Below, one piece after another: positions 1-64,000 of a stretch of 64,000 nt of DNA. The first letter of the stretch is position 1, and each line of letters starts with the position of its first letter. The stretch comes from Chelativorans sp. ZYF759 (GTDB lineage: Bacteria; Pseudomonadota; Alphaproteobacteria; Rhizobiales; Rhizobiaceae): positions 1 to 64,000 of the forward strand of contig NZ_WVVV01000010.1 of the NCBI RefSeq assembly GCF_012911015.1. The letters run 5' to 3'. A program made the position numbers and the translations under genes. The notes beneath the pieces are model-generated. The model did not search any database. It saw only the letters and a list, made by a program, of their open reading frames with translations, and was not told the origin of the DNA.

Positions 1-804
1 TCCTTGGCCAATGAGGTCAGCAGCTTCATCATGATCTCGACCGACAAGGTGGTGAATCCGACCAATGTGATGGGTGCCTCCAAGCGCGCGGCCGAAAGCT
101 ACTGCCAGGCGCTCGACGTCCTTTCGACGAAGACCCGGTTCAAAACCGTCCGGTTCGGGAACGTGCTGGGATCCAACGGCTCGGTCGTCCCGCGTTTCCA
201 GAAACAGATCGAGGCGGGCGGCCCGGTCACCGTCACGCATCCCAACGTCATGCGTTTCTTCATGACCATTCCCGAAGCCGTCAGTCTCGTGCTTCACGCC
301 TGTGCGCATGCGGAGAGCAAGGAGTCGGAACGCGGCAAGATCATGGTCCTGGACATGGGCAAGCCGGTGCGCATCGCCGACCTCGCCGCCCGGATGGTCC
401 AGCTCGCCGGATTCCGTCCGGGCATCGACATCGACATCGTCTATTCCGGGCTGCGTCCGGGCGAAAAGCTGGTCGAGGAACTGTTCGATCCGAGCGAGGC
501 GCGCAATGGCCAGACCGAAGAGGGCTATATGCTGGCCGCGCCGCGCTTCGCCGACCGCAAGCTGTTGTCGGAGACGTTCCGCAAGATCGAGGAGCACGCC
601 GCCGCCGAACAAACCGAGCGTGCCATGCGGCTTCTCGAACATGTTGTCCCCGAATTCCGCCGGTGGGTTCGCGAAAGGCAGGGGGACGAGGTTTCGGCAA
701 AACCGACCGATGGCATCATCACCATCGACAAAAGGCTTGGTGAAACCAGCCGACCGGCGGGCGAGGGCGTCACGCCGACTTCGCCACCACCGGCCCAGGT
801 GTAA
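1..804 (+). CDS. CapD/WbpM/FlaA1-type NDP-sugar dehydratase/epimerase, C-terminal part
   Basis: This is the C-terminal 267 residues of a polysaccharide biosynthesis protein whose start lies before the window. The family are membrane-anchored, NAD-dependent UDP-sugar 4,6-dehydratases or epimerases that make nucleotide sugars for O-antigen, capsule or exopolysaccharide. The segment begins just before the active-site region: [21 protein letters not shown] carries the Met-x-x-x-Lys that replaces the usual Tyr-x-x-x-Lys in this family. It is followed by [16 protein letters not shown] and by [10 protein letters not shown], both typical. The last 60 residues are poorly conserved. A glycosyl-1-phosphate transferase, an epimerase and a DegT aminotransferase follow, so the window opens inside a surface polysaccharide locus. 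Substrate cannot be told. Confidence 0.9.
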
Positions 805-829
805 CGCCAACCATTGAAGCGCGGCGTCC

Positions 830-1384
830 CTAGTGGCGCACGCGGTCACCGCGTCCAGCGCCGATCAGCGTGGCCAGAATAAGCCGCAGATCCTCCAGTA
901 TCGAAACGCGCTCGAGATAGGCGGCATCAGCCTCCGCCAGACGTTTGGGATCGGACATGTCGATGCCGGCGACTTGGGCGACGCCGGTTATGCCGGGCCG
1001 AAGTGCATAGAGACCCCGTTCCCGCCGCGCCTGAATGAGTTCCACCTGTGAGGGCAGGCACGGCCTGGGTCCCACGAAGCTCATCTCGCCCCTTATGATG
1101 TTCCACAATTGGGGAAGCTCATCGAGTTTCAGCCGTCGTAGCCATCTGCCGATTGGCGTCACTGCAGAGGCGGGTGTCTCGTGACTCGGAGCGACGCGTG
1201 TCTCGACATGCATCGTCCTCAGCTTGAGACAGGTGAAGGGCTCTTCGTCCCGGCCAATGCGGGTCTGGCGCAGGATCATAGGTCCCGGGGATGTGAGGCG
1301 AATGGCCAGCATGCAGATCAGCACGACGGGTGCGGCCAAGGGCAATCCCACAACCGCCAGGAAGAGGTCCAGACCCCGCTTCAT
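830..1384 (-). CDS. Initiating sugar-phosphate (polyprenyl glycosyl-1-phosphate) transferase
   Basis: A 184-residue monotopic membrane enzyme that would transfer a sugar 1-phosphate from UDP-sugar to undecaprenyl phosphate, the first committed step of repeat-unit assembly. The protein is the short, PglC-like form with only the catalytic domain. One hydrophobic re-entrant segment spans residues 5-30. KLRTM is at 54-58, the catalytic pair Asp88-Glu89 lies in LKLDELPQLWN, and SFVGPRP is at 102-108. The start is ATG at 1384, chosen because it overlaps the stop of the upstream epimerase gene as ATGA (1381-1384), implying translational coupling. Longer reading upstream in this frame is only the epimerase gene out of frame. 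Confidence 0.93.
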   Translation of the reverse strand: MKRGLDLFLAVVGLPLAAPVVLICMLAIRLTSPGPMILRQTRIGRDEEPFTCLKLRTMHVETRVAPSHETPASAVTPIGRWLRRLKLDELPQLWNIIRGEMSFVGPRPCLPSQVELIQARRERGLYALRPGITGVAQVAGIDMSDPKRLAEADAAYLERVSILEDLRLILATLIGAGRGDRVRH

Positions 1385-2388
1385 GAATGCGACCCATCTG
1401 GGGAGGCGGCCCTTTGACGGATGAATCCGGCGCCGGAGAGACGAATGCTCGCGCGCAGGTCTTCCGTGCTGCCATCGAAACCGAATGTCTGCAGATACCG
1501 TGTGTCGTCCACCACGAGATTGCCCAGCAGTCCATCCGCGCGGCGACCGCCGCCGATCGCCCCAAAAACCATGCGTATCAGGGATGGGGGACACGGAAGC
1601 AGTCTCGGGCCCATCTGCATGCCGGCGCGAAGTTCGGTCACGATATCTCTCAGAGAGGCGGGCATATCTTCCGCAACACAGTAATTGCCCGCAGTCTCGA
1701 TCGGCCATTCGCGGTTGCAGAGCTCGCTGACCCGGGCGGCCAATGCCTGGACACTGATCAGCGACCGCCTGTTGTCGACACTGCGAAACGGCAGAGGCGC
1801 GCCACTGGCAGCCAGGCGCTGCAGCGCACGCCAGTTCCCGGGCGCATCGGCACCGATGATCAGCGGCGGACGCAGCGATATGGCCACCATGCCGCCCCGT
1901 TCGGCCGCCAGTGCTTGCTCGGCTTCCAGTTTCGAGCGCCCATAGGCCGTGTCGGGGCGCCATCCCGACGTCGCGTCGTCGACGACTACCCCAGCCGCAT
2001 TTGGCGTGACCGCGGCAAGGCTGCTGATGTGGATGAAGTTCGCAATGCCGGCATTGCGCGCCGCACGAGCGAGATGCGCGGTCGCGGCTGCATTCGCGCG
2101 CATGAAGGCGGTTTCCGCTTCCGTTCCCTTGCCTGGTGCGAGATGGGCGAGCCCGGCCGCGTGAACCACCGAGCGGTGACCCGAGACAAGCTTCTCCAGC
2201 CCGCTCGCATTCTCGATCGGACCGGTCGTGAGAAGCGTCAGGCGCGGGTCGGACCACAAACGCTGGGGGCAGGTTCGCCGGTCACGTATGGCCAGTGTAA
2301 GAGAGAAGCCGTCCTCCAGCAGCCGGGCCACGAGATGGCGGCCAACAAATCCGGTGGCTCCGGTGAGGAAGATGTGCGACCCGCTCAT
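1381..2388 (-). CDS. NAD-dependent epimerase/dehydratase (extended SDR, sugar nucleotide)
   Basis: A 335-residue extended short-chain dehydrogenase, probably a UDP-GlcNAc/UDP-hexose 4-epimerase or a ketosugar reductase that supplies the transferase encoded next. The dinucleotide-binding motif GATGFVG is at residues 10-16, SS at 122-123, and the catalytic Tyr149-x-x-x-Lys153 lies in AYGRSKLEAE. In many polysaccharide loci such an epimerase is paired with the initiating transferase, and here the two genes overlap by four bases. It is transcribed divergently from the aminotransferase gene at 2537, with about 140 bp between them. The exact substrate is inferred only at family level. Confidence 0.9.
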   Translation of the reverse strand: MSGSHIFLTGATGFVGRHLVARLLEDGFSLTLAIRDRRTCPQRLWSDPRLTLLTTGPIENASGLEKLVSGHRSVVHAAGLAHLAPGKGTEAETAFMRANAAATAHLARAARNAGIANFIHISSLAAVTPNAAGVVVDDATSGWRPDTAYGRSKLEAEQALAAERGGMVAISLRPPLIIGADAPGNWRALQRLAASGAPLPFRSVDNRRSLISVQALAARVSELCNREWPIETAGNYCVAEDMPASLRDIVTELRAGMQMGPRLLPCPPSLIRMVFGAIGGGRRADGLLGNLVVDDTRYLQTFGFDGSTEDLRASIRLSGAGFIRQRAASPDGSHS

Positions 2389-2536
2389 GGCTGAGAGTTA
2401 TTCGTCGCTGCCGCCGCGCCTGTCAATCGAACGCGGCCGACGGCCCGCGTTGCCTTGACCTGATGCTTGTTGTATTCCACCGGCCGGCCTCGCAGGCGCA
2501 CGCCCGCGAGAGCATCCCCAGCAGCGGATGATTTTA

Positions 2537-3655
2537 ATGACCCTTCCTTTCATCGATCTCGGCGCCCAGCAGGCGCGCCTTCGGCCCGCTCTCGACCAGG
2601 CCATTGCCCGTGTTCTCGATGGCGGGCAATACGTCATGGGCCCCGAAGTGGGGAAGCTGGAAAAGCAACTGGCCGCCTTCTGTGGCGCGCGCCATGCGCT
2701 GGGCTGCGCCAACGGGACGGATTCGTTGCAGCTGGCCCTGATGGCGCTCGGCGTGAAGCAGGGAGATGCCGTCTTTGTCCCCACTTTCACCTTTGCTGCC
2801 ACCGCGGAAGTGGTAGCGCTTGTCGGGGCGACGCCGGTTCTCGTGGATGTCCGCTCCGACACCTTCAACATGGATTCCGAGAGCCTCAAACGCGCCATCG
2901 GCGCCGCGCGCGACACGGGCCTCAACCCGGCCTGCGTGATCCCCGTCGATCTTTTCGGCCTGCCGGCCGATTATGACGAACTCACCGCCATTGCCCGCGA
3001 GAATCGCATGAGCGTGATCAGTGACAGCGCGCAAGGGTTCGGCGCCAGCTATAACGGCCGTATCACTGGCTCGATCGGCGACATCGCAACCACATCCTTC
3101 TTTCCGGCCAAGCCGCTCGGCTGTTACGGCGATGGTGGCGCGGTCTTCACCGAAAGCGACGAATTGGCCGAACTCATCGATTCGTTGCGCAACCACGGCA
3201 AGGGGACGCACCGCTACCTCTACGATCGTGTCGGCATCAACAGCCGCCTCGACACGCTTCAGGCGGCGATCCTGATCGAAAAGCTGGCGGTCTACGCCGA
3301 TGAGATCGAGAAGCGGCAGGAGGTGGCGTTACGCTACACCAATGCGTTGTCGAACCGCTTCGAGACGCCACACATCCCCGATGGGCTGACGAGCGTCTGG
3401 GCGCAATACACCATCAAGACACGGTCGCGCGAAGAACGCGATGCACTTCAGGCCCGCGCCACGGCTGCCGGGATTCCGACCGTCGTGTACTATCCACTCT
3501 CCCTGCACAGGCAGAAGGCCTATCAGGACTGTCCGATCGACCCGGCCGGGCTTGCCGTCAGCGACGATCTGGCCGAGCGCGTTGTCAGCCTCCCGATGCA
3601 CGCCTACCTTCAGGCCGAGGATCAGGAACGCGTGATCGCCGCGGTGATCGGCTGA
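2537..3655 (+). CDS. DegT/DnrJ/EryC1/StrS family sugar aminotransferase
   Basis: A 372-residue PLP-dependent aminotransferase that would aminate a keto-sugar nucleotide, as WbpE or PseC do. The internal aldimine lysine is Lys192 in SFFPAKPLG, the hallmark of this family. CANGTDSLQLAL (residues 57-68) and VPTFTFAATA (81-90) are further family motifs. The start could be ATG 2528 or ATG 2537. I prefer 2537 because homologues begin close to the PFIDLGAQQ segment, although neither start has a strong ribosome binding site. The gene lies beside the epimerase/transferase pair and fits synthesis of an amino sugar for a surface glycan. It is followed closely by convergent gshA. Confidence 0.92.
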   Translation: MTLPFIDLGAQQARLRPALDQAIARVLDGGQYVMGPEVGKLEKQLAAFCGARHALGCANGTDSLQLALMALGVKQGDAVFVPTFTFAATAEVVALVGATPVLVDVRSDTFNMDSESLKRAIGAARDTGLNPACVIPVDLFGLPADYDELTAIARENRMSVISDSAQGFGASYNGRITGSIGDIATTSFFPAKPLGCYGDGGAVFTESDELAELIDSLRNHGKGTHRYLYDRVGINSRLDTLQAAILIEKLAVYADEIEKRQEVALRYTNALSNRFETPHIPDGLTSVWAQYTIKTRSREERDALQARATAAGIPTVVYYPLSLHRQKAYQDCPIDPAGLAVSDDLAERVVSLPMHAYLQAEDQERVIAAVIG

Positions 3656-3684
3656 ACCGCCGGCTGCGCGCCGACGCGCCATGA

Positions 3685-5058
3685 TCAATAGGCGTATTCG
3701 AGGAAGACGGGCTCGATGGAGCCGCCCCAGCGCGTGTGGAAAGCGCGCACCATCTCCTGGGCGCTGGTCGTCCCGCGCGCGACCGCCTCTTCGAGCGGCG
3801 CAAGAAAGCCGGTCTCGTCGACGCCCTCGTTGTTGACGCGGTTGCGATTGGTAAGTCCGAGACGGGATATCTCCAGCACCTCCCGCGCAATCTCATTGAG
3901 CCGGCGGTTGCGAAAGGCCGTGTCGAGCCCTTCGACCGGTACCGCGTTGCGCATGGCCTCGACCTCCTCGACCGACCAGTCGCGGGTCAGTTCCTCGGCC
4001 TGGCCGAGCGCCTCGTCGTCATAGAGAAGCCCTACCCAGAATGCCGGCAGCGCGCAGATACGCCGCCACGGACCGCCATCCGCCCCGCGCATTTCGAGAA
4101 ACCGCTTCAGCCTGACATCCGGGAACATTGTCGACAGATGGTTTGCCCAGTCTCCCATAGTGGGCGTGCCGTCGGGCACCGTGTCCTTCAGCGCGCCGGC
4201 CATGAACTGGCGGAAGGTGACGTGGGTGCAATCGAAATAGCGGCCATCGCGGATGAGGAAATACATCGGCACGTCGAGCGCCCATTCGACATAGTCGGAA
4301 AAGCCGAAACCGGGCGAAAAGACGAAGGGCAACAGGCCCGATCGCTGGTTGTCGGTGTCGCGCCAGATATCGCCGCGCCAGGACTGCAGCCCGTTCGGAC
4401 GGCCTTCCGTAAAGGGCGAATTGGCAAACAGCGCGGTCGACAGCGGCTGCAGCTTCATCGACACCTGCATCTTGCGGCGCATGTCGGCTTCCGACTCGAA
4501 GTCGAGATTCACCTGGATCGTGCAGGTGCGATACATCATGTCGAGGCCCTGCGTGCCGACCTTGGGCATGTAGGCGGTCATGATGTCATAGCGCGATTTC
4601 GGCATTCGCGGTGTTTCGGCCAGCGTCCATTTCGGGCTGCCGCCAAGCCCGAGGAAGCGGATGCCGAGCGGCTCGGCGATCTGGCGAAGCTGCGCCAGAT
4701 GGGCGTTGCCCTCGCGGCAGGTCTGGTGAAGCGTCTCGACCGGCGCGCCCGACAGTTCGAACTGGCCGCCGGGCTCCAGGCTGATGGCACCCTGCCCGGT
4801 AGGTTCGACCAGGCCGATGACATGGCCGGCATCGATGATCGGATCCCAGCCGAGCGTTTTCTGCATGCCCTCGAGCAGCGCCTTGATGCCCCTGTCGCCG
4901 CCATAGGGGACAGGGCTGTTGCCGTCGACATAGAAAGGGAATTTCTCGTGCTCGGTGCCGATCCGCCATTGATCGCGCGGCTTGCAGCCTTCGGCCATGT
5001 ATTCGACCAGTTCGTCCTGGCTGTCGATCGCCCGGGAGTCGGTGGTATCGCGCGCCAT
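3685..5058 (-). CDS. gshA: Glutamate-cysteine ligase
   Basis: A 457-residue enzyme of the plant/alphaproteobacterial type of glutamate-cysteine ligase, catalysing ATP-dependent formation of gamma-glutamylcysteine, the first step of glutathione synthesis, in the cytoplasm. Recognisable segments are GTEHEKFPFY near residue 40, LEPGGQFELSGAP near 95-108 and MYRTCTIQVNLDFESEADM in the middle. The length matches the family. rsmE lies 127 bp upstream on the same strand, an arrangement common in rhizobia, so the two may be co-transcribed. No second glutathione gene is in the window. Confidence 0.95.
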   Translation of the reverse strand: MARDTTDSRAIDSQDELVEYMAEGCKPRDQWRIGTEHEKFPFYVDGNSPVPYGGDRGIKALLEGMQKTLGWDPIIDAGHVIGLVEPTGQGAISLEPGGQFELSGAPVETLHQTCREGNAHLAQLRQIAEPLGIRFLGLGGSPKWTLAETPRMPKSRYDIMTAYMPKVGTQGLDMMYRTCTIQVNLDFESEADMRRKMQVSMKLQPLSTALFANSPFTEGRPNGLQSWRGDIWRDTDNQRSGLLPFVFSPGFGFSDYVEWALDVPMYFLIRDGRYFDCTHVTFRQFMAGALKDTVPDGTPTMGDWANHLSTMFPDVRLKRFLEMRGADGGPWRRICALPAFWVGLLYDDEALGQAEELTRDWSVEEVEAMRNAVPVEGLDTAFRNRRLNEIAREVLEISRLGLTNRNRVNNEGVDETGFLAPLEEAVARGTTSAQEMVRAFHTRWGGSIEPVFLEYAY

Positions 5059-5185
5059 CAGGAAACCTCTCGAAGCGGCCGGCGAAAGCCTGGGAGCGCG
5101 CTTGATGGACGAAAGCGCAGCGCGCGATCAAGCGAAAAATTGTGACACATCATCAAGCCTTGCTGAACGGGAAGGGCCAGGAAGC

Positions 5186-5920
5186 CTACCAGTCGCCGAT
5201 GGTAGCCTGGATAAGTGCCAGCGCGGCGACCGCCGCGGTGTCGGCGCGCAGGATGCGGGGTCCGAGCGGGATGGCCGTGACGTAGGGCAATGCGTGCAAC
5301 TGGCGGCGCTCTTCGTCGGAGAAACCGCCTTCCGGCCCGACGATCAGGCCGAGCTTGCGCTTCCCGATGGTCTTGAGGATCGGCAGCGGATTGTTCGTGC
5401 CACTCGCCTCGTCGCAGAAGATCAGACTGCGGTCGGGATCCCAGTCGGCCAGCAAGCGGTCGAACTTCACCATCTCCCGGACCGGCGGGACGGCCAGGAT
5501 GCCACATTGCTCGGCGGCCTCCAGCGCGTTCGCCTCCAGCCTTTCGCGCCCGATCTTCGAGAGTTGGGTATGGTGAGTCTGCACGGGCTGCAGCACGCCG
5601 GCGCCCATCTCGACAGCCTTCTGCACCAGATAGTCGAGCCGACCGGCCTTGATCGGCGCGAAGGCATAGACGAGATCGGGCGGGGAGGGCTGGGGACATG
5701 TCTGCTCGACGATGTCGAGAGAAACCGTCTTCTTCTCCAGCACAGCGATCCGGGCCAGCCACTCGCCGTGGCGGCCGTTGAAGAGCAGCACGTCTGCACC
5801 CTCGCGCATGCGCAGGACGGTGCCGAGATAATGAGCCTGTTCGCGACCAAGGCTGATCGTCCCGCCACTTGCGAGATCGCCCTCAACGAAAAGCCGCTGC
5901 ATCTTGTAGTTGGCGCGCAT
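5186..5920 (-). CDS. rsmE: 16S rRNA (uracil1498-N3)-methyltransferase
   Basis: A 244-residue SPOUT-fold methyltransferase that methylates N3 of U1498 in 16S rRNA. It has an N-terminal PUA-like region and the knotted SAM-binding C-terminus, seen as [14 protein letters not shown] and [16 protein letters not shown]. The start is placed at ATG 5920 ([11 protein letters not shown]). A longer reading to 6007 exists, but the extra 29 residues do not look like RsmE, and the family length is about 240. The next gene upstream ends at 5952. Confidence 0.93.
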
Positions 5921-5951
5921 GCGGGGCACATGCGCGAGGAGAGGCTCCCGG

Positions 5952-6599
5952 TCAAGCCCGAGCCGTCTCGTGCCAGACCGGCCGATAGCCGCTGCGAAGA
6001 GCCGCAAGCGTCGAGACCGGCGTCAGAAGGCGGATGTCCGACGGTTCCACGTCCGATACGTCCACGCGGCGCAAATAGCCCTCATGGGACCATCGCAGGA
6101 GCCTGCCGCCGCGCACGGCGAAGGGGTGGCTGCCAACTGCAATCATTGCCCCGTCGGGCAGCGAGACGACATCTCCAGGCTTCACGACCGGACCCTGCCC
6201 GCCCGAAACGAGCCTTTCGCCATGCAGCTTTCTGTCCAGATCCGGCAGTCGCAGTTGCGGCTCGTCAACACCGATCCGGCAGTCCGCCACGAACGCCTTT
6301 GCGGCCTCACGTCGACAGGCAAAGCACGGCCGGTGCCCCGCCGCGAGCGCGGTCACCTCGTCCAGGAAGAACAGTTCGGTCCACCCCGTGCCACCACCAG
6401 GGCCGTTCCTGCCCCAGACATCGCGCCGTCTGCCCTTCCAGTGCAGATTGCAGATGATCCACGCCCTGGTCGTCCAGCGCCGTTGCAAGAGGGTGCGGGT
6501 ATCGGGATCGTGGATGATCCCGCGATTGCCCGTGAACAACCCTCGCGCCGGCGTGGTGCTCAGCATGCCGAACGGGTCGACCCTGTTGCAAAGTGGCAT
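5952..6599 (-). CDS. Conserved hypothetical protein with CxxC motif
   Basis: A 215-residue soluble protein that I recognise only as a conserved protein of unknown function, with no domain I can name. It begins with CNRVDPFG and [11 protein letters not shown], has a Trp/Arg-rich stretch ([19 protein letters not shown]), then [23 protein letters not shown] near residues 93-115. The last contains a Cys-x-x-Cys pair that could bind a metal. The C-terminal third has short beta-rich segments. No signal peptide or membrane segment is seen. The gene ends 31 bases before the rsmE start and may share its transcript. Confidence 0.75.
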
Positions 6600-6790
6600 G
6601 GTGCGGAACTCTTCCTCAAGGGCGTTGCAATTCTGCCACTCGACTTCTCAATCGCGCTCGCGACCCGTGCAACGGCTGGTGTTTCGGGCGCCGGCAACAT
6701 AGATACCGCGACGCTTCGGGTCGGGTTTGTCCGGCTGCGGGGCGCTTTCCAAAGCCCAACCATCGGAACCAGCCTGTGCCGGGCACGTTG

Positions 6791-6844
6791 AACCGGCAAG
6801 CAAGTGACAACCGGCAACCAAATGGTAACCGGTCGGTGACAATG
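6791..6844. repeat. Three imperfect 18-bp tandem repeats
   Basis: The hexamer AACCGG begins at 6791, 6809 and 6827, exactly 18 bp apart, and the flanking bases are partly conserved (AACCGGCAAGCAAG, AACCGGCAACCAAAT, AACCGGTCGGTGACA). The repeats lie between a minus-strand gene starting at 6599 and a small plus-strand gene starting at 6871. They could be operator iterons or just a slipped duplication. No function can be assigned from the sequence. Confidence 0.55.
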
Positions 6845-6870
6845 GTAGACCAAATTTTAACGAGATCGAA

Positions 6871-7011
6871 ATGACCCCCGTTCGAGCAGCCTTCCTTTCC
6901 TTGTTCATGCTTTCCGGCATCGTGCTGTGGGGAGCTGGCATCTATTCCGCCGACGCGGCAGGCGAGCATCTGGTCATCGACGGCTACGGCGTATCCGCTA
7001 CCACGCGCTGA
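6871..7011 (+). CDS. Small hypothetical membrane or secreted peptide, 46 residues
   Basis: This short reading frame encodes MTPVRAAFLSLFMLSGIVLW as its first 20 residues, which form one hydrophobic helix (about residues 6-25), and continues with YSADAAGEHLVIDGYGVSATTR. It looks like a single-pass membrane peptide or a cleaved signal sequence with a 20-residue tail. The ATG at 6871 has only a weak purine stretch upstream (GAGATCGAA). It sits alone between divergent and convergent neighbours and ends five bases before the stop of the phosphatase gene on the other strand. I do not recognise a family. Confidence 0.5.
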   Translation: MTPVRAAFLSLFMLSGIVLWGAGIYSADAAGEHLVIDGYGVSATTR

Positions 7012-7015
7012 GCGC

Positions 7016-7756
7016 TCATAGCGGCTCCGTCTGGATGAGCCGCTTTTCTTTCCCTTCGAATACCATCGAAGTCAGTATTCCGCTCTCATAGGCAAGCGTG
7101 TCCAGATTGACGCGGTTGGGCAGAATGTCCGGCGCGCCGACGGGTGTATGCCCATGGACGATCACCTTCGGATGCAGCGCCTCGTGCCGATGGAACTCCT
7201 TGCGTATCCATACGAGGTCGTCGGGGCTTTGCGCTTCGAGCGCTATGCCGGGGCGGATTCCGGCATGGCACAGGAAGAAGTCCCCATATGCCGACGAATA
7301 GGGCAGCGTATCCAGAAATTCCAAATGGCTTTCCGGTATCGCCGATCGCAAGGCGGCATGGGCCTGAGCCGCGTCGGCATAGGCACCGAGATCGACGCCA
7401 TATGACAGGGCGTTTTCGCGGCCGCCGAAATTGATGAAGTTCGCCCACTCCGAAATGTCTTTCAGGAAAAAGGCGAACCGCTCGTCGTGGTTTCCCATCA
7501 GCGCGACATGCCGAGCGTCGTCGGCAATGCGCTCCAGCAGGAAGTCGATGACGCCTTTGCTGTCGGAACCGCGGTCGACATAGTCGCCGAGATGGACGAC
7601 CCGCCAATCAGACGGGCGGTCGCGCAGCAGTTCCGCATCGATGCGTTCGTGGATACGCTTGAGAAGATCCGCGCGCCCGTGCACGTCGCCGATCGCATAA
7701 AGCCGCATGCCGTCCGGCGCCGCAGCGTCCGCGAAATGGATGCCTGGCACCGACAT
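7016..7756 (-). CDS. Metallophosphoesterase (PPP-type serine/threonine phosphatase-like)
   Basis: A 246-residue calcineurin-like phosphoesterase with all signature blocks of the PPP family: GDVHGR (residues 23-28), GDYVDRGSDS, GNHDE, HAGIRPG and HGHTPVG. These supply the Asp/His/Asn ligands of a two-metal centre. Such small bacterial enzymes hydrolyse phosphoproteins or diadenosine polyphosphates; the substrate here is unknown. Its ATG (7754-7756) abuts the stop codon of lutC, so it is the fourth gene of the lut operon. That is an unusual partner for lactate utilisation genes. Confidence 0.9.
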   Translation of the reverse strand: MSVPGIHFADAAAPDGMRLYAIGDVHGRADLLKRIHERIDAELLRDRPSDWRVVHLGDYVDRGSDSKGVIDFLLERIADDARHVALMGNHDERFAFFLKDISEWANFINFGGRENALSYGVDLGAYADAAQAHAALRSAIPESHLEFLDTLPYSSAYGDFFLCHAGIRPGIALEAQSPDDLVWIRKEFHRHEALHPKVIVHGHTPVGAPDILPNRVNLDTLAYESGILTSMVFEGKEKRLIQTEPL

Positions 7757-8431
7757 TCAGCCCTCCACCACGATCAGATGCAGCGATCGCGGGCCATGGG
7801 CTCCCAGGAGCAGCCTCTGCTCGATGTCGGCCGATCGTGACGGCCCGGTGATCATGTTGACCGTTCGCGGCATTTCTCCGCGCCCGAACTTGCGACGGAC
7901 CCGACCCAGCGCCGTCTCCAGGTCGCCCACGATATCCTTGGCCTCGATCACCACGATATGGTGTTCCGGCAGGAAGTTCACGGTGGTCGGGTTGTCCGCC
8001 CCGGAATGCAGAACCACGCTTCCCGTTTCCGCGATGCCAGCAAAGGCATGGCTGACGCCGGTCAGATCGTCCCCGTCGGAGGCGCCATATCGAACCGTCA
8101 GCGACCTCTGTCGTTGCCAGGGCATGGCTTTCAGACGGCGGTCGGAGCCCATGCGCAGCTCGGCCGGCAGGTTCTTGGCCCGCAGATAGGCAGCCACCGC
8201 TGCCGGTACGCCCTCGGGTCCCCTTACCTTCACGAGCGTGGCATGCACCGCCTCCGCTTCGGTGCAGAAGAGATGCAGTTTTTCTGCTGCGCTGCCCTGA
8301 CCGCGCGCCGGGATGACCCCTTTCGGGGGGCGGGCAAGCCTCTTCTCGACGGCTTGAAGACGCATTGCGTCGTCGCTGTCGGCGCCAAGCGCGCGGCGGA
8401 CCCTTCCCAGAATGGCGTCGCGACCGCTCAT
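7757..8431 (-). CDS. lutC: Lactate utilisation protein C (LUD domain)
   Basis: A 224-residue LUD-domain protein, the YkgG/LutC member of the LutABC complex that oxidises L-lactate to pyruvate with electrons passing to Fe-S centres. The typical core DDLTGVSHAFAGIAETGSVV and the following PEHHIVVIEAKDIVG segment are present. Its ATG overlaps the lutB stop by four bases (8428-8431), and the phosphatase gene follows with no gap. LutC on its own has no obvious cofactor site, as usual. Confidence 0.92.
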   Translation of the reverse strand: MSGRDAILGRVRRALGADSDDAMRLQAVEKRLARPPKGVIPARGQGSAAEKLHLFCTEAEAVHATLVKVRGPEGVPAAVAAYLRAKNLPAELRMGSDRRLKAMPWQRQRSLTVRYGASDGDDLTGVSHAFAGIAETGSVVLHSGADNPTTVNFLPEHHIVVIEAKDIVGDLETALGRVRRKFGRGEMPRTVNMITGPSRSADIEQRLLLGAHGPRSLHLIVVEG

Positions 8432-9864
8432 CGTCCCGCATCCTGCTTGAGCGTCTCGCGGTCACGCCATTGCTGCATGAAGGTGCGGCTTTCGGGCGCC
8501 GGCATTTCGCGGTGGCGCGTCCAGCCGCCGGCCAGCGGCAGCCAGCCAAGGCGCCGCTTTCGGCCGCCCAGCGCGGCCAGGAACGGGATGACCAGCCCCG
8601 CACCCAGCTTGTAGAGGCGGGGGCGCCTGGCGAAAAAGGCCCAGAAGCGGAGCCCGAAACGCTGTGCCGCCGGGTTGAGGCGGCGCTCGAACTCGCGCTC
8701 TCGCCAGTTTCGCATCATCCTCGGCAGCGGGATCCGCATCGGACATACTTCCTCGCAACGCCCGCAGAAGGTCGAGGCGTTGGGCAGGTGTCCGGCCTTG
8801 TCGACGCCGATGAGCGAAGGGGTCAACACCGCGCCCATGGGACCGGGATAGACCCATCCATAGGCGTGTCCGCCGACCGCATGATAGACCGGACAGTGGT
8901 TCATGCAGGCACCGCACCGGATGCAGCGCAGCATGTCCTGGAACTCGGTGCCCAGCATCGAGGACCGGCCGTTATCGAGCAGGATGACGTGATATTCCTC
9001 CGGCCCGTCGGGATCTCCCTTGCGGCGGGGACCCGTCGAGACCGTGGTATAGACGCTCGTCTCCTGGCCGGTGGCGGAACGTGCCAGCACGCGCAGGATC
9101 TGGCTGGCATCCTCCAGCGTGGGCACGACTTTCTCGATGGACGCCACGACCACATGAACCTTCGGCAGCGCCTGCGTCAGGTCGCCATTGCCTTCATTGG
9201 TGACGATGATCGACGAACCTGTCTCGGCAACCAGAAAATTTGCGCCGGTTATGCCCACATCCGCCGTCACATATTCCTTGCGCAGCACCATGCGCGCTTC
9301 GTTGAGAAGCGCCTCCGGTTCGGAAAGGTCCCGCGCAACGGGAAGATGATCGTGCACCCGGCGGAAGTCCATCTCCACCTGCTCCTTATTGAGATGGACG
9401 GCAGGCGCGATGATGTGGCTCGGGTGCTCGCCACGCAGCTGGATGATGTACTCGCCGAGATCGGTCTCGACCGGTCGGATTCCGTTCTCGGCCAGGAAAT
9501 CGTTGAGCGCGATCTCCTCCGTGATCATGGACTTGCCCTTGGTGACGCTGCGGGCTCTTGCCGCCTGGCAGATGTCCAGCACGATGTTGCGTGCGTCCTC
9601 CGCCGTTTCCGCCCAGTGCACGCGGCCGCCGGACGCCGTGACCTTGCGCTCGTAAGCCTCCAGATAGAAATCGAGATGGGAGAGCGTGTGGTCCTTGATC
9701 CGCTTGGCCTCGTCGCGCAAGGCGTCGAATTCCGGCAGACGGTCTGTCGCCTTCTTGCGTTTGTCGATGAAGCCGCGGCGCACGTTGCCGAGCGCCTTCT
9801 GCAGCTGGACATCGCCGAGCGCATCGTGGGCATTCTGTTTGAAGGCGGGCGAGCCGATTTGCAT
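8428..9864 (-). CDS. lutB: Lactate utilisation iron-sulfur protein B
   Basis: A 478-residue fusion of an N-terminal LUD domain (with VAETGSSIIVTNEGNGDL) and a ferredoxin-like region carrying two [4Fe-4S] motifs: CIRCGACMNHCPVY at about residues 312-325 and FCGRCEEVCPMRIPL about 55 residues later. It then ends in the poorly conserved YkgF C-terminus. It is the electron-transfer subunit of the LutABC L-lactate oxidising complex, in the cytoplasm at the membrane. The lutA stop lies two bases upstream, so the genes are surely co-transcribed. Confidence 0.94.
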   Translation of the reverse strand: MQIGSPAFKQNAHDALGDVQLQKALGNVRRGFIDKRKKATDRLPEFDALRDEAKRIKDHTLSHLDFYLEAYERKVTASGGRVHWAETAEDARNIVLDICQAARARSVTKGKSMITEEIALNDFLAENGIRPVETDLGEYIIQLRGEHPSHIIAPAVHLNKEQVEMDFRRVHDHLPVARDLSEPEALLNEARMVLRKEYVTADVGITGANFLVAETGSSIIVTNEGNGDLTQALPKVHVVVASIEKVVPTLEDASQILRVLARSATGQETSVYTTVSTGPRRKGDPDGPEEYHVILLDNGRSSMLGTEFQDMLRCIRCGACMNHCPVYHAVGGHAYGWVYPGPMGAVLTPSLIGVDKAGHLPNASTFCGRCEEVCPMRIPLPRMMRNWREREFERRLNPAAQRFGLRFWAFFARRPRLYKLGAGLVIPFLAALGGRKRRLGWLPLAGGWTRHREMPAPESRTFMQQWRDRETLKQDAGR

Positions 9865-9866
9865 GG

Positions 9867-10640
9867 TCAGCCGCTGCCTCCTATTGGCGGGGTATCGGTC
9901 ATGCCGGCCAGCACTTCCGCCACATGCCTCGTCTCGACCTTCGAGCCGTCCCGCTTCAGCTTGCCCGCCATGTTCATGAGGCAGCCGAGATCACCCGCGA
10001 GAAGAAGCTCGGCGCCCGTCGCCTCGACATTGCGGACCTTCTTTTCCACGATGGCGTTCGAGATCTCCGAATATTTGACGCAGAAGGTCCCGCCGAAGCC
10101 GCAGCAGGCATCGGCATCCGGCAATTCGCTCAGGGCGAGCCCGTCGACGCTCGACAGAAGCGCGCGCGGCTGGGCGCGAATGCCCAGCTCCCGCAGGCCC
10201 GAGCAGGAATCGTGGTAGGTCGCGCGGGCATCGAGCCGGGCGTGAACCGCAACCATGCCCCTCTCGTCGGAGAGGAAGGAGACGAGTTCGTGCACCTTGG
10301 CGGCGAAGGCCTCGGCCCGGGCCGTCCATTTCGCATCATCCCTGAAGAGACCGGGATAGTGCTTTTTCAGCATGCTGGCGCAGGAGCCCGATGGGGCCAC
10401 CACATAATCGTAATCCTCGAAGGCTGCGATGGTGTTTTCGGCGATGGCGCGGGCATCCTTCCGGTCGCCGGAATTGTAGGCTGGCTGGCCGCAGCAGGTC
10501 TGGGCAACGGGCACATCCACCGTACAGCCGGCCTGCTCGATGAGACGGATGGCCGCGAACCCGACCGTAGGGCGGAACAGATCAACCAGACAGGTGACAA
10601 ACAGACCGACGCGGGGTTTCGAAATGATGTTATCGTGCAC
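9867..10640 (-). CDS. lutA: Lactate utilisation iron-sulfur protein A (CCG-domain)
   Basis: A 257-residue cysteine-rich-domain protein (YkgE/LutA) with two CCG motifs, TCCGQPAYNSG and DACCGFGGTF, of the kind that bind a non-cubane Fe-S cluster in LutA, GlpC and heterodisulfide reductases. It is first in a four-gene minus-strand operon lutA-lutB-lutC-phosphatase. The 134-bp space upstream is shared with divergent glcD, so the two hydroxy-acid systems may answer to one regulator. None is encoded beside them. Confidence 0.93.
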   Translation of the reverse strand: MHDNIISKPRVGLFVTCLVDLFRPTVGFAAIRLIEQAGCTVDVPVAQTCCGQPAYNSGDRKDARAIAENTIAAFEDYDYVVAPSGSCASMLKKHYPGLFRDDAKWTARAEAFAAKVHELVSFLSDERGMVAVHARLDARATYHDSCSGLRELGIRAQPRALLSSVDGLALSELPDADACCGFGGTFCVKYSEISNAIVEKKVRNVEATGAELLLAGDLGCLMNMAGKLKRDGSKVETRHVAEVLAGMTDTPPIGGSG

Positions 10641-10760
10641 TTCCGGTCCTGTTCAGCCCCGCTTGGGCATGGATAATTGGTCGTTTTGGCGTTTCACAGC
10701 GGTCGAAGGCTCTTTTATAAGGGCACAAGCGGAAGCACGAAAGCAATTCCGGGTGAATAC

Positions 10761-10769
10761 GGAGGAGGT
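10761..10769 (+). promoter_or_regulatory. Extended Shine-Dalgarno of glcD
   Basis: GGAGGAGGT lies five bases before the ATG of glcD at 10775. It is an almost maximal anti-16S match. It is also fully complementary over nine bases to the loop ACCUCCUCCC of the small RNA hairpins at 45302-45406, so this gene is a natural candidate target if that RNA acts by blocking ribosome binding sites. Confidence 0.8.
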
Positions 10770-10774
10770 CGATC

Positions 10775-12271
10775 ATGTCAGGCCCGGCAATGCCGAAACC
10801 CGACCAGGCGACACTGGCGCGGCGTGAAGAGATCGTCGCCGACATGCGCGTCATCGTGCCTGGGGAAGGTGTCGTCGACGCCGTCAATTCCATGCGCGCC
10901 TTCGAGAGCGACGGCCTGACCGCCTATCGGCAATTGCCGCTGGTCGTGGTGTTGCCGGAGACGACGGCGCAGGTCTCGCGCATCCTCAAATATTGCTCGG
11001 ACCGCAATATCCGCGTCGTGCCGCGCGGTTCGGGCACCTCGTTGTCGGGTGGCGCGCTGCCGCTCGAAGATGCGGTTCTGCTCGTGATGAGTCGCTTCAA
11101 CCGCATTCTCGACATCGACTACGCCAACCGCGCGGTCGTCGCCCAGCCGGGCGTTACCAATCTCGGCATCACCAAGGCGGTCGAGGAGGAGGGCTTCTAT
11201 TATGCCCCCGACCCATCGTCGCAGATCGCCTGTTCGATCGGCGGCAACGTGGCAGAGAATTCCGGTGGCGTGCACTGCCTCAAATACGGGCTGACGGCCA
11301 ACAACGTGCTCGGCATCGAGATGGTGCTTATGGATGGCGAGGTGGTGCGGCTCGGCGGCAAGCATCTCGATGCGGAGGGATATGACCTGCTTGGCCTGAT
11401 GACCGGATCGGAGGGCCTGCTCGGCGTCGTCACCGAAGTGACGGTGCGCATCCTGCAGGCGCCGGAGACCGCGCGCGCCATGCTGGTCGGTTTTCCGTCC
11501 AGCGAGGAGGCGGGCCAGTGCGTGGCCGACATCATCGGCGTAGGCATCATCCCTGGCGGCATGGAGATGATGGATCGTCCGGCCATCCACGCCGCGGAAG
11601 ATTTTGTCCATGCGGGCTATCCGCTGGACGTGGAGGCGCTGCTGATCGTCGAACTGGACGGGCCACAGGCCGAAGTCGACCATCTGCTCTCACGTGTTGA
11701 AGAGATTGCAGCGAAGAACGGAGCCACCACCAGCCGCGTCTCGAATTCCGACACCGAGCGTGCCGCCTTCTGGGCGGGGCGCAAGGCTGCCTTCCCGGCC
11801 GTGGGTCGCATTTCGCCCGACTATTACTGCATGGACGGCACCATCCCGCGCAAGGAACTGCCCAAGGTGCTGGCCGGCATGCGCGAGATGTCGGAGAAAT
11901 ACGGGCTCCGGGTCGCCAATGTCTTTCATGCCGGCGACGGCAACCTGCACCCGCTCATCCTCTACGACGCCAACCAGCCCGGCGAGCTCGAGCGCGCGGA
12001 GGATTTCGGCGCTGATATCCTGAAGCTGTGTGTGGCCGTGGGCGGCGTCCTGACCGGCGAACATGGTGTCGGCGTGGAAAAGCGCGACCTGATGCCGGAG
12101 ATGTTTACAGAGGCAGACCTGAACCAGCAGATCCGCGTCAAATGCGCCTTCGACCCGGAGCACCTGCTCAACCCCGGCAAGGTCTTCCCGCAGCTCCATC
12201 GCTGCGCGGAACTTGGCCGTATGCATATCCACCGCGGCAAGATGCCGTTTCCCGACATTCCAAGGTTTTGA
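10775..12271 (+). CDS. glcD: Glycolate oxidase, FAD-linked subunit
   Basis: A 498-residue flavoprotein of the vanillyl-alcohol oxidase superfamily, catalytic subunit of the membrane-associated GlcDEF glycolate dehydrogenase (glycolate or D-lactate to the 2-oxo acid). The FAD-binding stretch PRGSGTSLSGGALP lies near residues 80-95. The C-terminal substrate half contains NVFHAGDGNLHP and GEHGVGVEKRD, all canonical for GlcD. The start is ATG 10775 behind GGAGGAGGT. The next gene encodes an ASCH-domain protein, not GlcE, so the glc operon is interrupted. Confidence 0.95.
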   Translation: MSGPAMPKPDQATLARREEIVADMRVIVPGEGVVDAVNSMRAFESDGLTAYRQLPLVVVLPETTAQVSRILKYCSDRNIRVVPRGSGTSLSGGALPLEDAVLLVMSRFNRILDIDYANRAVVAQPGVTNLGITKAVEEEGFYYAPDPSSQIACSIGGNVAENSGGVHCLKYGLTANNVLGIEMVLMDGEVVRLGGKHLDAEGYDLLGLMTGSEGLLGVVTEVTVRILQAPETARAMLVGFPSSEEAGQCVADIIGVGIIPGGMEMMDRPAIHAAEDFVHAGYPLDVEALLIVELDGPQAEVDHLLSRVEEIAAKNGATTSRVSNSDTERAAFWAGRKAAFPAVGRISPDYYCMDGTIPRKELPKVLAGMREMSEKYGLRVANVFHAGDGNLHPLILYDANQPGELERAEDFGADILKLCVAVGGVLTGEHGVGVEKRDLMPEMFTEADLNQQIRVKCAFDPEHLLNPGKVFPQLHRCAELGRMHIHRGKMPFPDIPRF

Positions 12272-12276
12272 GAGGA

Positions 12277-12864
12277 ATGCTGTTCAATCAACGCATTCTG
12301 GAAGGGATAGCGCACGGAGACGTAACCCTCGCTTTTCGGCGTTGGAAGCGGCAACAGATCCGGCCGGGCACGCGGTTGCGTACCGCCCTCGGCGAAGTGC
12401 GCATCGGAGAGGTTCGTCAAGTGGAAGAGACGGCGGTAAGCGAGGATGACGCGCGGCAGGCCGGCTTCGATTCGCTGGCAGGCCTTTGGCGCGACCTTCG
12501 CGAAGGCGAAGACCGTCGGCTGTTCCGCATCGCCATCGACGGCCTCGCGCAGGACACCCGAGTGGCCTTGCGGGAGGATGCCGTCCTGGGTGCCGAAGAG
12601 ACATCTGCACTGACCAAGAAACTTGCGCGCTGGGACAAGGCCAACGGCTCTGACGGCTATCACCGCCGCGTCCTGCAATCGATCGCTGGAAAGCCCGCCA
12701 CGCCGGCGGTCGAACTGGCAAAGCTGCTTGACGTGGAAAAGTTGAAACTGAAGCGCGACATCCGCAAGCTGAAGGAAATTGGCCTCACGGAGAGCCTCAA
12801 GGTCGGGTACCGGCTGTCGCCACGAGGAAGGACGTTCCTAACAATGTCGGAGTCCGCTCGATGA
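12277..12864 (+). CDS. ASCH-domain (PUA-like fold) protein
   Basis: A 195-residue protein whose first 60 residues have the ASCH pattern (MLFNQRILEGIAHGDVTLAF, then RRWKR, PGTRLRT, IGEVRQV), a PUA-like RNA- or nucleotide-binding fold. The C-terminal half is rich in charge and helix, with ELAKLLDVEKLKLKRDIRKL and GYRLSPRGRTFL, which reads like a winged-helix or other helical nucleic-acid-binding segment. Homologues with this same two-part layout occur in other bacteria, without known function. ATG 12277 follows AGAGGA directly after the glcD stop, so it is co-transcribed with the glc genes. The role there is unknown. Confidence 0.8.
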   Translation: MLFNQRILEGIAHGDVTLAFRRWKRQQIRPGTRLRTALGEVRIGEVRQVEETAVSEDDARQAGFDSLAGLWRDLREGEDRRLFRIAIDGLAQDTRVALREDAVLGAEETSALTKKLARWDKANGSDGYHRRVLQSIAGKPATPAVELAKLLDVEKLKLKRDIRKLKEIGLTESLKVGYRLSPRGRTFLTMSESAR

Positions 12865-12901
12865 CACTCCCTTTGGCGAAACCGCGTAAGACCCGGCCCG
12901 C

Positions 12902-14107
12902 ATGACCACCTTCACCCCCACCTCAGCAACCGAAGTGCTCGACACCGTCGCCTGGGCCGTCTCGGAGGAAGCGCCGCTCGAAATCCTTGGCCACGGCTCA
13001 AAGCGCGGGATCGGTCGCCCGGCGCAGACCGAGCACGTCATCGACCTGTCGCAGTTGACGGGGATCACGCTTTACGAGCCGGAAGAGCTGGTGCTGTCGG
13101 CCCGTGCCGGCACGCCGCTGGCCGAGATCGAGGCGCTGCTGTCGGACAATCGCCAGGAACTGGCTTTTGAGCCCATGGATTATGGCCCGCTGCTTGGCGG
13201 CGAGGCCGGGCGCGGTACGATCGGCGGTGCGCTGATGAGTAACCTGTCCGGCCCCCGCCGCATCAAGACGGGTGCGGCGCGCGACCATGTGCTCGGCATT
13301 CATGCGGTCTCGGGTCGCGGTGAGGCCTTCAAATCGGGCGGGCGCGTGGTGAAGAACGTCACCGGCTATGATCTCTCCAAGGGGCTTGCCGGCTCCTGGG
13401 GGACCTTGGCGGTGGCCACCGACGTGACCTTCAAGGTGCTGCCGGCGGCCGAGACCGAGACCTCGGTCGCCGTGCGTGGCCTGACCGACGAACAGGCAGC
13501 CTTCGCCATGGCCGCCGCGATGGGCTCGAGCGCGGAAGTATCCGGTGCGGCGCACCTGCCCGAAACCGTCACCGGGAAGGTGATCGACGGCGCGTTGAAG
13601 GGCATGGCCTCGACGTTGTTCAGAATCGAGGGGTTCGGCCCATCGGTGGATTACCGCGTTGACAGCCTGAAGCACCTACTGGCGAGCCAGGGCGAGATCG
13701 ACACGCTTCCACCCGAGACGTCACGTCTTCTGTGGCGCGAAATCCGTGATTGCAGACCTTTTTCCACCGCTCATGGCAAGCCGCTCTGGCGGGTGTCGAT
13801 GACACCGTCGCAAGGTCATGCCATGGTCATGGCGCTGCGGATGCGCACGGCCGCCGATGTGTTCTACGACTGGCAGGGCGGGCTTATCTGGATCCAGATG
13901 GACGTCGAGCCTGGCGCCGAACTGCTGCGCGGGCTGGTTGCCGCAAATGGCGGCGGCCACGCCACCCTGGTGCGGGCCGCGCCTTCGGTCCGGGCCGCGG
14001 TGCCGGTGTTTCAACCGCAGCCTCCGGCGCTGGCGGCGTTGTCCGCCCGCCTGAAGGAACAGTTCGATCCGAAAGGCGTGCTCAATCCGGGCCGCATGCA
14101 GGGCTGA
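12902..14107 (+). CDS. glcE: Glycolate oxidase, second FAD-binding subunit
   Basis: A 401-residue FAD_binding_4 protein, the GlcE subunit of glycolate dehydrogenase. It is shorter than GlcD. Family landmarks are LGHGSKRGIGRP near residue 30, GGEAGRGTIGGALMSNLSGP near residues 100-120, GGRVVKNVTGYDLSKGLAGS near residues 145-165 and the C-terminal FDPKGVLNPGRM. It lies 38 bp after the ASCH gene and 30 bp before a small membrane protein gene, within the same plus-strand run. Confidence 0.94.
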   Translation: MTTFTPTSATEVLDTVAWAVSEEAPLEILGHGSKRGIGRPAQTEHVIDLSQLTGITLYEPEELVLSARAGTPLAEIEALLSDNRQELAFEPMDYGPLLGGEAGRGTIGGALMSNLSGPRRIKTGAARDHVLGIHAVSGRGEAFKSGGRVVKNVTGYDLSKGLAGSWGTLAVATDVTFKVLPAAETETSVAVRGLTDEQAAFAMAAAMGSSAEVSGAAHLPETVTGKVIDGALKGMASTLFRIEGFGPSVDYRVDSLKHLLASQGEIDTLPPETSRLLWREIRDCRPFSTAHGKPLWRVSMTPSQGHAMVMALRMRTAADVFYDWQGGLIWIQMDVEPGAELLRGLVAANGGGHATLVRAAPSVRAAVPVFQPQPPALAALSARLKEQFDPKGVLNPGRMQG

Positions 14108-14137
14108 CAGAAGATATCGCGAACTCAGGAGGGACAG

Positions 14138-14512
14138 ATGAGCGAGCAGTACAACGCACCGACACCCCAAAAGGCGGGCTGGTTCGATCCGGGTCCTGCC
14201 AATGTGCAGGCCATCTACATCCTGTATCTAGTCGGTTTCGTCGTTGGCATCACGGCGATCGTCGGCCTCGTGATGGCCTACATGAACCGAGGCAGAGCGG
14301 GGGGCTGGATCGAAACCCACTACACCTGGGCAATCCGCACATTCTGGATCGGTCTCCTGGGCGCCATCGTCTCCGCCATCCTGACGATCGTGGCCATCGG
14401 CGTGGTCCTGATGTTTGCGCTGGCCATCTGGGTCATCGTGCGTGTCGTGATCGGATTGCAGGCCGTCAGCCGCGGCGAGCCGATCAAGAACCCGCAAAGT
14501 TGGATGCTCTAG
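14138..14512 (+). CDS. DUF4870-like small membrane protein
   Basis: A 124-residue integral membrane protein with three or four hydrophobic helices (about residues 25-50, 65-88 and 88-108). It has a GRAGGWIETHYTWAIRTFW loop and the C-terminal GLQAVSRGEPIKNPQSW, a pattern typical of DUF4870/Tic20-like proteins. An AGGAGGGAC ribosome binding site precedes ATG 14138. It sits between glcE and glcF. It may be part of a membrane anchor for the otherwise peripheral glycolate dehydrogenase, but that is inference from position alone. Confidence 0.85.
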   Translation: MSEQYNAPTPQKAGWFDPGPANVQAIYILYLVGFVVGITAIVGLVMAYMNRGRAGGWIETHYTWAIRTFWIGLLGAIVSAILTIVAIGVVLMFALAIWVIVRVVIGLQAVSRGEPIKNPQSWML

Positions 14513-14532
14513 GAGCAATGATCGAATAGTTC

Positions 14533-15873
14533 ATGCAAACCAGTTTCACGCCGGCCCAGCTCGAAGATCCAGATGTCGCCCATTCGGAGGCGATCCTGCG
14601 CAAATGCGTGCATTGCGGCTTCTGCACAGCGACCTGTCCAACCTATGTGACGCTCGGCAACGAACTGGATTCCCCGCGCGGGCGCATCTACCTCATCAAG
14701 GACATGCTGGAGAACGACCGGCCGGCGGACGATACCGTCGTCACCCATATCGACCGCTGCCTCTCCTGCCTCTCGTGCATGACGACCTGCCCGTCGGGCG
14801 TGAACTACATGCACCTCGTGGATCATGCGCGGGTGCACATCGAGAACACCTATCGACGGCCGCTGCTCGACCGGATGACCCGCGGGGTGCTGGCGGCGGT
14901 CCTTCCCTATCCGGGCCGGTTCCGGGCAGCCCTGAAGCTGGCCCGGCTCGGCCGACCCTTCGCCGCTTTGCTGCGGGCCGTACCCGCGCTGAGGCCGTTC
15001 TCCGCCATGCTGGATCTGGCTCCCGCCCGCGTGCCGCCCCCGTCGCCCGCGTCCAGCCCGGCCGTGCACAGTCCGCATGGCCAGAAGCGCGGCAGGGTGG
15101 CGCTGCTCACGGGCTGTGCGCAATCCGTGCTCGATCCGACCATCAACGAGGCAACCATCGCGTTGCTCACCCGCCTCGGCATCGAGATCGTGGTGCCCGA
15201 AGGGGAAGGGTGCTGTGGCGCGCTGGTACACCACATGGGCAAAGAAGACGCGTCGCTGGCGGCGGCCCGCAACAATGTCGATGTCTGGATCCGCGTCGCG
15301 GAAGCCGGTCCGCTCGACGCGATCATCATCACGGCATCGGGTTGCGGGACGACCATCAAGGACTACGGCCATATGCTGAGGCTCGATCCGGCCTATGCCG
15401 AAAAGGCCGCGCGCGTATCGGCGCTGGCCAAGGACGTGACCGAGTATCTCGCTGGCCTCGACCTGCCCGCGCCGACCCTGGCGCCTTCCCTCACCGTCGC
15501 ATACCACTCCGCCTGCTCGATGCAGCATGGCCAGAAGATCGTGGCGGCGCCAAAGGAACTTCTGAAGCGCGCGGGGTTCGCCGTGGTCGAACCGCGAGAA
15601 GGCCATCTCTGCTGCGGCTCGGCCGGTACATACAACATCCTGCAGCCCGAGATTTCCGCGCGCCTGCGGTCCCGCAAAGTCAAGAATATCGAGGCCACCC
15701 GGCCCGATCTCATTGCCACCGGCAATATCGGCTGCATGACCCAGATCGGTGCGGCGACCGCGCTCCCCATCGTCCACACCGTACAGCTGCTCGATTGGGC
15801 GTTCGGGGGCGTGAGGCCGGCTGGCGTTCCTGCCGCAGACCACCCCACCGTCCACGCAATGTCAGATGTGTGA
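14533..15873 (+). CDS. glcF: Glycolate oxidase iron-sulfur subunit
   Basis: A 446-residue electron-transfer subunit of glycolate dehydrogenase. Two [4Fe-4S] motifs lie at Cys25, 28, 31, 35 (CVHCGFCTATCP) and Cys76, 79, 82, 86 (CLSCLSCMTTCP). Two CCG cysteine-rich domains follow (EGEGCCGALVHHMG and HLCCGSAGTYN). The length and order match GlcF. It ends the plus-strand glc run. Its last 12 bases overlap the end of the convergent transporter gene. Confidence 0.95.
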   Translation: MQTSFTPAQLEDPDVAHSEAILRKCVHCGFCTATCPTYVTLGNELDSPRGRIYLIKDMLENDRPADDTVVTHIDRCLSCLSCMTTCPSGVNYMHLVDHARVHIENTYRRPLLDRMTRGVLAAVLPYPGRFRAALKLARLGRPFAALLRAVPALRPFSAMLDLAPARVPPPSPASSPAVHSPHGQKRGRVALLTGCAQSVLDPTINEATIALLTRLGIEIVVPEGEGCCGALVHHMGKEDASLAAARNNVDVWIRVAEAGPLDAIIITASGCGTTIKDYGHMLRLDPAYAEKAARVSALAKDVTEYLAGLDLPAPTLAPSLTVAYHSACSMQHGQKIVAAPKELLKRAGFAVVEPREGHLCCGSAGTYNILQPEISARLRSRKVKNIEATRPDLIATGNIGCMTQIGAATALPIVHTVQLLDWAFGGVRPAGVPAADHPTVHAMSDV

Positions 15874-16740
15874 GCCCCGCAGCATCCGCGATCTGAGCCA
15901 ATAGACGAAGGGCAGGCTCACGAAATACATCGTGATTCCGTAGACGCCGGAGGGCAGGCTGAAGGGTGGCAGCTCCATGGTGCGCTCGACGATAAGCGAA
16001 CCCACCGTGATGCCCAGCGCCGCGTTCTGGATTCCGGTCTCGATGGCGATGGCCGTGGCCTGCGCGTCATTGAGGGCAAAGAGCTTGGCGATGCCGAAGC
16101 CGAGCACCAGCAGGAGTATGTTGAGGCCGACGACGCTTGGTCCCAGCCTGCCGAGATTGGCGATGAACGTTCCCCAGTTCACGGCGAGCGCGCCGACGAC
16201 CACGATGATGAAGAATCCGAGGGCACCGCGAAATGCATGCTTCTCGATGCGGCTTGCCAGCGGTTCGGCATAGTGACGCAGCGCGATGCCTGCCATGACG
16301 GGAATCGTCATCGAGACGAACAGCCTCACACCCAGCCCCGCCACGTCGATCGCGGCAGCCGATACGCCGAGGAGCTGATCGGCGAACAATTTGAGCAGGA
16401 TCGGGAGCGTGAACACCGTGACCAGGCTGGTGACCCCGGTCAGCGAGATCGACAACGCCACGTCGCCATGGGCAAGTTTTGTCATCATGTTGGAAGTCGG
16501 GCCGCCCGGACAGAATGACAGGATCATGAGGCCCAGCGCCAGCGGCGGCGACAGGCCCGAAACACGCCCCACGATGTAAGCCGTGGTTGGAATGAGGATC
16601 AGCTGCGCCGCCAGCCCGACGGCGAATGCCTTCGGGAAGCGGAAGATTCGCGCGAAATCCCCGACGCGCAGGCTCAGGCCGAGCGAGAACATGATGACGA
16701 CAAGCGCCAAGGTGAAAAAGGCGGAGAATAAAATGTCCAT
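15862..16740 (-). CDS. Bile acid:sodium symporter family (BASS) transporter
   Basis: A 292-residue membrane protein with about nine hydrophobic helices and the BASS motif SFCPGGPTSNMMTKLAHGD (first third of the protein) plus ETGIQNAALGITVGSLI near the C-terminus, both at the sodium-binding cross-over of the family. Such proteins take up organic anions, often with sodium. The substrate cannot be read. A GGGGGTCCT stretch precedes ATG 16740. Its convergent overlap with glcF makes a hydroxy- or keto-acid substrate conceivable, but this is only contextual. Confidence 0.9.
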   Translation of the reverse strand: MDILFSAFFTLALVVIMFSLGLSLRVGDFARIFRFPKAFAVGLAAQLILIPTTAYIVGRVSGLSPPLALGLMILSFCPGGPTSNMMTKLAHGDVALSISLTGVTSLVTVFTLPILLKLFADQLLGVSAAAIDVAGLGVRLFVSMTIPVMAGIALRHYAEPLASRIEKHAFRGALGFFIIVVVGALAVNWGTFIANLGRLGPSVVGLNILLLVLGFGIAKLFALNDAQATAIAIETGIQNAALGITVGSLIVERTMELPPFSLPSGVYGITMYFVSLPFVYWLRSRMLRGSHI

Positions 16741-16848
16741 AGGACCCCCGGAGGCCGGCAGGCCGGATCCTACCTACTGAAATATATCAAGCTGCATCGG
16801 CGTTTGACAATCACCCTGCCTCGCGCCGCCGATACAAATCGCGCGAGC

Positions 16849-16873
16849 CCCGGCGCGGATGATTCGCGCCGGG
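16849..16873 (-). terminator. Stem-loop downstream of the L,D-transpeptidase gene
   Basis: CCCGGCGCG (16849-16857) pairs with CGCGCCGGG (16865-16873) around a 7-base loop, starting 12 bases past the stop of the minus-strand L,D-transpeptidase gene. No clear U-tract follows, so it could be a weak terminator or an mRNA 3' stabilising hairpin. Confidence 0.5.
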
Positions 16874-16884
16874 ACTGTTTCGGA

Positions 16885-17682
16885 TCAGATGACGATGACC
16901 TCCGCACCCACCGGCACGCGTTCGTAAAGGTCGATCACGTCCTCGTTTCGCATGCGGATGCAACCGGAGGAAACGGCCCGACCGATCGACCAGGGCTGGT
17001 TCGTGCCGTGGATGCGGTAGAGCGTCGAGCCGAGGTAGAGAGCCCGCGCACCCAGCGGGTTTTCGGGCCCGCCCGCCATGTGTGCCGGCAAGATGCGTCC
17101 GTTGCGGCGCTCGCGCTCGATCATGGACTGAGGGGGTCTCCAATCGGGCCATTCGCGTTTCATGGTCACGCGGTGGCGCCCCGCCCACTCGAACCCGGGC
17201 TTGCCCGTGCCGACGCCATAACGGCGGGCCTGCCCGCCTTCCAGCACGAGGAACAGGAAGTGCTGCGTCGTATCGACGACGATCGTGCCGGGCTTGTGTG
17301 GACCGCCATACTCGACCACCTGCGGCAGAAAGCGCGGGTCGAGCGACGGGGCGGCCTGGCGCGCGGCGCCAGCTGTCGCGGCCGCGGTCTGCACCGGTTC
17401 GGGTTGCGGCTGCGCCGGCGCACGATTGACCGGCTCTGCCCTGACGCGGACGGGCGGCGGCGGTGCAACGACGACCCGGGCGCCGGGCAGATTGCGATGA
17501 ACCGCAGGCCCGGGCTGCCGAACGCCTGCAGGACTCCGCTGAAGCTGCAGCACCCAGGGCGAGGACAGGTCCGGGCTGACCACCAGCGGCGGACGCTCGG
17601 CATAGCGCTCGTTCGCGGCAGCCGGGATCAGCGACAGCGCCGCCAGCAGCAGCGTGGAAAGCGATAACAATCGAAGTCTCAT
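16885..17682 (-). CDS. L,D-transpeptidase (YkuD domain), exported
   Basis: A 265-residue periplasmic enzyme that would form 3-3 cross-links in peptidoglycan or attach proteins to it. It has an N-terminal signal peptide (hydrophobic residues about 5-22, ending PAAANE). A proline-rich linker follows (with repeated PPPPVRVRAEP and APAQPQPEP patches). The C-terminal YkuD domain has His225 in HGTNQPWSIG and the nucleophile Cys241 in SSGCIRM. AAGGAGGGG precedes ATG 17682. The divergent tag gene begins about 185 bp away. Confidence 0.93.
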   Translation of the reverse strand: MRLRLLSLSTLLLAALSLIPAAANERYAERPPLVVSPDLSSPWVLQLQRSPAGVRQPGPAVHRNLPGARVVVAPPPPVRVRAEPVNRAPAQPQPEPVQTAAATAGAARQAAPSLDPRFLPQVVEYGGPHKPGTIVVDTTQHFLFLVLEGGQARRYGVGTGKPGFEWAGRHRVTMKREWPDWRPPQSMIERERRNGRILPAHMAGGPENPLGARALYLGSTLYRIHGTNQPWSIGRAVSSGCIRMRNEDVIDLYERVPVGAEVIVI

Positions 17683-17867
17683 GAGACCCCTCCTTCTCGA
17701 AAGACGGACTGCCCGCCTCGCAAGCCGCTATCCTCGTGCGGGCTTCCCCACCGAATGATGAATCGCAATCGTTCAAATTCGAATTTGTCAGGAAAGGTTT
17801 TGGTGTGGTTACCGGCCGGTTCAGGAATCTGGTAAAGCGCAGCTTAATCGGCGGCGGAGAACGAGCA

Positions 17868-18509
17868 TTGGCAGAAGAACCCAGGCAGGACGGCCTTATC
17901 GAGGGCGAAGACGGGCTTCTGCGCTGCGCCTGGCATGGGGGGCTGCCCGACTACCAAGCCTATCACGACGAGGAATGGGGTCACCCCGTCGGCGAGGACA
18001 GGCGGCTCTTCGAAAAGCTGTGTCTCGAAGGGTTTCAGGCCGGACTTTCCTGGCTCACCATTCTGCGGAAACGGGAGAACTTCCGCGACGCCTTTTCCGG
18101 CTTCGATTTCGTGCATCTGGCGGATCGCGGTGAGGCCGACATCGAACGGCATCTGACCAATCCCGGCATCATCCGTCATCGCGGCAAGATCGCCTCCGTC
18201 TACAACAACGCGCGTCGCGCCGTCGAACTGGCGGAGGAGCATGGCACGCTGGCCCGCTATTTCTGGTCGTTCGAGCCCAAGCCGCAGGACAGGCCTTGCA
18301 GTATCGACATCGCCCATCTGCGCGCCAATCCGACGACCGAGGTCTCCACGCGAATATCCAAGGATCTCAAGAAGCGCGGCTGGAGCTTCGTGGGGCCGAC
18401 GACCGTCTATGCCTTCATGCAGGCCATGGGGCTCGTCAACGACCATCTTGACGGTTGCTTCTGCCGCCCCCGCGTCGAGGCCGCGCGGGAGCGCTTTCGG
18501 CGGCCTTGA
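17868..18509 (+). CDS. tag: DNA-3-methyladenine glycosylase I
   Basis: A 213-residue helix-hairpin-helix-type glycosylase removing 3-methyladenine from alkylated DNA. Segments LRCAWHGGLPDYQAYHDEEW and FEKLCLEGFQAGLSWLTIL are characteristic. Cys and His near the N-terminus and the NDHLDGCFCR segment at the C-terminus correspond to the structural zinc site of Tag. I place the start at TTG 17868 because GGCGGAGA lies seven bases upstream and the protein then has normal family length. Reading on to ATG 17736 adds 44 residues not expected in Tag. Confidence 0.9.
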   Translation: MAEEPRQDGLIEGEDGLLRCAWHGGLPDYQAYHDEEWGHPVGEDRRLFEKLCLEGFQAGLSWLTILRKRENFRDAFSGFDFVHLADRGEADIERHLTNPGIIRHRGKIASVYNNARRAVELAEEHGTLARYFWSFEPKPQDRPCSIDIAHLRANPTTEVSTRISKDLKKRGWSFVGPTTVYAFMQAMGLVNDHLDGCFCRPRVEAARERFRRP

Positions 18510-18513
18510 AGCC

Positions 18514-20328
18514 TCAGTGATTGTTGCGCGGAACGCCCTTCTCGCGGGCGATCTGCCGGTATTTGATAGCGGGTTTCAGAACCATGCCCTTGTCGAGCTG
18601 ATCGACGATGCCACGCTGGATTTCCTGCCAGGGCGTCTGGTGCTCGGGATAGGCAAAGCCGCCGGCTTCCTGCAGCTTCTGCTGCCGTGCCGCCAGCTCA
18701 TCGTCGGAGATGAGTATGTCGGCGCTGCCCTTCTTCAGGTCGATGCGGATCCTGTCGCCTGTCTCCAGCAGTGCCAGACCGCCTCCGACGGCGGCCTCCG
18801 GCGAGGCATTCAGGATCGAAGGCGAACCCGACGTCCCGGATTGGCGTCCGTCGCCGATACAGGGCAGGGCATGGATGCCCTTCTTCAGGAGATAGGCCGG
18901 TGGTTGCATGTTCACGACCTCGGCGGCGCCCGGATATCCGACGGGCCCCGTTCCCCGGATGACGAGCATGCAGTTCTCGTCGATCCCGAGGGCGGGATCC
19001 TCGATCCGGGCGTGGTAATCCTCCGGTCCCTCGAACACGATCGCGCGGCCTTCGAACGCGTCCGGATCGTCGGGATTGGACAGATAGCGGTCGCGAAATT
19101 CCGGAGAGATGACGCTTGTCTTCATGATCGCGGAATCGAACAGATTGCCACGCAGGTTGATGAAGCCGGCATGTTCGCGCATCGGGCTGGCGACCGGGCG
19201 GATCACGTCGGGATTGATGTTCTCCGCCGCTGCGCAGTTCTCGCGCATGGTCTTCCCGTTTGCCGTGACGACGTCGGGATGCGGCAGCAGGTTCGCCTTC
19301 ATCAGTTCCCCGATCACCGCGGGCACGCCGCCTGCCCGGTGATAATCCTCGCCCAGATATTCGCCGGCCGGCTGCAGGTTGACCAGCAGCGGCACGTGGT
19401 GGCCGACCGACTGCCAGTCGTCATTGTCCAGCGGTACGCCGAGATGACGCGCGATCGCGTTGAGGTGGATGGGCGCATTGGTCGACCCGCCGATGGCGGA
19501 GTTGACCACGATGGCGTTTTCGAAAGCCGCCCGCGTCATGATGTCGGTCGGCTTCAGATCCTCGTGCACCATCTCGACGGCGCGGCGCCCCGTGGCGTAG
19601 GCCATCTGGCCGCGCTCCCGATAGGGTGCCGGTATGGCCGCCGAGCCCGGCAACTGCATGCCGAGCGCCTCGGCAAGGCTGTTCATGGTCGTGGCCGTGC
19701 CCATCGTGTTGCAATAGCCGACGGACGGGGCAGACGAGGCCACCAGCTCCATGAACCCATCATAGTCGATCTCGCCCTCAGCCAGCAATTCGCGCGCCTT
19801 CCAGACGATGGTGCCGGAACCGGTGCGTTCGCCGCGGTGCCAGCCATTGAGCATCGGCCCCACCGAGAGCGCGATGGCGGGAATGTCCACGGTGGCGGCC
19901 GCCATCAGCAGCGCAGGGGTGGTCTTGTCGCAGCCGATGGTCAGGACGACGCCGTCGAGTGGATAGCCGTAAAGCACCTCGACCAGGCTGAGATAGGCAA
20001 GGTTGCGGTCGAGCGAGGCCGTCGGGCGCTTGCCCGTCTCCTGTATGGGATGACAGCCGAACTCGAAGGCAATGCCGCCGGCCGCCACGATGCCTTCGCG
20101 CACGCGCTTGGCCAGCTCGATGTGGTGGCGGTTGCAAGGGGACAGGTCGGAACCGGTCTGCGCAATGCCGATGATCGGCTTGCCGGACTGGAGTTCTTCC
20201 CGCGTGATCCCGAAATTCAGATAGCGTTCGAGATAGAGCGCCGTCATTCCCGGATCGTCCGGATTGTCGAACCACTCCTGCGATCTGAGTTTCTTCGTGC
20301 TGCCCTTGCCCAATAGCGCCTCCTGCAA
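18514..20328 (-). CDS. IlvD/Edd family dehydratase, probably sugar-acid (aldonate) dehydratase
   Basis: A 604-residue Fe-S dehydratase of the dihydroxy-acid/6-phosphogluconate dehydratase family. Three cluster cysteines are visible: Cys65 in [12 protein letters not shown], Cys133 in GCDKTTPA (with Lys135, carbamylated in the family) and Cys206 in [11 protein letters not shown]. The N-terminus with [20 protein letters not shown] and the lack of the usual IlvD start point to the L-arabinonate/D-xylonate dehydratase branch. It would turn an aldonic acid into a 2-keto-3-deoxy acid. No sugar transport or dehydrogenase genes are adjacent, so the true substrate is open. Confidence 0.88.
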
Positions 20329-20445
20329 ACCAGCCGATCATATGGCACAATTTGGCGGACAGACAAACGCCCGACGGATCAGCCGCGTGGACAGCCACCC
20401 AAGGCTGGGCTAGGTCTGCGCAGGTTGACCAGGAGGAATCGTCGC

Positions 20446-20910
20446 ATGGCAATGGTGATCGAGGGCGAGGAGAGGATCGAGGCGCCTCTGCAGACGGTAT
20501 GGGAAGCGCTGAACGACCCGGAGATACTGAAAGCGTGTATCCCTGGATGCGAAAGCCTCGAGAAGACCTCCGAAACGGAACTCGAGGCGGTTGTGACGCT
20601 GAAGATCGGCCCGATCAAGGCGAAGTTCAATGGCGAGGTACGCCTGGAAAATCTCAACCCCCCGCACTCCTACACGATCATCGGTGAGGGCAAGGGCGGC
20701 GTCGCTGGTTTTGCCAAGGGGGGCGCGGACGTCACTCTGTCGGAGGACGGGCCGGAGACAACCATACTTGCCTATACAGCCACGGCGGATGTCGGGGGCA
20801 AGATCGCGCAACTCGGCAGCCGTTTGATCGCGTCGACCTCAAAGAAGCTGTCGGGTCAGTTCTTCTCGGAGTTCAATCGCCAGGTGAGTGGCGAAACCGA
20901 GGAGACCTGA
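20446..20910 (+). CDS. CoxG-like SRPBCC protein
   Basis: A 154-residue START/SRPBCC-fold protein of the carbon monoxide dehydrogenase subunit G family, with IEAPLQTVWEALNDPEILKA, IPGCESLEK, KIGPIKAKFNGEVRL and a GSRLIASTSKKLSGQFFSEF tail. CoxG recruits CO dehydrogenase to the membrane in CO oxidisers, but no coxMSL genes lie nearby. Stand-alone copies are common and of unknown role. The start is ATG 20446, five bases after AGGAGGAATC; an in-frame TTG upstream lacks such a site. Confidence 0.88.
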   Translation: MAMVIEGEERIEAPLQTVWEALNDPEILKACIPGCESLEKTSETELEAVVTLKIGPIKAKFNGEVRLENLNPPHSYTIIGEGKGGVAGFAKGGADVTLSEDGPETTILAYTATADVGGKIAQLGSRLIASTSKKLSGQFFSEFNRQVSGETEET

Positions 20911-21056
20911 GCCGTCATTCCCGTCACGGTGCTGTCATCCTCGCCCCGCACTCTCCTCTCCCCGAGTCCGATTTCCACGAATATCGAAACGGCTCGCCCT
21001 AAACATCGCCCGCGACATCCCCTATGTTGGATGGAGCTGACCCAAGGGGAGAACGA

Positions 21057-21659
21057 ATGAACAGCCACGCTGGAAACAAGCCGTCTGGCAATTGGTCGGA
21101 GACCGTACGGTTCTTCAAGGGCTGGCTGGACAAGCCCCGGGCTGTCGGTTCGATCGTGCCTACGAGCGCCACGACCGCCCGCGAAATGGCGTCGCTCGTC
21201 GACACCGCCTCGGATCTTCCCGTCCTCGAACTCGGTCCTGGCACCGGCGTCATCACCAAGGCCATTCTCGATCGCGGCGTTCAACCCGAATCCCTTTGGG
21301 CAATCGAGTATGCCGAAGACTTCGTCGAGCATCTGAGGAAGGAATATCCGCAGGTCAACGTCATCCAGGGTGACGCCTTCAATCTCGACGATACGCTCGG
21401 CGACAAGAAGGACACGATCTTCGATTCCATCGTGTCGGCCGTACCGCTCCTGAATTTCCCGGTTCCCCAGCGCATCGCGTACGTGGAAGACTTGCTGAAC
21501 CGTATTCCGGTTGGCCGTCCCATCATGCAGATCACCTATGGACCGCGCTCCCCCGTGCCGCCCGGCAAGGGCAATTACACCGTCGAACGACACGGCTTCG
21601 TGCTGCGCAACGTTCCGCCGGCGCATCTGTGGGTCTATCGGCGCGCGAAGGTGAGCTGA
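21057..21659 (+). CDS. PmtA-like phospholipid N-methyltransferase
   Basis: A 200-residue class I SAM methyltransferase. Motif I is VLELGPGTG at residues 56-64. The region before it (TVRFFKGWLDKPRAVGSIVP) matches the membrane-associated phosphatidylethanolamine N-methyltransferases of the PmtA type, which make phosphatidylcholine in many rhizobia. SIVSAVPLLNFP in the middle is also typical. The start is ATG 21057 behind AAGGGGAGA. PmtA is known to methylate PE three times, but a related lipid or other substrate is possible. Confidence 0.82.
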   Translation: MNSHAGNKPSGNWSETVRFFKGWLDKPRAVGSIVPTSATTAREMASLVDTASDLPVLELGPGTGVITKAILDRGVQPESLWAIEYAEDFVEHLRKEYPQVNVIQGDAFNLDDTLGDKKDTIFDSIVSAVPLLNFPVPQRIAYVEDLLNRIPVGRPIMQITYGPRSPVPPGKGNYTVERHGFVLRNVPPAHLWVYRRAKVS

Positions 21660-21677
21660 CGCAGCCGAGGGCATGCC

Positions 21678-22271
21678 ATGACGCCGAGGATACTGGTCTT
21701 TGCGGGCTCGATACGCTCGGGCGCCTTCAGCGGCCAGACGGCGGATGTCGCCCAAAAGACGCTCGCGCTCCAAGGTGCGGAGGTGACCCGCATCTCGCTG
21801 GCGGACTATCCCCTGCCCATCATGGATCAGGACCTGGAGAAGGAGCAGGGCGTCCCGGAAAGTGCCCAGAAGCTCGGTGCCATGATCGCCGCCCAGGACG
21901 GTCTCCTGATCGCGAGCCCGGAATATAATGCGTCGATTCCCCCGCTCCTGAAGAACACGATCGACTGGGTCAGCCGCATCCGACGCGATGCCAATGGCAA
22001 CACCCTGGCGCCGTTTGCAGGCAAGGTCGCAGGCCTTTGCTCCTCCTCCGACGGCAATTTCGCGGGGATAAGAGGCCTGTATCACCTCCGGGCCGTCTTG
22101 ATGAATTGCCAGGTGGAGGTCATTACGCCGCAATGCTCCGTTGCGCGGGCGGGCGACGCCTTCGACGATCAGGGCAATCTCAAGGACGAACGGGCACAGA
22201 AAATGATGGACAAGGTCTGCATGACACTCATCGAACGCGCGCGGCTTCTGTCGACGAGGACCGAATATTGA
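21678..22271 (+). CDS. NADPH-dependent FMN reductase
   Basis: A 197-residue flavodoxin-fold reductase (ChrR/ArsH/azoreductase superfamily). The FMN phosphate loop [10 protein letters not shown] is near residues 10-19. The conserved [19 protein letters not shown] and the [11 protein letters not shown] loop follow. It probably reduces quinones, metals or azo compounds with NADPH, giving protection from oxidative stress. The stop overlaps the TTG start of pyrF, so the two genes are coupled, an arrangement without an obvious metabolic link. Confidence 0.9.
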
Positions 22272-22975
22272 CCCGCGCGCGTCTCATCGTCGGGCTGGAT
22301 CTGCCGAGCGTCGCGGAAGCCGAAAAGACGATCCGCGCACTGGAGGGCGTGGTCGATTTCTACAAGATCGGCTATCGGCTGGCCTATGCGGGCGGGCTGG
22401 AGCTCGCGCGGGATCTGGCGGCCCAGGGAACTGACGTCTTTCTCGACCTCAAGCTGCTCGACATCGACAACACCGTGGCGGAAGGCGTGGAGAGCGTCGC
22501 CCGTCTCGGCGCGCGGATGCTGACCGTGCATGCCTATCCGAAGGCGATGCGCGCGGCCGCGCGCGCGGCTGGCGGCTCCGGCCTTTGCGTGCTCGGCGTC
22601 ACCGTCCTCACCTCCATGGATGGCGCGGATCTGAAGGAAGCGGGCTATGCCGAGACGGATCCCCAGAAGCTGGTGGTCCGGCGCGCCGAGCAGGCCCGTG
22701 AGGCTGGCATTGGCGGCATCGTCTGCGCGGCGCCGGAAGCCAGCGCCGTGCGCATGATCGTGGGATCGTCAATGGCCGTCGTGACACCGGGCATACGTCC
22801 CGCGGGCGCCGATCATGGCGACCAGAAACGGGTCGTCACGCCGGCCGATGCGGTCAAGAACGGCGCCAGCCATCTGGTGGTCGCCCGGCCCGTTATCGCC
22901 GCGCCGGACCCGCGCGCGGCCGCCGAGGCCATCATTCGCGAAATCGATTCCGTCTACGAGGCTGCAGGGAGGTAG
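22268..22975 (+). CDS. pyrF: Orotidine 5'-phosphate decarboxylase
   Basis: A 235-residue TIM-barrel enzyme making UMP from OMP, the last step of de novo pyrimidine synthesis. The active-site block is [20 protein letters not shown]; the phosphate-binding block is [20 protein letters not shown] followed by HLVVARPV. I take TTG 22268 as start: it overlaps the previous stop (TTGA), and the protein then has the family length. A longer reading upstream lies over the reductase gene in another frame. Confidence 0.94.
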
Positions 22976-22977
22976 AG

Positions 22978-23271
22978 ATGCCCAAGGGCTACTGGATAGC
23001 ACATGTCGATGTGCGCGACGCCGACCGCTACAAGGACTATGTCGCGGGCGCGAAGCCGGCTTTCGAACGCTACGGGGCGAAGTTCCTCGCTCGCGGCGGT
23101 GCCTACGAAGCCCTGGAAGGCAAAGGCCGCGGCCGCAACGTGGTGATCGAGTTTCCTTCCTTGCAGGCCGCAAGGGACTGCTACAACTCGCCCGAATACC
23201 AGGCCGCGAAAGCGATCCGCCAGACGGTCGCCGAAGCCGAGATGATCATCGTCGAAGGCTATGAGGGCTAG
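22978..23271 (+). CDS. DUF1330 family protein
   Basis: A 97-residue dimeric alpha/beta-barrel (ferredoxin-like) protein of the DUF1330 family, seen from MPKGYWIAHVDVRDADRYKD, KFLARGGAYEALEG and FPSLQAARDCYNSPEYQAA. Related folds include monooxygenases and stress proteins, but no activity is established for DUF1330. It begins two bases after pyrF with a GGGAGGTAG site and must be co-transcribed with it. The pyrF-DUF1330 pair recurs in rhizobia, as far as I recall. Confidence 0.92.
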   Translation: MPKGYWIAHVDVRDADRYKDYVAGAKPAFERYGAKFLARGGAYEALEGKGRGRNVVIEFPSLQAARDCYNSPEYQAAKAIRQTVAEAEMIIVEGYEG

Positions 23272-23277
23272 CCCTTC

Positions 23278-24159
23278 CTAGGGCGCTTCGGCCGGCAGTG
23301 CCTTGCGCCGGCGGAAGCGGATCGTGAAGAGATTGCCGAGCAGGATCAGCAGCGCCCCCGTGCCGGTATAGATGTCCAGCTGTTCGGCATAGATGGCCCA
23401 GCCGACCAGCGCCATCAGCGGCACCCGCAGGAAATCCATCGGCACGACCACCGTCGCCTCGGCGTGGACCAGCGCACGGGCCATGCAATAGTGCGAAAAC
23501 GTGCCGGTGAAGGCGACCACCAGCAGCGCCGGCCAGATCTCGACCGGCACCGGCTGCCAGACCCAGAGCCCGGGCACGATGCCGATGGCGGTCTGGATCA
23601 CCAGCATCCAGAAGATGATCTTCACCACGCTGTCGCTGCGGGTGAGCAGTTTCACCATCACGACCGACACGCCGAAGAAGACGGCGCCCGCCAGCATGAC
23701 CAGGTGGCCGGGTTCGATCGGGCCGGATCCGGGTCGCACGATCACCAGCACGCCGGCGATGCCGAAAAGCAGCGCGCACACCTTGCGCCACGTCATGCGT
23801 TCGCCGAGCACCAGCAGGGCCAGAAGCGCGGTCCAGAAAGGTTGCGTGAACTCGATCGCGACGAGCTGGGCGAGGGGGATCATGCCGAGCGCCAGCAGCC
23901 AGGCGAACTGGCCCGCGAAATGCGCCGCGTTGCGGCCGATATGCTGCCAGGGACGCGCCGTGCCCATGGCGCGCAGGCCACCGGCCAGATGCACCAGCGG
24001 CAGCAGCATGAAGAAGCCGATCACCGAGCGAATCAGCATCACCTGGAAGACGTCCAGCTCGGCCGTCGCGACACGACCCGCAACGGACATCACGATGAAA
24101 CAGGCAATCGAAGCGCCCATCCACAGGGCGGCTCTGATGGGCGAGTGGAGCGATTCCAT
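23278..24159 (-). CDS. EamA/DMT superfamily transporter
   Basis: A 293-residue inner-membrane protein with ten predicted helices in two EamA repeats. The first repeat contains MLIRSVIGFFMLLPLV and FTQPFWTALLALLVLGE; the second contains PMDFLRVPLMALVGWAIYAE. Members export or import small metabolites; the substrate is unknown. I start at ATG 24159 (MESLHSPIRAA), because the further in-frame ATG at 24207 adds 16 residues without a ribosome site. It ends six bases from the convergent DUF1330 gene. Confidence 0.88.
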   Translation of the reverse strand: MESLHSPIRAALWMGASIACFIVMSVAGRVATAELDVFQVMLIRSVIGFFMLLPLVHLAGGLRAMGTARPWQHIGRNAAHFAGQFAWLLALGMIPLAQLVAIEFTQPFWTALLALLVLGERMTWRKVCALLFGIAGVLVIVRPGSGPIEPGHLVMLAGAVFFGVSVVMVKLLTRSDSVVKIIFWMLVIQTAIGIVPGLWVWQPVPVEIWPALLVVAFTGTFSHYCMARALVHAEATVVVPMDFLRVPLMALVGWAIYAEQLDIYTGTGALLILLGNLFTIRFRRRKALPAEAP

Positions 24160-24239
24160 GAGGCGTGTCTGGCACTTGGCGGCAGCCAGCGCAATAAACC
24201 AGGACACGGCTTCTTAACCGGCCTCCCCTAGGGTGACGT

Positions 24240-24275
24240 ATTGCAATGCAACAAAACTTGGTTAGTTTCGTTGCA
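24240..24275. promoter_or_regulatory. Putative PhaR operator and inverted repeat upstream of phaZ
   Basis: TTGCAATGCA (24241-24250) followed by ACAAAA lies 105-96 bases before the phaZ start. The same 10-mer, followed by CAAAA, lies 96-87 bases before the phasin start on the other strand. Here it also overlaps an inverted repeat, TGCAACAAAAC (24247-24257) and GTTTCGTTGCA (24265-24275), with one mismatch. PHB regulators PhaR/AniA of alphaproteobacteria bind TGC-spacer-GCA sequences. The match is by eye. Confidence 0.6.
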
Positions 24276-24345
24276 TAGCGATCTCCGCCCCGACCGGTCG
24301 GGTCATGCGCCACATGACCGGCCGAGGCTTCCGAGGGCAAACCGA

Positions 24346-25623
24346 ATGTATTATCATCTTTATGAACTGAATCACGCCGCCATGCAGCCCTTCCGGGCGT
24401 TTGCGGACACGATGCGGCTATACTATTCGAACCCGCTCAATCCGCTGACCCATACGGTTTTCGGTCGCTCCATGGCCGCAGGCGCGGAGCTCTTCGAGCG
24501 GACGACCAGACGCTATGGCAAGCCGGTCTTCGGGCTCGACGAGACCAAGGTCGATTTTCGGCCGGTTCCCGTGATCGAGCGGGTCATCTGGTCGAAGCCT
24601 TTCTGCGATCTCATCCATTTCGACCGCGCGGTCGACCCGCAGCGCAAGCCGGACCCGAAGATCCTGATGATCGCGCCGATGTCCGGGCACTATGCCACGC
24701 TGCTGCGCGGGACGGTGGAGACGCTTCTGCCGCATGCCGAGGTCTACATCACCGACTGGACGGACGCCCGCATGGTGCCCACGTCCGATGGTCGCTTCGA
24801 TCTCGACGACTTCGTCGACTACCTCATCGAAATGATCCATGCGATCGGTCCCGATACGCATGTGATGGCCGTCTGCCAGCCCTCGGTGCCGGCGCTCATG
24901 GCCGTATCGCTGATGGAAGCGCGCAAGGACAAGCTGGCGCCTGCCACAATGACGCTGATGGGGGGCCCGATCGACACGCGGCGCAACCCCACCGCCGTCA
25001 ACAAGCTGGCCGAGGAAAAGGGCATCGACTGGTTCCGCGACAACGTCATCATGCGGGTACCGTTTCCGGAGCCAGGCTTCATGCGCAGGGTTTACCCCGG
25101 CTTCCTGCAGCTTTCCGGCTTCATGGGCATGAACCTTGACCGGCACATCACGGCCCACAAGGATTTCTTCATGCACCTCGTGAAGAACGACGGCGATTCC
25201 GCAGAGAAGCACCGCGAGTTCTACGACGAGTATCTCGCCGTGATGGATCTGACCGCGGAATTCTACCTGCAGACCGTGGAAACCGTATTCGTCAATCACG
25301 CGCTGCCCAAGGGCGAGATGATACACCGCGGCGAACTGGTCGACCCTTTGGCGATCCGCAATGTCGCCTTGATGACCGTAGAGGGCGAGAACGACGACAT
25401 TTCCGGCGTCGGCCAAACCGAGGCCGCACACGATCTGTGCGTGAACATTCCCGACGACATGCGGGTCCACTACATGCAGCCCAAGGTTGGCCACTACGGC
25501 GTCTTCAACGGTTCGCGCTTCCGGTCCGAGATCGCGCCGCGAATTCTCGATTTCATCGCGACCCATCGCCATCTGCGTGCGGCAAAAGGCAAGCCGAAGG
25601 CTGCCGTGAAGGCAGCCGAATAG
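24346..25623 (+). CDS. phaZ: Intracellular polyhydroxyalkanoate depolymerase
   Basis: A 425-residue intracellular, granule-associated PHB depolymerase of the PhaZ1 type. It lacks a signal peptide and starts MYYHLYELNH, as in the family. The nucleophile is a cysteine, Cys177 in VMAVCQPSVPALMA, matching the unusual Cys box of Ralstonia PhaZa1. The C-terminal half carries MTVEGENDDISGVGQTEAAH and KVGHYGVFNGSRFR, with the expected Asp and His. It releases 3-hydroxybutyrate oligomers, which feed through acetoacetate to AacS (52565-54523). A shared upstream motif with the phasin gene suggests common control. Confidence 0.93.
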   Translation: MYYHLYELNHAAMQPFRAFADTMRLYYSNPLNPLTHTVFGRSMAAGAELFERTTRRYGKPVFGLDETKVDFRPVPVIERVIWSKPFCDLIHFDRAVDPQRKPDPKILMIAPMSGHYATLLRGTVETLLPHAEVYITDWTDARMVPTSDGRFDLDDFVDYLIEMIHAIGPDTHVMAVCQPSVPALMAVSLMEARKDKLAPATMTLMGGPIDTRRNPTAVNKLAEEKGIDWFRDNVIMRVPFPEPGFMRRVYPGFLQLSGFMGMNLDRHITAHKDFFMHLVKNDGDSAEKHREFYDEYLAVMDLTAEFYLQTVETVFVNHALPKGEMIHRGELVDPLAIRNVALMTVEGENDDISGVGQTEAAHDLCVNIPDDMRVHYMQPKVGHYGVFNGSRFRSEIAPRILDFIATHRHLRAAKGKPKAAVKAAE

Positions 25624-25765
25624 TCCTCTCCCGCGCGTCGCGTCGAAGGAGCCCTCCGGCATGCGCAGCTGATGGCAGCTCCGCGATGCGGAGCCGTGTC
25701 GATGCCGTCCCCTGCAACAAAGAGCGACTTGCAACCGCCACCCGGATCATGCCAGTGCACAGACC

Positions 25766-26458
25766 ATGCTGACGCTTTTCCACCATCCGATGTTTGCCGC
25801 CTGCCGGTTCGTGCGTGTCTGTTTCGGCGAGTATGACGAAGACCTCGCTCTCATCGAGGAGGCTCCCTGGCTCAGGCGCAGGGAGTTCCTGTCTCTCAAT
25901 CCGGCCGCAACGCTTCCCGTGCTTCTGGCGGAAGGCGATGAGCCTATCGTCGGCGCGGCAACGATCGCGGAGTATCTCGACGAAACACGCGGCGTCCTGA
26001 AGCGCGAGCGACGACTTTTCGCCGAAGACCCCATCGCGCGCGCCGAGATCCGTCGCCTCGTTGAGTGGTTCCTGGTGAAGACGGAAAACGACGTGACCCG
26101 ACACCTTGTGCGCGAGCGTGTCTTGAAGCCGCATATGCCGGCCGAATATGGCGGAGGATCGCCCGATTCAGCTGCTCTGAGGGCGGCACGCGGCAATGTG
26201 CGCCAGCACCTGAAATATGCCAACTGGCTGGCGGGAACACGCAACTGGCTGGCGGGCCCGCGCCTGAGCTACGCCGATATCGCGGCCGCCTCGACCATTT
26301 CGGTGCTCGACTATCTCGGCGAAATCGAATGGGGCGAGTATGATGCCTGCCGTGACTGGTACACGCGGGTGAAGTCGCGGCCCTCGTTCAGGCCGATCCT
26401 GGCCGACCGGGTCCGCGGTCTCGCTCCCGTCTCGCATTACGCCGATCTGGATTTCTGA
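25766..26458 (+). CDS. Glutathione S-transferase family protein
   Basis: A 230-residue GST-like protein. The N-terminal thioredoxin fold (residues 1-80) has [12 protein letters not shown] near the start, [11 protein letters not shown] with the cis-proline and ESDI-like position as [12 protein letters not shown]. The helical C-terminal domain contains [28 protein letters not shown]. The role is unspecified; detoxification or redox is usual. Its stop overlaps the start of queG by one base (TGATG), and queG in turn overlaps the next gene, so three genes form one unit. Confidence 0.9.
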
Positions 26459-27612
26459 TGGTTCTGACGGAAGATCCCGGCAAGGCGGCAAAGCTTCGGG
26501 GTTTTCTGGATCGCGAAGCCCGGTTGGCCGGATTCGATGCTGTGGCAATAACCCGTGCGAACGGTGACCCTCAAGTCGCCGCGCGCCTGGCCGAGTTCGT
26601 CGCTAGGGGACGGCATGGGACGATGGACTGGATCGCCGAGACCGTCCAGCGTCGCCAGAGCCCGAAATCGCTGTGGCCGGAGGCCGAGAGCGTGATCATG
26701 CTGGCCATGAACTACGGCCCGCACGACAACCCGTTGGACATTCTCGAGAGGCGCAACCTAGCTGCCATATCGGTCTATGCGCGCCACCGCGACTATCACG
26801 ACGTCATCAAGGGCAGGCTGAAGACCATTGCCCACAAATTCGCCGCCCGGAGCGGCGCCGACGTGAAGGTCTTCGTGGATACCGCGCCGGTCATGGAGAA
26901 GCCGCTTGCAGCGGCGGCAGGGCTCGGCTGGCAGGGCAAGCATACCAATCTCGTCAGCCGCGAATTCGGATCCTGGCTCTTTCTGGGCTCGATCTTCACG
27001 AGTGCGGTGCTCGAGCCCGACGCGCCGGAGAGCGACCATTGCGGGTCCTGCCGGGCCTGCCTGGACATCTGCCCGACCGACGCGTTTCCGGCGCCCTATC
27101 AGCTTGATGCGAGACGCTGCATCTCCTACCTGACCATCGAGCACAAGGGCGCCATCCCGCGCGAATTCCGCGTCGCAATGGGCAACCGCATCTATGGATG
27201 CGACGACTGCCTGGCCGTCTGTCCATGGAACAAGTTCGCGAGCGAGGCTTACGAGACCAAGCTGAAGGCCCGGAACGATCTCATCGAGCCGCGGATCTCG
27301 ATGCTGCTCGAACTGGACGATCCGGGCTTCCGTGGCCTTTTTTCAGGCTCCCCCATCAAGCGGATCGGTCGTGACCGCTTTATCCGCAACGTGTTGATCG
27401 CAGCTGGAAATTCCGGAGATCCCGGGCTTGTCGAGGTCTGTCGGCGCCTTGCTGACGATCCGTCTCCGCTCGTGCGCGGCGCGGCCGCCTGGGCTTTGTC
27501 GCGGCTGCTTGATGCGCGAACCTTCACGGGGATGGCCCGTGAACGAGCCGCCCGCGACAGCGATCCCGAGGTTCGCGGCGAATGGGAGCAGGCAATGCAG
27601 GAGGCCGCATGA
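26458..27612 (+). CDS. queG: Epoxyqueuosine reductase
   Basis: A 384-residue cobalamin-dependent enzyme that reduces epoxyqueuosine to queuosine in tRNA. The catalytic Asp141 lies in [13 protein letters not shown]. The two [4Fe-4S] motifs are [12 protein letters not shown] (Cys195, 198, 201, 205) and [13 protein letters not shown] (Cys248, 251, 255, with a further Cys nearby at 221). The C-terminal HEAT-like helical segment is present, so this is the long QueG form. It is coupled to the GST gene before it and the SDR gene after it. Confidence 0.95.
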
Positions 27613-28514
27613 CGGAGAACAGTCTATTCGTTTTCGGCGCCGGATATTCGGGCCGCGCCCTGGCACAGGTCATGCTGCAACGCGGCTGGGCCGTGAGCGG
27701 GACCACACGGTCGCAGGAAAAGGCGGCGGCGCTCGCGAAGGAGGGCGTGAAGGCGCTCGTCTTCGACGGCAAACCGACGGAGGATGTCCTTGAGGCGCTG
27801 GCATCGACCACGCATCTCCTCACATCGATCGCGCCCGCCCACGGCCTGGGCAGCAAGCAGTCGGGCGACGCCGTTCTCGATCCCGTCCTCGAGGCCTTCG
27901 GTCGGGAAATTCGTGCGGGCATGCCGGGACTGGAATGGATCGGCTACTGGTCGACGGTCGGCGTTTATGGTGATCATGGAGGAGACTGGGTCGACGAGGA
28001 AGCGGATTGCCGTCCGGCATCGCGCCGCGCCCGGATGCGGGTCGAGGCGGAAACCGCCTGGCAAGCGCTCGGGGCCGAGATCGGCATCCCGACCGCAATC
28101 ATGCGCCTGGGCGGCATTTACGGCCCGGGTCGCAACGCCTTCCTCAAGCTGGAAGAAGGTTCGGCAAAGCGCATCGTGAAGCCGGGACAGGTCTTCAGCC
28201 GCATCCATGTCGACGACATCGCAGGGAGCACGGCCCTCATGGCGGAGCGCCGGATGGGCGGTATCTTCAATATTTCCGATGACGAGCCGGCACCGCCGCA
28301 GGACGTGATTGCCTATGCGGCCGAACTGATGGGGCGTACGCCACCGCCCGAAATTCCCTTCGAGGAGGCAGAGATGTCGCCCATGGCCCGCTCCTTCTAT
28401 TCGGACAACAAGCGGGTCTCAAATGCGAGGATCAAGGAAGCGGGCTACCGTTTTTCCTATCCCGACTACCGCAGCGCGCTGGCGCGGATGTGGCGAGAAG
28501 AAAGCTGGCGCTGA
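27609..28514 (+). CDS. NAD(P)-binding SDR-type epimerase/reductase
   Basis: A 301-residue Rossmann protein starting [20 protein letters not shown], with GAGYSG as the dinucleotide loop, of the YeeZ-like branch of atypical short-chain dehydrogenases. The middle has [21 protein letters not shown], where Ser/Thr and Tyr provide catalytic residues (TVGVYG is the typical block), and [15 protein letters not shown] near the end. The substrate is not known. The start overlaps the queG stop as ATGA, a conserved pairing in rhizobia to my knowledge. Confidence 0.87.
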
Positions 28515-28600
28515 TCATCTTCTCGTCACCATGGTAGGATGATCTTCGCGGAGGCTGGCGCGAATCGGGTCGCCTCGTTCTCAGAATCGCGGAGCACCGC

Positions 28601-29626
28601 ATGCGCCTCTCTGCCAGGACCCTTGCCGCTCTCTTGCTCGGCCTCGCCCTTGCGTTGCCGCTCGCACAGGCGCCGGCCTTTGCCTCCGAACCGCTCGCCA
28701 AGGAGCTTTTCGGCGCGCACAGGCTTCCGGCCGCCACGCCGCCGCGCGCCCACGGCTCCTATTCCCGCGGCTGCATGGAGGGTGGCGTCGCCATCGCGGT
28801 CGACGGACCCAACTGGCAGGCCATGCGTGTGTCGCGCAACCGGCGCTGGGGCCATCCCGAGATGGTTCGCATCGTCGAGCGCCTGTCGCGCGAGGCGGCG
28901 GCGGATGGCTGGCCCGGGCTTCTGGTCGGCGACATTTCGCAGCCGCGGGGCGGGCCGATGCTGACGGGCCATGCCTCGCACCAGATCGGGCTCGACGCGG
29001 ACATCTGGTTCACGCCGATGCCGAACCGGCGCCTGAGCGCCCAGGAGCGCGAAAACATGGCTCCTCGCTCGCTCATTGCCGAGGGCTCGCTCCATGTGGA
29101 CGAAAGGCATTGGACACGCGCCCACGAGGCGGTTCTGCGCCGGGCGGCGAGCTATTCCGAGGTGGAGCGCATTCTCGTTCATCCGGGTATCAAGAAGAAG
29201 CTGTGCGATACGGTCGGTGGCGACCGCTCCTGGCTCGGCAAGATCAGGCCCTTCTGGGGGCACGACTACCATTTCCACATCCGTATCGGCTGCCCCGCAG
29301 GCTCGAACAATTGCCAGCGGCAGGAACCGGTCGCAAACGGCACGGGCTGCGACGCTTCACTCGACTGGTGGTTTACCGAAGAACCCTGGCGGCCGGCGGA
29401 AGGTCCGCAGCAGCCGCGGGCGCGTGACGTGATGACGATGGCGAACCTGCCCAATGCCTGCCGGGCTGTCCTCCAGGCGCCCAGCCCCGCTTCGGAGGCA
29501 GCCGTCACCGTGACAGGGCCGACGCTGCCGCGCTCGGCCGCCGCTGCGGGACAGACATCGGGCGCTTTGGGCTATGCACCGATGCCCGAGACGCTCTTCG
29601 TGCCGCGCGAGCGGCCGCAGCGCTGA
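28601..29626 (+). CDS. mepA: Penicillin-insensitive murein endopeptidase
   Basis: A 341-residue periplasmic zinc endopeptidase of family M74 that cleaves D-Ala-meso-DAP cross-links. There is a signal peptide (residues 1-28, hydrophobic LAALLLGLALALPLAQAPAF). Zinc and active-site residues appear in HASHQIGLDADIWF and GHDYHFHIRIGCP. HPGIKKKLCD and cysteines for disulfides are also conserved. The last 60 residues are a poorly conserved tail. It stands alone, about 90 bp after the previous gene, and is larger than the E. coli enzyme by that tail. Confidence 0.94.
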   Translation: MRLSARTLAALLLGLALALPLAQAPAFASEPLAKELFGAHRLPAATPPRAHGSYSRGCMEGGVAIAVDGPNWQAMRVSRNRRWGHPEMVRIVERLSREAAADGWPGLLVGDISQPRGGPMLTGHASHQIGLDADIWFTPMPNRRLSAQERENMAPRSLIAEGSLHVDERHWTRAHEAVLRRAASYSEVERILVHPGIKKKLCDTVGGDRSWLGKIRPFWGHDYHFHIRIGCPAGSNNCQRQEPVANGTGCDASLDWWFTEEPWRPAEGPQQPRARDVMTMANLPNACRAVLQAPSPASEAAVTVTGPTLPRSAAAAGQTSGALGYAPMPETLFVPRERPQR

Positions 29627-29747
29627 ATCCGAGCACCAGATCACGCCCGCGCACAAGGTGCACAAGCGCTCGCCTCTGTGCTAAAGGCGCTTCTGCGCGT
29701 TCTTCGCGCATGCCAGCCCGCCGCCGGCCTTTGCCGCCGAACAGCGA

Positions 29748-30809
29748 ATGAAACAAGCGAGACCGCCCCTGTCCAGTCCGACCGACACTCCGACGATGCT
29801 GCGTTATCCGGTTCTGATCGGCGACATCGGCGGCACGAATGCCCGCTTCGCGCTCCTGGTCGACGCTCGTTCGGAACCTCGCGATTTTCCAACCGTCAAG
29901 ACCGCCGCCTTTCCGACCATCGACGACGCCATCGAGGCGACGCTGGCGGACGCGCCGGTCCGACCGCGCTCGACCGTCCTGGCCGTGGCGGGGCCCGTGG
30001 ATGGTGACGAAATTCCCCTGACCAATTGCGACTGGGTCGTCCGGCCGCTCCGCATGCTGGACAGGCTCGGCCTGGAAGAAGTCATCGTGCTCAACGATTT
30101 CGAGGCGCAGGCGTTGGCGGTGGTGGCGCTGGGGCCCGAGCATCTGGAACAGATCGGCGGCGGCGCGCCCGATCCGGATGCCAGCCGTGTCGTCCTTGGT
30201 CCGGGCACCGGACTGGGCGTCGCCGGGCTGGTGCATGCGCGCGGCATCTGGATTCCGGTCCCTGGCGAAGGCGGGCATGTCGACATGGGACCACGCACAA
30301 GCCGCGATTTCGCGGTCTTCCCGCATATCGAGCGCATCGAAGGCCGCATTTCCGGCGAGCAGATGCTGTGCGGGCGTGGCCTGGTCAATCTCTATCGCGC
30401 GGTTGCCCGCGCGGACGCGGTCGAGCCGGTCCTTGGCCAGCCTGCCGAGATTTCGGCTGCGGGTCTTGCCGGCACGGATCCGCAGGCGGCCGAGGCGCTC
30501 GATATCTTTGTCACCTGCCTCGGGCGCCTTGCCGGCGACCTCGCCCTCATCTTCATGAGCCGCGGTGGCGTGTATCTGACAGGGGGGATCGCGCAGAAGA
30601 TCGTGCCGGCGCTGAAGAAGGGCAGTTTTCGCGCGGCCTTCGAGGACAAGGCGCCGCACAGCGCCGTGCTGCGCCAGATCCCTGTCTACGCGATCACCCA
30701 TCCGCTGGCAGCCCTTGCCGGGCTCGCCGCCTATGCCATGACACCCGACCGGTTCGGCGTGGCGATCGAGGATCGCCACTGGCTCAGGGACGGAGCCGCC
30801 GCCCCGTGA
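29748..30809 (+). CDS. glk: Glucokinase
   Basis: A 353-residue ROK-unrelated bacterial glucokinase (Glk family) that phosphorylates glucose with ATP. The motifs are [14 protein letters not shown] near residue 23-36, [25 protein letters not shown] and [12 protein letters not shown], all standard. ATG 29796 is an alternative start giving 337 residues; I keep 29748 because rhizobial homologues have similar N-terminal extensions. The ABC exporter gene follows after 53 bp on the same strand. Confidence 0.93.
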
Positions 30810-30862
30810 CGCATTGCACCATCGTCCCGAGGCGTGCATAGGCAGGGCGCAAGCCGGCCACC

Positions 30863-32701
30863 ATGAGAATGAGCAAGATGGCGCAACAGGGTCCAGACAA
30901 GAAGGCGGCAAAAGAGAAGGCCGATCCCGGCGCGATCGTCGCCGTCATCAAGCGCGTGCTGGCCGAGAACGCGCGCGAGTACGTTCCCCAGTACATCATC
31001 GCGCTGGTGCTGCTGCTGGCCACCGGCGCGGCGACGGCCGGGATGGCTTGGATCATGCAGCCGCTGGTCGACGACATATTCTACCGCCAGCGTTATGACC
31101 TCGTGCCCTGGATCAGCGGTGCCGTTGCCGCCGCCTTCATCGTGCGCGGCTTCGCGAGCTACGGTCAGGCCGTGATCCTGGCGGCGATCGGCAACAACCT
31201 CGTCGCGCGCTACCAGAAGCGGCTTTTCGACCATCTGCTGCGGCTTGGCCTGGACTTCTTCAACGACACCCGTTCGGGCCGCCTGGCCGCCCGCATCAAC
31301 CAGAACGTCCTGGGCATTCGCGACATGCTCGGCATGACGCTGAAATCCATCGCCGGCGACGCGGTTCTCCTGGTGGCGCTCGTCGGTGTCATGATCGCGC
31401 AGGACCCGACGCTGTCGCTGATCGCTTTTCTGATCGGTCCGCCGCTCGTCTTCGCCGTCAACTATCTCATGCGCCGCCTCCGGCGCGTGACCCGCGAATC
31501 GGTGGAGATCAATTCGCATCTCGTCGGTGCCATGCAGGAATCGGTGCAGGGCATTGCCGTGGTCAAGGCCTTCACCATGGAGGAGCAGCTGGCACGCAAG
31601 CTCGGCCTGCTGATCGACGATGCGGAGCGTCGCGCCAACCGCATTGCGCGCATTTCCGAGCGCGTGTCGCCGATCGCCGAGGTGCTGGCAGGGATCGTCA
31701 TCGCGCTCGTCATCGCCTATGCCGCCTATCGCTCGGCCGGCACGGGCGAACCGCCGGGCTCGGTGATGGCCTTCATCACCGCGCTGCTGCTGGCCTACGA
31801 TCCGGCGCGCAGGCTGGCGCGCGTCCAGGTCAACCTCGAGCGCGCCCTCGTCAACGCGCGCATGATCTACGAGATCATCGACATAGAGCCCCACCAGCGC
31901 GACGTGCCCGGCGCCGGTGAGCTTGCCGTCTCGGAGGGGGCCGTGACCTTCGAGAAGGTGACATTCTCCTACCAGGGCTCCGAGCGGGTGCTCGATGACG
32001 TCAGCTTCCATGCGGCTGCCGGTCGCGTGACGGCGCTGGTCGGTGCCTCCGGCGCCGGCAAGTCCACAATCATCGCCCTGATCCAGCGCTTCTTCGATCT
32101 CGAAAGCGGCACGATCCTGATCGACGGGCAGGACATCTCGACGGTCACCAAATCATCGCTGCGAAGGGCGATCGCCTACGTGTCGCAGCATCCTTATCTC
32201 TTCGAAGGCAATGTGCGCGACAACATCCGCTACGGCCGCCCCGATGCCACCGATGCGGAGATCGAGGAGGCCGCGCGTCTTGCCAATGCGGAAGAGTTCA
32301 TCTCGCGCATGCCGCAGGGCTACGACACGATGGTGGGCGAGAACGGCGTGACGCTGTCCGGCGGCCAGCGCCAGCGCCTCTCCATCGCCCGTGCGATCGT
32401 GCGCAACGCGCCGATATTGCTGCTCGACGAAGCGACCTCCGCCCTCGACAATGAATCGGAGAAGAAGGTCCAGGAAGCCCTGTCCGTCGTCATGAAGGGG
32501 CGCACGACGATCGTGGTCGCACACCGGCTCTCGACGGTGGTCAATTCCGACCGCATCGTGGTGATGGACCGGGGTCGTGTGGCCGAAGAGGGATCGCATC
32601 GGGAACTGATGGCACGGCCCGAAGGGCTCTACGCGCGGCTTCACCAGATGGGGCAGGCCTCGACGCTCGAGCTGGTGGGCGATGGCGAACGGGAAGGATA
32701 G
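30863..32701 (+). CDS. ABC exporter, fused permease and ATPase (MsbA-like)
   Basis: A 612-residue half-transporter with six membrane helices (residues about 35-330) and a C-terminal ATPase. Walker A is GASGAGKST, the signature is TLSGGQRQRL, Walker B is ILLLDEAT and the switch histidine is in VVAHRLSTV. It belongs to the MsbA/exopolysaccharide or lipid exporter group of homodimers. In rhizobia a gene of this kind often sits between glk-like and housekeeping genes. The substrate is unknown; lipid flipping is possible. Confidence 0.92.
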   Translation: MRMSKMAQQGPDKKAAKEKADPGAIVAVIKRVLAENAREYVPQYIIALVLLLATGAATAGMAWIMQPLVDDIFYRQRYDLVPWISGAVAAAFIVRGFASYGQAVILAAIGNNLVARYQKRLFDHLLRLGLDFFNDTRSGRLAARINQNVLGIRDMLGMTLKSIAGDAVLLVALVGVMIAQDPTLSLIAFLIGPPLVFAVNYLMRRLRRVTRESVEINSHLVGAMQESVQGIAVVKAFTMEEQLARKLGLLIDDAERRANRIARISERVSPIAEVLAGIVIALVIAYAAYRSAGTGEPPGSVMAFITALLLAYDPARRLARVQVNLERALVNARMIYEIIDIEPHQRDVPGAGELAVSEGAVTFEKVTFSYQGSERVLDDVSFHAAAGRVTALVGASGAGKSTIIALIQRFFDLESGTILIDGQDISTVTKSSLRRAIAYVSQHPYLFEGNVRDNIRYGRPDATDAEIEEAARLANAEEFISRMPQGYDTMVGENGVTLSGGQRQRLSIARAIVRNAPILLLDEATSALDNESEKKVQEALSVVMKGRTTIVVAHRLSTVVNSDRIVVMDRGRVAEEGSHRELMARPEGLYARLHQMGQASTLELVGDGEREG

Positions 32702-32707
32702 CAAGCG

Positions 32708-33523
32708 ATGGGCGACATGAAGCTGGTGGTCACGGGGGCCGGCGGGCGAATGGGCCGCACCATCGTGCGCGCGATCCAAGAGACCGAAGGTCTCCGGCTT
32801 CACGGCGCGCTGGAGCGCGATGGATCGGAACAGCTGGGCAAGGATGCCGGCGAACTGGCGGGCGTCGGACACCTGGGCGTGGAAATCTCCGCCGACCCCT
32901 TGCCGCTGATCGCCCATGCCGACGGCATCATCGATTTCTCGACCCCCGATGCGACCGTTGCCAATGCGGGCTACGCAGCGCAGGCGCGCATCGTCCATGT
33001 GATCGGTACGACCGGCTGCACGGGCGGGCATGAGGACGCCATCAAGGCCGCCGCGCGCCACGCCACGATCGTCAAATCCGGCAATATGAGCCTGGGCGTC
33101 AACCTTTTGGCCGTGCTGGTGGAGGAGGCAGCGCGGGCCCTGTCGGGGGAATTCGACATCGAAATCCTGGAAATGCACCATCGTCACAAGGTGGATGCGC
33201 CCTCGGGAACAGCCCTTCTTCTGGGCGAGGCCGCCGCCGCCGGCCGCGCGATCGCGCTCGAGGAAAATGCGGTACGCACCCGGGACGGCCATACCGGAGC
33301 GCGGCCGGAAGGCGCCATCGGCTTTGCCACCCTGCGCGGCGGCTCGGTGGTGGGGGAGCACTCCGCCATCTTCGCTGGTCCTGCCGAGACCCTGGTTCTG
33401 TCTCACAAGGCGGAAGACCGGGCGATTTTCGCCAATGGCGCCTTGCGGGCGGCCTTGTGGGCGCGCGGGCGCAAGCCCGGTCTCTATTCCATGCGCGATG
33501 TGCTGGGGCTGTCGCGCGACTGA
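32708..33523 (+). CDS. dapB: 4-hydroxy-tetrahydrodipicolinate reductase
   Basis: A 271-residue enzyme of the diaminopimelate/lysine pathway, reducing 4-hydroxy-tetrahydrodipicolinate with NAD(P)[12 protein letters not shown] near the N-terminus binds the cofactor, and [20 protein letters not shown] contains the catalytic His and Lys. ATG 32717 is an alternative start. The gene begins six bases after the exporter gene. gpmA follows after 27 bases with a GGGAGACAT site; dapB-gpmA is a widespread rhizobial pair. Confidence 0.95.
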
Positions 33524-33550
33524 TCGAAGACCTGTCGAGGGAGACATGCG

Positions 33551-34171
33551 ATGACGGGAACGCTGGTGCTGGTGCGCCATGGACAGAGCGAATGGAACCT
33601 CAAGAACCTGTTCACGGGCTGGAAGGATCCGGGCCTGACGGAAAAAGGGCATGAGGAAGCCAAGGAGGCTGGGCGCAGGCTGAAGGAACGCGGCTTCTCT
33701 TTCGACATCGCCTTCACCTCCGTCCTGTCGCGCGCGCAAGCGACCCACGACCATATCCTCGCGGCCCTGGGGCAGGACGGGCTGGAGACCATCCGCGATG
33801 AAGCGCTCAACGAGCGTGATTACGGCGAACTTTCCGGTCTCAACAAGGACGATGCCCGCGCCAAGTGGGGCGAGGAGCAGGTCCATGTCTGGCGCCGCTC
33901 CTATGATGTGCAGCCGCCCGGTGGCGAGAGCCTCAAGGACACCGGCGCGCGCGTCTGGCCCTATTATCTGCATGTCATACAGCCGCATGTGCTGCGCGGC
34001 GAGAACGTGCTCGTGACCGCGCATGGCAATTCGCTGCGCGCACTGATGATGGCGCTGGACGGCATGTCGCCGGCGCAAATAGTCGAGGTGGAAATCGCCA
34101 CCGGCGTGCCGATCGTCTATCGCCTGAACGCGGATTCGACCGTCGCCTCGAAGGAAGTCCTGCGCGATTGA
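33551..34171 (+). CDS. gpmA: 2,3-bisphosphoglycerate-dependent phosphoglycerate mutase
   Basis: A 206-residue histidine phosphatase-fold mutase interconverting 2- and 3-phosphoglycerate. The phosphohistidine motif is RHGQSEWN (His10), with [31 protein letters not shown] and the second catalytic His in [11 protein letters not shown]. It is shorter than the E. coli enzyme (250 residues), as in other alphaproteobacteria. It is the last gene of the glk-exporter-dapB-gpmA run. The tRNA-Leu gene follows about 95 bp later. Confidence 0.94.
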
Positions 34172-34266
34172 GCAAGCCGCGCTTCGGTTACCGGCAAAAG
34201 CGCCGCCTGCCCGGAGATTGACGTTGACACCGCGCCGCCGCCCGCTTACATCGGCGGCGCACACCT

Positions 34267-34351
34267 GCCCAGGTGGCGGAATTGGTAGACGCGCACGGTT
34301 CAGGTCCGTGTGCCGCGAGGCGTGGAGGTTCGAGTCCTCTCCTGGGCACCA
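34267..34351 (+). tRNA. tRNA-Leu (anticodon CAG)
   Basis: An 85-base leucine-type tRNA with encoded CCA. The acceptor arm pairs GCCCAGG (34267-34273) with CCTGGGC (34341-34347), followed by discriminator A and CCA. The anticodon arm CACGG-TTCAGGT-CCGTG gives anticodon CAG. A long variable arm (GCCGCGAGGCGT region) marks a class II tRNA, and GGTTCGAGTCC is the T-loop. No integrated element is seen at its 3' end, so it is not in use as an attachment site here. Confidence 0.97.
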
Positions 34352-34579
34352 TCCCCCGATAAGTTTGCTGATTTTGGTCAGACATTCTGCCGGCCTGCGT
34401 CGGTGTCGGGGCGATGTCGCTCCCCGTGGGCACGACGACCGTGCCACCCCCTCACACCACCGAAAATCTCAAGACGGCCCGCTTGCGGCTCCCCTGGCAA
34501 CCCCTGGGCGGCAAGCTGTTGGAGCAGATCGGCCTCAATCGGGCCGGCAGCGATCCGACCCTATAAGACTCATCGCGGC

Positions 34580-34810
34580 TCACTCCAACTCGTCCGCGTC
34601 CTTGCCTTCTGCCTTGGCAATAATGGTCTTCAAGAGGGGAACCGCAGCATAGCTGATCAGCGGCACCGTTAGCGCTGTCGAAACGAGGATCTCCAACCAG
34701 AGAGGCAGTTCCAGCGCCAATGCGTCGATACCGTAGCTCGTGCCCAGGACCGACGGATACACGGCCAACCAGACCCCGAAATTGAGTACCGCCTGTTCCT
34801 TTGCATTCAC
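34580..34810 (-). CDS. Small two-helix membrane protein, conserved hypothetical
   Basis: A 76-residue protein with two hydrophobic helices (about residues 9-30 and 37-62) and a charged tail AKAEGKDADELE. The pattern WLAVYPSV followed by LPLWLEILVSTALTVPLI resembles the C-terminal membrane half of antibiotic-monooxygenase-like membrane proteins (COG3224), but without the enzymatic domain. The minus-strand ATG 34810 has AAGGTGAG nearby. It stands alone between the tRNA and the glycosyltransferase cassette. Function unknown. Confidence 0.62.
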   Translation of the reverse strand: MNAKEQAVLNFGVWLAVYPSVLGTSYGIDALALELPLWLEILVSTALTVPLISYAAVPLLKTIIAKAEGKDADELE

Positions 34811-35072
34811 CGCTGCTCACCTTCGCCGTCGAGATATGGAGGTAACGCTACTAACGCGCCGATGATGCGTTCAGTTTCCGTGCCTGAGCCTGCAGGGCGG
34901 AATCGGACGCGGGATGGTGCAGCGAGCGCGGATCGAAGCGGGCTCGGAACGAGACGGCAGTGTGATCGTTTATCCATGTCGCTGGGCCCGTCAGTGGACG
35001 AGAATATCGTCGACAGCTGCCGCAGGCGCCGGTTTGGGACGAAAGATCAAGGTGAAGCGACAGGCCGCCGTT

Positions 35073-36167
35073 ATGACAACCCGAGGCGACATCGACCGAC
35101 TATCCCGTCCTGGGCTCCCCATAGTGGTCGTTCCCGCACGAAACGAGGAAGCACTTCTCCCCCGACTGCTGGACGCCCTGTCGCGACAGACGTTCCTCAC
35201 CCACAGTGCCGAGCCATTGGAAGTCGTCATCGTCCTCAACAATACCGATGACGGATCGAGACATGCCGCGATCATGGCTGCCGCACGCATGCCACGCATT
35301 TGCCTGACGATCGAGGAGGTCCGGTTTTCACCGGCCGAGGCCCATGTCGGCTTTGCACGAAAGCTCGCGATGGACATTGCCAGCGACAAGATCGGGGTCG
35401 GCGCGGGGGTCATCCTGACCACGGATGCCGACGCCGTCCCGGATGGCAACTGGATCGAGGCCAATCTGCGCGCAATTCGGGCAGGCGCCGATCTGGTGGG
35501 CGGGAGGATTGTCGGGGACCGTGAGGAGGAAGAACGGCTCGGGCCGCATTTCCAGCGTCGCGCCCAATCCTATGCCCGATATGCCGATCTGCGCGATGAA
35601 CTCGCCTCCTTGATCGATCCCGTTGAGCACGACCCCTGGCCGCGCCATCACGACCATAGCGGGGCCAGCCTGGCCGTGCGCAACGACATCTATCGCCGGG
35701 TCGGTGGGTTGGATCCCCTCCCGCTTCGTGAAGACCTGGCCTTCGTCGCAAAAGTGGAGGCCGCCGGATACCTGCTCCGCCACCCCCAGGACGTGGCCGT
35801 GATGGTCTCGGCCCGAACCGTCGGTCGAGCGAGCGGGGGGATGGCGGACTGCCTGAGAACGTGGATCCAGGCGGAGGAGGATGGAACGCCGGCACTGGTA
35901 GAGTGCCCTTACTCGGTCGAGCGCCGCCTTCTGCTTCGGCGGGAAATCCGCAGTCTCGACGGTTTCCCCTCGTCCCTGATCAAGCAGCAGCTGAGCCGGC
36001 TCGGGCTGACCCCTGGCGCGGAAAGTCCGTCGCAGACCAACGCTCAGTTGCGCGCGCGCTTTACGGCCGACGATCCCGATGTCGAAGGCACTGTGCCCGT
36101 CGCCTGGGCCATTTCCCAGCTGGAACGGATGATTGCGTCCCACAAGGAACTCGCCGATGCGGCATGA
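35073..36167 (+). CDS. GT2-like glycosyltransferase, first gene of four-gene cassette
   Basis: A 364-residue cytoplasmic family-2 (GT-A fold) glycosyltransferase. PIVVVPARNEEALLPRLL is at residues 16-33. The metal-binding DxD is Asp118-Ala-Asp120 in ILTTDADAVPDGNW, and the acceptor-side Glu220-Asp221 is in LREDLAFVAKVEAAGY. No membrane helices are apparent, unlike NodC or cellulose synthase. I start at ATG 35073; reading further upstream to 34914 adds 53 residues of low-complexity, unlikely sequence. The next gene overlaps this one by 11 bases. Together with a dehydrogenase, a PIG-L deacetylase and a NodS-like methyltransferase, it probably builds one small glycosylated product that I cannot name. 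Confidence 0.85.
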   Translation: MTTRGDIDRLSRPGLPIVVVPARNEEALLPRLLDALSRQTFLTHSAEPLEVVIVLNNTDDGSRHAAIMAAARMPRICLTIEEVRFSPAEAHVGFARKLAMDIASDKIGVGAGVILTTDADAVPDGNWIEANLRAIRAGADLVGGRIVGDREEEERLGPHFQRRAQSYARYADLRDELASLIDPVEHDPWPRHHDHSGASLAVRNDIYRRVGGLDPLPLREDLAFVAKVEAAGYLLRHPQDVAVMVSARTVGRASGGMADCLRTWIQAEEDGTPALVECPYSVERRLLLRREIRSLDGFPSSLIKQQLSRLGLTPGAESPSQTNAQLRARFTADDPDVEGTVPVAWAISQLERMIASHKELADAA

Positions 36168-37260
36168 AATGGACAGCCAGCGGCGGCTGGAGACGCTGAC
36201 TCGCGCCATTGGAGCCGAAGCCGCCGCCCGCGACGCCGACGGCGCTTTTCCCGCCGGTGCGTTCGAGGCCCTTCGCGCCTCCGGCCTCCTCGCCGCGCCG
36301 CCTGTCGGACCCACCGAGATGCCGGCATTGCTTCGCCTGCTGGCGGCAGCGGGTCGTGGCGATCTCAGTGTGGGTCGCATCTTCGAAGGGCATGTGAATG
36401 CGTGCTATCTGATCGACCGCTATGGCACCGACAGCCAGAAAAGGCGTTTTGCCGAGATTGCCGCTGCCAGGGGGCTGTTCGGCGTATGGAACACCGACGC
36501 TCCAGACGACCCTCTGAGGCTGGAAGGCGCACGACTCTTCGGCAAGAAGAACTTCGCGTCGGGCGTCGACGGGCTGTCGCATGCCATCGTCACCGTCACC
36601 GGCCAGGATGGCCGGCAGATGATCATTGTTCCTGTCGGCGAGTTGCCCGTTGATCGCAGTTGGTGGCGGCCGGTGGGCATGAAGGCCTCCGGCAGCCACG
36701 TCGCGGACATGACCGGCCTGGACATCAGTCCGGACTGGCTGCTCGGGCAGCCGGACGACTACATAAGACAGCCCTGGTTCTCCGCAGGTGCCATCCGCTT
36801 TCTCGCCGTGCAGGTGGGCGGCGCGCACGCTGTCTTCGACACCGCCGTCAAGCATCTCGTGGCTTCCGATCGCGCGGCCAACCCGTATCAGGCGCACCGG
36901 CTGGCGCGCATGGGCGCCCATGTGGAAACGGCGTATCTGTGGCTCGACCGACTTGGCGAGGCCTGGTCCAGCGCGGCGGCCGATCCACATGCGGCCGAAC
37001 CCCAATCCTATCTGATGGCCGCCGCCAATGCCGGGCGGATCGTCATCGAAGCTTCGGCCATGTCCATCCTGCAGGAGGCCGAGCAGGCGATCGGCGCCGT
37101 CGGCTTGATTGCCCCGCACCCCTTCGAAAGGATCATGCGCGACTTGCGCACCTATCTGCGCCAACCCAATCCCGATGGCGCGGCGGCGGCGTTTGCAGAG
37201 GCAATCGCAAAGGGGGAGTGGACCCCGGCTGCCCACGGTGCAAAGGCTCCATTTAGATGA
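36157..37260 (+). CDS. Acyl-CoA dehydrogenase-like flavoprotein
   Basis: A 367-residue protein with the layout of acyl-CoA dehydrogenases: helical N-terminus (RLLAAAGRGDLSVGRIFEGH), middle beta domain (GLFGVWNTDAPDDPLRLEGA), then FASGVDGLSHAIVTV and a four-helix C-terminus with AHRLARMGAHVETAYLWLDRL. It is only distantly related, and I do not see the usual catalytic glutamate with confidence. It may be an FAD-dependent oxidase, nitroalkane-type or monooxygenase-like enzyme. The start may be ATG 36157 or ATG 36169. Its stop overlaps the start of the PIG-L gene as ATGA. Confidence 0.82.
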   Translation: MRHEMDSQRRLETLTRAIGAEAAARDADGAFPAGAFEALRASGLLAAPPVGPTEMPALLRLLAAAGRGDLSVGRIFEGHVNACYLIDRYGTDSQKRRFAEIAAARGLFGVWNTDAPDDPLRLEGARLFGKKNFASGVDGLSHAIVTVTGQDGRQMIIVPVGELPVDRSWWRPVGMKASGSHVADMTGLDISPDWLLGQPDDYIRQPWFSAGAIRFLAVQVGGAHAVFDTAVKHLVASDRAANPYQAHRLARMGAHVETAYLWLDRLGEAWSSAAADPHAAEPQSYLMAAANAGRIVIEASAMSILQEAEQAIGAVGLIAPHPFERIMRDLRTYLRQPNPDGAAAAFAEAIAKGEWTPAAHGAKAPFR

Positions 37261-37964
37261 CCGGGATCGATCCACCTGCCGGGCCCATCCTGGTGATCGC
37301 TCCGCATCCGGACGATGAAACGCTGGGCTGTGGCGGGTTGATCTGCCTGGCCATGCGCGGGGGGCAAAGACTTCACACAGTCTTCGTCACCGACGGCGGA
37401 GCCTCCCACCGCAATTCTTTCCTATGGGACAGGACCAAGCTGGCCGCCTGCCGCGAAGCAGAGGCAGCCGAGGCTCTGCGACGGCTTGGCGCGGGCAAGT
37501 CGGGGCGCAGTTTTCTGCGACTGCCCGACGCCGACATGCCGGCGCGCGGCAGCGCGCATTATGGCCGGGCCAAGTCCGCAGTGGTGGCGATCCTCCGCGA
37601 TCTCCAACCGAGGCTTGTCGTCCTCCCCTGGCGGCGCGATCCGCATCGCGACCATCGCGATGCGTGGTCGCTGGGCATGGACTGCCTGTTGGCGGCCGGC
37701 ACCAGTGCAGACATCCTGGAATACGCGATCTGGCTCGATGAGCTGGGAAGCCGGGCAGACCATCCGCAGGGCTTGGAGGTGGAGCGCGTCAGCCTCGATA
37801 TTTCCGAGGTCCAGCATGCCAAGAAAGATGCGCTGAAAGCCCATCGTTCGCAGCTGGGTGAACTGATCACCGACGACCCGGCAGCCTTTGTCTTGAGCAA
37901 GCACACAATCGACCGGCTCACGGGGCCGGAAGAGATCTATTGGCGCCCATGCGCAAGCGTGTGA
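37257..37964 (+). CDS. PIG-L/LmbE family N-deacetylase
   Basis: A 235-residue zinc-dependent deacetylase of the PIG-L family, which removes N-acetyl groups from GlcNAc-linked molecules (GlcNAc-PI, mycothiol, bacillithiol precursors). The metal motif is APHPDDETLGCGG with His17, Asp19-Asp20, and the distal ligands His130 and His133 lie in RRDPHRDHRDAW. TVFVTDGGASH is also typical. It overlaps the previous gene by four bases and the next by 16, so it belongs to the cassette. The likely substrate is the glycosylated product of the GT2 protein, by inference. Confidence 0.93.
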   Translation: MTGIDPPAGPILVIAPHPDDETLGCGGLICLAMRGGQRLHTVFVTDGGASHRNSFLWDRTKLAACREAEAAEALRRLGAGKSGRSFLRLPDADMPARGSAHYGRAKSAVVAILRDLQPRLVVLPWRRDPHRDHRDAWSLGMDCLLAAGTSADILEYAIWLDELGSRADHPQGLEVERVSLDISEVQHAKKDALKAHRSQLGELITDDPAAFVLSKHTIDRLTGPEEIYWRPCASV

Positions 37965-38545
37965 TCGACGCCGCCGGCTTCGAGGCGAAGTTCCAACAAG
38001 ACATCGATCCGTGGAACTACTCGCATTCACGGTTCGAGGCCTACAAGCGCCGCGTTCTCATGCGCGCGGTCGGCGATCGGCAGTTCGCCCGGGGCCTGGA
38101 GCTTGCATGCGCGATCGGGGAAACGACCCGCTTTCTCGCGCCGCGATGTCTCCGGCTCTTGGGGCTGGATTCGTCTGATACAGCATTGCGCGAAGCAAGG
38201 CGGCGGACTGCCTCCCTAGCCAATGTGTCACTCGCCAGAGCTTTGCTGCCGGTCGACATGCCGAGCGGCCCTTTCGACCTGATCGTGGCGTCGGAGATCT
38301 TCTACTACCTGAGACCGAACGATCTGCGGCTGCTGCTGCTTCGGCTCGAGCGCGTAACCTCGCCCGGCGGCCGCATCGTCATCCTGCATCACCTGCACGA
38401 CTTCGACGACGCCGCCATTCTCCCGCGCATGGCCCAGCTGACCGCCATGCGGAGCCTCGGCCGCCGCATGGCGCTTGTGTTCCAGCAGGACGAAGCGCGG
38501 TTCCAGGCCGCGGCGTTCGTCAAGCGAAAGCGCATCAGCAGTTGA
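37949..38545 (+). CDS. NodS-like SAM-dependent methyltransferase
   Basis: A 198-residue class I methyltransferase with the arrangement of NodS, the N-methyltransferase of Nod factor synthesis: FQQDIDPWNYSHSRFEAYKR near the N-terminus, motif I as LELACAIGETTRFLAPRC, LGLDSSDTALREARRR and FDLIVASEIFYYL. NodS methylates the deacetylated amino group of a chitooligosaccharide. Here the preceding gene encodes a deacetylase of another family, which keeps the same logic. The start is ATG 37949, inside the end of the PIG-L gene. No nodABC is present, so I do not call it nodS. Confidence 0.85.
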   Translation: MRKRVIDAAGFEAKFQQDIDPWNYSHSRFEAYKRRVLMRAVGDRQFARGLELACAIGETTRFLAPRCLRLLGLDSSDTALREARRRTASLANVSLARALLPVDMPSGPFDLIVASEIFYYLRPNDLRLLLLRLERVTSPGGRIVILHHLHDFDDAAILPRMAQLTAMRSLGRRMALVFQQDEARFQAAAFVKRKRISS

Positions 38546-38968
38546 TGTCGTTCCTGAAGCTTCACGGGGTCGTCGGCCGCCGCTCGGTCGAATCTCTGGT
38601 CCGACGCCTGGAGCAGGTACCCCCGACAACCGCAGGCGGGCTGGGCCGGTCGAGACGCATTGGGTCTGTGCGAAGTCCGTCATCGTGATCCGGTCTGCAA
38701 GCCTGCCGGAGAATGCCCAGTGCAGCGCACCGACCGCATTCGGGCCGCTCTTGATTTTCTTGCGGCGCATCCACACTCTGCCTGAAGGGTGCATCAGTTG
38801 GCATTCGACCGGGTCGATGTCGCGCCATCGGCCTCCCCGAGATCGGGTGTCGGTCGCCGGGGCTTGTCGCACGGGTCCTCGGGGCGGCCGGTGCCATGTT
38901 CAACCGCAGTTTTCTTGCCGTGATGGGTGGCGAACTTCCGCCGGCACGGCCGTGAGGGAGGACGGATC
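38546..38968. other. 423-bp stretch without a supported gene
   Basis: Between the methyltransferase and sugar kinase genes I see no reading frame with protein-like composition, no tRNA and no strong hairpin. Short frames on both strands are random-looking. The 3' end holds the GGGAGGAC ribosome site of the kinase gene. A promoter for the kinase is likely within it but was not located. Confidence 0.6.
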
Positions 38969-39946
38969 ATGATCCTGTGCTGCGGGGAGGCGCTGATCGA
39001 CATGCTGCCCGCCAGAACGTCGGAAGGTCAGGACGCATTTGCGCCGGTGCCGGGTGGTGCCGTTCTTAACACGGCGATCGCGCTCGGTCGGCTGGGCACC
39101 GATGCGGGTCTTTGGTGCGGGCTCTCGACCGATCTCTTTGGTCGACGTCTGGATGAGACATTGCAGTCGGCGGGCGTTTCAACCGCCCTCTGCCCGCGCT
39201 CGGACCGGCCGACGACGCTGGCTTTCGTGACGCTGTCCGGCGGCCATGCCCGCTATGCATTCTATGACGAAAACACCGCCGCGCGGATGGTCACGTCCCA
39301 ACAGCTGCCGCGCCTGGCGAATGATGTCAGCGCGATGTTCTTCGGCGGAATCAGCCTGGCGGTCGAGCCTTGCGGCGGCTCTCATGAAGCGCTGCACCGG
39401 CGCGAGGCGGACCGTCGGATGATCATGATGGACCCTAACATCCGTGCGGGCTTCATCGCCGATGAGCCGGCCTATCGGATCAGGCTCTCCTCGATGATGG
39501 CGCGCTCCGATATCGTGAAGCTCTCGGACGAGGACATGGAGTGGCTTTTTCCAGGCATCTCTGAGGCCGAGGTCGCGGAACGCCTGTTTTCGGGTGCCGT
39601 GACCTCGCTTCTCCTCGTCACGCGCGGCGCGGCGGGAGCGACATGTTACCTGCGCGACGGCAGACACCTCGATCGAGCGGCGCCATCCGTCACAGTGGCG
39701 GATACGGTCGGCGCCGGCGATACATTCAACGCGGGATTCCTCTTCGGCCTGGCGCGTGCCAATGCCTTGAGCCGATCGCGGCTCGCGGGGCTTTCAGCCG
39801 TTGTGCTGGAGGACTGCCTGACGCTGGCGGTCACGGCCGCCTCCATAACCGCTTCCCGAAGAGGTGCGGATCCGCCCTGGGCCCACGATCTCGACTCCAT
39901 TCCTGCGCTGCACAGGCTGAACGCCCTCAGCCCGTCCTCGGCGTGA
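38969..39946 (+). CDS. PfkB-family carbohydrate kinase, fructokinase-like
   Basis: A 325-residue ribokinase-fold sugar kinase. GEALIDMLPAR at the N-terminus and GAVLNTAIALGRLG bind the sugar. The catalytic Asp with anion hole is in VADTVGAGDTFNAGFLFGL near the C-terminus. These features match fructokinases of rhizobia, which act on fructose with ATP. ATG 38969 follows GAGGGAGGAC. It stands alone. Neighbours give no sugar pathway, so fructose is the most likely but unproven substrate. Confidence 0.9.
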   Translation: MILCCGEALIDMLPARTSEGQDAFAPVPGGAVLNTAIALGRLGTDAGLWCGLSTDLFGRRLDETLQSAGVSTALCPRSDRPTTLAFVTLSGGHARYAFYDENTAARMVTSQQLPRLANDVSAMFFGGISLAVEPCGGSHEALHRREADRRMIMMDPNIRAGFIADEPAYRIRLSSMMARSDIVKLSDEDMEWLFPGISEAEVAERLFSGAVTSLLLVTRGAAGATCYLRDGRHLDRAAPSVTVADTVGAGDTFNAGFLFGLARANALSRSRLAGLSAVVLEDCLTLAVTAASITASRRGADPPWAHDLDSIPALHRLNALSPSSA

Positions 39947-40018
39947 ACGTGTTCCAGCCGGCGCGCGATCGGACGTCGTTTGCGTTCCTCCCCGCTTGTG
40001 GCTCAGGAACATGATGCA

Positions 40019-40774
40019 TCAGCTTGACCGGGCGAGATCTCCAAACTCGCGCAGATGCAGATAATGGGGCGAGAAGTCGCCGGCCACCTGCAGCCCTTCC
40101 CAATCGAGCACCTGGAGGGTGCCGTCCTGAAGAACGAAATATCCCTTGGCTCGAAGCCCCATGAGAGAGCGGTTGACGTGCACCGACGACAGGCCCATCG
40201 AGTCGGCGATTTCCGCCTGAGTAATCGGGAAGTTGATTGTATCCGCCGTAGCTGCTCCCACGGCACGAAAGCGGACGAACAATTCGCACAGGAGATGGGC
40301 GATCCGGGTCGGAGCTGAGCGTTGCCCGATATTGGCCATCCACTCGCGGAAGATCGCCGCGTCAACGAGCGTGTGCCGCCAGAATGCGGTGGTGAGGCGG
40401 GGGAAGCGGTCGCAGACTTCCAATATGGCCGTGTGCGGGACAAACCCGATCGTGCTCGGCGTGATCGTGGCAATGCTGACGTCAAGCGATCTGAGATGGA
40501 GGCTTTGAAGATCGGGCGCATCGCCCGGCAGATGAAAGCCAACGATCTGCCGCCTGCTATCGCTGACGATCTTGTAGGTTGCCGTCATGCCTTCCGCGAT
40601 GAAGAACATCCGCGTCGGGCTCTCTCCCTCGCGGACCACGTCCTGATCGGCCTTGATCTCGGATCGCCTTATGGGCAGCTCCCGGATGGCGGACTTTTCC
40701 TCCTCCGAAATCTTGATGACGGAGGCGATTCTCCGTACGAGAGGCTCCGTGATGTCGTGGTCCATAGTGGACAT
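40019..40774 (-). CDS. Crp/Fnr family transcription regulator, without Fe-S cysteines
   Basis: A 251-residue regulator with a cyclic-nucleotide-binding-like N-terminal domain (QDVVREGESPTRMFFIAEG, QIVGFHLPGDAPDL) and a Crp-type winged helix at the C-terminus (FPITQAEIADSMGLSSVHVN with SLMGLRAKGYF). The N-terminal cysteine set of FNR is absent; only two isolated cysteines occur, so oxygen sensing by a cluster is unlikely. I start at ATG 40774 because GGGAG lies seven bases before it; ATG 40786 and GTG 40810 are alternatives. No target gene is adjacent. Confidence 0.9.
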   Translation of the reverse strand: MSTMDHDITEPLVRRIASVIKISEEEKSAIRELPIRRSEIKADQDVVREGESPTRMFFIAEGMTATYKIVSDSRRQIVGFHLPGDAPDLQSLHLRSLDVSIATITPSTIGFVPHTAILEVCDRFPRLTTAFWRHTLVDAAIFREWMANIGQRSAPTRIAHLLCELFVRFRAVGAATADTINFPITQAEIADSMGLSSVHVNRSLMGLRAKGYFVLQDGTLQVLDWEGLQVAGDFSPHYLHLREFGDLARSS

Positions 40775-40915
40775 GACTGCTCCCATGGTTATGGCGGGAG
40801 CACCGGGCACTCACAGCATCAGTAGCCGGGTAAGAACTGACGATTTGGCACCCTCTCACATGGGCGATGCCTTGTCGTTGACCTGCCTCAGGCGTCGAGA
40901 TTGATATAGGTTGGT

Positions 40916-41155
40916 CTAAGACTGCAACCCATGTAAGTCGGCGGTTATTTCCAGAGACAGGACGGTGGAGCCGGACTCATCCTCCACCCACATCGTCCAA
41001 TGGCCATGTTGCCAGAAGTCGGGACCCAGGTCCCTGAGCGTTTCGCCGGTCGTCCGTGTAGCCTGTGCCCTGACTTCGTTCATGTCGGCACATTCAAAAC
41101 CGACCTCGTCCAGCGAGGTCCTGCCGTCTCGGACGTGAAAGAAATAGCGCTGCAT
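40916..41155 (-). CDS. DUF6894-like small protein
   Basis: A 79-residue acidic protein starting MQRYFFHVRDGRTSLDEVG, the pattern of the DUF6894 family of rhizobial small proteins, with TMWVEDESGSTVLSLEI later. Its function is not known. The start is set at 41155, since GGAGAG lies five bases upstream; a longer reading to 41236 is not supported by family length. It faces the Crp regulator from 140 bases upstream on the same strand. Confidence 0.85.
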   Translation of the reverse strand: MQRYFFHVRDGRTSLDEVGFECADMNEVRAQATRTTGETLRDLGPDFWQHGHWTMWVEDESGSTVLSLEITADLHGLQS

Positions 41156-41419
41156 CGGCGCTCTCCATAAAGGGGGGAGCACATCGCCGTCTCTCAGTTC
41201 CCGCTTCCCGTGAAATCGGCGGCAATCTCTCAACATAACATGCCGCAGGCCATTTGAGCCTGTCGCAACAAAACTTGATGAGGGGACGCCAAGGGTTTTC
41301 CGATGAAGAGGCCTTGGGTGATTTCACCTAGGGAGGTGGTTCCTTCGCACTGCGGGTTGCTGCCACGGATTTGCCAATGCCACGCTTTGGGCTAGGGTCT
41401 TCGGCGAGGAGGAACGTCG

Positions 41420-42172
41420 ATGCTGCCCCTTTACGAGCTGCTGTCGCGCGCGGGCGATGGGCGCGCCATCGAACTGATGGCCCGCCAATATCGTCTCTCG
41501 CAAGAGCAGGCGCAGCTGGCCGCGGAGGCCCTGTTGCCGGCTTTTCGGGAAGGCCTGCGGCGCAACGCGGCCGATCCCCATGGAATCGGGCTCTTGATGG
41601 CCCAGATGGCCGGTGGACGCAACGCCGGCTACTTCGAGGATGCCGCGCGGGCATTCGCGCCGGAGGGGCGCCGGGAGGGCGATGACATTCTGGGCCAGCT
41701 CTTCGGTTCGCCAGAGGTCTCGCGCGCCGTGGCGGCCCAGGCGGCGCAGGCGACGGGCATCGCCCAGGAAACACTCAAGGCCATGCTGCCCTCGATGGCC
41801 GCAATGCTCATGGGTGGGCTGGGCAAGCAGGCGAGCGGCGAACTGGGAGCGCGCAGCGCGCCGGAGAACCCGTTCCTCAAGGTGATTCAGGAAGCGATGC
41901 AGGCCGGCATGCCGCCTGCCCAGCCGCCCCGGAAGGAGCGGCAGGGTTTCCACAATCCCTTCGAAAATCCGTTCTCCCGCATGATGGAGGAGATGGTCGA
42001 GGCCATGAGCCCGAAGCCGGAGCCACCGAAAAACCCGAGCGGGCGCCCGCGCAACGCCTATGACGATCTATTCAGCCAGATGTTCGAGACCGGGCGCCAG
42101 ACCCGCGAGGAATACGAAAAGGCGATGAAAGGGATTTTCGAGCGCCGTCCAGATTCGTCTGGTTCCGGCTGA
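41420..42172 (+). CDS. DUF937 (YidB-like) domain protein
   Basis: A 250-residue soluble protein with an Ala/Gln/Leu-rich helical N-terminal half of the DUF937/YidB type (MARQYRLSQEQAQLAAEALL, then GIAQETLKAMLPSMAAMLMG). The second half is low complexity and rich in Pro, Met, Glu and Phe-Asn-Pro-Phe (GFHNPFENPFSRMMEEMVEA). The role is unknown in all species. AGGAGGAAC precedes ATG 41420. A strong hairpin lies directly after its stop. Confidence 0.85.
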   Translation: MLPLYELLSRAGDGRAIELMARQYRLSQEQAQLAAEALLPAFREGLRRNAADPHGIGLLMAQMAGGRNAGYFEDAARAFAPEGRREGDDILGQLFGSPEVSRAVAAQAAQATGIAQETLKAMLPSMAAMLMGGLGKQASGELGARSAPENPFLKVIQEAMQAGMPPAQPPRKERQGFHNPFENPFSRMMEEMVEAMSPKPEPPKNPSGRPRNAYDDLFSQMFETGRQTREEYEKAMKGIFERRPDSSGSG

Positions 42173-42205
42173 AAAAAAAAGCCCGGTCCGTATGCGGGAC
42201 CGGGC
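42172..42205 (-). terminator. Rho-independent terminator of the DUF1127 gene
   Basis: GCCCGGTCC (42181-42189) pairs with GGACCGGGC (42197-42205) around a 7-base loop. On the minus strand the hairpin is followed by a run of nine Ts (42180-42172), so it is a textbook intrinsic terminator for the DUF1127 gene, which ends at 42259. The T run begins right at the stop of the plus-strand DUF937 gene. Confidence 0.9.
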
Positions 42206-42258
42206 AAGAGTGCAGGCATGCCGGAAGGGAGCCGGCTTTCGGGGCGCCTGCGGGGAAA

Positions 42259-42549
42259 TCAGGGGCGCAGCCGCACGAAATCACCGTTCATGCTGCGCCG
42301 ATGGGCGATGTCGGCAAGGCTGGCGGTCGGGTCCTGTCCGACCGGCAGACGCCGAACCGCGGCAAGATCGGCACGCGTCAGTCCGATATCGGCAAGTTGG
42401 TGGTCGGAGAGCTCCGCCAGTTCGAGCGTCGCCCGGCGGTTCTCAAGAGCGCGCGCGATGCCGCGTACGAAGCCGGCCACACGCATGGCGATTGCGGTGA
42501 CGCGCGGGAGGGCGGCGGTCGCATGCTGGGTGGGCTCGAGGGCGGTCAT
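42259..42549 (-). CDS. DUF1127 protein
   Basis: A 96-residue basic protein with the DUF1127 core near the C-terminus: ENRRATLELAELSDHQLADI followed by GLTRADL. Short DUF1127 proteins of alphaproteobacteria include the RNA chaperone CcaF1 of Rhodobacter, whose gene is associated with anti-Shine-Dalgarno small RNAs. This one is longer at its N-terminus than the minimal form. The start is ATG 42549 behind AAAGGACAACCG. It is divergent from a LysR regulator gene, an arrangement I recall from other rhizobia, suggesting control by it. Confidence 0.9.
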   Translation of the reverse strand: MTALEPTQHATAALPRVTAIAMRVAGFVRGIARALENRRATLELAELSDHQLADIGLTRADLAAVRRLPVGQDPTASLADIAHRRSMNGDFVRLRP

Positions 42550-42728
42550 CGGTTGTCCTTTCAGGTCTTTGGCCGCACGGCAGGATCGGCCGCCGCGGAA
42601 GATGCGGGCGGTCGGAGCGAATAACGGTTGCGCCGTTGCGGAATGTCCGTCTTGTCTCACTCCGATATTGATTAGTCGAACGAATGTTTTTAATCTCTTC
42701 CATCAATCGCAATGATGAGAACGGACCC

Positions 42729-43688
42729 ATGGCCTCTCCCCTCGACCTGGACCAGTTGCAGACTTTCGTCACGATCGCCGACACCGGCAGCTTCACCCGC
42801 GCGGCCGAGCAGGTGTTCCGCACGCAGTCGGCCGTTTCCATGCAGATGCGGCGGCTCGAAGAAAGGCTCGGCAAACAGCTCTTCGAGAAGGACGGGCGAA
42901 CCAACCGGCTGACGGAGGATGGCGAACGGCTTTTGATCCATGCCAGGCGGCTGTTGCGCTTGAACCGCGAGACGCTCGCGGCCTTCGACGACGCAAGCCT
43001 CGAAGGTCATGTCCGCATCGGAACGCCGGACGATTACGCCGACCGTTTCCTGCCGGAGATCATGGCCCGCTTTTCGCGGTCCAATCCCCGGGTCGAACTG
43101 TCGGTGATCTGCGAGCCAACGGTCAATCTGGTCGAGCAGGTGAGGCGGGGCCATCTCGACATCGCGCTTGTCACCCATGACGACGACAAGGGCTTGTCGG
43201 ACGTGGTTCGCCGGGAGCCCCTTCTGTGGGTCAGCTCGGTCAACCACGCCGTGCACGAAGAACCCGTCGTGCCGCTGGCGGTGGGGCGGCCGACCTGCCT
43301 GTGGCGGCGCGCCGCCTGCGAGCGGCTCGATGATATGGGAAGGGAATACCGGATACTCTTCACGAGCTGGTCGGCGACCGTGATCATCGCTTCGGTGCTG
43401 TCGGGACTGGCCGTGTCCATTCTGCCCGAATGCGCGCTCAGGCCCGGCATGCGCATCCTTGGCGAAGCCGATGGCTTCGGGCAACTGCCGGACTGCCGGA
43501 TCGGCATCATGCGCGGCCACACGGCCCAGCCCGAGATCGTCGATGCGCTGGCCCGCCACATTTCCGAAAGCCTCGACAACATCTCGGTGCCGGCCGCGCT
43601 CGAGGAGACGGGCGGCTTCGACTTCGCCGCGCTGGCCTACGGCAAGGGCAAGCGGCTGAAGCCGGGGCACCTCATGCCTGGCTGGTAG
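42729..43688 (+). CDS. LysR family transcription regulator
   Basis: A 319-residue LysR-type regulator. The N-terminal winged helix-turn-helix is seen as LDLDQLQTFVTIADTGSFTR and AVSMQMRRLEERLGKQLFEK. The C-terminal effector domain begins with VRIGTPDDYADRFLPEIMAR and has VELSVICEPTVNLVEQV. ATG 42684 is a possible earlier start. It is divergent from the DUF1127 gene with about 180 bp between, the usual position for a LysR binding site. xseA starts close behind. Confidence 0.93.
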   Translation: MASPLDLDQLQTFVTIADTGSFTRAAEQVFRTQSAVSMQMRRLEERLGKQLFEKDGRTNRLTEDGERLLIHARRLLRLNRETLAAFDDASLEGHVRIGTPDDYADRFLPEIMARFSRSNPRVELSVICEPTVNLVEQVRRGHLDIALVTHDDDKGLSDVVRREPLLWVSSVNHAVHEEPVVPLAVGRPTCLWRRAACERLDDMGREYRILFTSWSATVIIASVLSGLAVSILPECALRPGMRILGEADGFGQLPDCRIGIMRGHTAQPEIVDALARHISESLDNISVPAALEETGGFDFAALAYGKGKRLKPGHLMPGW

Positions 43689-43727
43689 ATGCTTGACCGA
43701 ATCGGCGAAAACCCCTCGATTGACGCG

Positions 43728-45287
43728 ATGAACAGTCCCCAGCCACAGACCGGTACCAATATCGGCGAATATTCCGTCTCCGAGATTTCCGGCGCGCTCA
43801 AGCGCATGGTCGAAGACACTTTCGGCCATGTGCGGGTGCGCGGCGAGATTTCGGGCTATCGTGGCCCGCACTCGTCCGGTCACGCCTATTTTGCGCTCAA
43901 GGACGAGCGCGCCCGCATCGAGGCGGTGATCTGGAAAGGCACGTTCTCGCGGCTGCGCTTCAAGCCCGAGGAGGGCATGGAGGTCATCGCCACCGGCAAA
44001 CTGACCACCTATCCGGGCTCCTCCAAATACCAGATCGTCATCGAGTCGATCGAACCGGCGGGCGCCGGGGCGCTGATGGCGCTGCTCGAGGAACGGCGCA
44101 AGAAGCTTGCCGCCGAAGGGCTGTTCGACGCCGGCCGCAAGCAGCTCATTCCCCACATGCCGAAGGTGGTTGGCGTCGTCACCTCGCCGACCGGGGCGGT
44201 CATCCGCGACATCATCCACCGCATCACCGACCGCTTCCCCCTGCATGTGATCGTGTGGCCCGTGCGCGTGCAGGGCGAGACGACGGGCGCCGAGGTTTCG
44301 GCGGCCGTGGCCGGCTTCAATGCGCTGCCCGAGGGCGGGCCGATCCCGCGGCCGGACGTCCTGATCGTGGCGCGCGGCGGCGGCAGCCTGGAGGATCTGT
44401 GGGGCTTCAACGACGAAGCGGTCGTGCGCGCGGTGGCGGATTCCGACATCCCGGTGATCTCGGCTGTCGGCCATGAGACCGACTGGACCTTGATCGATCA
44501 TGCCGCCGACATCCGCGCGCCGACGCCCACAGGCGCCGCCGAGATGGCGGTTCCCGTGCGCGCGGAGCTTGAGTCAACGCTGGCCAGCCTGGGCGCTAGG
44601 CTGAAAGGTTGCATCTCTCGCTCCAGCGAGCGCAAGCGCGAGCGGTTGAGGGCCTGCGCCCGTGCGCTGCCGTCCGCAGATCAGCTTCTGGCCATGCCAA
44701 GGCGTCGTTTCGACGAGGCCGCAAGTCGCCTCGACAGGGGTTTCTCGGTGCTGGTGGAACGCCGCAAGGCGAGGCTGCAGAAAGCACGCCTTTCGCCGGC
44801 GACGCTGCAGCAGCGCGTGGCGGAAGCTCGCCGCCGGTTGGAACGCGAGGCGGACCAGCTGCCGAAATGCGCTCGCGCCTTTCTGCGCAACCGCCGCAAT
44901 GATCTGGATCGCCGAGGAGCGCGGCTCAGGCTGGAGCCGATCGAGACGAGGTCACGAAATGCGCGCGAGCGGCTGGCGGGGCTTGCCGGGCGCAAGGACC
45001 GCGCCGTCGATGTCCGCGGAAGACACTGGCGCGAGCGGCTTTTTGCTGCGAGCCGGATGCTGGGCTCGCTTTCCTATACAAATGTTCTGGCGCGCGGCTA
45101 TGCGCTGGTGAGAGACGAGGCGGGACTGCCGGTCACGCGCGGGGACGCTGTGAAACCTGGCGACCGGTTGGCCATCCAGTTCGCGGATCGCTCGGTCGAC
45201 GCCCTGGCCGCCAAATCGAAACCGTCGTCGGGGACTGCTGCCAGGCCTCCATCGCCACCCCAGGGCGGACAGGGCACGCTGCTCTGA
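43728..45287 (+). CDS. xseA: Exodeoxyribonuclease VII large subunit
   Basis: A 519-residue nuclease subunit that degrades single-stranded DNA. The N-terminal OB domain begins [19 protein letters not shown] and continues with [20 protein letters not shown]. The catalytic region has [36 protein letters not shown] and [21 protein letters not shown] long helical, Arg-rich region follows, as normal. ATG 43689 directly after the LysR stop is an alternative start, but the extra 13 residues look unconserved. The small subunit gene xseB is not in the window. Confidence 0.95.
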
Positions 45288-45301
45288 ACTGCAGGCAAAG
45301 A

Positions 45302-45406
45302 AAAAGGCCGGGGGGAGGAGGTCCCGGCCTTTTCCTTGTCTCGACCGGCGGGAGGAGGTGCCGGTCTTTATCCCGCTCGCAGAGGGGAGGAGGTCTCTAC
45401 GAGCGG
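45302..45406 (-). ncRNA. Triple anti-Shine-Dalgarno stem-loop RNA (cuckoo/alpha-r14-like)
   Basis: Three consecutive stem-loops begin 20 bases after the phasin stop on the minus strand. Their loops all read ACCUCCUCCC. SL-a: 45373-45406, 12-bp stem (one G-U pair, CCGCUCGUAGAG/CUCUGCGAGCGG). SL-b: 45343-45366, 7-bp stem GACCGGC/GCCGGUC. SL-c: 45302-45333, 11-bp stem ending CCCGGCCUUUU and followed by a U-rich tail UCUUUG, so it also terminates. Differing stems with an invariant loop show that the loop is selected. CCUCCUCCC loops define the alphaproteobacterial 'cuckoo' RNAs, including CcsR RNAs of Rhodobacter and, as I recall, MmgR of Sinorhizobium. Release from the phasin mRNA by processing is inferred. 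A separate promoter was not located. Confidence 0.87.
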
Positions 45407-45426
45407 TATTCGATGTATCGAACGCC

Positions 45427-45882
45427 TCAGGCGGCCTTGAGTTCCTTCATGGACTTCTCGGCCAGCGAGCGCATCGGCTTGGAGACTTCCTCGAAAGACT
45501 TGGTCGACAGGGCCTGCAGCTCCTTGGCGTGCTCGACCGAAAGCTCCATCTGCTTGCGCATGAAGGCGGTCTGCAGCTCGAACATGTCGGCGATCGACTT
45601 CACGCCGAGCATGGCTTCCATGTGCGACAGGCTGGAGTCGGTGCCGGCGCGCATCGCGGCGATCGACTTGAGCGACATCTCGGTGCTGGAGGTGCGGGCG
45701 GCCTCGAAGGTCTCTTCGAGAGCCTTCTGGGTCGTCTCGGCGCCGTCCTTCATCTTGGCGTAGGCTTCCTTGGTCTGCTCCACGCCCTTTTCGGCCATGG
45801 CGCGCATCTGGTCGGTCGCCTGGCTGGCATCAAAGGTCGGGAATTCGATGGTTTCAGCGGTCTTGGAAGTGGTCTTCGACAT
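45427..45882 (-). CDS. Phasin family protein
   Basis: A 151-residue amphipathic, Ala/Glu/Lys-rich all-helical protein of the phasin_2 type that coats PHB granules. Typical segments are QATDQMRAMAEKGVEQTKEA, SLKSIAAMRAGTDSSL and ELQTAFMRKQMELSVEHAKE. It lacks a signal peptide. The start is ATG 45882. About 87-96 bases upstream is TTGCAATGCA, shared with the phaZ upstream region. Its transcript runs into the triple stem-loop RNA, which ends it. Confidence 0.94.
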   Translation of the reverse strand: MSKTTSKTAETIEFPTFDASQATDQMRAMAEKGVEQTKEAYAKMKDGAETTQKALEETFEAARTSSTEMSLKSIAAMRAGTDSSLSHMEAMLGVKSIADMFELQTAFMRKQMELSVEHAKELQALSTKSFEEVSKPMRSLAEKSMKELKAA

Positions 45883-45960
45883 GGTGTAAATCCTCTAGGC
45901 TTGTGCGGAGGGAGGGTCTACTCCGCTAATTCGCGATGATGATGAAACCAATATAGCGAA

Positions 45961-46001
45961 CATTTTGTGCATTGCAACATTTTTCCTCCCGCAGCGCACA
46001 A
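45961..46001. promoter_or_regulatory. Putative PhaR operator upstream of the phasin gene
   Basis: On the minus strand GTTGCAATGCACAAAATG lies at 45978-45961 (plus strand CATTTTGTGCATTGCAAC), containing the exact 10-mer TTGCAATGCA found before phaZ. Its TGCAATGCACAA part fits the TGC-n3-GCA pattern reported for rhizobial PhaR. A second element GCACAA at 45996-46001 faces TTGTGC at 45965-45970 as an inverted repeat. Confidence 0.62.
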
Positions 46002-46142
46002 GTTTTGGCGTCTCGGGAGTTAACCACGGCGCGGGAATGTGCCGCGAAGGCGGGCCGGGCGATGGACGGCTTCCGTCTGGCTCACTATTAATGATGTGTT
46101 AATTCTAGGGTATGGCGCGACACACCCTTCAGGGAAGGTGGC

Positions 46143-49100
46143 ATGGTTTCCGGCAACTATTCGTTTATCGACATCGCCGTCCTCGACCAGGTTCGCGCTC
46201 GCCTTGCCGCAGGCGACGCGCTTGCGCTGCTCGACATAGGGCTCGAGAGGCTGATCTGGGCGAACGGGCCGGGTTGCCAACTTTTCGGCTACCAGGATGT
46301 CGAGACCGTCATGGGGGCGCCGAGCGGCCTTTCGCCGGTGGCCCGGCGCCAGATTGCGGCTGCGCCAGGATATCCGCGCATGCGCGTCGAGACCTCAGTC
46401 ACCACGAGGCTCGCCGGCGCGCGCCCGGTCGGGCTTCTCGTCTGCGGCATCACGCTTCCCGACGGAGAACCGGCGGTGCTCGTGGCGCTGCCGGCCAGCC
46501 ATGGGGCGTCGCGCGCGCCGGCGGAGATCGCCGGCCAGGCGGTTTCCGGCTTCAGCGACGCCAATTCCTATGCGGCCCTCATCGACGAGGCGGGACATGT
46601 CGAGGCCGCCTCCGAGGGCTTCGCCGCCCTTGGCATCGCCCAGGAGACGCTGGATAGTCTTGTGCGAGAGGTGCGCGGGGAGGAGGACCGGTTGGTCAAG
46701 CGACTGATCCCCGCAGATGCCGCCACGCTGGCGGCCGGCATGGCGCGGCTCACCGACGAACCCGCGCGCCACCTGCTGCTGGTCGTCGAGGCCGAAGAAG
46801 TGCTCGCCGCGGAGGAAGCGGATGAGATGGCCGCGCAACCGCAACCGGCTGACGAGCAGGCAAGCATCGTCCGGCGCGACGATGTGGAGGATGATCCGGT
46901 TCCCGATGCCGAGCCGATTCTTACCTCGCTCGCATCCCCGCACGACGATCCGGGCGCGCAGGAGATCGGTTCGCAGACACAGGACGATGGCGCGACGGAG
47001 CCCGTCGCAATGCAGCCTGAGATCGACGCCGAGCCGGATATGCCCTCACCGTCGGCGGAGAATGCCGCCCAGCCATCGCCCGATGCCGCCGACGCGCAGT
47101 CTTCCAGCCCCGTGCCGGAGTTCCGTCACCGCGCCGTCCGCTTCGTCTGGCGCACGGATGCCGAGGGACGCTTCACGAGCGTATCGGACGAGTTTGCGGC
47201 CGCGATCGGCGTCGAGGCCGAGACCTTCAACGGCCGCACGTTCCGTGAAATCGCAACCCGTTTCGGGCTTGCCGGTGGGGACGACGTCGCCGAACTGCTC
47301 GAACGCCGTGACACCTGGTCGGGCCGTACCGTGATATGGCCTATCATTGGCCTCGAACTGGGCATCCCGGTCGATCTCGCGGCGCTGCCGATCTACGACC
47401 GCGCGCGCAATTTTGAAGGGTTCAGGGGCTTCGGCGTGGCGCGCATGGGCGACGCCTCGCCCTTCTCTCCGCGCGAAGAGCAGCCGGAACCGGCGGATGA
47501 GGCGGTCACGCCCGAGCAGGTAACCGAAGCGGAGGTCGACGACGATCCCTTTCTCGGCGAGACGCCGGCCATCTCGGTGGAACCGGGGCCGCAACGCCGC
47601 CACAGCGACAAGATCATCCAACTGGCCGAGCACCGGCCGGCAAACGGTGGTCGTCCGGCCGCCGATCCGGAGGCGGAACAGGAGCCGGATGCGCCGGGTG
47701 GTCTCAGTGCCAGCGAGCGCACTGCCTTTCGCCAGATCGGAGAGCGCCTGAAGCGCGATTCCGGGGCTGGTCCTGCCGACGACCTGCAACAAGAGGGCGG
47801 CGATGGTGTCGTGACGGGGCCGAACGGTCCCGATACGGAAACCGTCTCCGCAGCGTCCCTGGACGAGGCGCCGGTTGCCCCGGAGGATGCCGCGCCCGCT
47901 GGGATCGAGGATGACACCGACGCTGAGGCAAACGCGGTACCCACCCCGCTTGATGAGGATGCGCAGCTTCCGACCGCACCCCAGGACGCGAGTGAGACCG
48001 ACGCCGAAGAGGCGACGCCAGGTCCAGTCTCCGTGTCGAAGCTCGATGACCTCAAGGCCGTGCTGGCCAGCATCGATCGCGACTTCCGTCCCGCGGCCTA
48101 TCCCGGGACGGCCACGAGCGAAGTCCCGTCCTTGACCACGCTGCTGGGTGGGCTCCCGCTGCCCGTGATCGTTCACGCCGGCGATACGCTGCATTTCGCC
48201 AATCGAGAATTCTTCAAGCTGACGGGCTACGACACGCTCGACGACATCGCGGCGGCCGGCGGTCTCGACGGTCTTTTCGTGGAAGGGGTCGAGCCGTCCG
48301 CCGCCTCGCCAACCATGCGCCTGCGTCGTGCCGATGGTGGAGAGCTTGATGTGGGCGGGCATCTTCAATCCGTTTCCTGGGAGGGCGGCAGGGCACTGCT
48401 GCTTGCCCTGCGGCCGGCTGACGAGTCCGCGTCCGCGGCCGAGCCCGCCCCGTCTCGGGACCCGGAAGAAGTGGATGCCCGGCTCGAGGAACTCCGCGCC
48501 ATTGTCGACACCGCCACGGATGGCGTTGTCCTTCTTGATCGCGACGGCTTCATTCGCTCCATAAGCCGCCCGGCCGAAGCCTTGTTTGGCATGGACAGCC
48601 ATGAGGTCGAGGGCAAGTCCTTCGCCACCCTGTTTGCCATCGAGAGCCAGCGCGCGGCCGCCGACTATCTGGCCGGTCTGGCCGACAATGGTGTGGCCAG
48701 CGTGCTTAATGATGGGCGCGAGGTTATCGGGCGTGAGGCCCAGGGTCGCTTCATCCCGCTCTTCATGACCATGGGGCGGCTGCCGGCCGAGAGCGGCTAC
48801 TGCGCGGTGCTGCGCGACATCACCAACTGGAAGCGTGCCGAGGAGGATCTGACCCAGGCCCGCGCCCAGGCCGAGCGCGCCTCGTCCCAGAAGACGGAAT
48901 TCCTTGCGCGCGTCAGCCATGAGGTCCGGACCCCGCTCAACGCAATCATCGGGTTCTCCGAACTGATGCTGGACGAGAAATTCGGCCCGATCGGCAATGA
49001 GCGCTACCGCGACTATCTGCGCGACATCAACAGGTCGGGCAATCACGTGCTCGATCTGGTGAACGACCTGCTGGACATCTCCAAGATCGAGGCGGGCGAA

Positions 49101-49589
49101 CAGGAGATGAGCTACGAGGCCGTGTCGCTCAACGACTCGCTGGCCGAGACCGTGGCGATGATGCAGCCGCAGGCCAACCGCGAACGCGTCATCATCCGTT
49201 CCTCTTTCGCCTCGCGGCTGCCCGATGTCGTGGCCGACCAGCGCAGCGTGCGCCAGATCGCACTCAATCTCATGTCGAATGCGGTGCGCGCGACTCCGCC
49301 CGGCGGCCAGGTGATCGTTTCCACCGCCTATGAGCAGAGCGGCGACATCGTGCTGCGGGTGCGCGACACGGGCATCGGTATGACGATCGCCGAAATCGAG
49401 CAGGCGTTGAAGCCGTTCAAGCAGATCAATGCGCTGAAGCGTGCCAGGGGCGAGGGGACCGGCCTCGGCCTGCCGCTGACAAAGGCGCTGGTGGAGGCCA
49501 ACCGCGCGCGGTTCCACATCACGTCCTCGCCCGGCCAGGGCACGATGGTGGAAATCACCTTCCCATCGACCCGCGTGCTGGCGGACTGA
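46143..49589 (+). CDS. Large PAS-domain sensor histidine kinase (PdhS/CbrA-like)
   Basis: A 1148-residue kinase without obvious membrane helices. An N-terminal globular region (to about residue 210) is followed by a long acidic, Pro/Ala/Glu/Asp-rich linker broken by a first PAS-like segment (about 325-430). A second PAS lies near residues 670-770 and a third at 790-890 (ELRAIVDTATDGVVLLDRDG). The HisKA domain has His926 in RVSHEVRTPLNAIIGFSEL, then YRDYLRDINRSGNHVLDLVN and the ATPase motifs LMSNAVRATP, DTGIGM and GTGLGLPLTK. This end resembles PdhS/CbrA/DivJ-type kinases that act on the cell-cycle regulator DivK. The call rests on motif likeness, and no response regulator gene is adjacent. 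Confidence 0.85.
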   Translation: MVSGNYSFIDIAVLDQVRARLAAGDALALLDIGLERLIWANGPGCQLFGYQDVETVMGAPSGLSPVARRQIAAAPGYPRMRVETSVTTRLAGARPVGLLVCGITLPDGEPAVLVALPASHGASRAPAEIAGQAVSGFSDANSYAALIDEAGHVEAASEGFAALGIAQETLDSLVREVRGEEDRLVKRLIPADAATLAAGMARLTDEPARHLLLVVEAEEVLAAEEADEMAAQPQPADEQASIVRRDDVEDDPVPDAEPILTSLASPHDDPGAQEIGSQTQDDGATEPVAMQPEIDAEPDMPSPSAENAAQPSPDAADAQSSSPVPEFRHRAVRFVWRTDAEGRFTSVSDEFAAAIGVEAETFNGRTFREIATRFGLAGGDDVAELLERRDTWSGRTVIWPIIGLELGIPVDLAALPIYDRARNFEGFRGFGVARMGDASPFSPREEQPEPADEAVTPEQVTEAEVDDDPFLGETPAISVEPGPQRRHSDKIIQLAEHRPANGGRPAADPEAEQEPDAPGGLSASERTAFRQIGERLKRDSGAGPADDLQQEGGDGVVTGPNGPDTETVSAASLDEAPVAPEDAAPAGIEDDTDAEANAVPTPLDEDAQLPTAPQDASETDAEEATPGPVSVSKLDDLKAVLASIDRDFRPAAYPGTATSEVPSLTTLLGGLPLPVIVHAGDTLHFANREFFKLTGYDTLDDIAAAGGLDGLFVEGVEPSAASPTMRLRRADGGELDVGGHLQSVSWEGGRALLLALRPADESASAAEPAPSRDPEEVDARLEELRAIVDTATDGVVLLDRDGFIRSISRPAEALFGMDSHEVEGKSFATLFAIESQRAAADYLAGLADNGVASVLNDGREVIGREAQGRFIPLFMTMGRLPAESGYCAVLRDITNWKRAEEDLTQARAQAERASSQKTEFLARVSHEVRTPLNAIIGFSELMLDEKFGPIGNERYRDYLRDINRSGNHVLDLVNDLLDISKIEAGEQEMSYEAVSLNDSLAETVAMMQPQANRERVIIRSSFASRLPDVVADQRSVRQIALNLMSNAVRATPPGGQVIVSTAYEQSGDIVLRVRDTGIGMTIAEIEQALKPFKQINALKRARGEGTGLGLPLTKALVEANRARFHITSSPGQGTMVEITFPSTRVLAD

Positions 49590-49592
49590 AGC

Positions 49593-51086
49593 CTACCTGC
49601 GCCCTTCGTAGCGCAGGATCAGCCCGACGAAGAAGCTCGAGAAGACCACGATCATCGCCGCGTAGGGCGCGGCCTCCGCCATCATGCCTTCGGACGTGCG
49701 GCTGAAGACGGCCATGGAAAGTGTCGTGTAGCCGGTCGGCGCCAGGAGGAAGGTGATCGGCAGCTCCTTGACGATCATGATGAAGACCAGCAGCGTGGCC
49801 GCGACCATCGACTTGCGCAGCAGCGGGAAGGTCGTGGCCATGTAGGAATCGAGCGGCCCGTGCCCGAGCGAGCGCGACACCTCTTCAAGCCGCGGCCCGA
49901 TCTGCAGCATGCGGCTTCGGATGGGCCCCAGCGCCAGCGCCAGGAAGGTCATGCAATAGGCAAAGATCAACAGCGTCAGGCTCTGATACAGATACGGCAC
50001 CACGCTGAGCGCGAAGAACACCATGGACAGCGCGAAGGCGAGCGGCGGAACTGCGTAGCCCATATAGGTCAGCCGCTCGACAAGCGACGAGAACGGCGAG
50101 GGGAAGCGGACCGTCAGATAGACGATCGGCAATGCTAGCAGCGTCGAGATCAGTGCGGCGGGTATGGCGGCCAGGGCGGTGCGCAGGAAGGCCTGCCAGA
50201 CCTCCGAGAAATCGATGGCGAAGCCGCCGACCGACATCCAGTAGGTCAGCACCAATGCCGGCAGGCCTAGCGATATGGCCACGACGATGGCGATGAAGGC
50301 CCATACGAGCGGGCGATAGCGGCCGAGCGGGACAGGCACGGCGACACGGGCCGCGCCTTTGCCGACCCTGGCGTAGCGCTTGCCGCGCAGCTGGGCCTCC
50401 ATCAGGACGAAGACGACCGTAACGCCCATCAGCATCAGCGACAGCCAGGCCGCATAGATGCGGTCGAAGGCGCCCGAATACTGGGTGAAGATGGCGTAGC
50501 TGAAGACCTCGTAGCGCATCAGCGCCACGGCGCCGAAATCGCCCAGAACATAAAGCCCCACGACGAGCCAGCCGGCCAGGAGGGAGGGCAGCAAGTGGGG
50601 CAGGACAATGGTCCGGAATGCGTTCCAGCGTGTGCGGCCCAGACTGCGGGCGCATTCCTCAAGGCCGGGATCGAGGTCGAGCAACGCGGAGCGTATGTTG
50701 AGGAAGAGATAGGGGAAAGTATAGAGCGTGAGCGCCAGCGCGGCGCCGAACAGACCCTCGGGGCGTGGCAGGCGGATACCGAAGAACTGATTTGCGAAGC
50801 CGTAATATCCCGATAGCCCTATCAACGCATAGGCCATGACATAGCCGGGCACCGCCAGCGGCAGCACGCCGAGAATGGAGACGAGGCGCGGATACCGAAT
50901 GTCGCTGCGCACCACGATCCAGGCGAGGGGAAGCGCGATGGCCGTGCCGATGGCCAGCACGCAGAAGACGAGCTGCAACGTGTTGGAGAGAAGGACGAGA
51001 TTGCGCGCGCGGAACACGACCTGGAAAAGCGTGGCTGCGTCGGCCTCGAAGGCACGCACCGCCAGATAGATCATGGGCAACAGCAT
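49593..51086 (-). CDS. Iron(III)-type ABC transporter permease (FbpB/AfuB-like)
   Basis: A permease of at least 497 residues with two repeated six-helix halves, as in SfuB/FbpB. Binding-protein-dependent transport signatures are FRTIVLPHLLPSLLAGW in the first half and a less clear SYMATTFPLLRKSMVAATLL in the second. It takes up ferric iron with the binding protein encoded upstream. ATG 51086 is the first ordinary start codon, but it lies in the middle of the first membrane helix. The frame is open for 30 further codons to 51176, encoding the missing half helix, without ATG, GTG or TTG. The true start may be CTG 51176, overlapping the upstream stop. No ATPase gene is adjacent. Confidence 0.9.
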   Translation of the reverse strand: MLLPMIYLAVRAFEADAATLFQVVFRARNLVLLSNTLQLVFCVLAIGTAIALPLAWIVVRSDIRYPRLVSILGVLPLAVPGYVMAYALIGLSGYYGFANQFFGIRLPRPEGLFGAALALTLYTFPYLFLNIRSALLDLDPGLEECARSLGRTRWNAFRTIVLPHLLPSLLAGWLVVGLYVLGDFGAVALMRYEVFSYAIFTQYSGAFDRIYAAWLSLMLMGVTVVFVLMEAQLRGKRYARVGKGAARVAVPVPLGRYRPLVWAFIAIVVAISLGLPALVLTYWMSVGGFAIDFSEVWQAFLRTALAAIPAALISTLLALPIVYLTVRFPSPFSSLVERLTYMGYAVPPLAFALSMVFFALSVVPYLYQSLTLLIFAYCMTFLALALGPIRSRMLQIGPRLEEVSRSLGHGPLDSYMATTFPLLRKSMVAATLLVFIMIVKELPITFLLAPTGYTTLSMAVFSRTSEGMMAEAAPYAAMIVVFSSFFVGLILRYEGRR

Positions 51087-51172
51087 GCCCGCCCCGACGA
51101 GGACCGCCGGGACGAGCAGCAGAAGCGGTGGCCGCCTGCTGAAAAGCGGCCTTGGCAGGGAAACCGCGCGTG

Positions 51173-52156
51173 TCAGAGGAGACCGACCTCACGCAGCAGA
51201 TCGAGCGTGCCTTCCAGATCGGAAATCTGGTCGATGTCGATTTCAGGACTGATTTCCAGCACCGTCTCGAAAGGCACCAGGGTCGGGTGGCCGATGACGT
51301 CGGGAATCACCGGGTATTCAAAGCCCTGAACCGCCATGTACTGCTGCGATGGCACCGACAACAGGAAGTCGATGAATTTGCGCGCGTTCTCCTGATTGTC
51401 GCTGGCAGCGACAATACCTGCGCCTGCCACGTTCAGCAGGTTGCCGATGTCGCCAGCCTCGAAATGTGTCTGGGCAACCGGGAAGTCGGCGTCGGTCGCG
51501 ACGTAGCGGCCAAGATAATAATTGTTCACCAGACCGAAATCGACTTCGCCATTGGCGATTGCTTCGAGCTGGGTGCTGTTGTTGCGGTAGATCTGGGCGT
51601 CGTTGGCAATCATGCCCTCGAGCCACGCCTTGGCTGCCTCGTCGCCCTCAGCCACGCGAAATGCCGTCACGAAGGCCTGGAAGGAGCCATTGGTCGGTGC
51701 CCATGCGACACGACCGCGATACTCCTCCTCGGTCAGTTCCTGGATCGTGGCGGGGAGATCCGCTTCCTCGACACGTTCCGTGGAATAGGCCAGCACGCGC
51801 GAGCGGCCGCTGGTCGGCGCCCACTTGTTGTTCACATTCCGGAATGCGGGCGCGACGCCCTCGTTCACTTCGGCCGGCAGATCGGCAAACAGCGGGGCAA
51901 TGGCGCCCAGCGCTCCGCCATCCTGCGCCCAGAAGACATCGGCGGGCGACTGTTCGCCTTCTTCCTGCAGGAGCGCGGCGAGTTCGGAGGTACCACCATA
52001 ACGCACGTTGGCAGTGATGCCCGTGGTGCGCTGGAACTCGGCGATGACGGGGCCGATCAACGCTTCGCCACGGCCCGAATAGATGGTCAGTTCGTCGGCC
52101 AGCGCGGCCGGGGCCGCCACGGCCAAGGCCAGGCACGCCATCAACAGTTTCTTCAT
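51173..52156 (-). CDS. Iron(III) ABC transporter substrate-binding protein
   Basis: A 327-residue periplasmic binding protein. The signal peptide is MKKLLMACLALAVAAPAALA, then mature DELTIYSGRGEALI as in FbpA/FutA-type ferric binding proteins. GLVNNYYLGRY in the C-terminal lobe contains the tyrosine pair that ligates iron in this family. The start is ATG 52156 after GAGAGGATCC; longer reading upstream is unlikely. It is first in an operon with the permease and has an IRO-box-like sequence 100-115 bases upstream, which supports iron control. Confidence 0.93.
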   Translation of the reverse strand: MKKLLMACLALAVAAPAALADELTIYSGRGEALIGPVIAEFQRTTGITANVRYGGTSELAALLQEEGEQSPADVFWAQDGGALGAIAPLFADLPAEVNEGVAPAFRNVNNKWAPTSGRSRVLAYSTERVEEADLPATIQELTEEEYRGRVAWAPTNGSFQAFVTAFRVAEGDEAAKAWLEGMIANDAQIYRNNSTQLEAIANGEVDFGLVNNYYLGRYVATDADFPVAQTHFEAGDIGNLLNVAGAGIVAASDNQENARKFIDFLLSVPSQQYMAVQGFEYPVIPDVIGHPTLVPFETVLEISPEIDIDQISDLEGTLDLLREVGLL

Positions 52157-52219
52157 GGATCCTCTCCGTTCGATTGCGGTGCGCTGCGTCTGCATCGCTT
52201 CTGGCCGCGAACCCGTCTG

Positions 52220-52234
52220 CTTGCACGGTGCAAG
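52220..52234. promoter_or_regulatory. Palindrome upstream of the iron-binding-protein gene
   Basis: CTTGCACGGTGCAAG is a perfect 7-bp inverted repeat about one central base, 64-78 bases before the start of the binding-protein gene. It could be an operator for a second regulator. It is not a PhaR-type match because the spacing between TGC and GCA differs. Confidence 0.5.
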
Positions 52235-52255
52235 TGCCGGAACGGTTACAATACC

Positions 52256-52270
52256 TGATAAGTCCAATCA
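52256..52270. promoter_or_regulatory. Possible IRO box (RirA-type iron site)
   Basis: TGATAAGTCCAATCA fits TGA-n9-TCA, the consensus of RirA binding sites in rhizobia, and lies 100-115 bases before the iron-binding-protein start. The pattern has only six fixed bases, so chance matches are common (about fifteen expected in 64 kb). Location is what makes it credible. Confidence 0.5.
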
Positions 52271-52340
52271 AGTTTAAAACGGAGGCGGGCAGTCATGTTT
52301 TGTGGCCTGCTCCTACGTGCGGACAGGCCCCGGGCGCAAA

Positions 52341-52365
52341 GAAAAAGGGCGCCCAAGGGGCGCCC
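52341..52365 (-). terminator. Intrinsic terminator after aacS
   Basis: GGGCGCCC (52347-52354) and GGGCGCCC (52358-52365) form an 8-bp stem with a 3-base loop. On the minus strand the hairpin is followed by TTTTTC (52346-52341) and TTT, so it terminates transcription coming from aacS, whose stop is about 200 bases upstream. The bases between hold no gene. Confidence 0.75.
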
Positions 52366-52564
52366 GGAATGGAATATGGAAATGCTGTCACACACGGGCT
52401 TGGGCCAGGGTCCCGAACGGCTTGGGAGATGCCTCAAGTTACGCACGACTATCAGGGACCTCCGTTAACAAGGTCTTACCGGCGCGACGAATCCTTTACC
52501 TATTGGCTACCAAGCTCTCAACGAGGTAAATTCGGGCGTCACAAAACGTTAACCTTCCTTTACG

Positions 52565-54523
<1,959 letters not shown>

Positions 54524-54739
54524 GCCTTTTTCTTCCTTGCGCCGGATGTCGGGTCTCGTGCGCAGCGAGATAAAGCATAGAGGCTCGCGCACAGGCAAGA
54601 ACACACGGGTGGCTTGGCCGGCGATGCCATGCGCCGGCCACAAATCCTTGAAATGTCGCGCTTGTGAATGCATCCCTGATATGGGACTTTTGAGACTGGG
54701 GCGTCTTGGCCGGCACCCCGACCCAGTTGGCGAGGACAT

Positions 54740-56581
54740 ATGAGATCGACACTGGCCAGGCGCGGGCTGCTCGCCGTTGGTGCGCTGCTGATTACCGGCT
54801 TGGTCCTGCTTGCCGCATTGCCGCTGATCGCCTCGACGCAAATCGTGCGCGACCGCATCGCCTATGAACTGAGCGCGTGGAGCGGGTATCGCGTAACGCT
54901 TGGCCAGGGTCCCGTGATCTCGGTCTGGCCAACCTTTCGCGCCCATCTGAGCGACGTTCAACTGACCGAATGGCGCGAGGCCTCGGGACCCGCGGTGCTG
55001 GAAGCCGAGCAGGTCGAGCTCGATCTCTCCGCCCTGGCGGCGTTGCGGGGCGAGGTGGCGTTCTCGCGTATCCACCTTCTGCGGCCACTGCTTCGAATGA
55101 CGGAAGACGGACGCCTGCTGGGGGCCGAATCGGGGCCGAGCGGCGGACGGCTGATGCGGGCCATCGACATGTCCCGGACGCTGGTCGGTCCCGACGGGAC
55201 GCCGCAGCCTGCCGCCACGATGCCCGACATGACCTTCGGCACGATCGAATTTTCGGAGGGCCGGATCGTGGAAAGCGATAATGGGCGCGACGAAGCAGTC
55301 GTCACCGGGCTGGCGGGGCGCGTCTACTGGCCGTCCCTGACCCGCAACGCACAGGTGAATGCCAGTGGCATCTGGCGCGGCGAGAGCTTCACCTTCGAGG
55401 CTTCGAGCGCTCAGCCCCTGCTGCTGTTCGCCGGCGCCGAGGCGCCCCTGCGCCTGGTCTTCGATTCACCTCCCGCAGCGGTTTCCTTCGAAGGCTCTGT
55501 GATCGTTTCATCCCAGCCTTTCCTCAAGGGCAGCGGACGCTTTGCCTCGCCCTCGCTGCGTCGCTTCCTCGAGTGGACGCAGACAGAGATCGCCGCCGGC
55601 GCGACCATCGGCTCGCTTTCTCTGGCAGGCGACGTGGCCGGCGAGGCGACGCGTCTCAAGATGGAGAACGTCACCCTCGACCTCAATGGAAACCAGGGTG
55701 CTGGCGTTCTCGACCTGTCTCTGGATGACGGCCTGCCGACGGTGGCCGGCACGCTCGCCTTTCGCACGCTCGACCTGCGCTCTTTCATGGCCACTTTCCT
55801 GCCGATGGCGGCCAGCCGCGGGCAGATGGACGATGCCGTCGATTCGGAACTGGCAAGCCAGATCAATCTCGACCTGAGGCTTTCGGCGGCAAATGCATCT
55901 GGCGGGGACGTGGCATTCACCGACCTGGCGGCGACCGTGCAGGTCAAGCGGGGCCTTGCCGCCTTTGACCTCTCCGACGCCACGGTCTTTGGCGGTACCG
56001 TTCAGGCAGGCCTGCGCATCGACCGTGCCGGGGAAAACAGCATGGCCGAGTTCCGCGTGAACGCCGAGCACATCGATGCGGGGGCTTTCGTGTTGAGTAC
56101 GGGCATGCGGCGCATGGTTCCCCAGGCACGCGCCAATCTGGCCCTGAACGCAAAGGGCAGCGGCGCCGACTGGAACGCCGTGCTCGCCAATGCCGAAGGG
56201 ACGCTCACCGCCGCTCTGGGCGAGGGTACGATCGTCGGTTTCGACATGCCGGCCTTTCTCGGCCGTGCATCGGAAGGAGCCTTCTTCGCCTTTTCCGAAG
56301 TGGCCAACGGCCAGTTGTCGATCAGCGGCGCGGAACTCAAGGGCACGTTGCAAAACGGCGTGCTGCGAATCGACCATTCGGAGGCCCGGTTGGCCGACCG
56401 CATCATCTCCATCGAAGGCATCGTGCCTTATCTGGGTCGGGCGCTGGCGCTTTCCGGCGAGATCTCGCCGCGTGCCGATCCCGAGATCGGGCCGGTCTCG
56501 CCCGAGGCGGCATTCTTCATCGGCGGCGGCTGGGACGCCCCCTTCGTCTCGCCCGTACTCTTTTTCGGCGACGTCAATTGA
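54740..56581 (+). CDS. AsmA family protein
   Basis: A 613-residue envelope protein of the AsmA/TamB-related family, thought to help lipid or outer-membrane protein homeostasis. An N-terminal membrane helix ([20 protein letters not shown], residues about 10-30) anchors a long periplasmic beta-rich body. [20 protein letters not shown] near residue 50 and the C-terminal [20 protein letters not shown] block are characteristic. It is shorter than E. coli AsmA-like proteins in part. It stands alone, upstream of a small membrane gene. Confidence 0.9.
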
Positions 56582-56681
56582 AGTCGCTGCAGCTTGCCGT
56601 TTCCCCAACGGAAAGGTTTCGTTCAGTCTCTTTGGTTAAAATTGTCGACGGGATTGAAATCTTCACTTGGGGCATGGGGCA

Positions 56682-56924
56682 ATGTTCAAACTGCTGTCGG
56701 GTATCGTCAAGATCGCCCTGGTCACGCTTCTGACGGGGGCTGCACTGTCGGCGCTGGACGTGTCGGCCGCGGAAATCATGACAGGCTTCGGCCTCGGCTC
56801 GGAGGCACTTCTCGGGCTTGTGCGGCGAGGCATGGACTGGGCCGTGCACGGCATTCTGTTTGCTTCGCTCATCATTCTGCCGCTCTGGTTCGCCGTCTAT
56901 GTCCTGCGACCTTCCCGGGGTTGA
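56682..56924 (+). CDS. Small membrane protein, possibly DUF6460
   Basis: An 80-residue protein with two hydrophobic helices (about residues 8-28 and 52-74), starting MFKLLSGIVKIALVTLLTGA and ending LPLWFAVYVLRPSRG. The central GFGLGSEALLGLVRRGMDWA lies between the helices. The layout resembles DUF6460 proteins of alphaproteobacteria, but the match is by eye. ATG 56682 follows GGGGCATGGGGCA, a poor ribosome site. It may be co-transcribed with the AsmA gene 100 bases upstream. Confidence 0.7.
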   Translation: MFKLLSGIVKIALVTLLTGAALSALDVSAAEIMTGFGLGSEALLGLVRRGMDWAVHGILFASLIILPLWFAVYVLRPSRG

Positions 56925-57011
56925 CGGGTTGCCGGAATGTGGCGGCGCAGGCCGCACCGACACAGTCTTGGCGAATGTGCGCCTGTCGGGCCAGCCCTCC
57001 GACCGGCCTGT

Positions 57012-58049
57012 CTAGCCGGTCGCGATGGCCTGGCGCGCCTCGCGGAAGGAAATCAGGCGCCCGGCCGTTTCGTCCCACAGCACGAGTTTGACGCAGCGCA
57101 GGCTGTCCATAAAGGTGATCCGTCCGATATCGCGCAACTCGGGATGATCCCTCAGTACCTGTGGCAGCCGATAAAACGGTACCGTGCTGGCGAGGTGGTG
57201 GACATGGTGAATGCCGATATTGCCGGTGAACCAGTGCAGCACCCCCGGAAGGTCGTAGTGGGAACTGCCATGCAGGGCCGCGCCGTGAAAGTTCCAGTCA
57301 TTGTCCTTCGACCAGTGCGTTTCCTCGAACTGATGCTGCACGTAGAAGAGCCATACGCCGGCGGTGGCCGCCATGAGCGTGATGGGCAGCTGAACCAGCA
57401 GGAACGGGACGAGGCCCATCAGCCAGATCAGGCCGATCGCGGGCAGTGCGATGCCCAGGTTCGTGGCCAGCGTGGAGATCCACGGCGTCACGCCGGAACG
57501 CATATAACCCACCGGCAGGCGATGCTGGCATATGAAAACCCACGCCGGCCCGAACCCGAACATGACCACGGGATTGCGGTAGAGCCAGTAGCGGGCCCTG
57601 CCCCAGCGCGACAGCGCTCGGTATTCGCCGAGAGTGAGCGTCGTGATGTCGCCCACGCCCCGGTGGTCGAGGTTTCCTGCCGTCGCATGATGGACCGCGT
57701 GGCTCCGTCGCCAGTAATCGTAGGGAGTTAGCGTGAGGACGCCAATTGCTCGGCCGATCCAGTCATTGAGCTTGCGCCGCGCGAACAGCGCGCCATGGCC
57801 GCAATCGTGCTGAAGCATGAACATCCGCACGAGGAAGCCGGCCGCAGGCACGGTCAGTATCAGTCCCCACCAGTGGCCGTGGACGACGGCAATCGCTGTG
57901 GCGGCCCACAGGATCACGAAGGGGACCACCGTAACCGCGATTTCGAACGCACTTCGCCATCCACTTGGCTGTCGGTAACGAGCCAGTATCGGACTCCAGC
58001 GGCGGGCTTCGGCCAAAGGGTCCGGCATGGCAGATTCGTCATTCATCAT
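57012..58049 (-). CDS. Membrane fatty acid desaturase
   Basis: A 345-residue di-iron membrane desaturase with three histidine boxes: HDCGHGALF, RRSHAVHHATAG and GIHHVHHLAS. These coordinate two irons. Four to five hydrophobic helices lie between. It introduces a double bond in an acyl chain at the membrane; the position is not readable, and the C-terminus ends in SFREARQAIATG. ATG 58049 and ATG 58046 are equally good starts. The gene is on its own, so cold adaptation or membrane modification cannot be inferred from context. Confidence 0.92.
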   Translation of the reverse strand: MMNDESAMPDPLAEARRWSPILARYRQPSGWRSAFEIAVTVVPFVILWAATAIAVVHGHWWGLILTVPAAGFLVRMFMLQHDCGHGALFARRKLNDWIGRAIGVLTLTPYDYWRRSHAVHHATAGNLDHRGVGDITTLTLGEYRALSRWGRARYWLYRNPVVMFGFGPAWVFICQHRLPVGYMRSGVTPWISTLATNLGIALPAIGLIWLMGLVPFLLVQLPITLMAATAGVWLFYVQHQFEETHWSKDNDWNFHGAALHGSSHYDLPGVLHWFTGNIGIHHVHHLASTVPFYRLPQVLRDHPELRDIGRITFMDSLRCVKLVLWDETAGRLISFREARQAIATG

Positions 58050-58432
58050 TGGATTCCAAGCTTCATAAGGTTTTCTTGCCACTGCCCAGCCAGCTGACTA
58101 AGGGCCTCATACAGCAACCGGGGGCGGAAGAATGTAGTTTAAAGGCGACGACGGTGACGTTTCTGAGGCCTTCGCCGCTTTCACGCGCTGAGCTCGGGAC
58201 GGAGGAGGGGACCTGCAGCTGTGCAATGACGCCGTCCGCCGGGGTTAGGGGTGGAAATCCCGCCGAATGCGTTCGCCTGGAACGCCGGAGCGTATAGAAG
58301 GTGGAGCATGGCAAATACGGACGGCCGACACATGCCCACGGATGTCTACCTCGGAGACCGGCACTGCGCTGCGTATCGCGCATGCACGCGATTGATGCTC
58401 CGCGCTGTTGGCTGTCGCCCAGCGAGCATGAC
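58050..58432. other. 383-bp divergent intergenic stretch
   Basis: This lies between the divergent desaturase and VOC genes. No convincing gene is present; several short frames have shuffled composition. A GGAGGAGGGG run at 58201-58210 is not flanked by a hairpin and is probably chance. Promoters for both genes should be here but were not recognised. Confidence 0.55.
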
Positions 58433-59101
58433 GTGACGCTTGATCTGCCGCTCGATCACCTTGTCGTCCTGGTGCCGGATCTCGACGCCGCGCGCATCGG
58501 TTTTGCTGATGCAGGTTTCACCGTCACGCCGATCGCGCGGCACAGCGCGAAGATGGGAACGGCGAACGCCTGCATCATGCTGCGGGGGACCTACATCGAA
58601 CTGCTGGCCATTGTGGAGGATACCGCCGCAAACGAAGGCTGGCGGGAATTGCTGTCGTCCGGCCCCGGCTTGAAGGGAATGGCCCTGCGCAGCGGCGATC
58701 TCGACGCGACGGCGGCCATGCTCGAGCGGAAGGGCGTGATCGCGGAACCCGCGCGTGAGTTCGCGCGACCCATGCCGCAAGGGGATCTCCGCTTCTCCGT
58801 CATCCGACTGACGCGCGATCTCGCGCCCGGGCTGCAGTGCATCTATTGCCGGCACCACACGCCGGAACTGCTATGGACAGACGATGCCATGCGCCACGCC
58901 AATGGCGCAGTCCGCATCGTTCGCGCCGCTATTCCCGGTAGCGCTGCCCTTTCTGCTCTCGCGACCGGCGATGCGGCGAACACGCCGGTCGGCGACGGTC
59001 CTGAAGCCCGGATCACCATCGAGATGCAGCGTCCGTTCGGTGATGGCGAAGCCATACGCCGGGTCACGGGCGTCCGCTTGGAAGGAATTGTGACTGCATG
59101 A
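58433..59101 (+). CDS. VOC-type glyoxalase-like protein
   Basis: A 222-residue vicinal-oxygen-chelate protein of the glyoxalase_3 type. LPLDHLVVLVPDLDAARIGF at the N-terminus starts the first beta-alpha-beta-beta-beta module, with a metal-ligand His. ACIMLRGTYIELLAIVED and QCIYCRHHTPELLW continue it. I use GTG 58433, directly before the conserved domain; an in-frame ATG at 58382 is an alternative. Its stop overlaps the start of the FAD oxidoreductase gene as ATGA, so the two likely work on one substrate. Confidence 0.82.
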   Translation: MTLDLPLDHLVVLVPDLDAARIGFADAGFTVTPIARHSAKMGTANACIMLRGTYIELLAIVEDTAANEGWRELLSSGPGLKGMALRSGDLDATAAMLERKGVIAEPAREFARPMPQGDLRFSVIRLTRDLAPGLQCIYCRHHTPELLWTDDAMRHANGAVRIVRAAIPGSAALSALATGDAANTPVGDGPEARITIEMQRPFGDGEAIRRVTGVRLEGIVTA

Positions 59102-60375
59102 ACTCCTGGCCCGCCGACCGACCGTCCCCGCTCTGGCGAAGCCTGTCACGCGAGCGCTTCTCGTCCGCTCCGCTGAGCGGCAACCATCGCGCCGACGTCG
59201 TGGTCGTCGGTGGCGGCATAGCCGGTTTGACGACGGCTCTGGAACTGAATGCCCGCGGGCGTTCGGTGGTGGTGCTTGAAGCCGCGTCCGTCGGTGCCGG
59301 CGCGTCGGGCCGCGCCAACGGTCAGGTGATCGCGGCGCTGACCCGATACGGGCCGGATGCGATACGACAAACGCTGGGAAAGCCGTTTCTCGAACTGCTT
59401 TCTTCCGCCGCGGACCGGCTGTTCGGCCTCGTCGACAGATACGGCATCAACTGCGATGCGCAGCGCACGGGCTGGCTGCAGCCGGCTCACACGCCGCGCC
59501 GCGCCGCGCGTGTGAAGGCGATGGCCGCGCAGTGGGTCGCGTGTGGCGCGCCAGCGCGCGCGCTCGACCGTGAGGAAATGGCGGCGCGCATCGGCTCGGA
59601 CGCCTATTGCGGGGGTTGGGAGCATCGCGGCGGCGGGCATATCAATCCCTACGCATTCACCGTCGGCCTTGCGCGTGCTGCTGCGGGCGAAGGTGTGGTG
59701 ATCCACGAGAACTGCCCCGTCACCGCGCTGACCTTCAAAGACGGGCTCTGGCGGGCCGATGCCATGGGCGGGACCGTGAGTGCGCCGCGCGTTGTGCTCG
59801 CCACGGCGGCCCATACCGGCGACCTTTGGCCGGGGCTGCGCCGCACCATCGTTCCGGTCACCTCCTACCAGGCCGCCACCGTTCCACTGGGTGCAATGGC
59901 AGCCGCTATCCTGCCGGGCGACGAGGCATTTTCGGACACCCGGCAGGATTTGCGCTACATGCGCAAGGACCGGGAAGGGCGCATCGTCTCGGGCGGTGCG
60001 CTTGCCCTTCAGGTCGCGGCATCGACGCGATTGCCGCGCCTGATCAGCGGCAGGCTCGGTCAATTTCGGCCGGAGCTCGCCGCGCTGCCGATCGAGCATG
60101 TCTGGGGCGGCCGGATCGCGATGACGGTCGACCGTCTTCCTCATCTGCATCGCACCGAAAACGGGCTGGCCACATGGATCGGCTGCAACGGCCGCGGGCT
60201 GGCACTCGCCTGTGCGATGGCGCAGGTCCTGGCCGATGCCGTCTGCGACGTGCCGGACGCCGAGCTCGCGCTGCGGCCCACGCCGCTTGCCACCGTTCCG
60301 CTTCATCCCTTCGTCAGCCGCACCGCGCGCATGATCCTGCCGTGGCTGCGCTGGCAGGACAGCCGCGAAGTCTGA
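59098..60375 (+). CDS. FAD-dependent oxidoreductase (DAO family)
   Basis: A 425-residue flavoenzyme of the D-amino-acid/glycine oxidase and PuuB-like family, which oxidises amines or amino acids. The FAD dinucleotide motif is VVGGGIAGLTTALELNARG near residues 35-55, followed by GASGRANGQVIAALTRYG. LPHLHRTENGLATWIGCNGR and GLALACAMAQVLADAV form the C-terminal part. It is coupled to the VOC gene by ATGA. A MlrC-like peptidase gene follows after 28 bases, which suggests use of peptides or amino compounds. Confidence 0.9.
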   Translation: MNSWPADRPSPLWRSLSRERFSSAPLSGNHRADVVVVGGGIAGLTTALELNARGRSVVVLEAASVGAGASGRANGQVIAALTRYGPDAIRQTLGKPFLELLSSAADRLFGLVDRYGINCDAQRTGWLQPAHTPRRAARVKAMAAQWVACGAPARALDREEMAARIGSDAYCGGWEHRGGGHINPYAFTVGLARAAAGEGVVIHENCPVTALTFKDGLWRADAMGGTVSAPRVVLATAAHTGDLWPGLRRTIVPVTSYQAATVPLGAMAAAILPGDEAFSDTRQDLRYMRKDREGRIVSGGALALQVAASTRLPRLISGRLGQFRPELAALPIEHVWGGRIAMTVDRLPHLHRTENGLATWIGCNGRGLALACAMAQVLADAVCDVPDAELALRPTPLATVPLHPFVSRTARMILPWLRWQDSREV

Positions 60376-60403
60376 ACGCACCCACCATCATCCGGAGAAG
60401 TCC

Positions 60404-61924
60404 ATGCCGCGCGCCGCCGTCGTCCAGCTCTTTCACGAGGCCAATGCCTTCACGCCGTCCAAGGCCGACTATGAAGGTTTTCGCTCGGCGCAATATGTCA
60501 CCGGCGAAGACGTGCGCCGCGAGTTCGGCTCCACCAGCAATTGGCTGGGCGGCGTGACACAGGCACTCGACGAGGCCGGCTACGAAATCGCCTATGGTGT
60601 CTGTACCGGATGCCTGCCCGGCGGCACGCTCGATGGGGCGAGTTATCACCGGCTGGTTCGTGAGATCATGGCTTCGCTGGAAGAGATCCGGAAGGCCGGT
60701 CCGGTCGATCTCGTTGCGCTGGTGCTGCACGGCGCGCTGGTGGTGGAAGGGGTAGCCACCCCCGAGACCGATCTCGCCCGAAAGGTGAGGGCGCTGGTCG
60801 GTCCGTCCGTCCCGATCGCCGTGCCGCTCGATTTCCACGCCAATGTCGAGCCGGAACTGCCCTTCGTTGTGGACGTGGTGATCGGCGGCAAGCTCTATCC
60901 CCATGCCGACACCCATGCGCGCGGTAAGAGGCTGATCGAACTGGCACTTGCGCCCGAGCCATGGAAGACGCGCCGCTTCCGCCTGCCGATGGCGGCGCCG
61001 ATGAGCGCCCAGACCAGTGACACGGCGCCCTTTTCCGAACTGGTGGCCCTCAGCAACGAGATCCAGACACGCGCCGGCCTTGCCGATGTCGTCGTCATGG
61101 GAGGATTTCCCTATGTCGACTCCGACGAGGTCGGCAGCTCCGTGCTCGTCACCGGCACAGATGAGAACGCGATGCGCCAGGCCTTCCGCGAGATGGCCGA
61201 TGCAATCTGGCAGCGACGCGCTGCGATGCTGAAGATGGCACCGTCGTTCGATGACGCCGCCTCTGAAATTTACGCACATGCCGCAAAGGGCAGGGTGGTC
61301 GTCGGCGACGCCGGCGACAATCCCGGCTCCGGCGGCGTTGCGGATGTCGCCGACATCTTTGCCGCGCTTGCGGCGCAGCGCCTGCCCTTTGCCGCCGGCT
61401 TCATGGTCGACGGCAAGGCGGTCCTGTCAGCTCAATCGATCGGGGTCGGAAAGAGCGGCGTGGTGCCCATGGGCACGATGAGCGACGGCAGGACCTTCGC
61501 GCCGGAAGTCACGGTCGAGCGTGTCGGGATCGTCGAGTACCGCAACGAGGGGCCGAATCTTCACGGCGAACTCCTCGAAGGCGGGCTGGGTGCCGTGGTT
61601 CGTGTAGGTGATCACGGGCATATCGCCATCGTCACCGAGCGCATCCAGGCCTATGACACCCAGGCCTTCCGCAGCCAGGACATCGATCTGGAATCGAAGG
61701 CGATCATCCACGTCAAGTCGAGCAACCACTTCCGCTCCGCCTTCACGCCACTGGCGACCAATGGCGTGTTTGTGGTCGACAGTGGCGGCTGGGCCTCGAC
61801 GGACGCCCGCCGCTTTCCCTTCACCAGGCGCGCCACGCGCATCCTGCCGCTTGCCGACCTCGACCGGGCCGAATGGGATCGGCAGATCGAGGCCGAATGC
61901 GAGGTCGCGTTCGGCCAGGACTGA
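60404..61924 (+). CDS. M81 family metallopeptidase (MlrC-like)
   Basis: A 506-residue protein of the M81/DUF1485 family, known from MlrC of microcystin degraders, which cleaves linearised peptide products. Conserved blocks are LFHEANAFTPSKADYE near residue 10, LVALVLHGALVVEG, VAVPLDFHANVEP with the metal His, and KLYPHADTHARGKR. The C-terminal domain has IIHVKSSNHFRSAFTPLA. Many rhizobia carry such genes next to dipeptide ABC transporters, where they act on unknown peptides or amides; the microcystin role should not be assumed. Confidence 0.92.
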   Translation: MPRAAVVQLFHEANAFTPSKADYEGFRSAQYVTGEDVRREFGSTSNWLGGVTQALDEAGYEIAYGVCTGCLPGGTLDGASYHRLVREIMASLEEIRKAGPVDLVALVLHGALVVEGVATPETDLARKVRALVGPSVPIAVPLDFHANVEPELPFVVDVVIGGKLYPHADTHARGKRLIELALAPEPWKTRRFRLPMAAPMSAQTSDTAPFSELVALSNEIQTRAGLADVVVMGGFPYVDSDEVGSSVLVTGTDENAMRQAFREMADAIWQRRAAMLKMAPSFDDAASEIYAHAAKGRVVVGDAGDNPGSGGVADVADIFAALAAQRLPFAAGFMVDGKAVLSAQSIGVGKSGVVPMGTMSDGRTFAPEVTVERVGIVEYRNEGPNLHGELLEGGLGAVVRVGDHGHIAIVTERIQAYDTQAFRSQDIDLESKAIIHVKSSNHFRSAFTPLATNGVFVVDSGGWASTDARRFPFTRRATRILPLADLDRAEWDRQIEAECEVAFGQD

Positions 61925-61963
61925 CGATCGACCGTCGCCGATGCGCTGCGTGTCGAAATGGCG

Positions 61964-63178
61964 CTACGCCACGACCTCGCCGCCCTTGATCGTATGGCGA
62001 TGATGGGTGGCGAAGGCTTCCAGCACGCCCTTGTCGAGCGGATTGGCATCGAGAATGTTCAGGTCGGCGCGGAAGCCTCCCCGGACTTGGCCGATCTCGC
62101 TGTCGAGCCGCAAAAGCTCTGCAGCGGTTGAGGTGGCTGCGCGCAACATGTCGATCGGCGCGACGACATCCGCGCGCAGCCGGAATTCGTCGAGCTGGCG
62201 CTCCTGCATCGGGCCGATGAGGTCGGTGCCGTAGGCCATCGGAATCCCGATGCGCTGGGCCAGTTCAACCGCGCGGATGCCGGCATCCAGCACGTGATTG
62301 ACCTTGTCGATCCGGTCGGTTGGAAACCCGCTCTTTGCCCCGACATCGGCGATGGCCCGCAGGATCGACAGTGTCGGCGTGAGATAGGCACCCCGCTCCT
62401 TCATCAGGACCGCGGTCTCCTCATCCAGAAGATTGCCGTGCTCGATCGAACGCACGCCATTGCGCACGGCGCGCCCCACGGAGCTCGCCGTGTAGGTGTG
62501 CGAGACGACATAGAGACCGGCCATCTCCGCCTCGTCGACGATCGCGGCGATTTCGGCTTCGGAGAACTGGTCGGAGGTAATCCGGTCGGTCGGGGAGGAT
62601 ACGCCCCCATTCGCCATGATCTTGATGTGATGCGCCCCACGGCGGATCTCGTCGCGCGCCGCCCGCCGAACCTCGTCGACACCATCGCAACGTCGGCCAA
62701 GGCTGACCAGCGAGTAGGCCATGTCCTCGGTGTCGGTGCCCATGCCGCGATGGTCGCCATGTCCGCCGCTGGGCGACAGCGCCTTGCCACCGTAGTGCAG
62801 GCGAGGTCCTTCCAGAAAGCCTTCCTCGATCGCACGCGCGAGGCCGAACTCGGCCCCGCCCACATCGCGCACCGTGGTGAAACCGCGTCGCAACATGGCT
62901 TTCAGCGTATGCGCCGTTCGTGCTGCCACATACATCGGCGACTGGCGCGGCAGCTCGCCCAGATTGGCGGTATAGGCCGTGACATGGACATGGCAGTCGA
63001 TCAGGCCGGGGATCACGAACCCGCCATCGATCTTCACGCGCCGTGCGTCGGGCAGACCTTTCACAGGCTCTTCGGCGACTTCGCGTATCAGGCCGCCTTC
63101 AAGCACCAGATGCCGGTCGGCAAGGATGGTGCCGGTATCCACGTCGACAACGTTGCTGTTTTCGAGAACGGTGATCAC
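61964..63178 (-). CDS. Amidohydrolase family protein
   Basis: A 404-residue TIM-barrel metal hydrolase of the imidazolonepropionase-like / Xaa-Pro dipeptidase branch. Metal ligands are in LIDCHVHVTAYTAN, the possible carbamylated Lys is in HIKIMANGGVSSPTDR, and SHTYTASSVGRAVRNGV, SIEHGNLLDEETAV and AYGTDLIGPM carry the remaining His and Asp. I start at GTG 63178 because AGAGGAG lies seven bases upstream; ATG 63202 is an alternative. It follows the gene of a dipeptide-type binding protein on the same strand and faces the M81 gene, so peptide or amide catabolism is likely. Confidence 0.9.
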   Translation of the reverse strand: MITVLENSNVVDVDTGTILADRHLVLEGGLIREVAEEPVKGLPDARRVKIDGGFVIPGLIDCHVHVTAYTANLGELPRQSPMYVAARTAHTLKAMLRRGFTTVRDVGGAEFGLARAIEEGFLEGPRLHYGGKALSPSGGHGDHRGMGTDTEDMAYSLVSLGRRCDGVDEVRRAARDEIRRGAHHIKIMANGGVSSPTDRITSDQFSEAEIAAIVDEAEMAGLYVVSHTYTASSVGRAVRNGVRSIEHGNLLDEETAVLMKERGAYLTPTLSILRAIADVGAKSGFPTDRIDKVNHVLDAGIRAVELAQRIGIPMAYGTDLIGPMQERQLDEFRLRADVVAPIDMLRAATSTAAELLRLDSEIGQVRGGFRADLNILDANPLDKGVLEAFATHHRHTIKGGEVVA

Positions 63179-63217
63179 CGCCCGACTCCTCTGACGTCTC
63201 ATGCCGGAAAATGGATA

Positions 63218-63245
63218 GGGACCGGGCGTGCTGGCGCCCGGTCCC
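63218..63245 (-). terminator. Intercistronic stem-loop after the binding-protein gene
   Basis: GGGACCGGGCG (63218-63228) and CGCCCGGTCCC (63235-63245) form an 11-bp GC-rich stem with a 6-base loop. On the minus strand it lies 17 bases past the stop of the binding-protein gene and 40 bases before the amidohydrolase start. There is no clear U-tract. Such hairpins often stabilise the abundant binding-protein message and reduce expression of later genes; partial termination is also possible. Confidence 0.75.
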
Positions 63246-63261
63246 TTCTCGATGCGTAGAC

Positions 63262-64000
63262 TTACTGTCCCGCCCAGCCGATGCGGTTCAGAAAGATGTT
63301 CTCGTTGGCCAGCGGGGTGAACTCGATCTCCTCGGCTGCGCCATAGATGACGGAAGCCTGGTAGAGCGGGATGACATAATTCTTGCTGGCCACGATCTCG
63401 CTGATCTGCTGGTAGAGTTCCAGACGCTCGTCCGTGTCGATCGTTGCACGCGCGGCATCCAGCGCCGCGTCGAGTTCCTCGTCGGCGACATTGGCCCAGC
63501 CGCTCGACGAATGCAGGATCGGATACATGATGCCGTCGGCGTCCTGACAGCCGCAGCTCCAGCGGCTGAACGAGGTCTGCGGAATGCTCTCGGGACCCGA
63601 CTGCATGCGCTGCATCCAGTTGCCCATGTCCGTCATCTCGATCTCGGCGTTGAGGCCGGCATCGACCAGCATCTGCTGGATCGCCTGCACCACGCGCTGG
63701 TCGTAGACCGGCGCGGTCAGGATCGAAAATTCCGCGGTAGCCGTATCGCCCAGTTCCGCGAGTATCTCCTTCGCCTTCTCCGGATCGTACTCGGCAGCCT
63801 CGATGCCCTCGACATAGCCGAACGAGGCAGGCGAGACGAGCTGTGAGACAGGAGCCTCATAGCCGCCCAGAATTCCTTCCACGATGCCTTCCTTGTCGAT
63901 CGCATGGGCAATCGCCAGACGCATGCGCTCGTCGTCGAGAGGTGCCTTCTGCACGTTCATCGCGAAATAGGCGACGCGCTCGGTGCGGGCCGCCAATACC
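63262..64000 (-). CDS. Dipeptide/oligopeptide ABC transporter binding protein, C-terminal part
   Basis: The C-terminal 245 residues of a family-5 extracellular solute-binding protein (SBP_bac_5); the start lies beyond the window. NVQKAPLDDERMRLAIAHAI matches the diagnostic block of the family, followed by VEGILGGYEAPVSQLVSPAS and YDPEKAKEILAEL. The C-terminal end is NENIFLNRIGWAGQ. It is periplasmic and would deliver peptides or related compounds to a permease encoded upstream. The amidohydrolase gene follows after a hairpin. Confidence 0.94.
   Translation of the reverse strand, partial: VLAARTERVAYFAMNVQKAPLDDERMRLAIAHAIDKEGIVEGILGGYEAPVSQLVSPASFGYVEGIEAAEYDPEKAKEILAELGDTATAEFSILTAPVYDQRVVQAIQQMLVDAGLNAEIEMTDMGNWMQRMQSGPESIPQTSFSRWSCGCQDADGIMYPILHSSSGWANVADEELDAALDAARATIDTDERLELYQQISEIVASKNYVIPLYQASVIYGAAEEIEFTPLANENIFLNRIGWAGQ

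Follow-up and report, generated by a model that had tools for sequence, protein, structure and literature searches.

What RNA, if any, is made from a row of hairpins with anti-Shine-Dalgarno (aSD) loops lying directly behind the gene of a phasin, a protein that coats carbon-storage granules, and which signal would govern it? The locus that raises this question lies in a 64,000-nt stretch of DNA from Chelativorans sp. ZYF759 (assembly GCF_012911015.1, contig NZ_WVVV01000010.1, positions 1-64,000), referred to here as the window. A preliminary description, made from the sequence, had noted the hairpins and proposed that they couple storage-granule gene expression to the repression of other mRNAs. 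Its observation is confirmed and its interpretation partly supported. From the sequence comparisons given below, we consider it probable that the locus is an αr14-type aSD RNA hosted in the phasin 3′UTR, which would be co-transcribed with the phasin gene, processed from its transcript, silence mRNAs and respond to PHB. The features of the array and its host gene are as follows.

45297-45412, minus strand: αr14 (cuckoo) RNA element, 116 nt, Rfam RF02344, in the putative phasin 3′UTR
45373-45406, minus strand: hairpin 1, stem of 12 bp, with the loop ACCUCCUCCC at 45385-45394
45343-45366, minus strand: hairpin 2, stem of 7 bp, with the loop ACCUCCUCCC at 45350-45359
45298-45337, minus strand: hairpin 3, stem of 15 bp, with the loop ACCUCCUCCC at 45313-45322; followed by a U tract (intrinsic terminator)
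45427-45882, minus strand: phasin gene, 151 aa, stop codon at 45427-45429; PF09361 at 4.4e-14, TIGR01985 at 115.2 bits (cut-off 99.7)

The hairpin array and its RNA family

The three minus-strand hairpins have stems of different sequence and the same 10-nt loop, exactly ACCUCCUCCC in each, as the preliminary description had stated and as the sequence, a motif count and the predicted fold confirm. The stem lengths given there, 12, 7 and 11 bp, hold for the first two; the third stem is 15 bp, the 11 bp being its inner part, to which four outer pairs (two A-U, one G-C and one G-U) are added. The range given there, 45302-45427, covers the array except for the last 4 nt of hairpin 3, and the reading of that hairpin as an intrinsic terminator is borne out by the U tract that follows it. 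The array starts 20 nt past the phasin stop codon, and the xseA gene, convergent on the third hairpin, ends at 45287, 10 nt from the terminator. The loop sequence is presumably a mimic of the 16S rRNA tail.

A chance origin of the array is ruled out by shuffles of copy number, fold energy and covariation. The motif ACCTCCTCCC occurs exactly three times in the 64 kb, each time on the minus strand within the element, at an expectation of 0.06, and three copies were reached in none of 100 shuffles. The minus strand of 45295-45430 folds at -65.2 kcal/mol, compared with -42.06 kcal/mol (sd 4.19) for shuffled sequences (z -5.52; as low in 0 of 200). The distinctive feature is the set of three copies in hairpins rather than the 9-mer CCTCCTCCC, which is not rare genome-wide, with 36 + 33 matches against 35 + 27 for the reversed control.

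Among relatives, the RNA structure is maintained by compensatory changes. The alignment used consists of 49 rows selected for at least three CCUCC hairpins, and the constancy of its loops is partly by construction. In these selected rows, the 30 base pairs of the window structure form in 92.3% of cells, both sides change at 22 of the 30 pairs (shuffled mean 15.9), and cells with changes on both sides number 222 against 71.3 after shuffling. The covariation score is 0.425, compared with 0.181 for shuffled and 0.042-0.122 for slid alignments, and none of 500 shuffles came as high on any of these three measures. When the structure was not supplied, RNAalifold predicted the same three hairpins on the 49-row alignment. 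Of the outcomes that the preliminary description had set against itself, a lack of loop conservation in close relatives has not come true, as orthologous phasin loci keep the loops and change the stems.

The RNA is of a known kind. The RF02344 (αr14) model matches the element end to end (model 1-123) at 68.7 bits, with a gathering score of 58.8 and an E value of 2.7e-10, and αr14 is the only small-RNA family in Rfam to exceed its cut-off in the 64-kb window. By this score the element is a member of αr14, the NfeR1 or "cuckoo" family, which bears out the cuckoo-type design proposed for the region. The element has three hairpins, CCUCCUCCC in each loop, and stems that differ in sequence; the layout published for αr14 agrees in all three respects (PMC10746234, PMC7143759, PMC3927594). 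The triplicate arrangement had been thought unusual, and this part of the preliminary description falls, as it is the normal layout of the family (PMC10746234, PMC7143759).

The family includes NfeR1 of Sinorhizobium meliloti (Smr14C2, SmelC397; RF02344), which shares with the element the three CCUCCUCCC-loop hairpins and variable stems, and whose loops redundantly silence ntrB and transporter mRNAs (PMC10746234). NfeR1 differs in having a sigma-70 promoter to itself, to which LsrB and NtrC bind (PMC10746234), whereas the window copy has no visible promoter. The earlier likening to CcsR and MmgR holds for the cuckoo kind in general, and membership of either is rejected. The CcsR1 model (RF02791) reaches 32.6 bits, short of its cut-off of 65.3, and none of the other families listed attains its own either. 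MmgR of S. meliloti resembles the element as a small RNA with an aSD loop linked to PHB (PMC7143759, PMC12542648), but it belongs to αr8, a family of another fold, is Hfq-dependent and, of its three stem-loops, has the aSD motif in the first (PMC7143759); the window RNA has three aSD loops. MmgR is repressed by AniA/PhaR and affects phasin synthesis (PMC7143759, PMC12542648); its presumed action is on the expression of phasin, whereas the window RNA is proposed to be made from the phasin transcript.

A close known arrangement is the ccaF1-CcsR1-4 locus of Rhodobacter sphaeroides, of the CIN1 type, in which cuckoo hairpins likewise lie behind a protein gene and share a terminator, and in which the co-transcribed RNAs are released from the 3′UTR by RNase E (PMC10253847). 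The window locus may, by analogy, work in the same way. It is not a CIN1 locus itself, as the host gene there encodes a DUF1127 protein and here a phasin (PF09361, TIGR01985); moreover, the Rhodobacter locus yields four RNAs and the CcsR1 model has two hairpins, whereas the window has one RNA of three hairpins. A DUF1127 protein (PF06568, 44 bits) is encoded at 42259-42660 on the minus strand, about 2.6 kb from the element, and no second αr14 match was found in the window.

Matches to αr14 at E ≤ 0.001 were found in 146 of 151 Rhizobiaceae genomes, 137 of them above the cut-off. The genome of strain ZYF759 has three copies above the cut-off, of which two lie elsewhere:

L001, same genome: αr14 copy separated by 2 nt from the 45-aa DUF1127 gene ahead of it; trmFO lies farther downstream
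L002, same genome: αr14 copy, intergenic

The first of these, DUF1127 followed by αr14, resembles the CIN1 locus of ccaF1-CcsR (PMC10253847).

Linkage to the phasin gene among relatives

The phasin is the one match of its kind in its genome at E ≤ 0.001, and a phasin match at E ≤ 1e-20 was present in 286 of 394 genomes. We compared 198 phasin loci, made up of the best 80 of 88 named loci, two further sets of 30 and 28, and 60 hand-picked from the matches listed. An aSD hairpin was defined as one with a stem of at least 6 bp and CCUCC in a loop no longer than 14 nt, folding below -9 kcal/mol and lying within 230 nt past the stop codon. By this count, which may miss some hairpins (L034 is among the loci whose first CCUCCUCCC stem fails the threshold), two loci have four hairpins, 53 have three, 28 have two, 12 have one and 103 have none.

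The distribution of these hairpins follows the phasin tree. The tree is a quick maximum-likelihood estimate from 183 distinct proteins (15 identical rows dropped) with SH-aLRT support only, and 65 of its 180 inner branches are open. In it, all 74 phasins with two or more hairpins fall inside a single Mesorhizobium/Aquibium-like clade of 101 rows (SH-aLRT 92), alongside 10 with one hairpin and 17 with none. Outside the clade, 81 of 82 phasins have no aSD hairpin, and the exception, L051, is a CCUCC in a terminator-like loop. Hairpin-bearing named loci include Mesorhizobium microcysteis, M. sediminum, M. denitrificans, Aquibium and Zhengella; those of Shinella, Sinorhizobium/Ensifer, Rhizobium, Agrobacterium and Hoeflea lie outside the clade. 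Nitratireductor and the nearest tree rows of the window phasin, L118 and L219, lie inside it without hairpins; with 17 of 101 clade rows in this state, the coupling seems dispensable in some lineages.

The label of two or more hairpins is clustered on the tree, with 14 changes compared with 57.5 in shuffles, and the starred branches of the quick tree alone force at least six changes of it. A single origin of the phasin-linked hairpins is likely rather than proven, given the weak forks and the quick tree. In a less selected view of 20 phasin loci, at least one exact CCUCCUCCC lies within 180 nt of the stop codon in 15, and αr14 exceeds the Rfam cut-off directly behind the phasin gene in 8; in another of the 20, L046, the αr14 match lies elsewhere, on the other strand. 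The family and its triple layout were already known. What appears to be new is the conserved hosting of αr14 in the phasin 3′UTR, that is, a phasin-αr14 pairing which, judged from these loci, is kept in much of one clade. Titles and the beginnings of abstracts, with subscription journals mostly uncovered, gave no description of a phasin-linked cuckoo RNA, and surveys of the cuckoo family may list one.

Other features were recorded behind the phasin genes. A tRNA gene follows in 19 of 20 relatives scanned (L034-L051, L053, L063), and it is tRNA-His in 7 of 8 loci examined by ARAGORN; none lies in the window at 45287-45297. In Mesorhizobium sp. ES1-1 (L039, 3460-3545), the first aSD loop is 98 nt past the stop codon, and a TATAAC-like box closes the additional stretch immediately ahead of the RNA, so that a promoter of its own is conceivable there. 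A similar first-loop spacing, 97-100 nt, is found in L152, L154, L156, L157 and L166.

Transcription and PhaR-type operators

Upstream of the phasin gene, the minus strand carries a predicted promoter and candidate operators, and a further candidate site lies elsewhere in the window.

45950-45977, minus strand: predicted sigma-70-like promoter of the phasin-αr14 transcript, TTGCAA-16-TATATT, 9 of 12 matches
45962-45982, minus strand: candidate operator of the PhaR/AniA type within the phasin promoter, 26.2 bits by a weight matrix from published PhaR sites (motif of PMC12542648)
45990-45998, minus strand: second, weaker PhaR-type core TGCGCTGCG (YGCRNYGCR), starting 116 nt upstream of the phasin start
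24236-24256: PhaR-type site, 18.9 bits, at the 5′ end of a PHB depolymerase frame (24241-25623, plus strand; TIGR01849, 664 bits)

Which promoter would serve the RNA? A consensus scan of 45250-46160, of a kind blind to some promoters, found no promoter-like site other than that of the phasin gene and thus none near the RNA. The Rfam match starts at the 15th nucleotide beyond the stop codon, and the 14 nt between leave no space for a separate promoter outside the coding region. Between the phasin stop codon and the RNA, no terminator-like site was found in a scan limited to loops of 3-8 nt, to which hairpin 3 is likewise invisible. As neither a promoter nor a terminator is seen in between, a processed phasin 3′UTR is the simplest reading and most likely the source of the RNA.

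A promoter within the phasin coding sequence would make αr14 a gene in its own right, for which the phasin would be a mere landing site; this is unlikely on this evidence. Arguments for it come from other members of the family: NfeR1 has its own promoter (PMC10746234), and 69 of 93 αr14 loci compared have neither a phasin nor, by pattern, a DUF1127 gene directly upstream (the pattern undercounts, since L026 and L028 apparently end in DUF1127 and were classed as other). In 47 of those 69, a PhaR-type core lies within 130 nt upstream, as if belonging to such a promoter. At the window copy, however, the 400 nt upstream contain no PhaR-type element (best score -5.7 bits), compared with median best scores of 20.9 and 18.3 bits in the two non-phasin αr14 classes. 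This copy stays below the PhaR threshold because its promoter, as predicted, lies 5′ of the phasin gene and outside the 400 nt. A landing site also fits poorly with a linkage kept across most of the clade, the first counted loop lying about 27-101 nt past the stop codon in loci with two or more hairpins.

The preferred reading, a transcript shared with the phasin gene, would place the RNA under the phasin operators. The PhaR motif, including double sites at phaP1 and phaP2, has been published (PMC12542648). Our weight matrix was built from 16 published sites in promoters efficiently bound by PhaR, leaving out the four exoH sites, which are also efficiently bound; the core TGCGCTGCG scores below 13 bits in it. 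The window phasin promoter has two YGCRNYGCR cores. Of the distinct 220-nt regions upstream of phasins, 93 of 100 inside the clade and 80 of 83 outside it contain at least two, compared with 0.3% of mononucleotide shuffles and 4 of 113 downstream stretches. Matrix matches are sparse in the background: the flanks of the phasin loci, 415,104 bases altogether, contain 5, or 0.005 per 400 nt. The 64-kb window has two strong matches, at the phasin promoter and at the front of the PHB depolymerase frame; that both are at PHB-related genes speaks for the matrix. A gene of the PhaR type is present in the genome (PF07879, 103.1 bits).

PhaR-type sites are also common at αr14 loci without a phasin. The 93 distinct loci compared form a non-random set (3 from this genome, the 30 best-scoring of the survey and 60 hand-picked among the matches listed, the last sometimes several per genome and many from related genera), in which 82 have a PhaR core within 400 nt upstream; dinucleotide shuffles lead one to expect 30.8, and of the downstream stretches 34 of 93 have one. 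Above the 99th percentile of shuffles (14.5 bits) are 68 of the 92 non-phasin loci (18 of 23 linked to DUF1127 and 50 of 69 others). The downstream control exceeds the same threshold in 17 of 93 stretches and is hence not clean; its matches possibly come from tandem αr14 copies or neighbouring promoters.

PhaR-type sites were examined near 27 αr14 loci of S. meliloti 4H41 and six other genomes. The former has five αr14 matches, one below the cut-off. At L336, AGATGCTGCACTGCAGCATTA, identical to the 21-mer of the rpoE8/acyP intergenic region, is centred 17 nt upstream of αr14. This 21-mer bound PhaR efficiently in EMSA (PMC12542648) and is also among the sites from which the matrix was built; the passages of the PhaR paper make no mention of an αr14 gene behind it. 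At L342, the published SMc02855/SMc02856 21-mer is centred 46 nt upstream of αr14; the site is marked NE in the published table, which we read as not examined (PMC12542648). No site of at least 13 bits was found at L323, L329 or the weak fifth match of this strain, L323 and L329 being, on our reading of their neighbours, the NfeR1 region; several αr14 copies in the other six genomes are also without one. MmgR is the only small RNA spoken of in the passages and term counts of the PhaR paper (PMC12542648), and in those of the NfeR1 paper, PhaR and PHB are absent and AniA is named once, in the reference list (PMC10746234). In the NfeR1 promoter, the activator LsrB binds a TGCA-N6-GCAT box (PMC10746234), and some of the conserved palindromes may therefore be sites of a different regulator. 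That PhaR controls cuckoo RNAs, the step of greatest consequence, is suggested by the motif statistics together with a single binding site from the literature.

Pairing with messengers and the link to carbon storage

In the proposed mechanism, a single transcript would run from the phasin promoter through the phasin gene to the third hairpin, as suggested by the lack of visible intervening sites. An endonuclease, probably RNase E as at ccaF1-CcsR1-4 in Rhodobacter, would then free the three-hairpin 3′ end. The ACCUCCUCCC loops would pair with the Shine-Dalgarno (SD) sequences of target mRNAs and block their translation, as NfeR1 does in S. meliloti; on that precedent, the targets may include genes for uptake and nitrogen. 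The PhaR-type operators of the phasin promoter lead one to expect more of the RNA as PHB accumulates, when the PHB-binding repressor PhaR would be drawn to the granules; this behaviour of PhaR is published for S. meliloti, and in this genome the operator sequences point to it. A cell starting to coat granules would thereby also turn down part of its translation.

Genome-wide searches singled out no target. The pattern GGGAGG-N4-12-ATG gave 447 sites against 64 for the reversed control, an excess probably due to strong SDs being common, and the 8-nt complement before a start, GGAGGAGG-N3-12-RTG, gave 102 against 59.

The SDs of the phasins themselves were also compared with the loops and with the 16S rRNA tail. 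Phasins with two or more hairpins mostly have SDs of the AAAGGA type, with a median match of 6 nt to the 16S tail and 4 nt to the loops. Counting distinct SD stretches, a match to the loops over at least 5 nt is found in 9 of 65 with at least two hairpins and in 2 of 10 with a single one, compared with 10 of 17 hairpin-less clade members and at least 44 of 54 outside the clade. The window phasin is an exception, as the GAGGA before its start gives a 5-nt match, and the window RNA might accordingly silence its own phasin mRNA. A test of correlated evolution between hairpins and SD match gave p = 0.0145 on the whole tree and 0.078 within the clade; it pools one-hairpin with hairpin-less loci, and a single clade-level change can mislead the whole-tree value. 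That hairpin-bearing phasins have SDs which avoid pairing with their own loops is suggestive only.

These SDs also bear on action in cis, in which the hairpins would end or stabilise the phasin mRNA, or the loops would pair with the phasin ribosome-binding site and limit synthesis. Hairpin 3 is a terminator and the window phasin has its GAGGA, both as this account would have it. It is nevertheless quite improbable, because plain terminator hairpins without an aSD loop stand behind those out-clade phasins whose folds were inspected, such as L053, L069 and L128, and, as weak evidence, because most hairpin-bearing phasins lack an SD match of 5 nt or more, as if self-pairing were avoided. We give very little weight to the idea that the loops are decoys, binding a protein or mRNAs without productive silencing or acting as a sponge for other RNAs. 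It could draw on the likeness of the loop to the 16S tail. It could also draw on CcaF1, an RNA-binding DUF1127 protein that influences the levels of the CcsRs in Rhodobacter (PMC10253847), but the same loops redundantly silence mRNAs in S. meliloti (PMC10746234).

Beyond the window, we advance a wider reading tentatively, as one that could well prove wrong: PhaR, the sensor of PHB, may have αr14 RNAs as a general output. Its operator would drive many separate or DUF1127-linked αr14 genes in Rhizobiaceae, and in the Mesorhizobium-type clade one copy would have come to sit in the 3′UTR of a main PhaR target, the phasin gene, whose mRNA would itself give rise to a repressor of translation. In this clade, the phasin SD would have drifted in most members to AAAGGA, read by the ribosome tail but poorly by the loops.

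Cuckoo RNAs are abundant in Rhizobiaceae, being present in 146 of the 151 genomes, and in the papers covered, signals and targets have been worked out for NfeR1 (nitrogen stress) and for the Rhodobacter CcsRs. Through the phasin-αr14 pairing, carbon storage may be wired to the switching off of other genes. If so, with a conserved copy on the phasin transcript and PhaR-type operators at most of the other copies examined, carbon storage would be a signal shared by these RNAs, and this would explain how the decision to store carbon reaches the translation of other genes.
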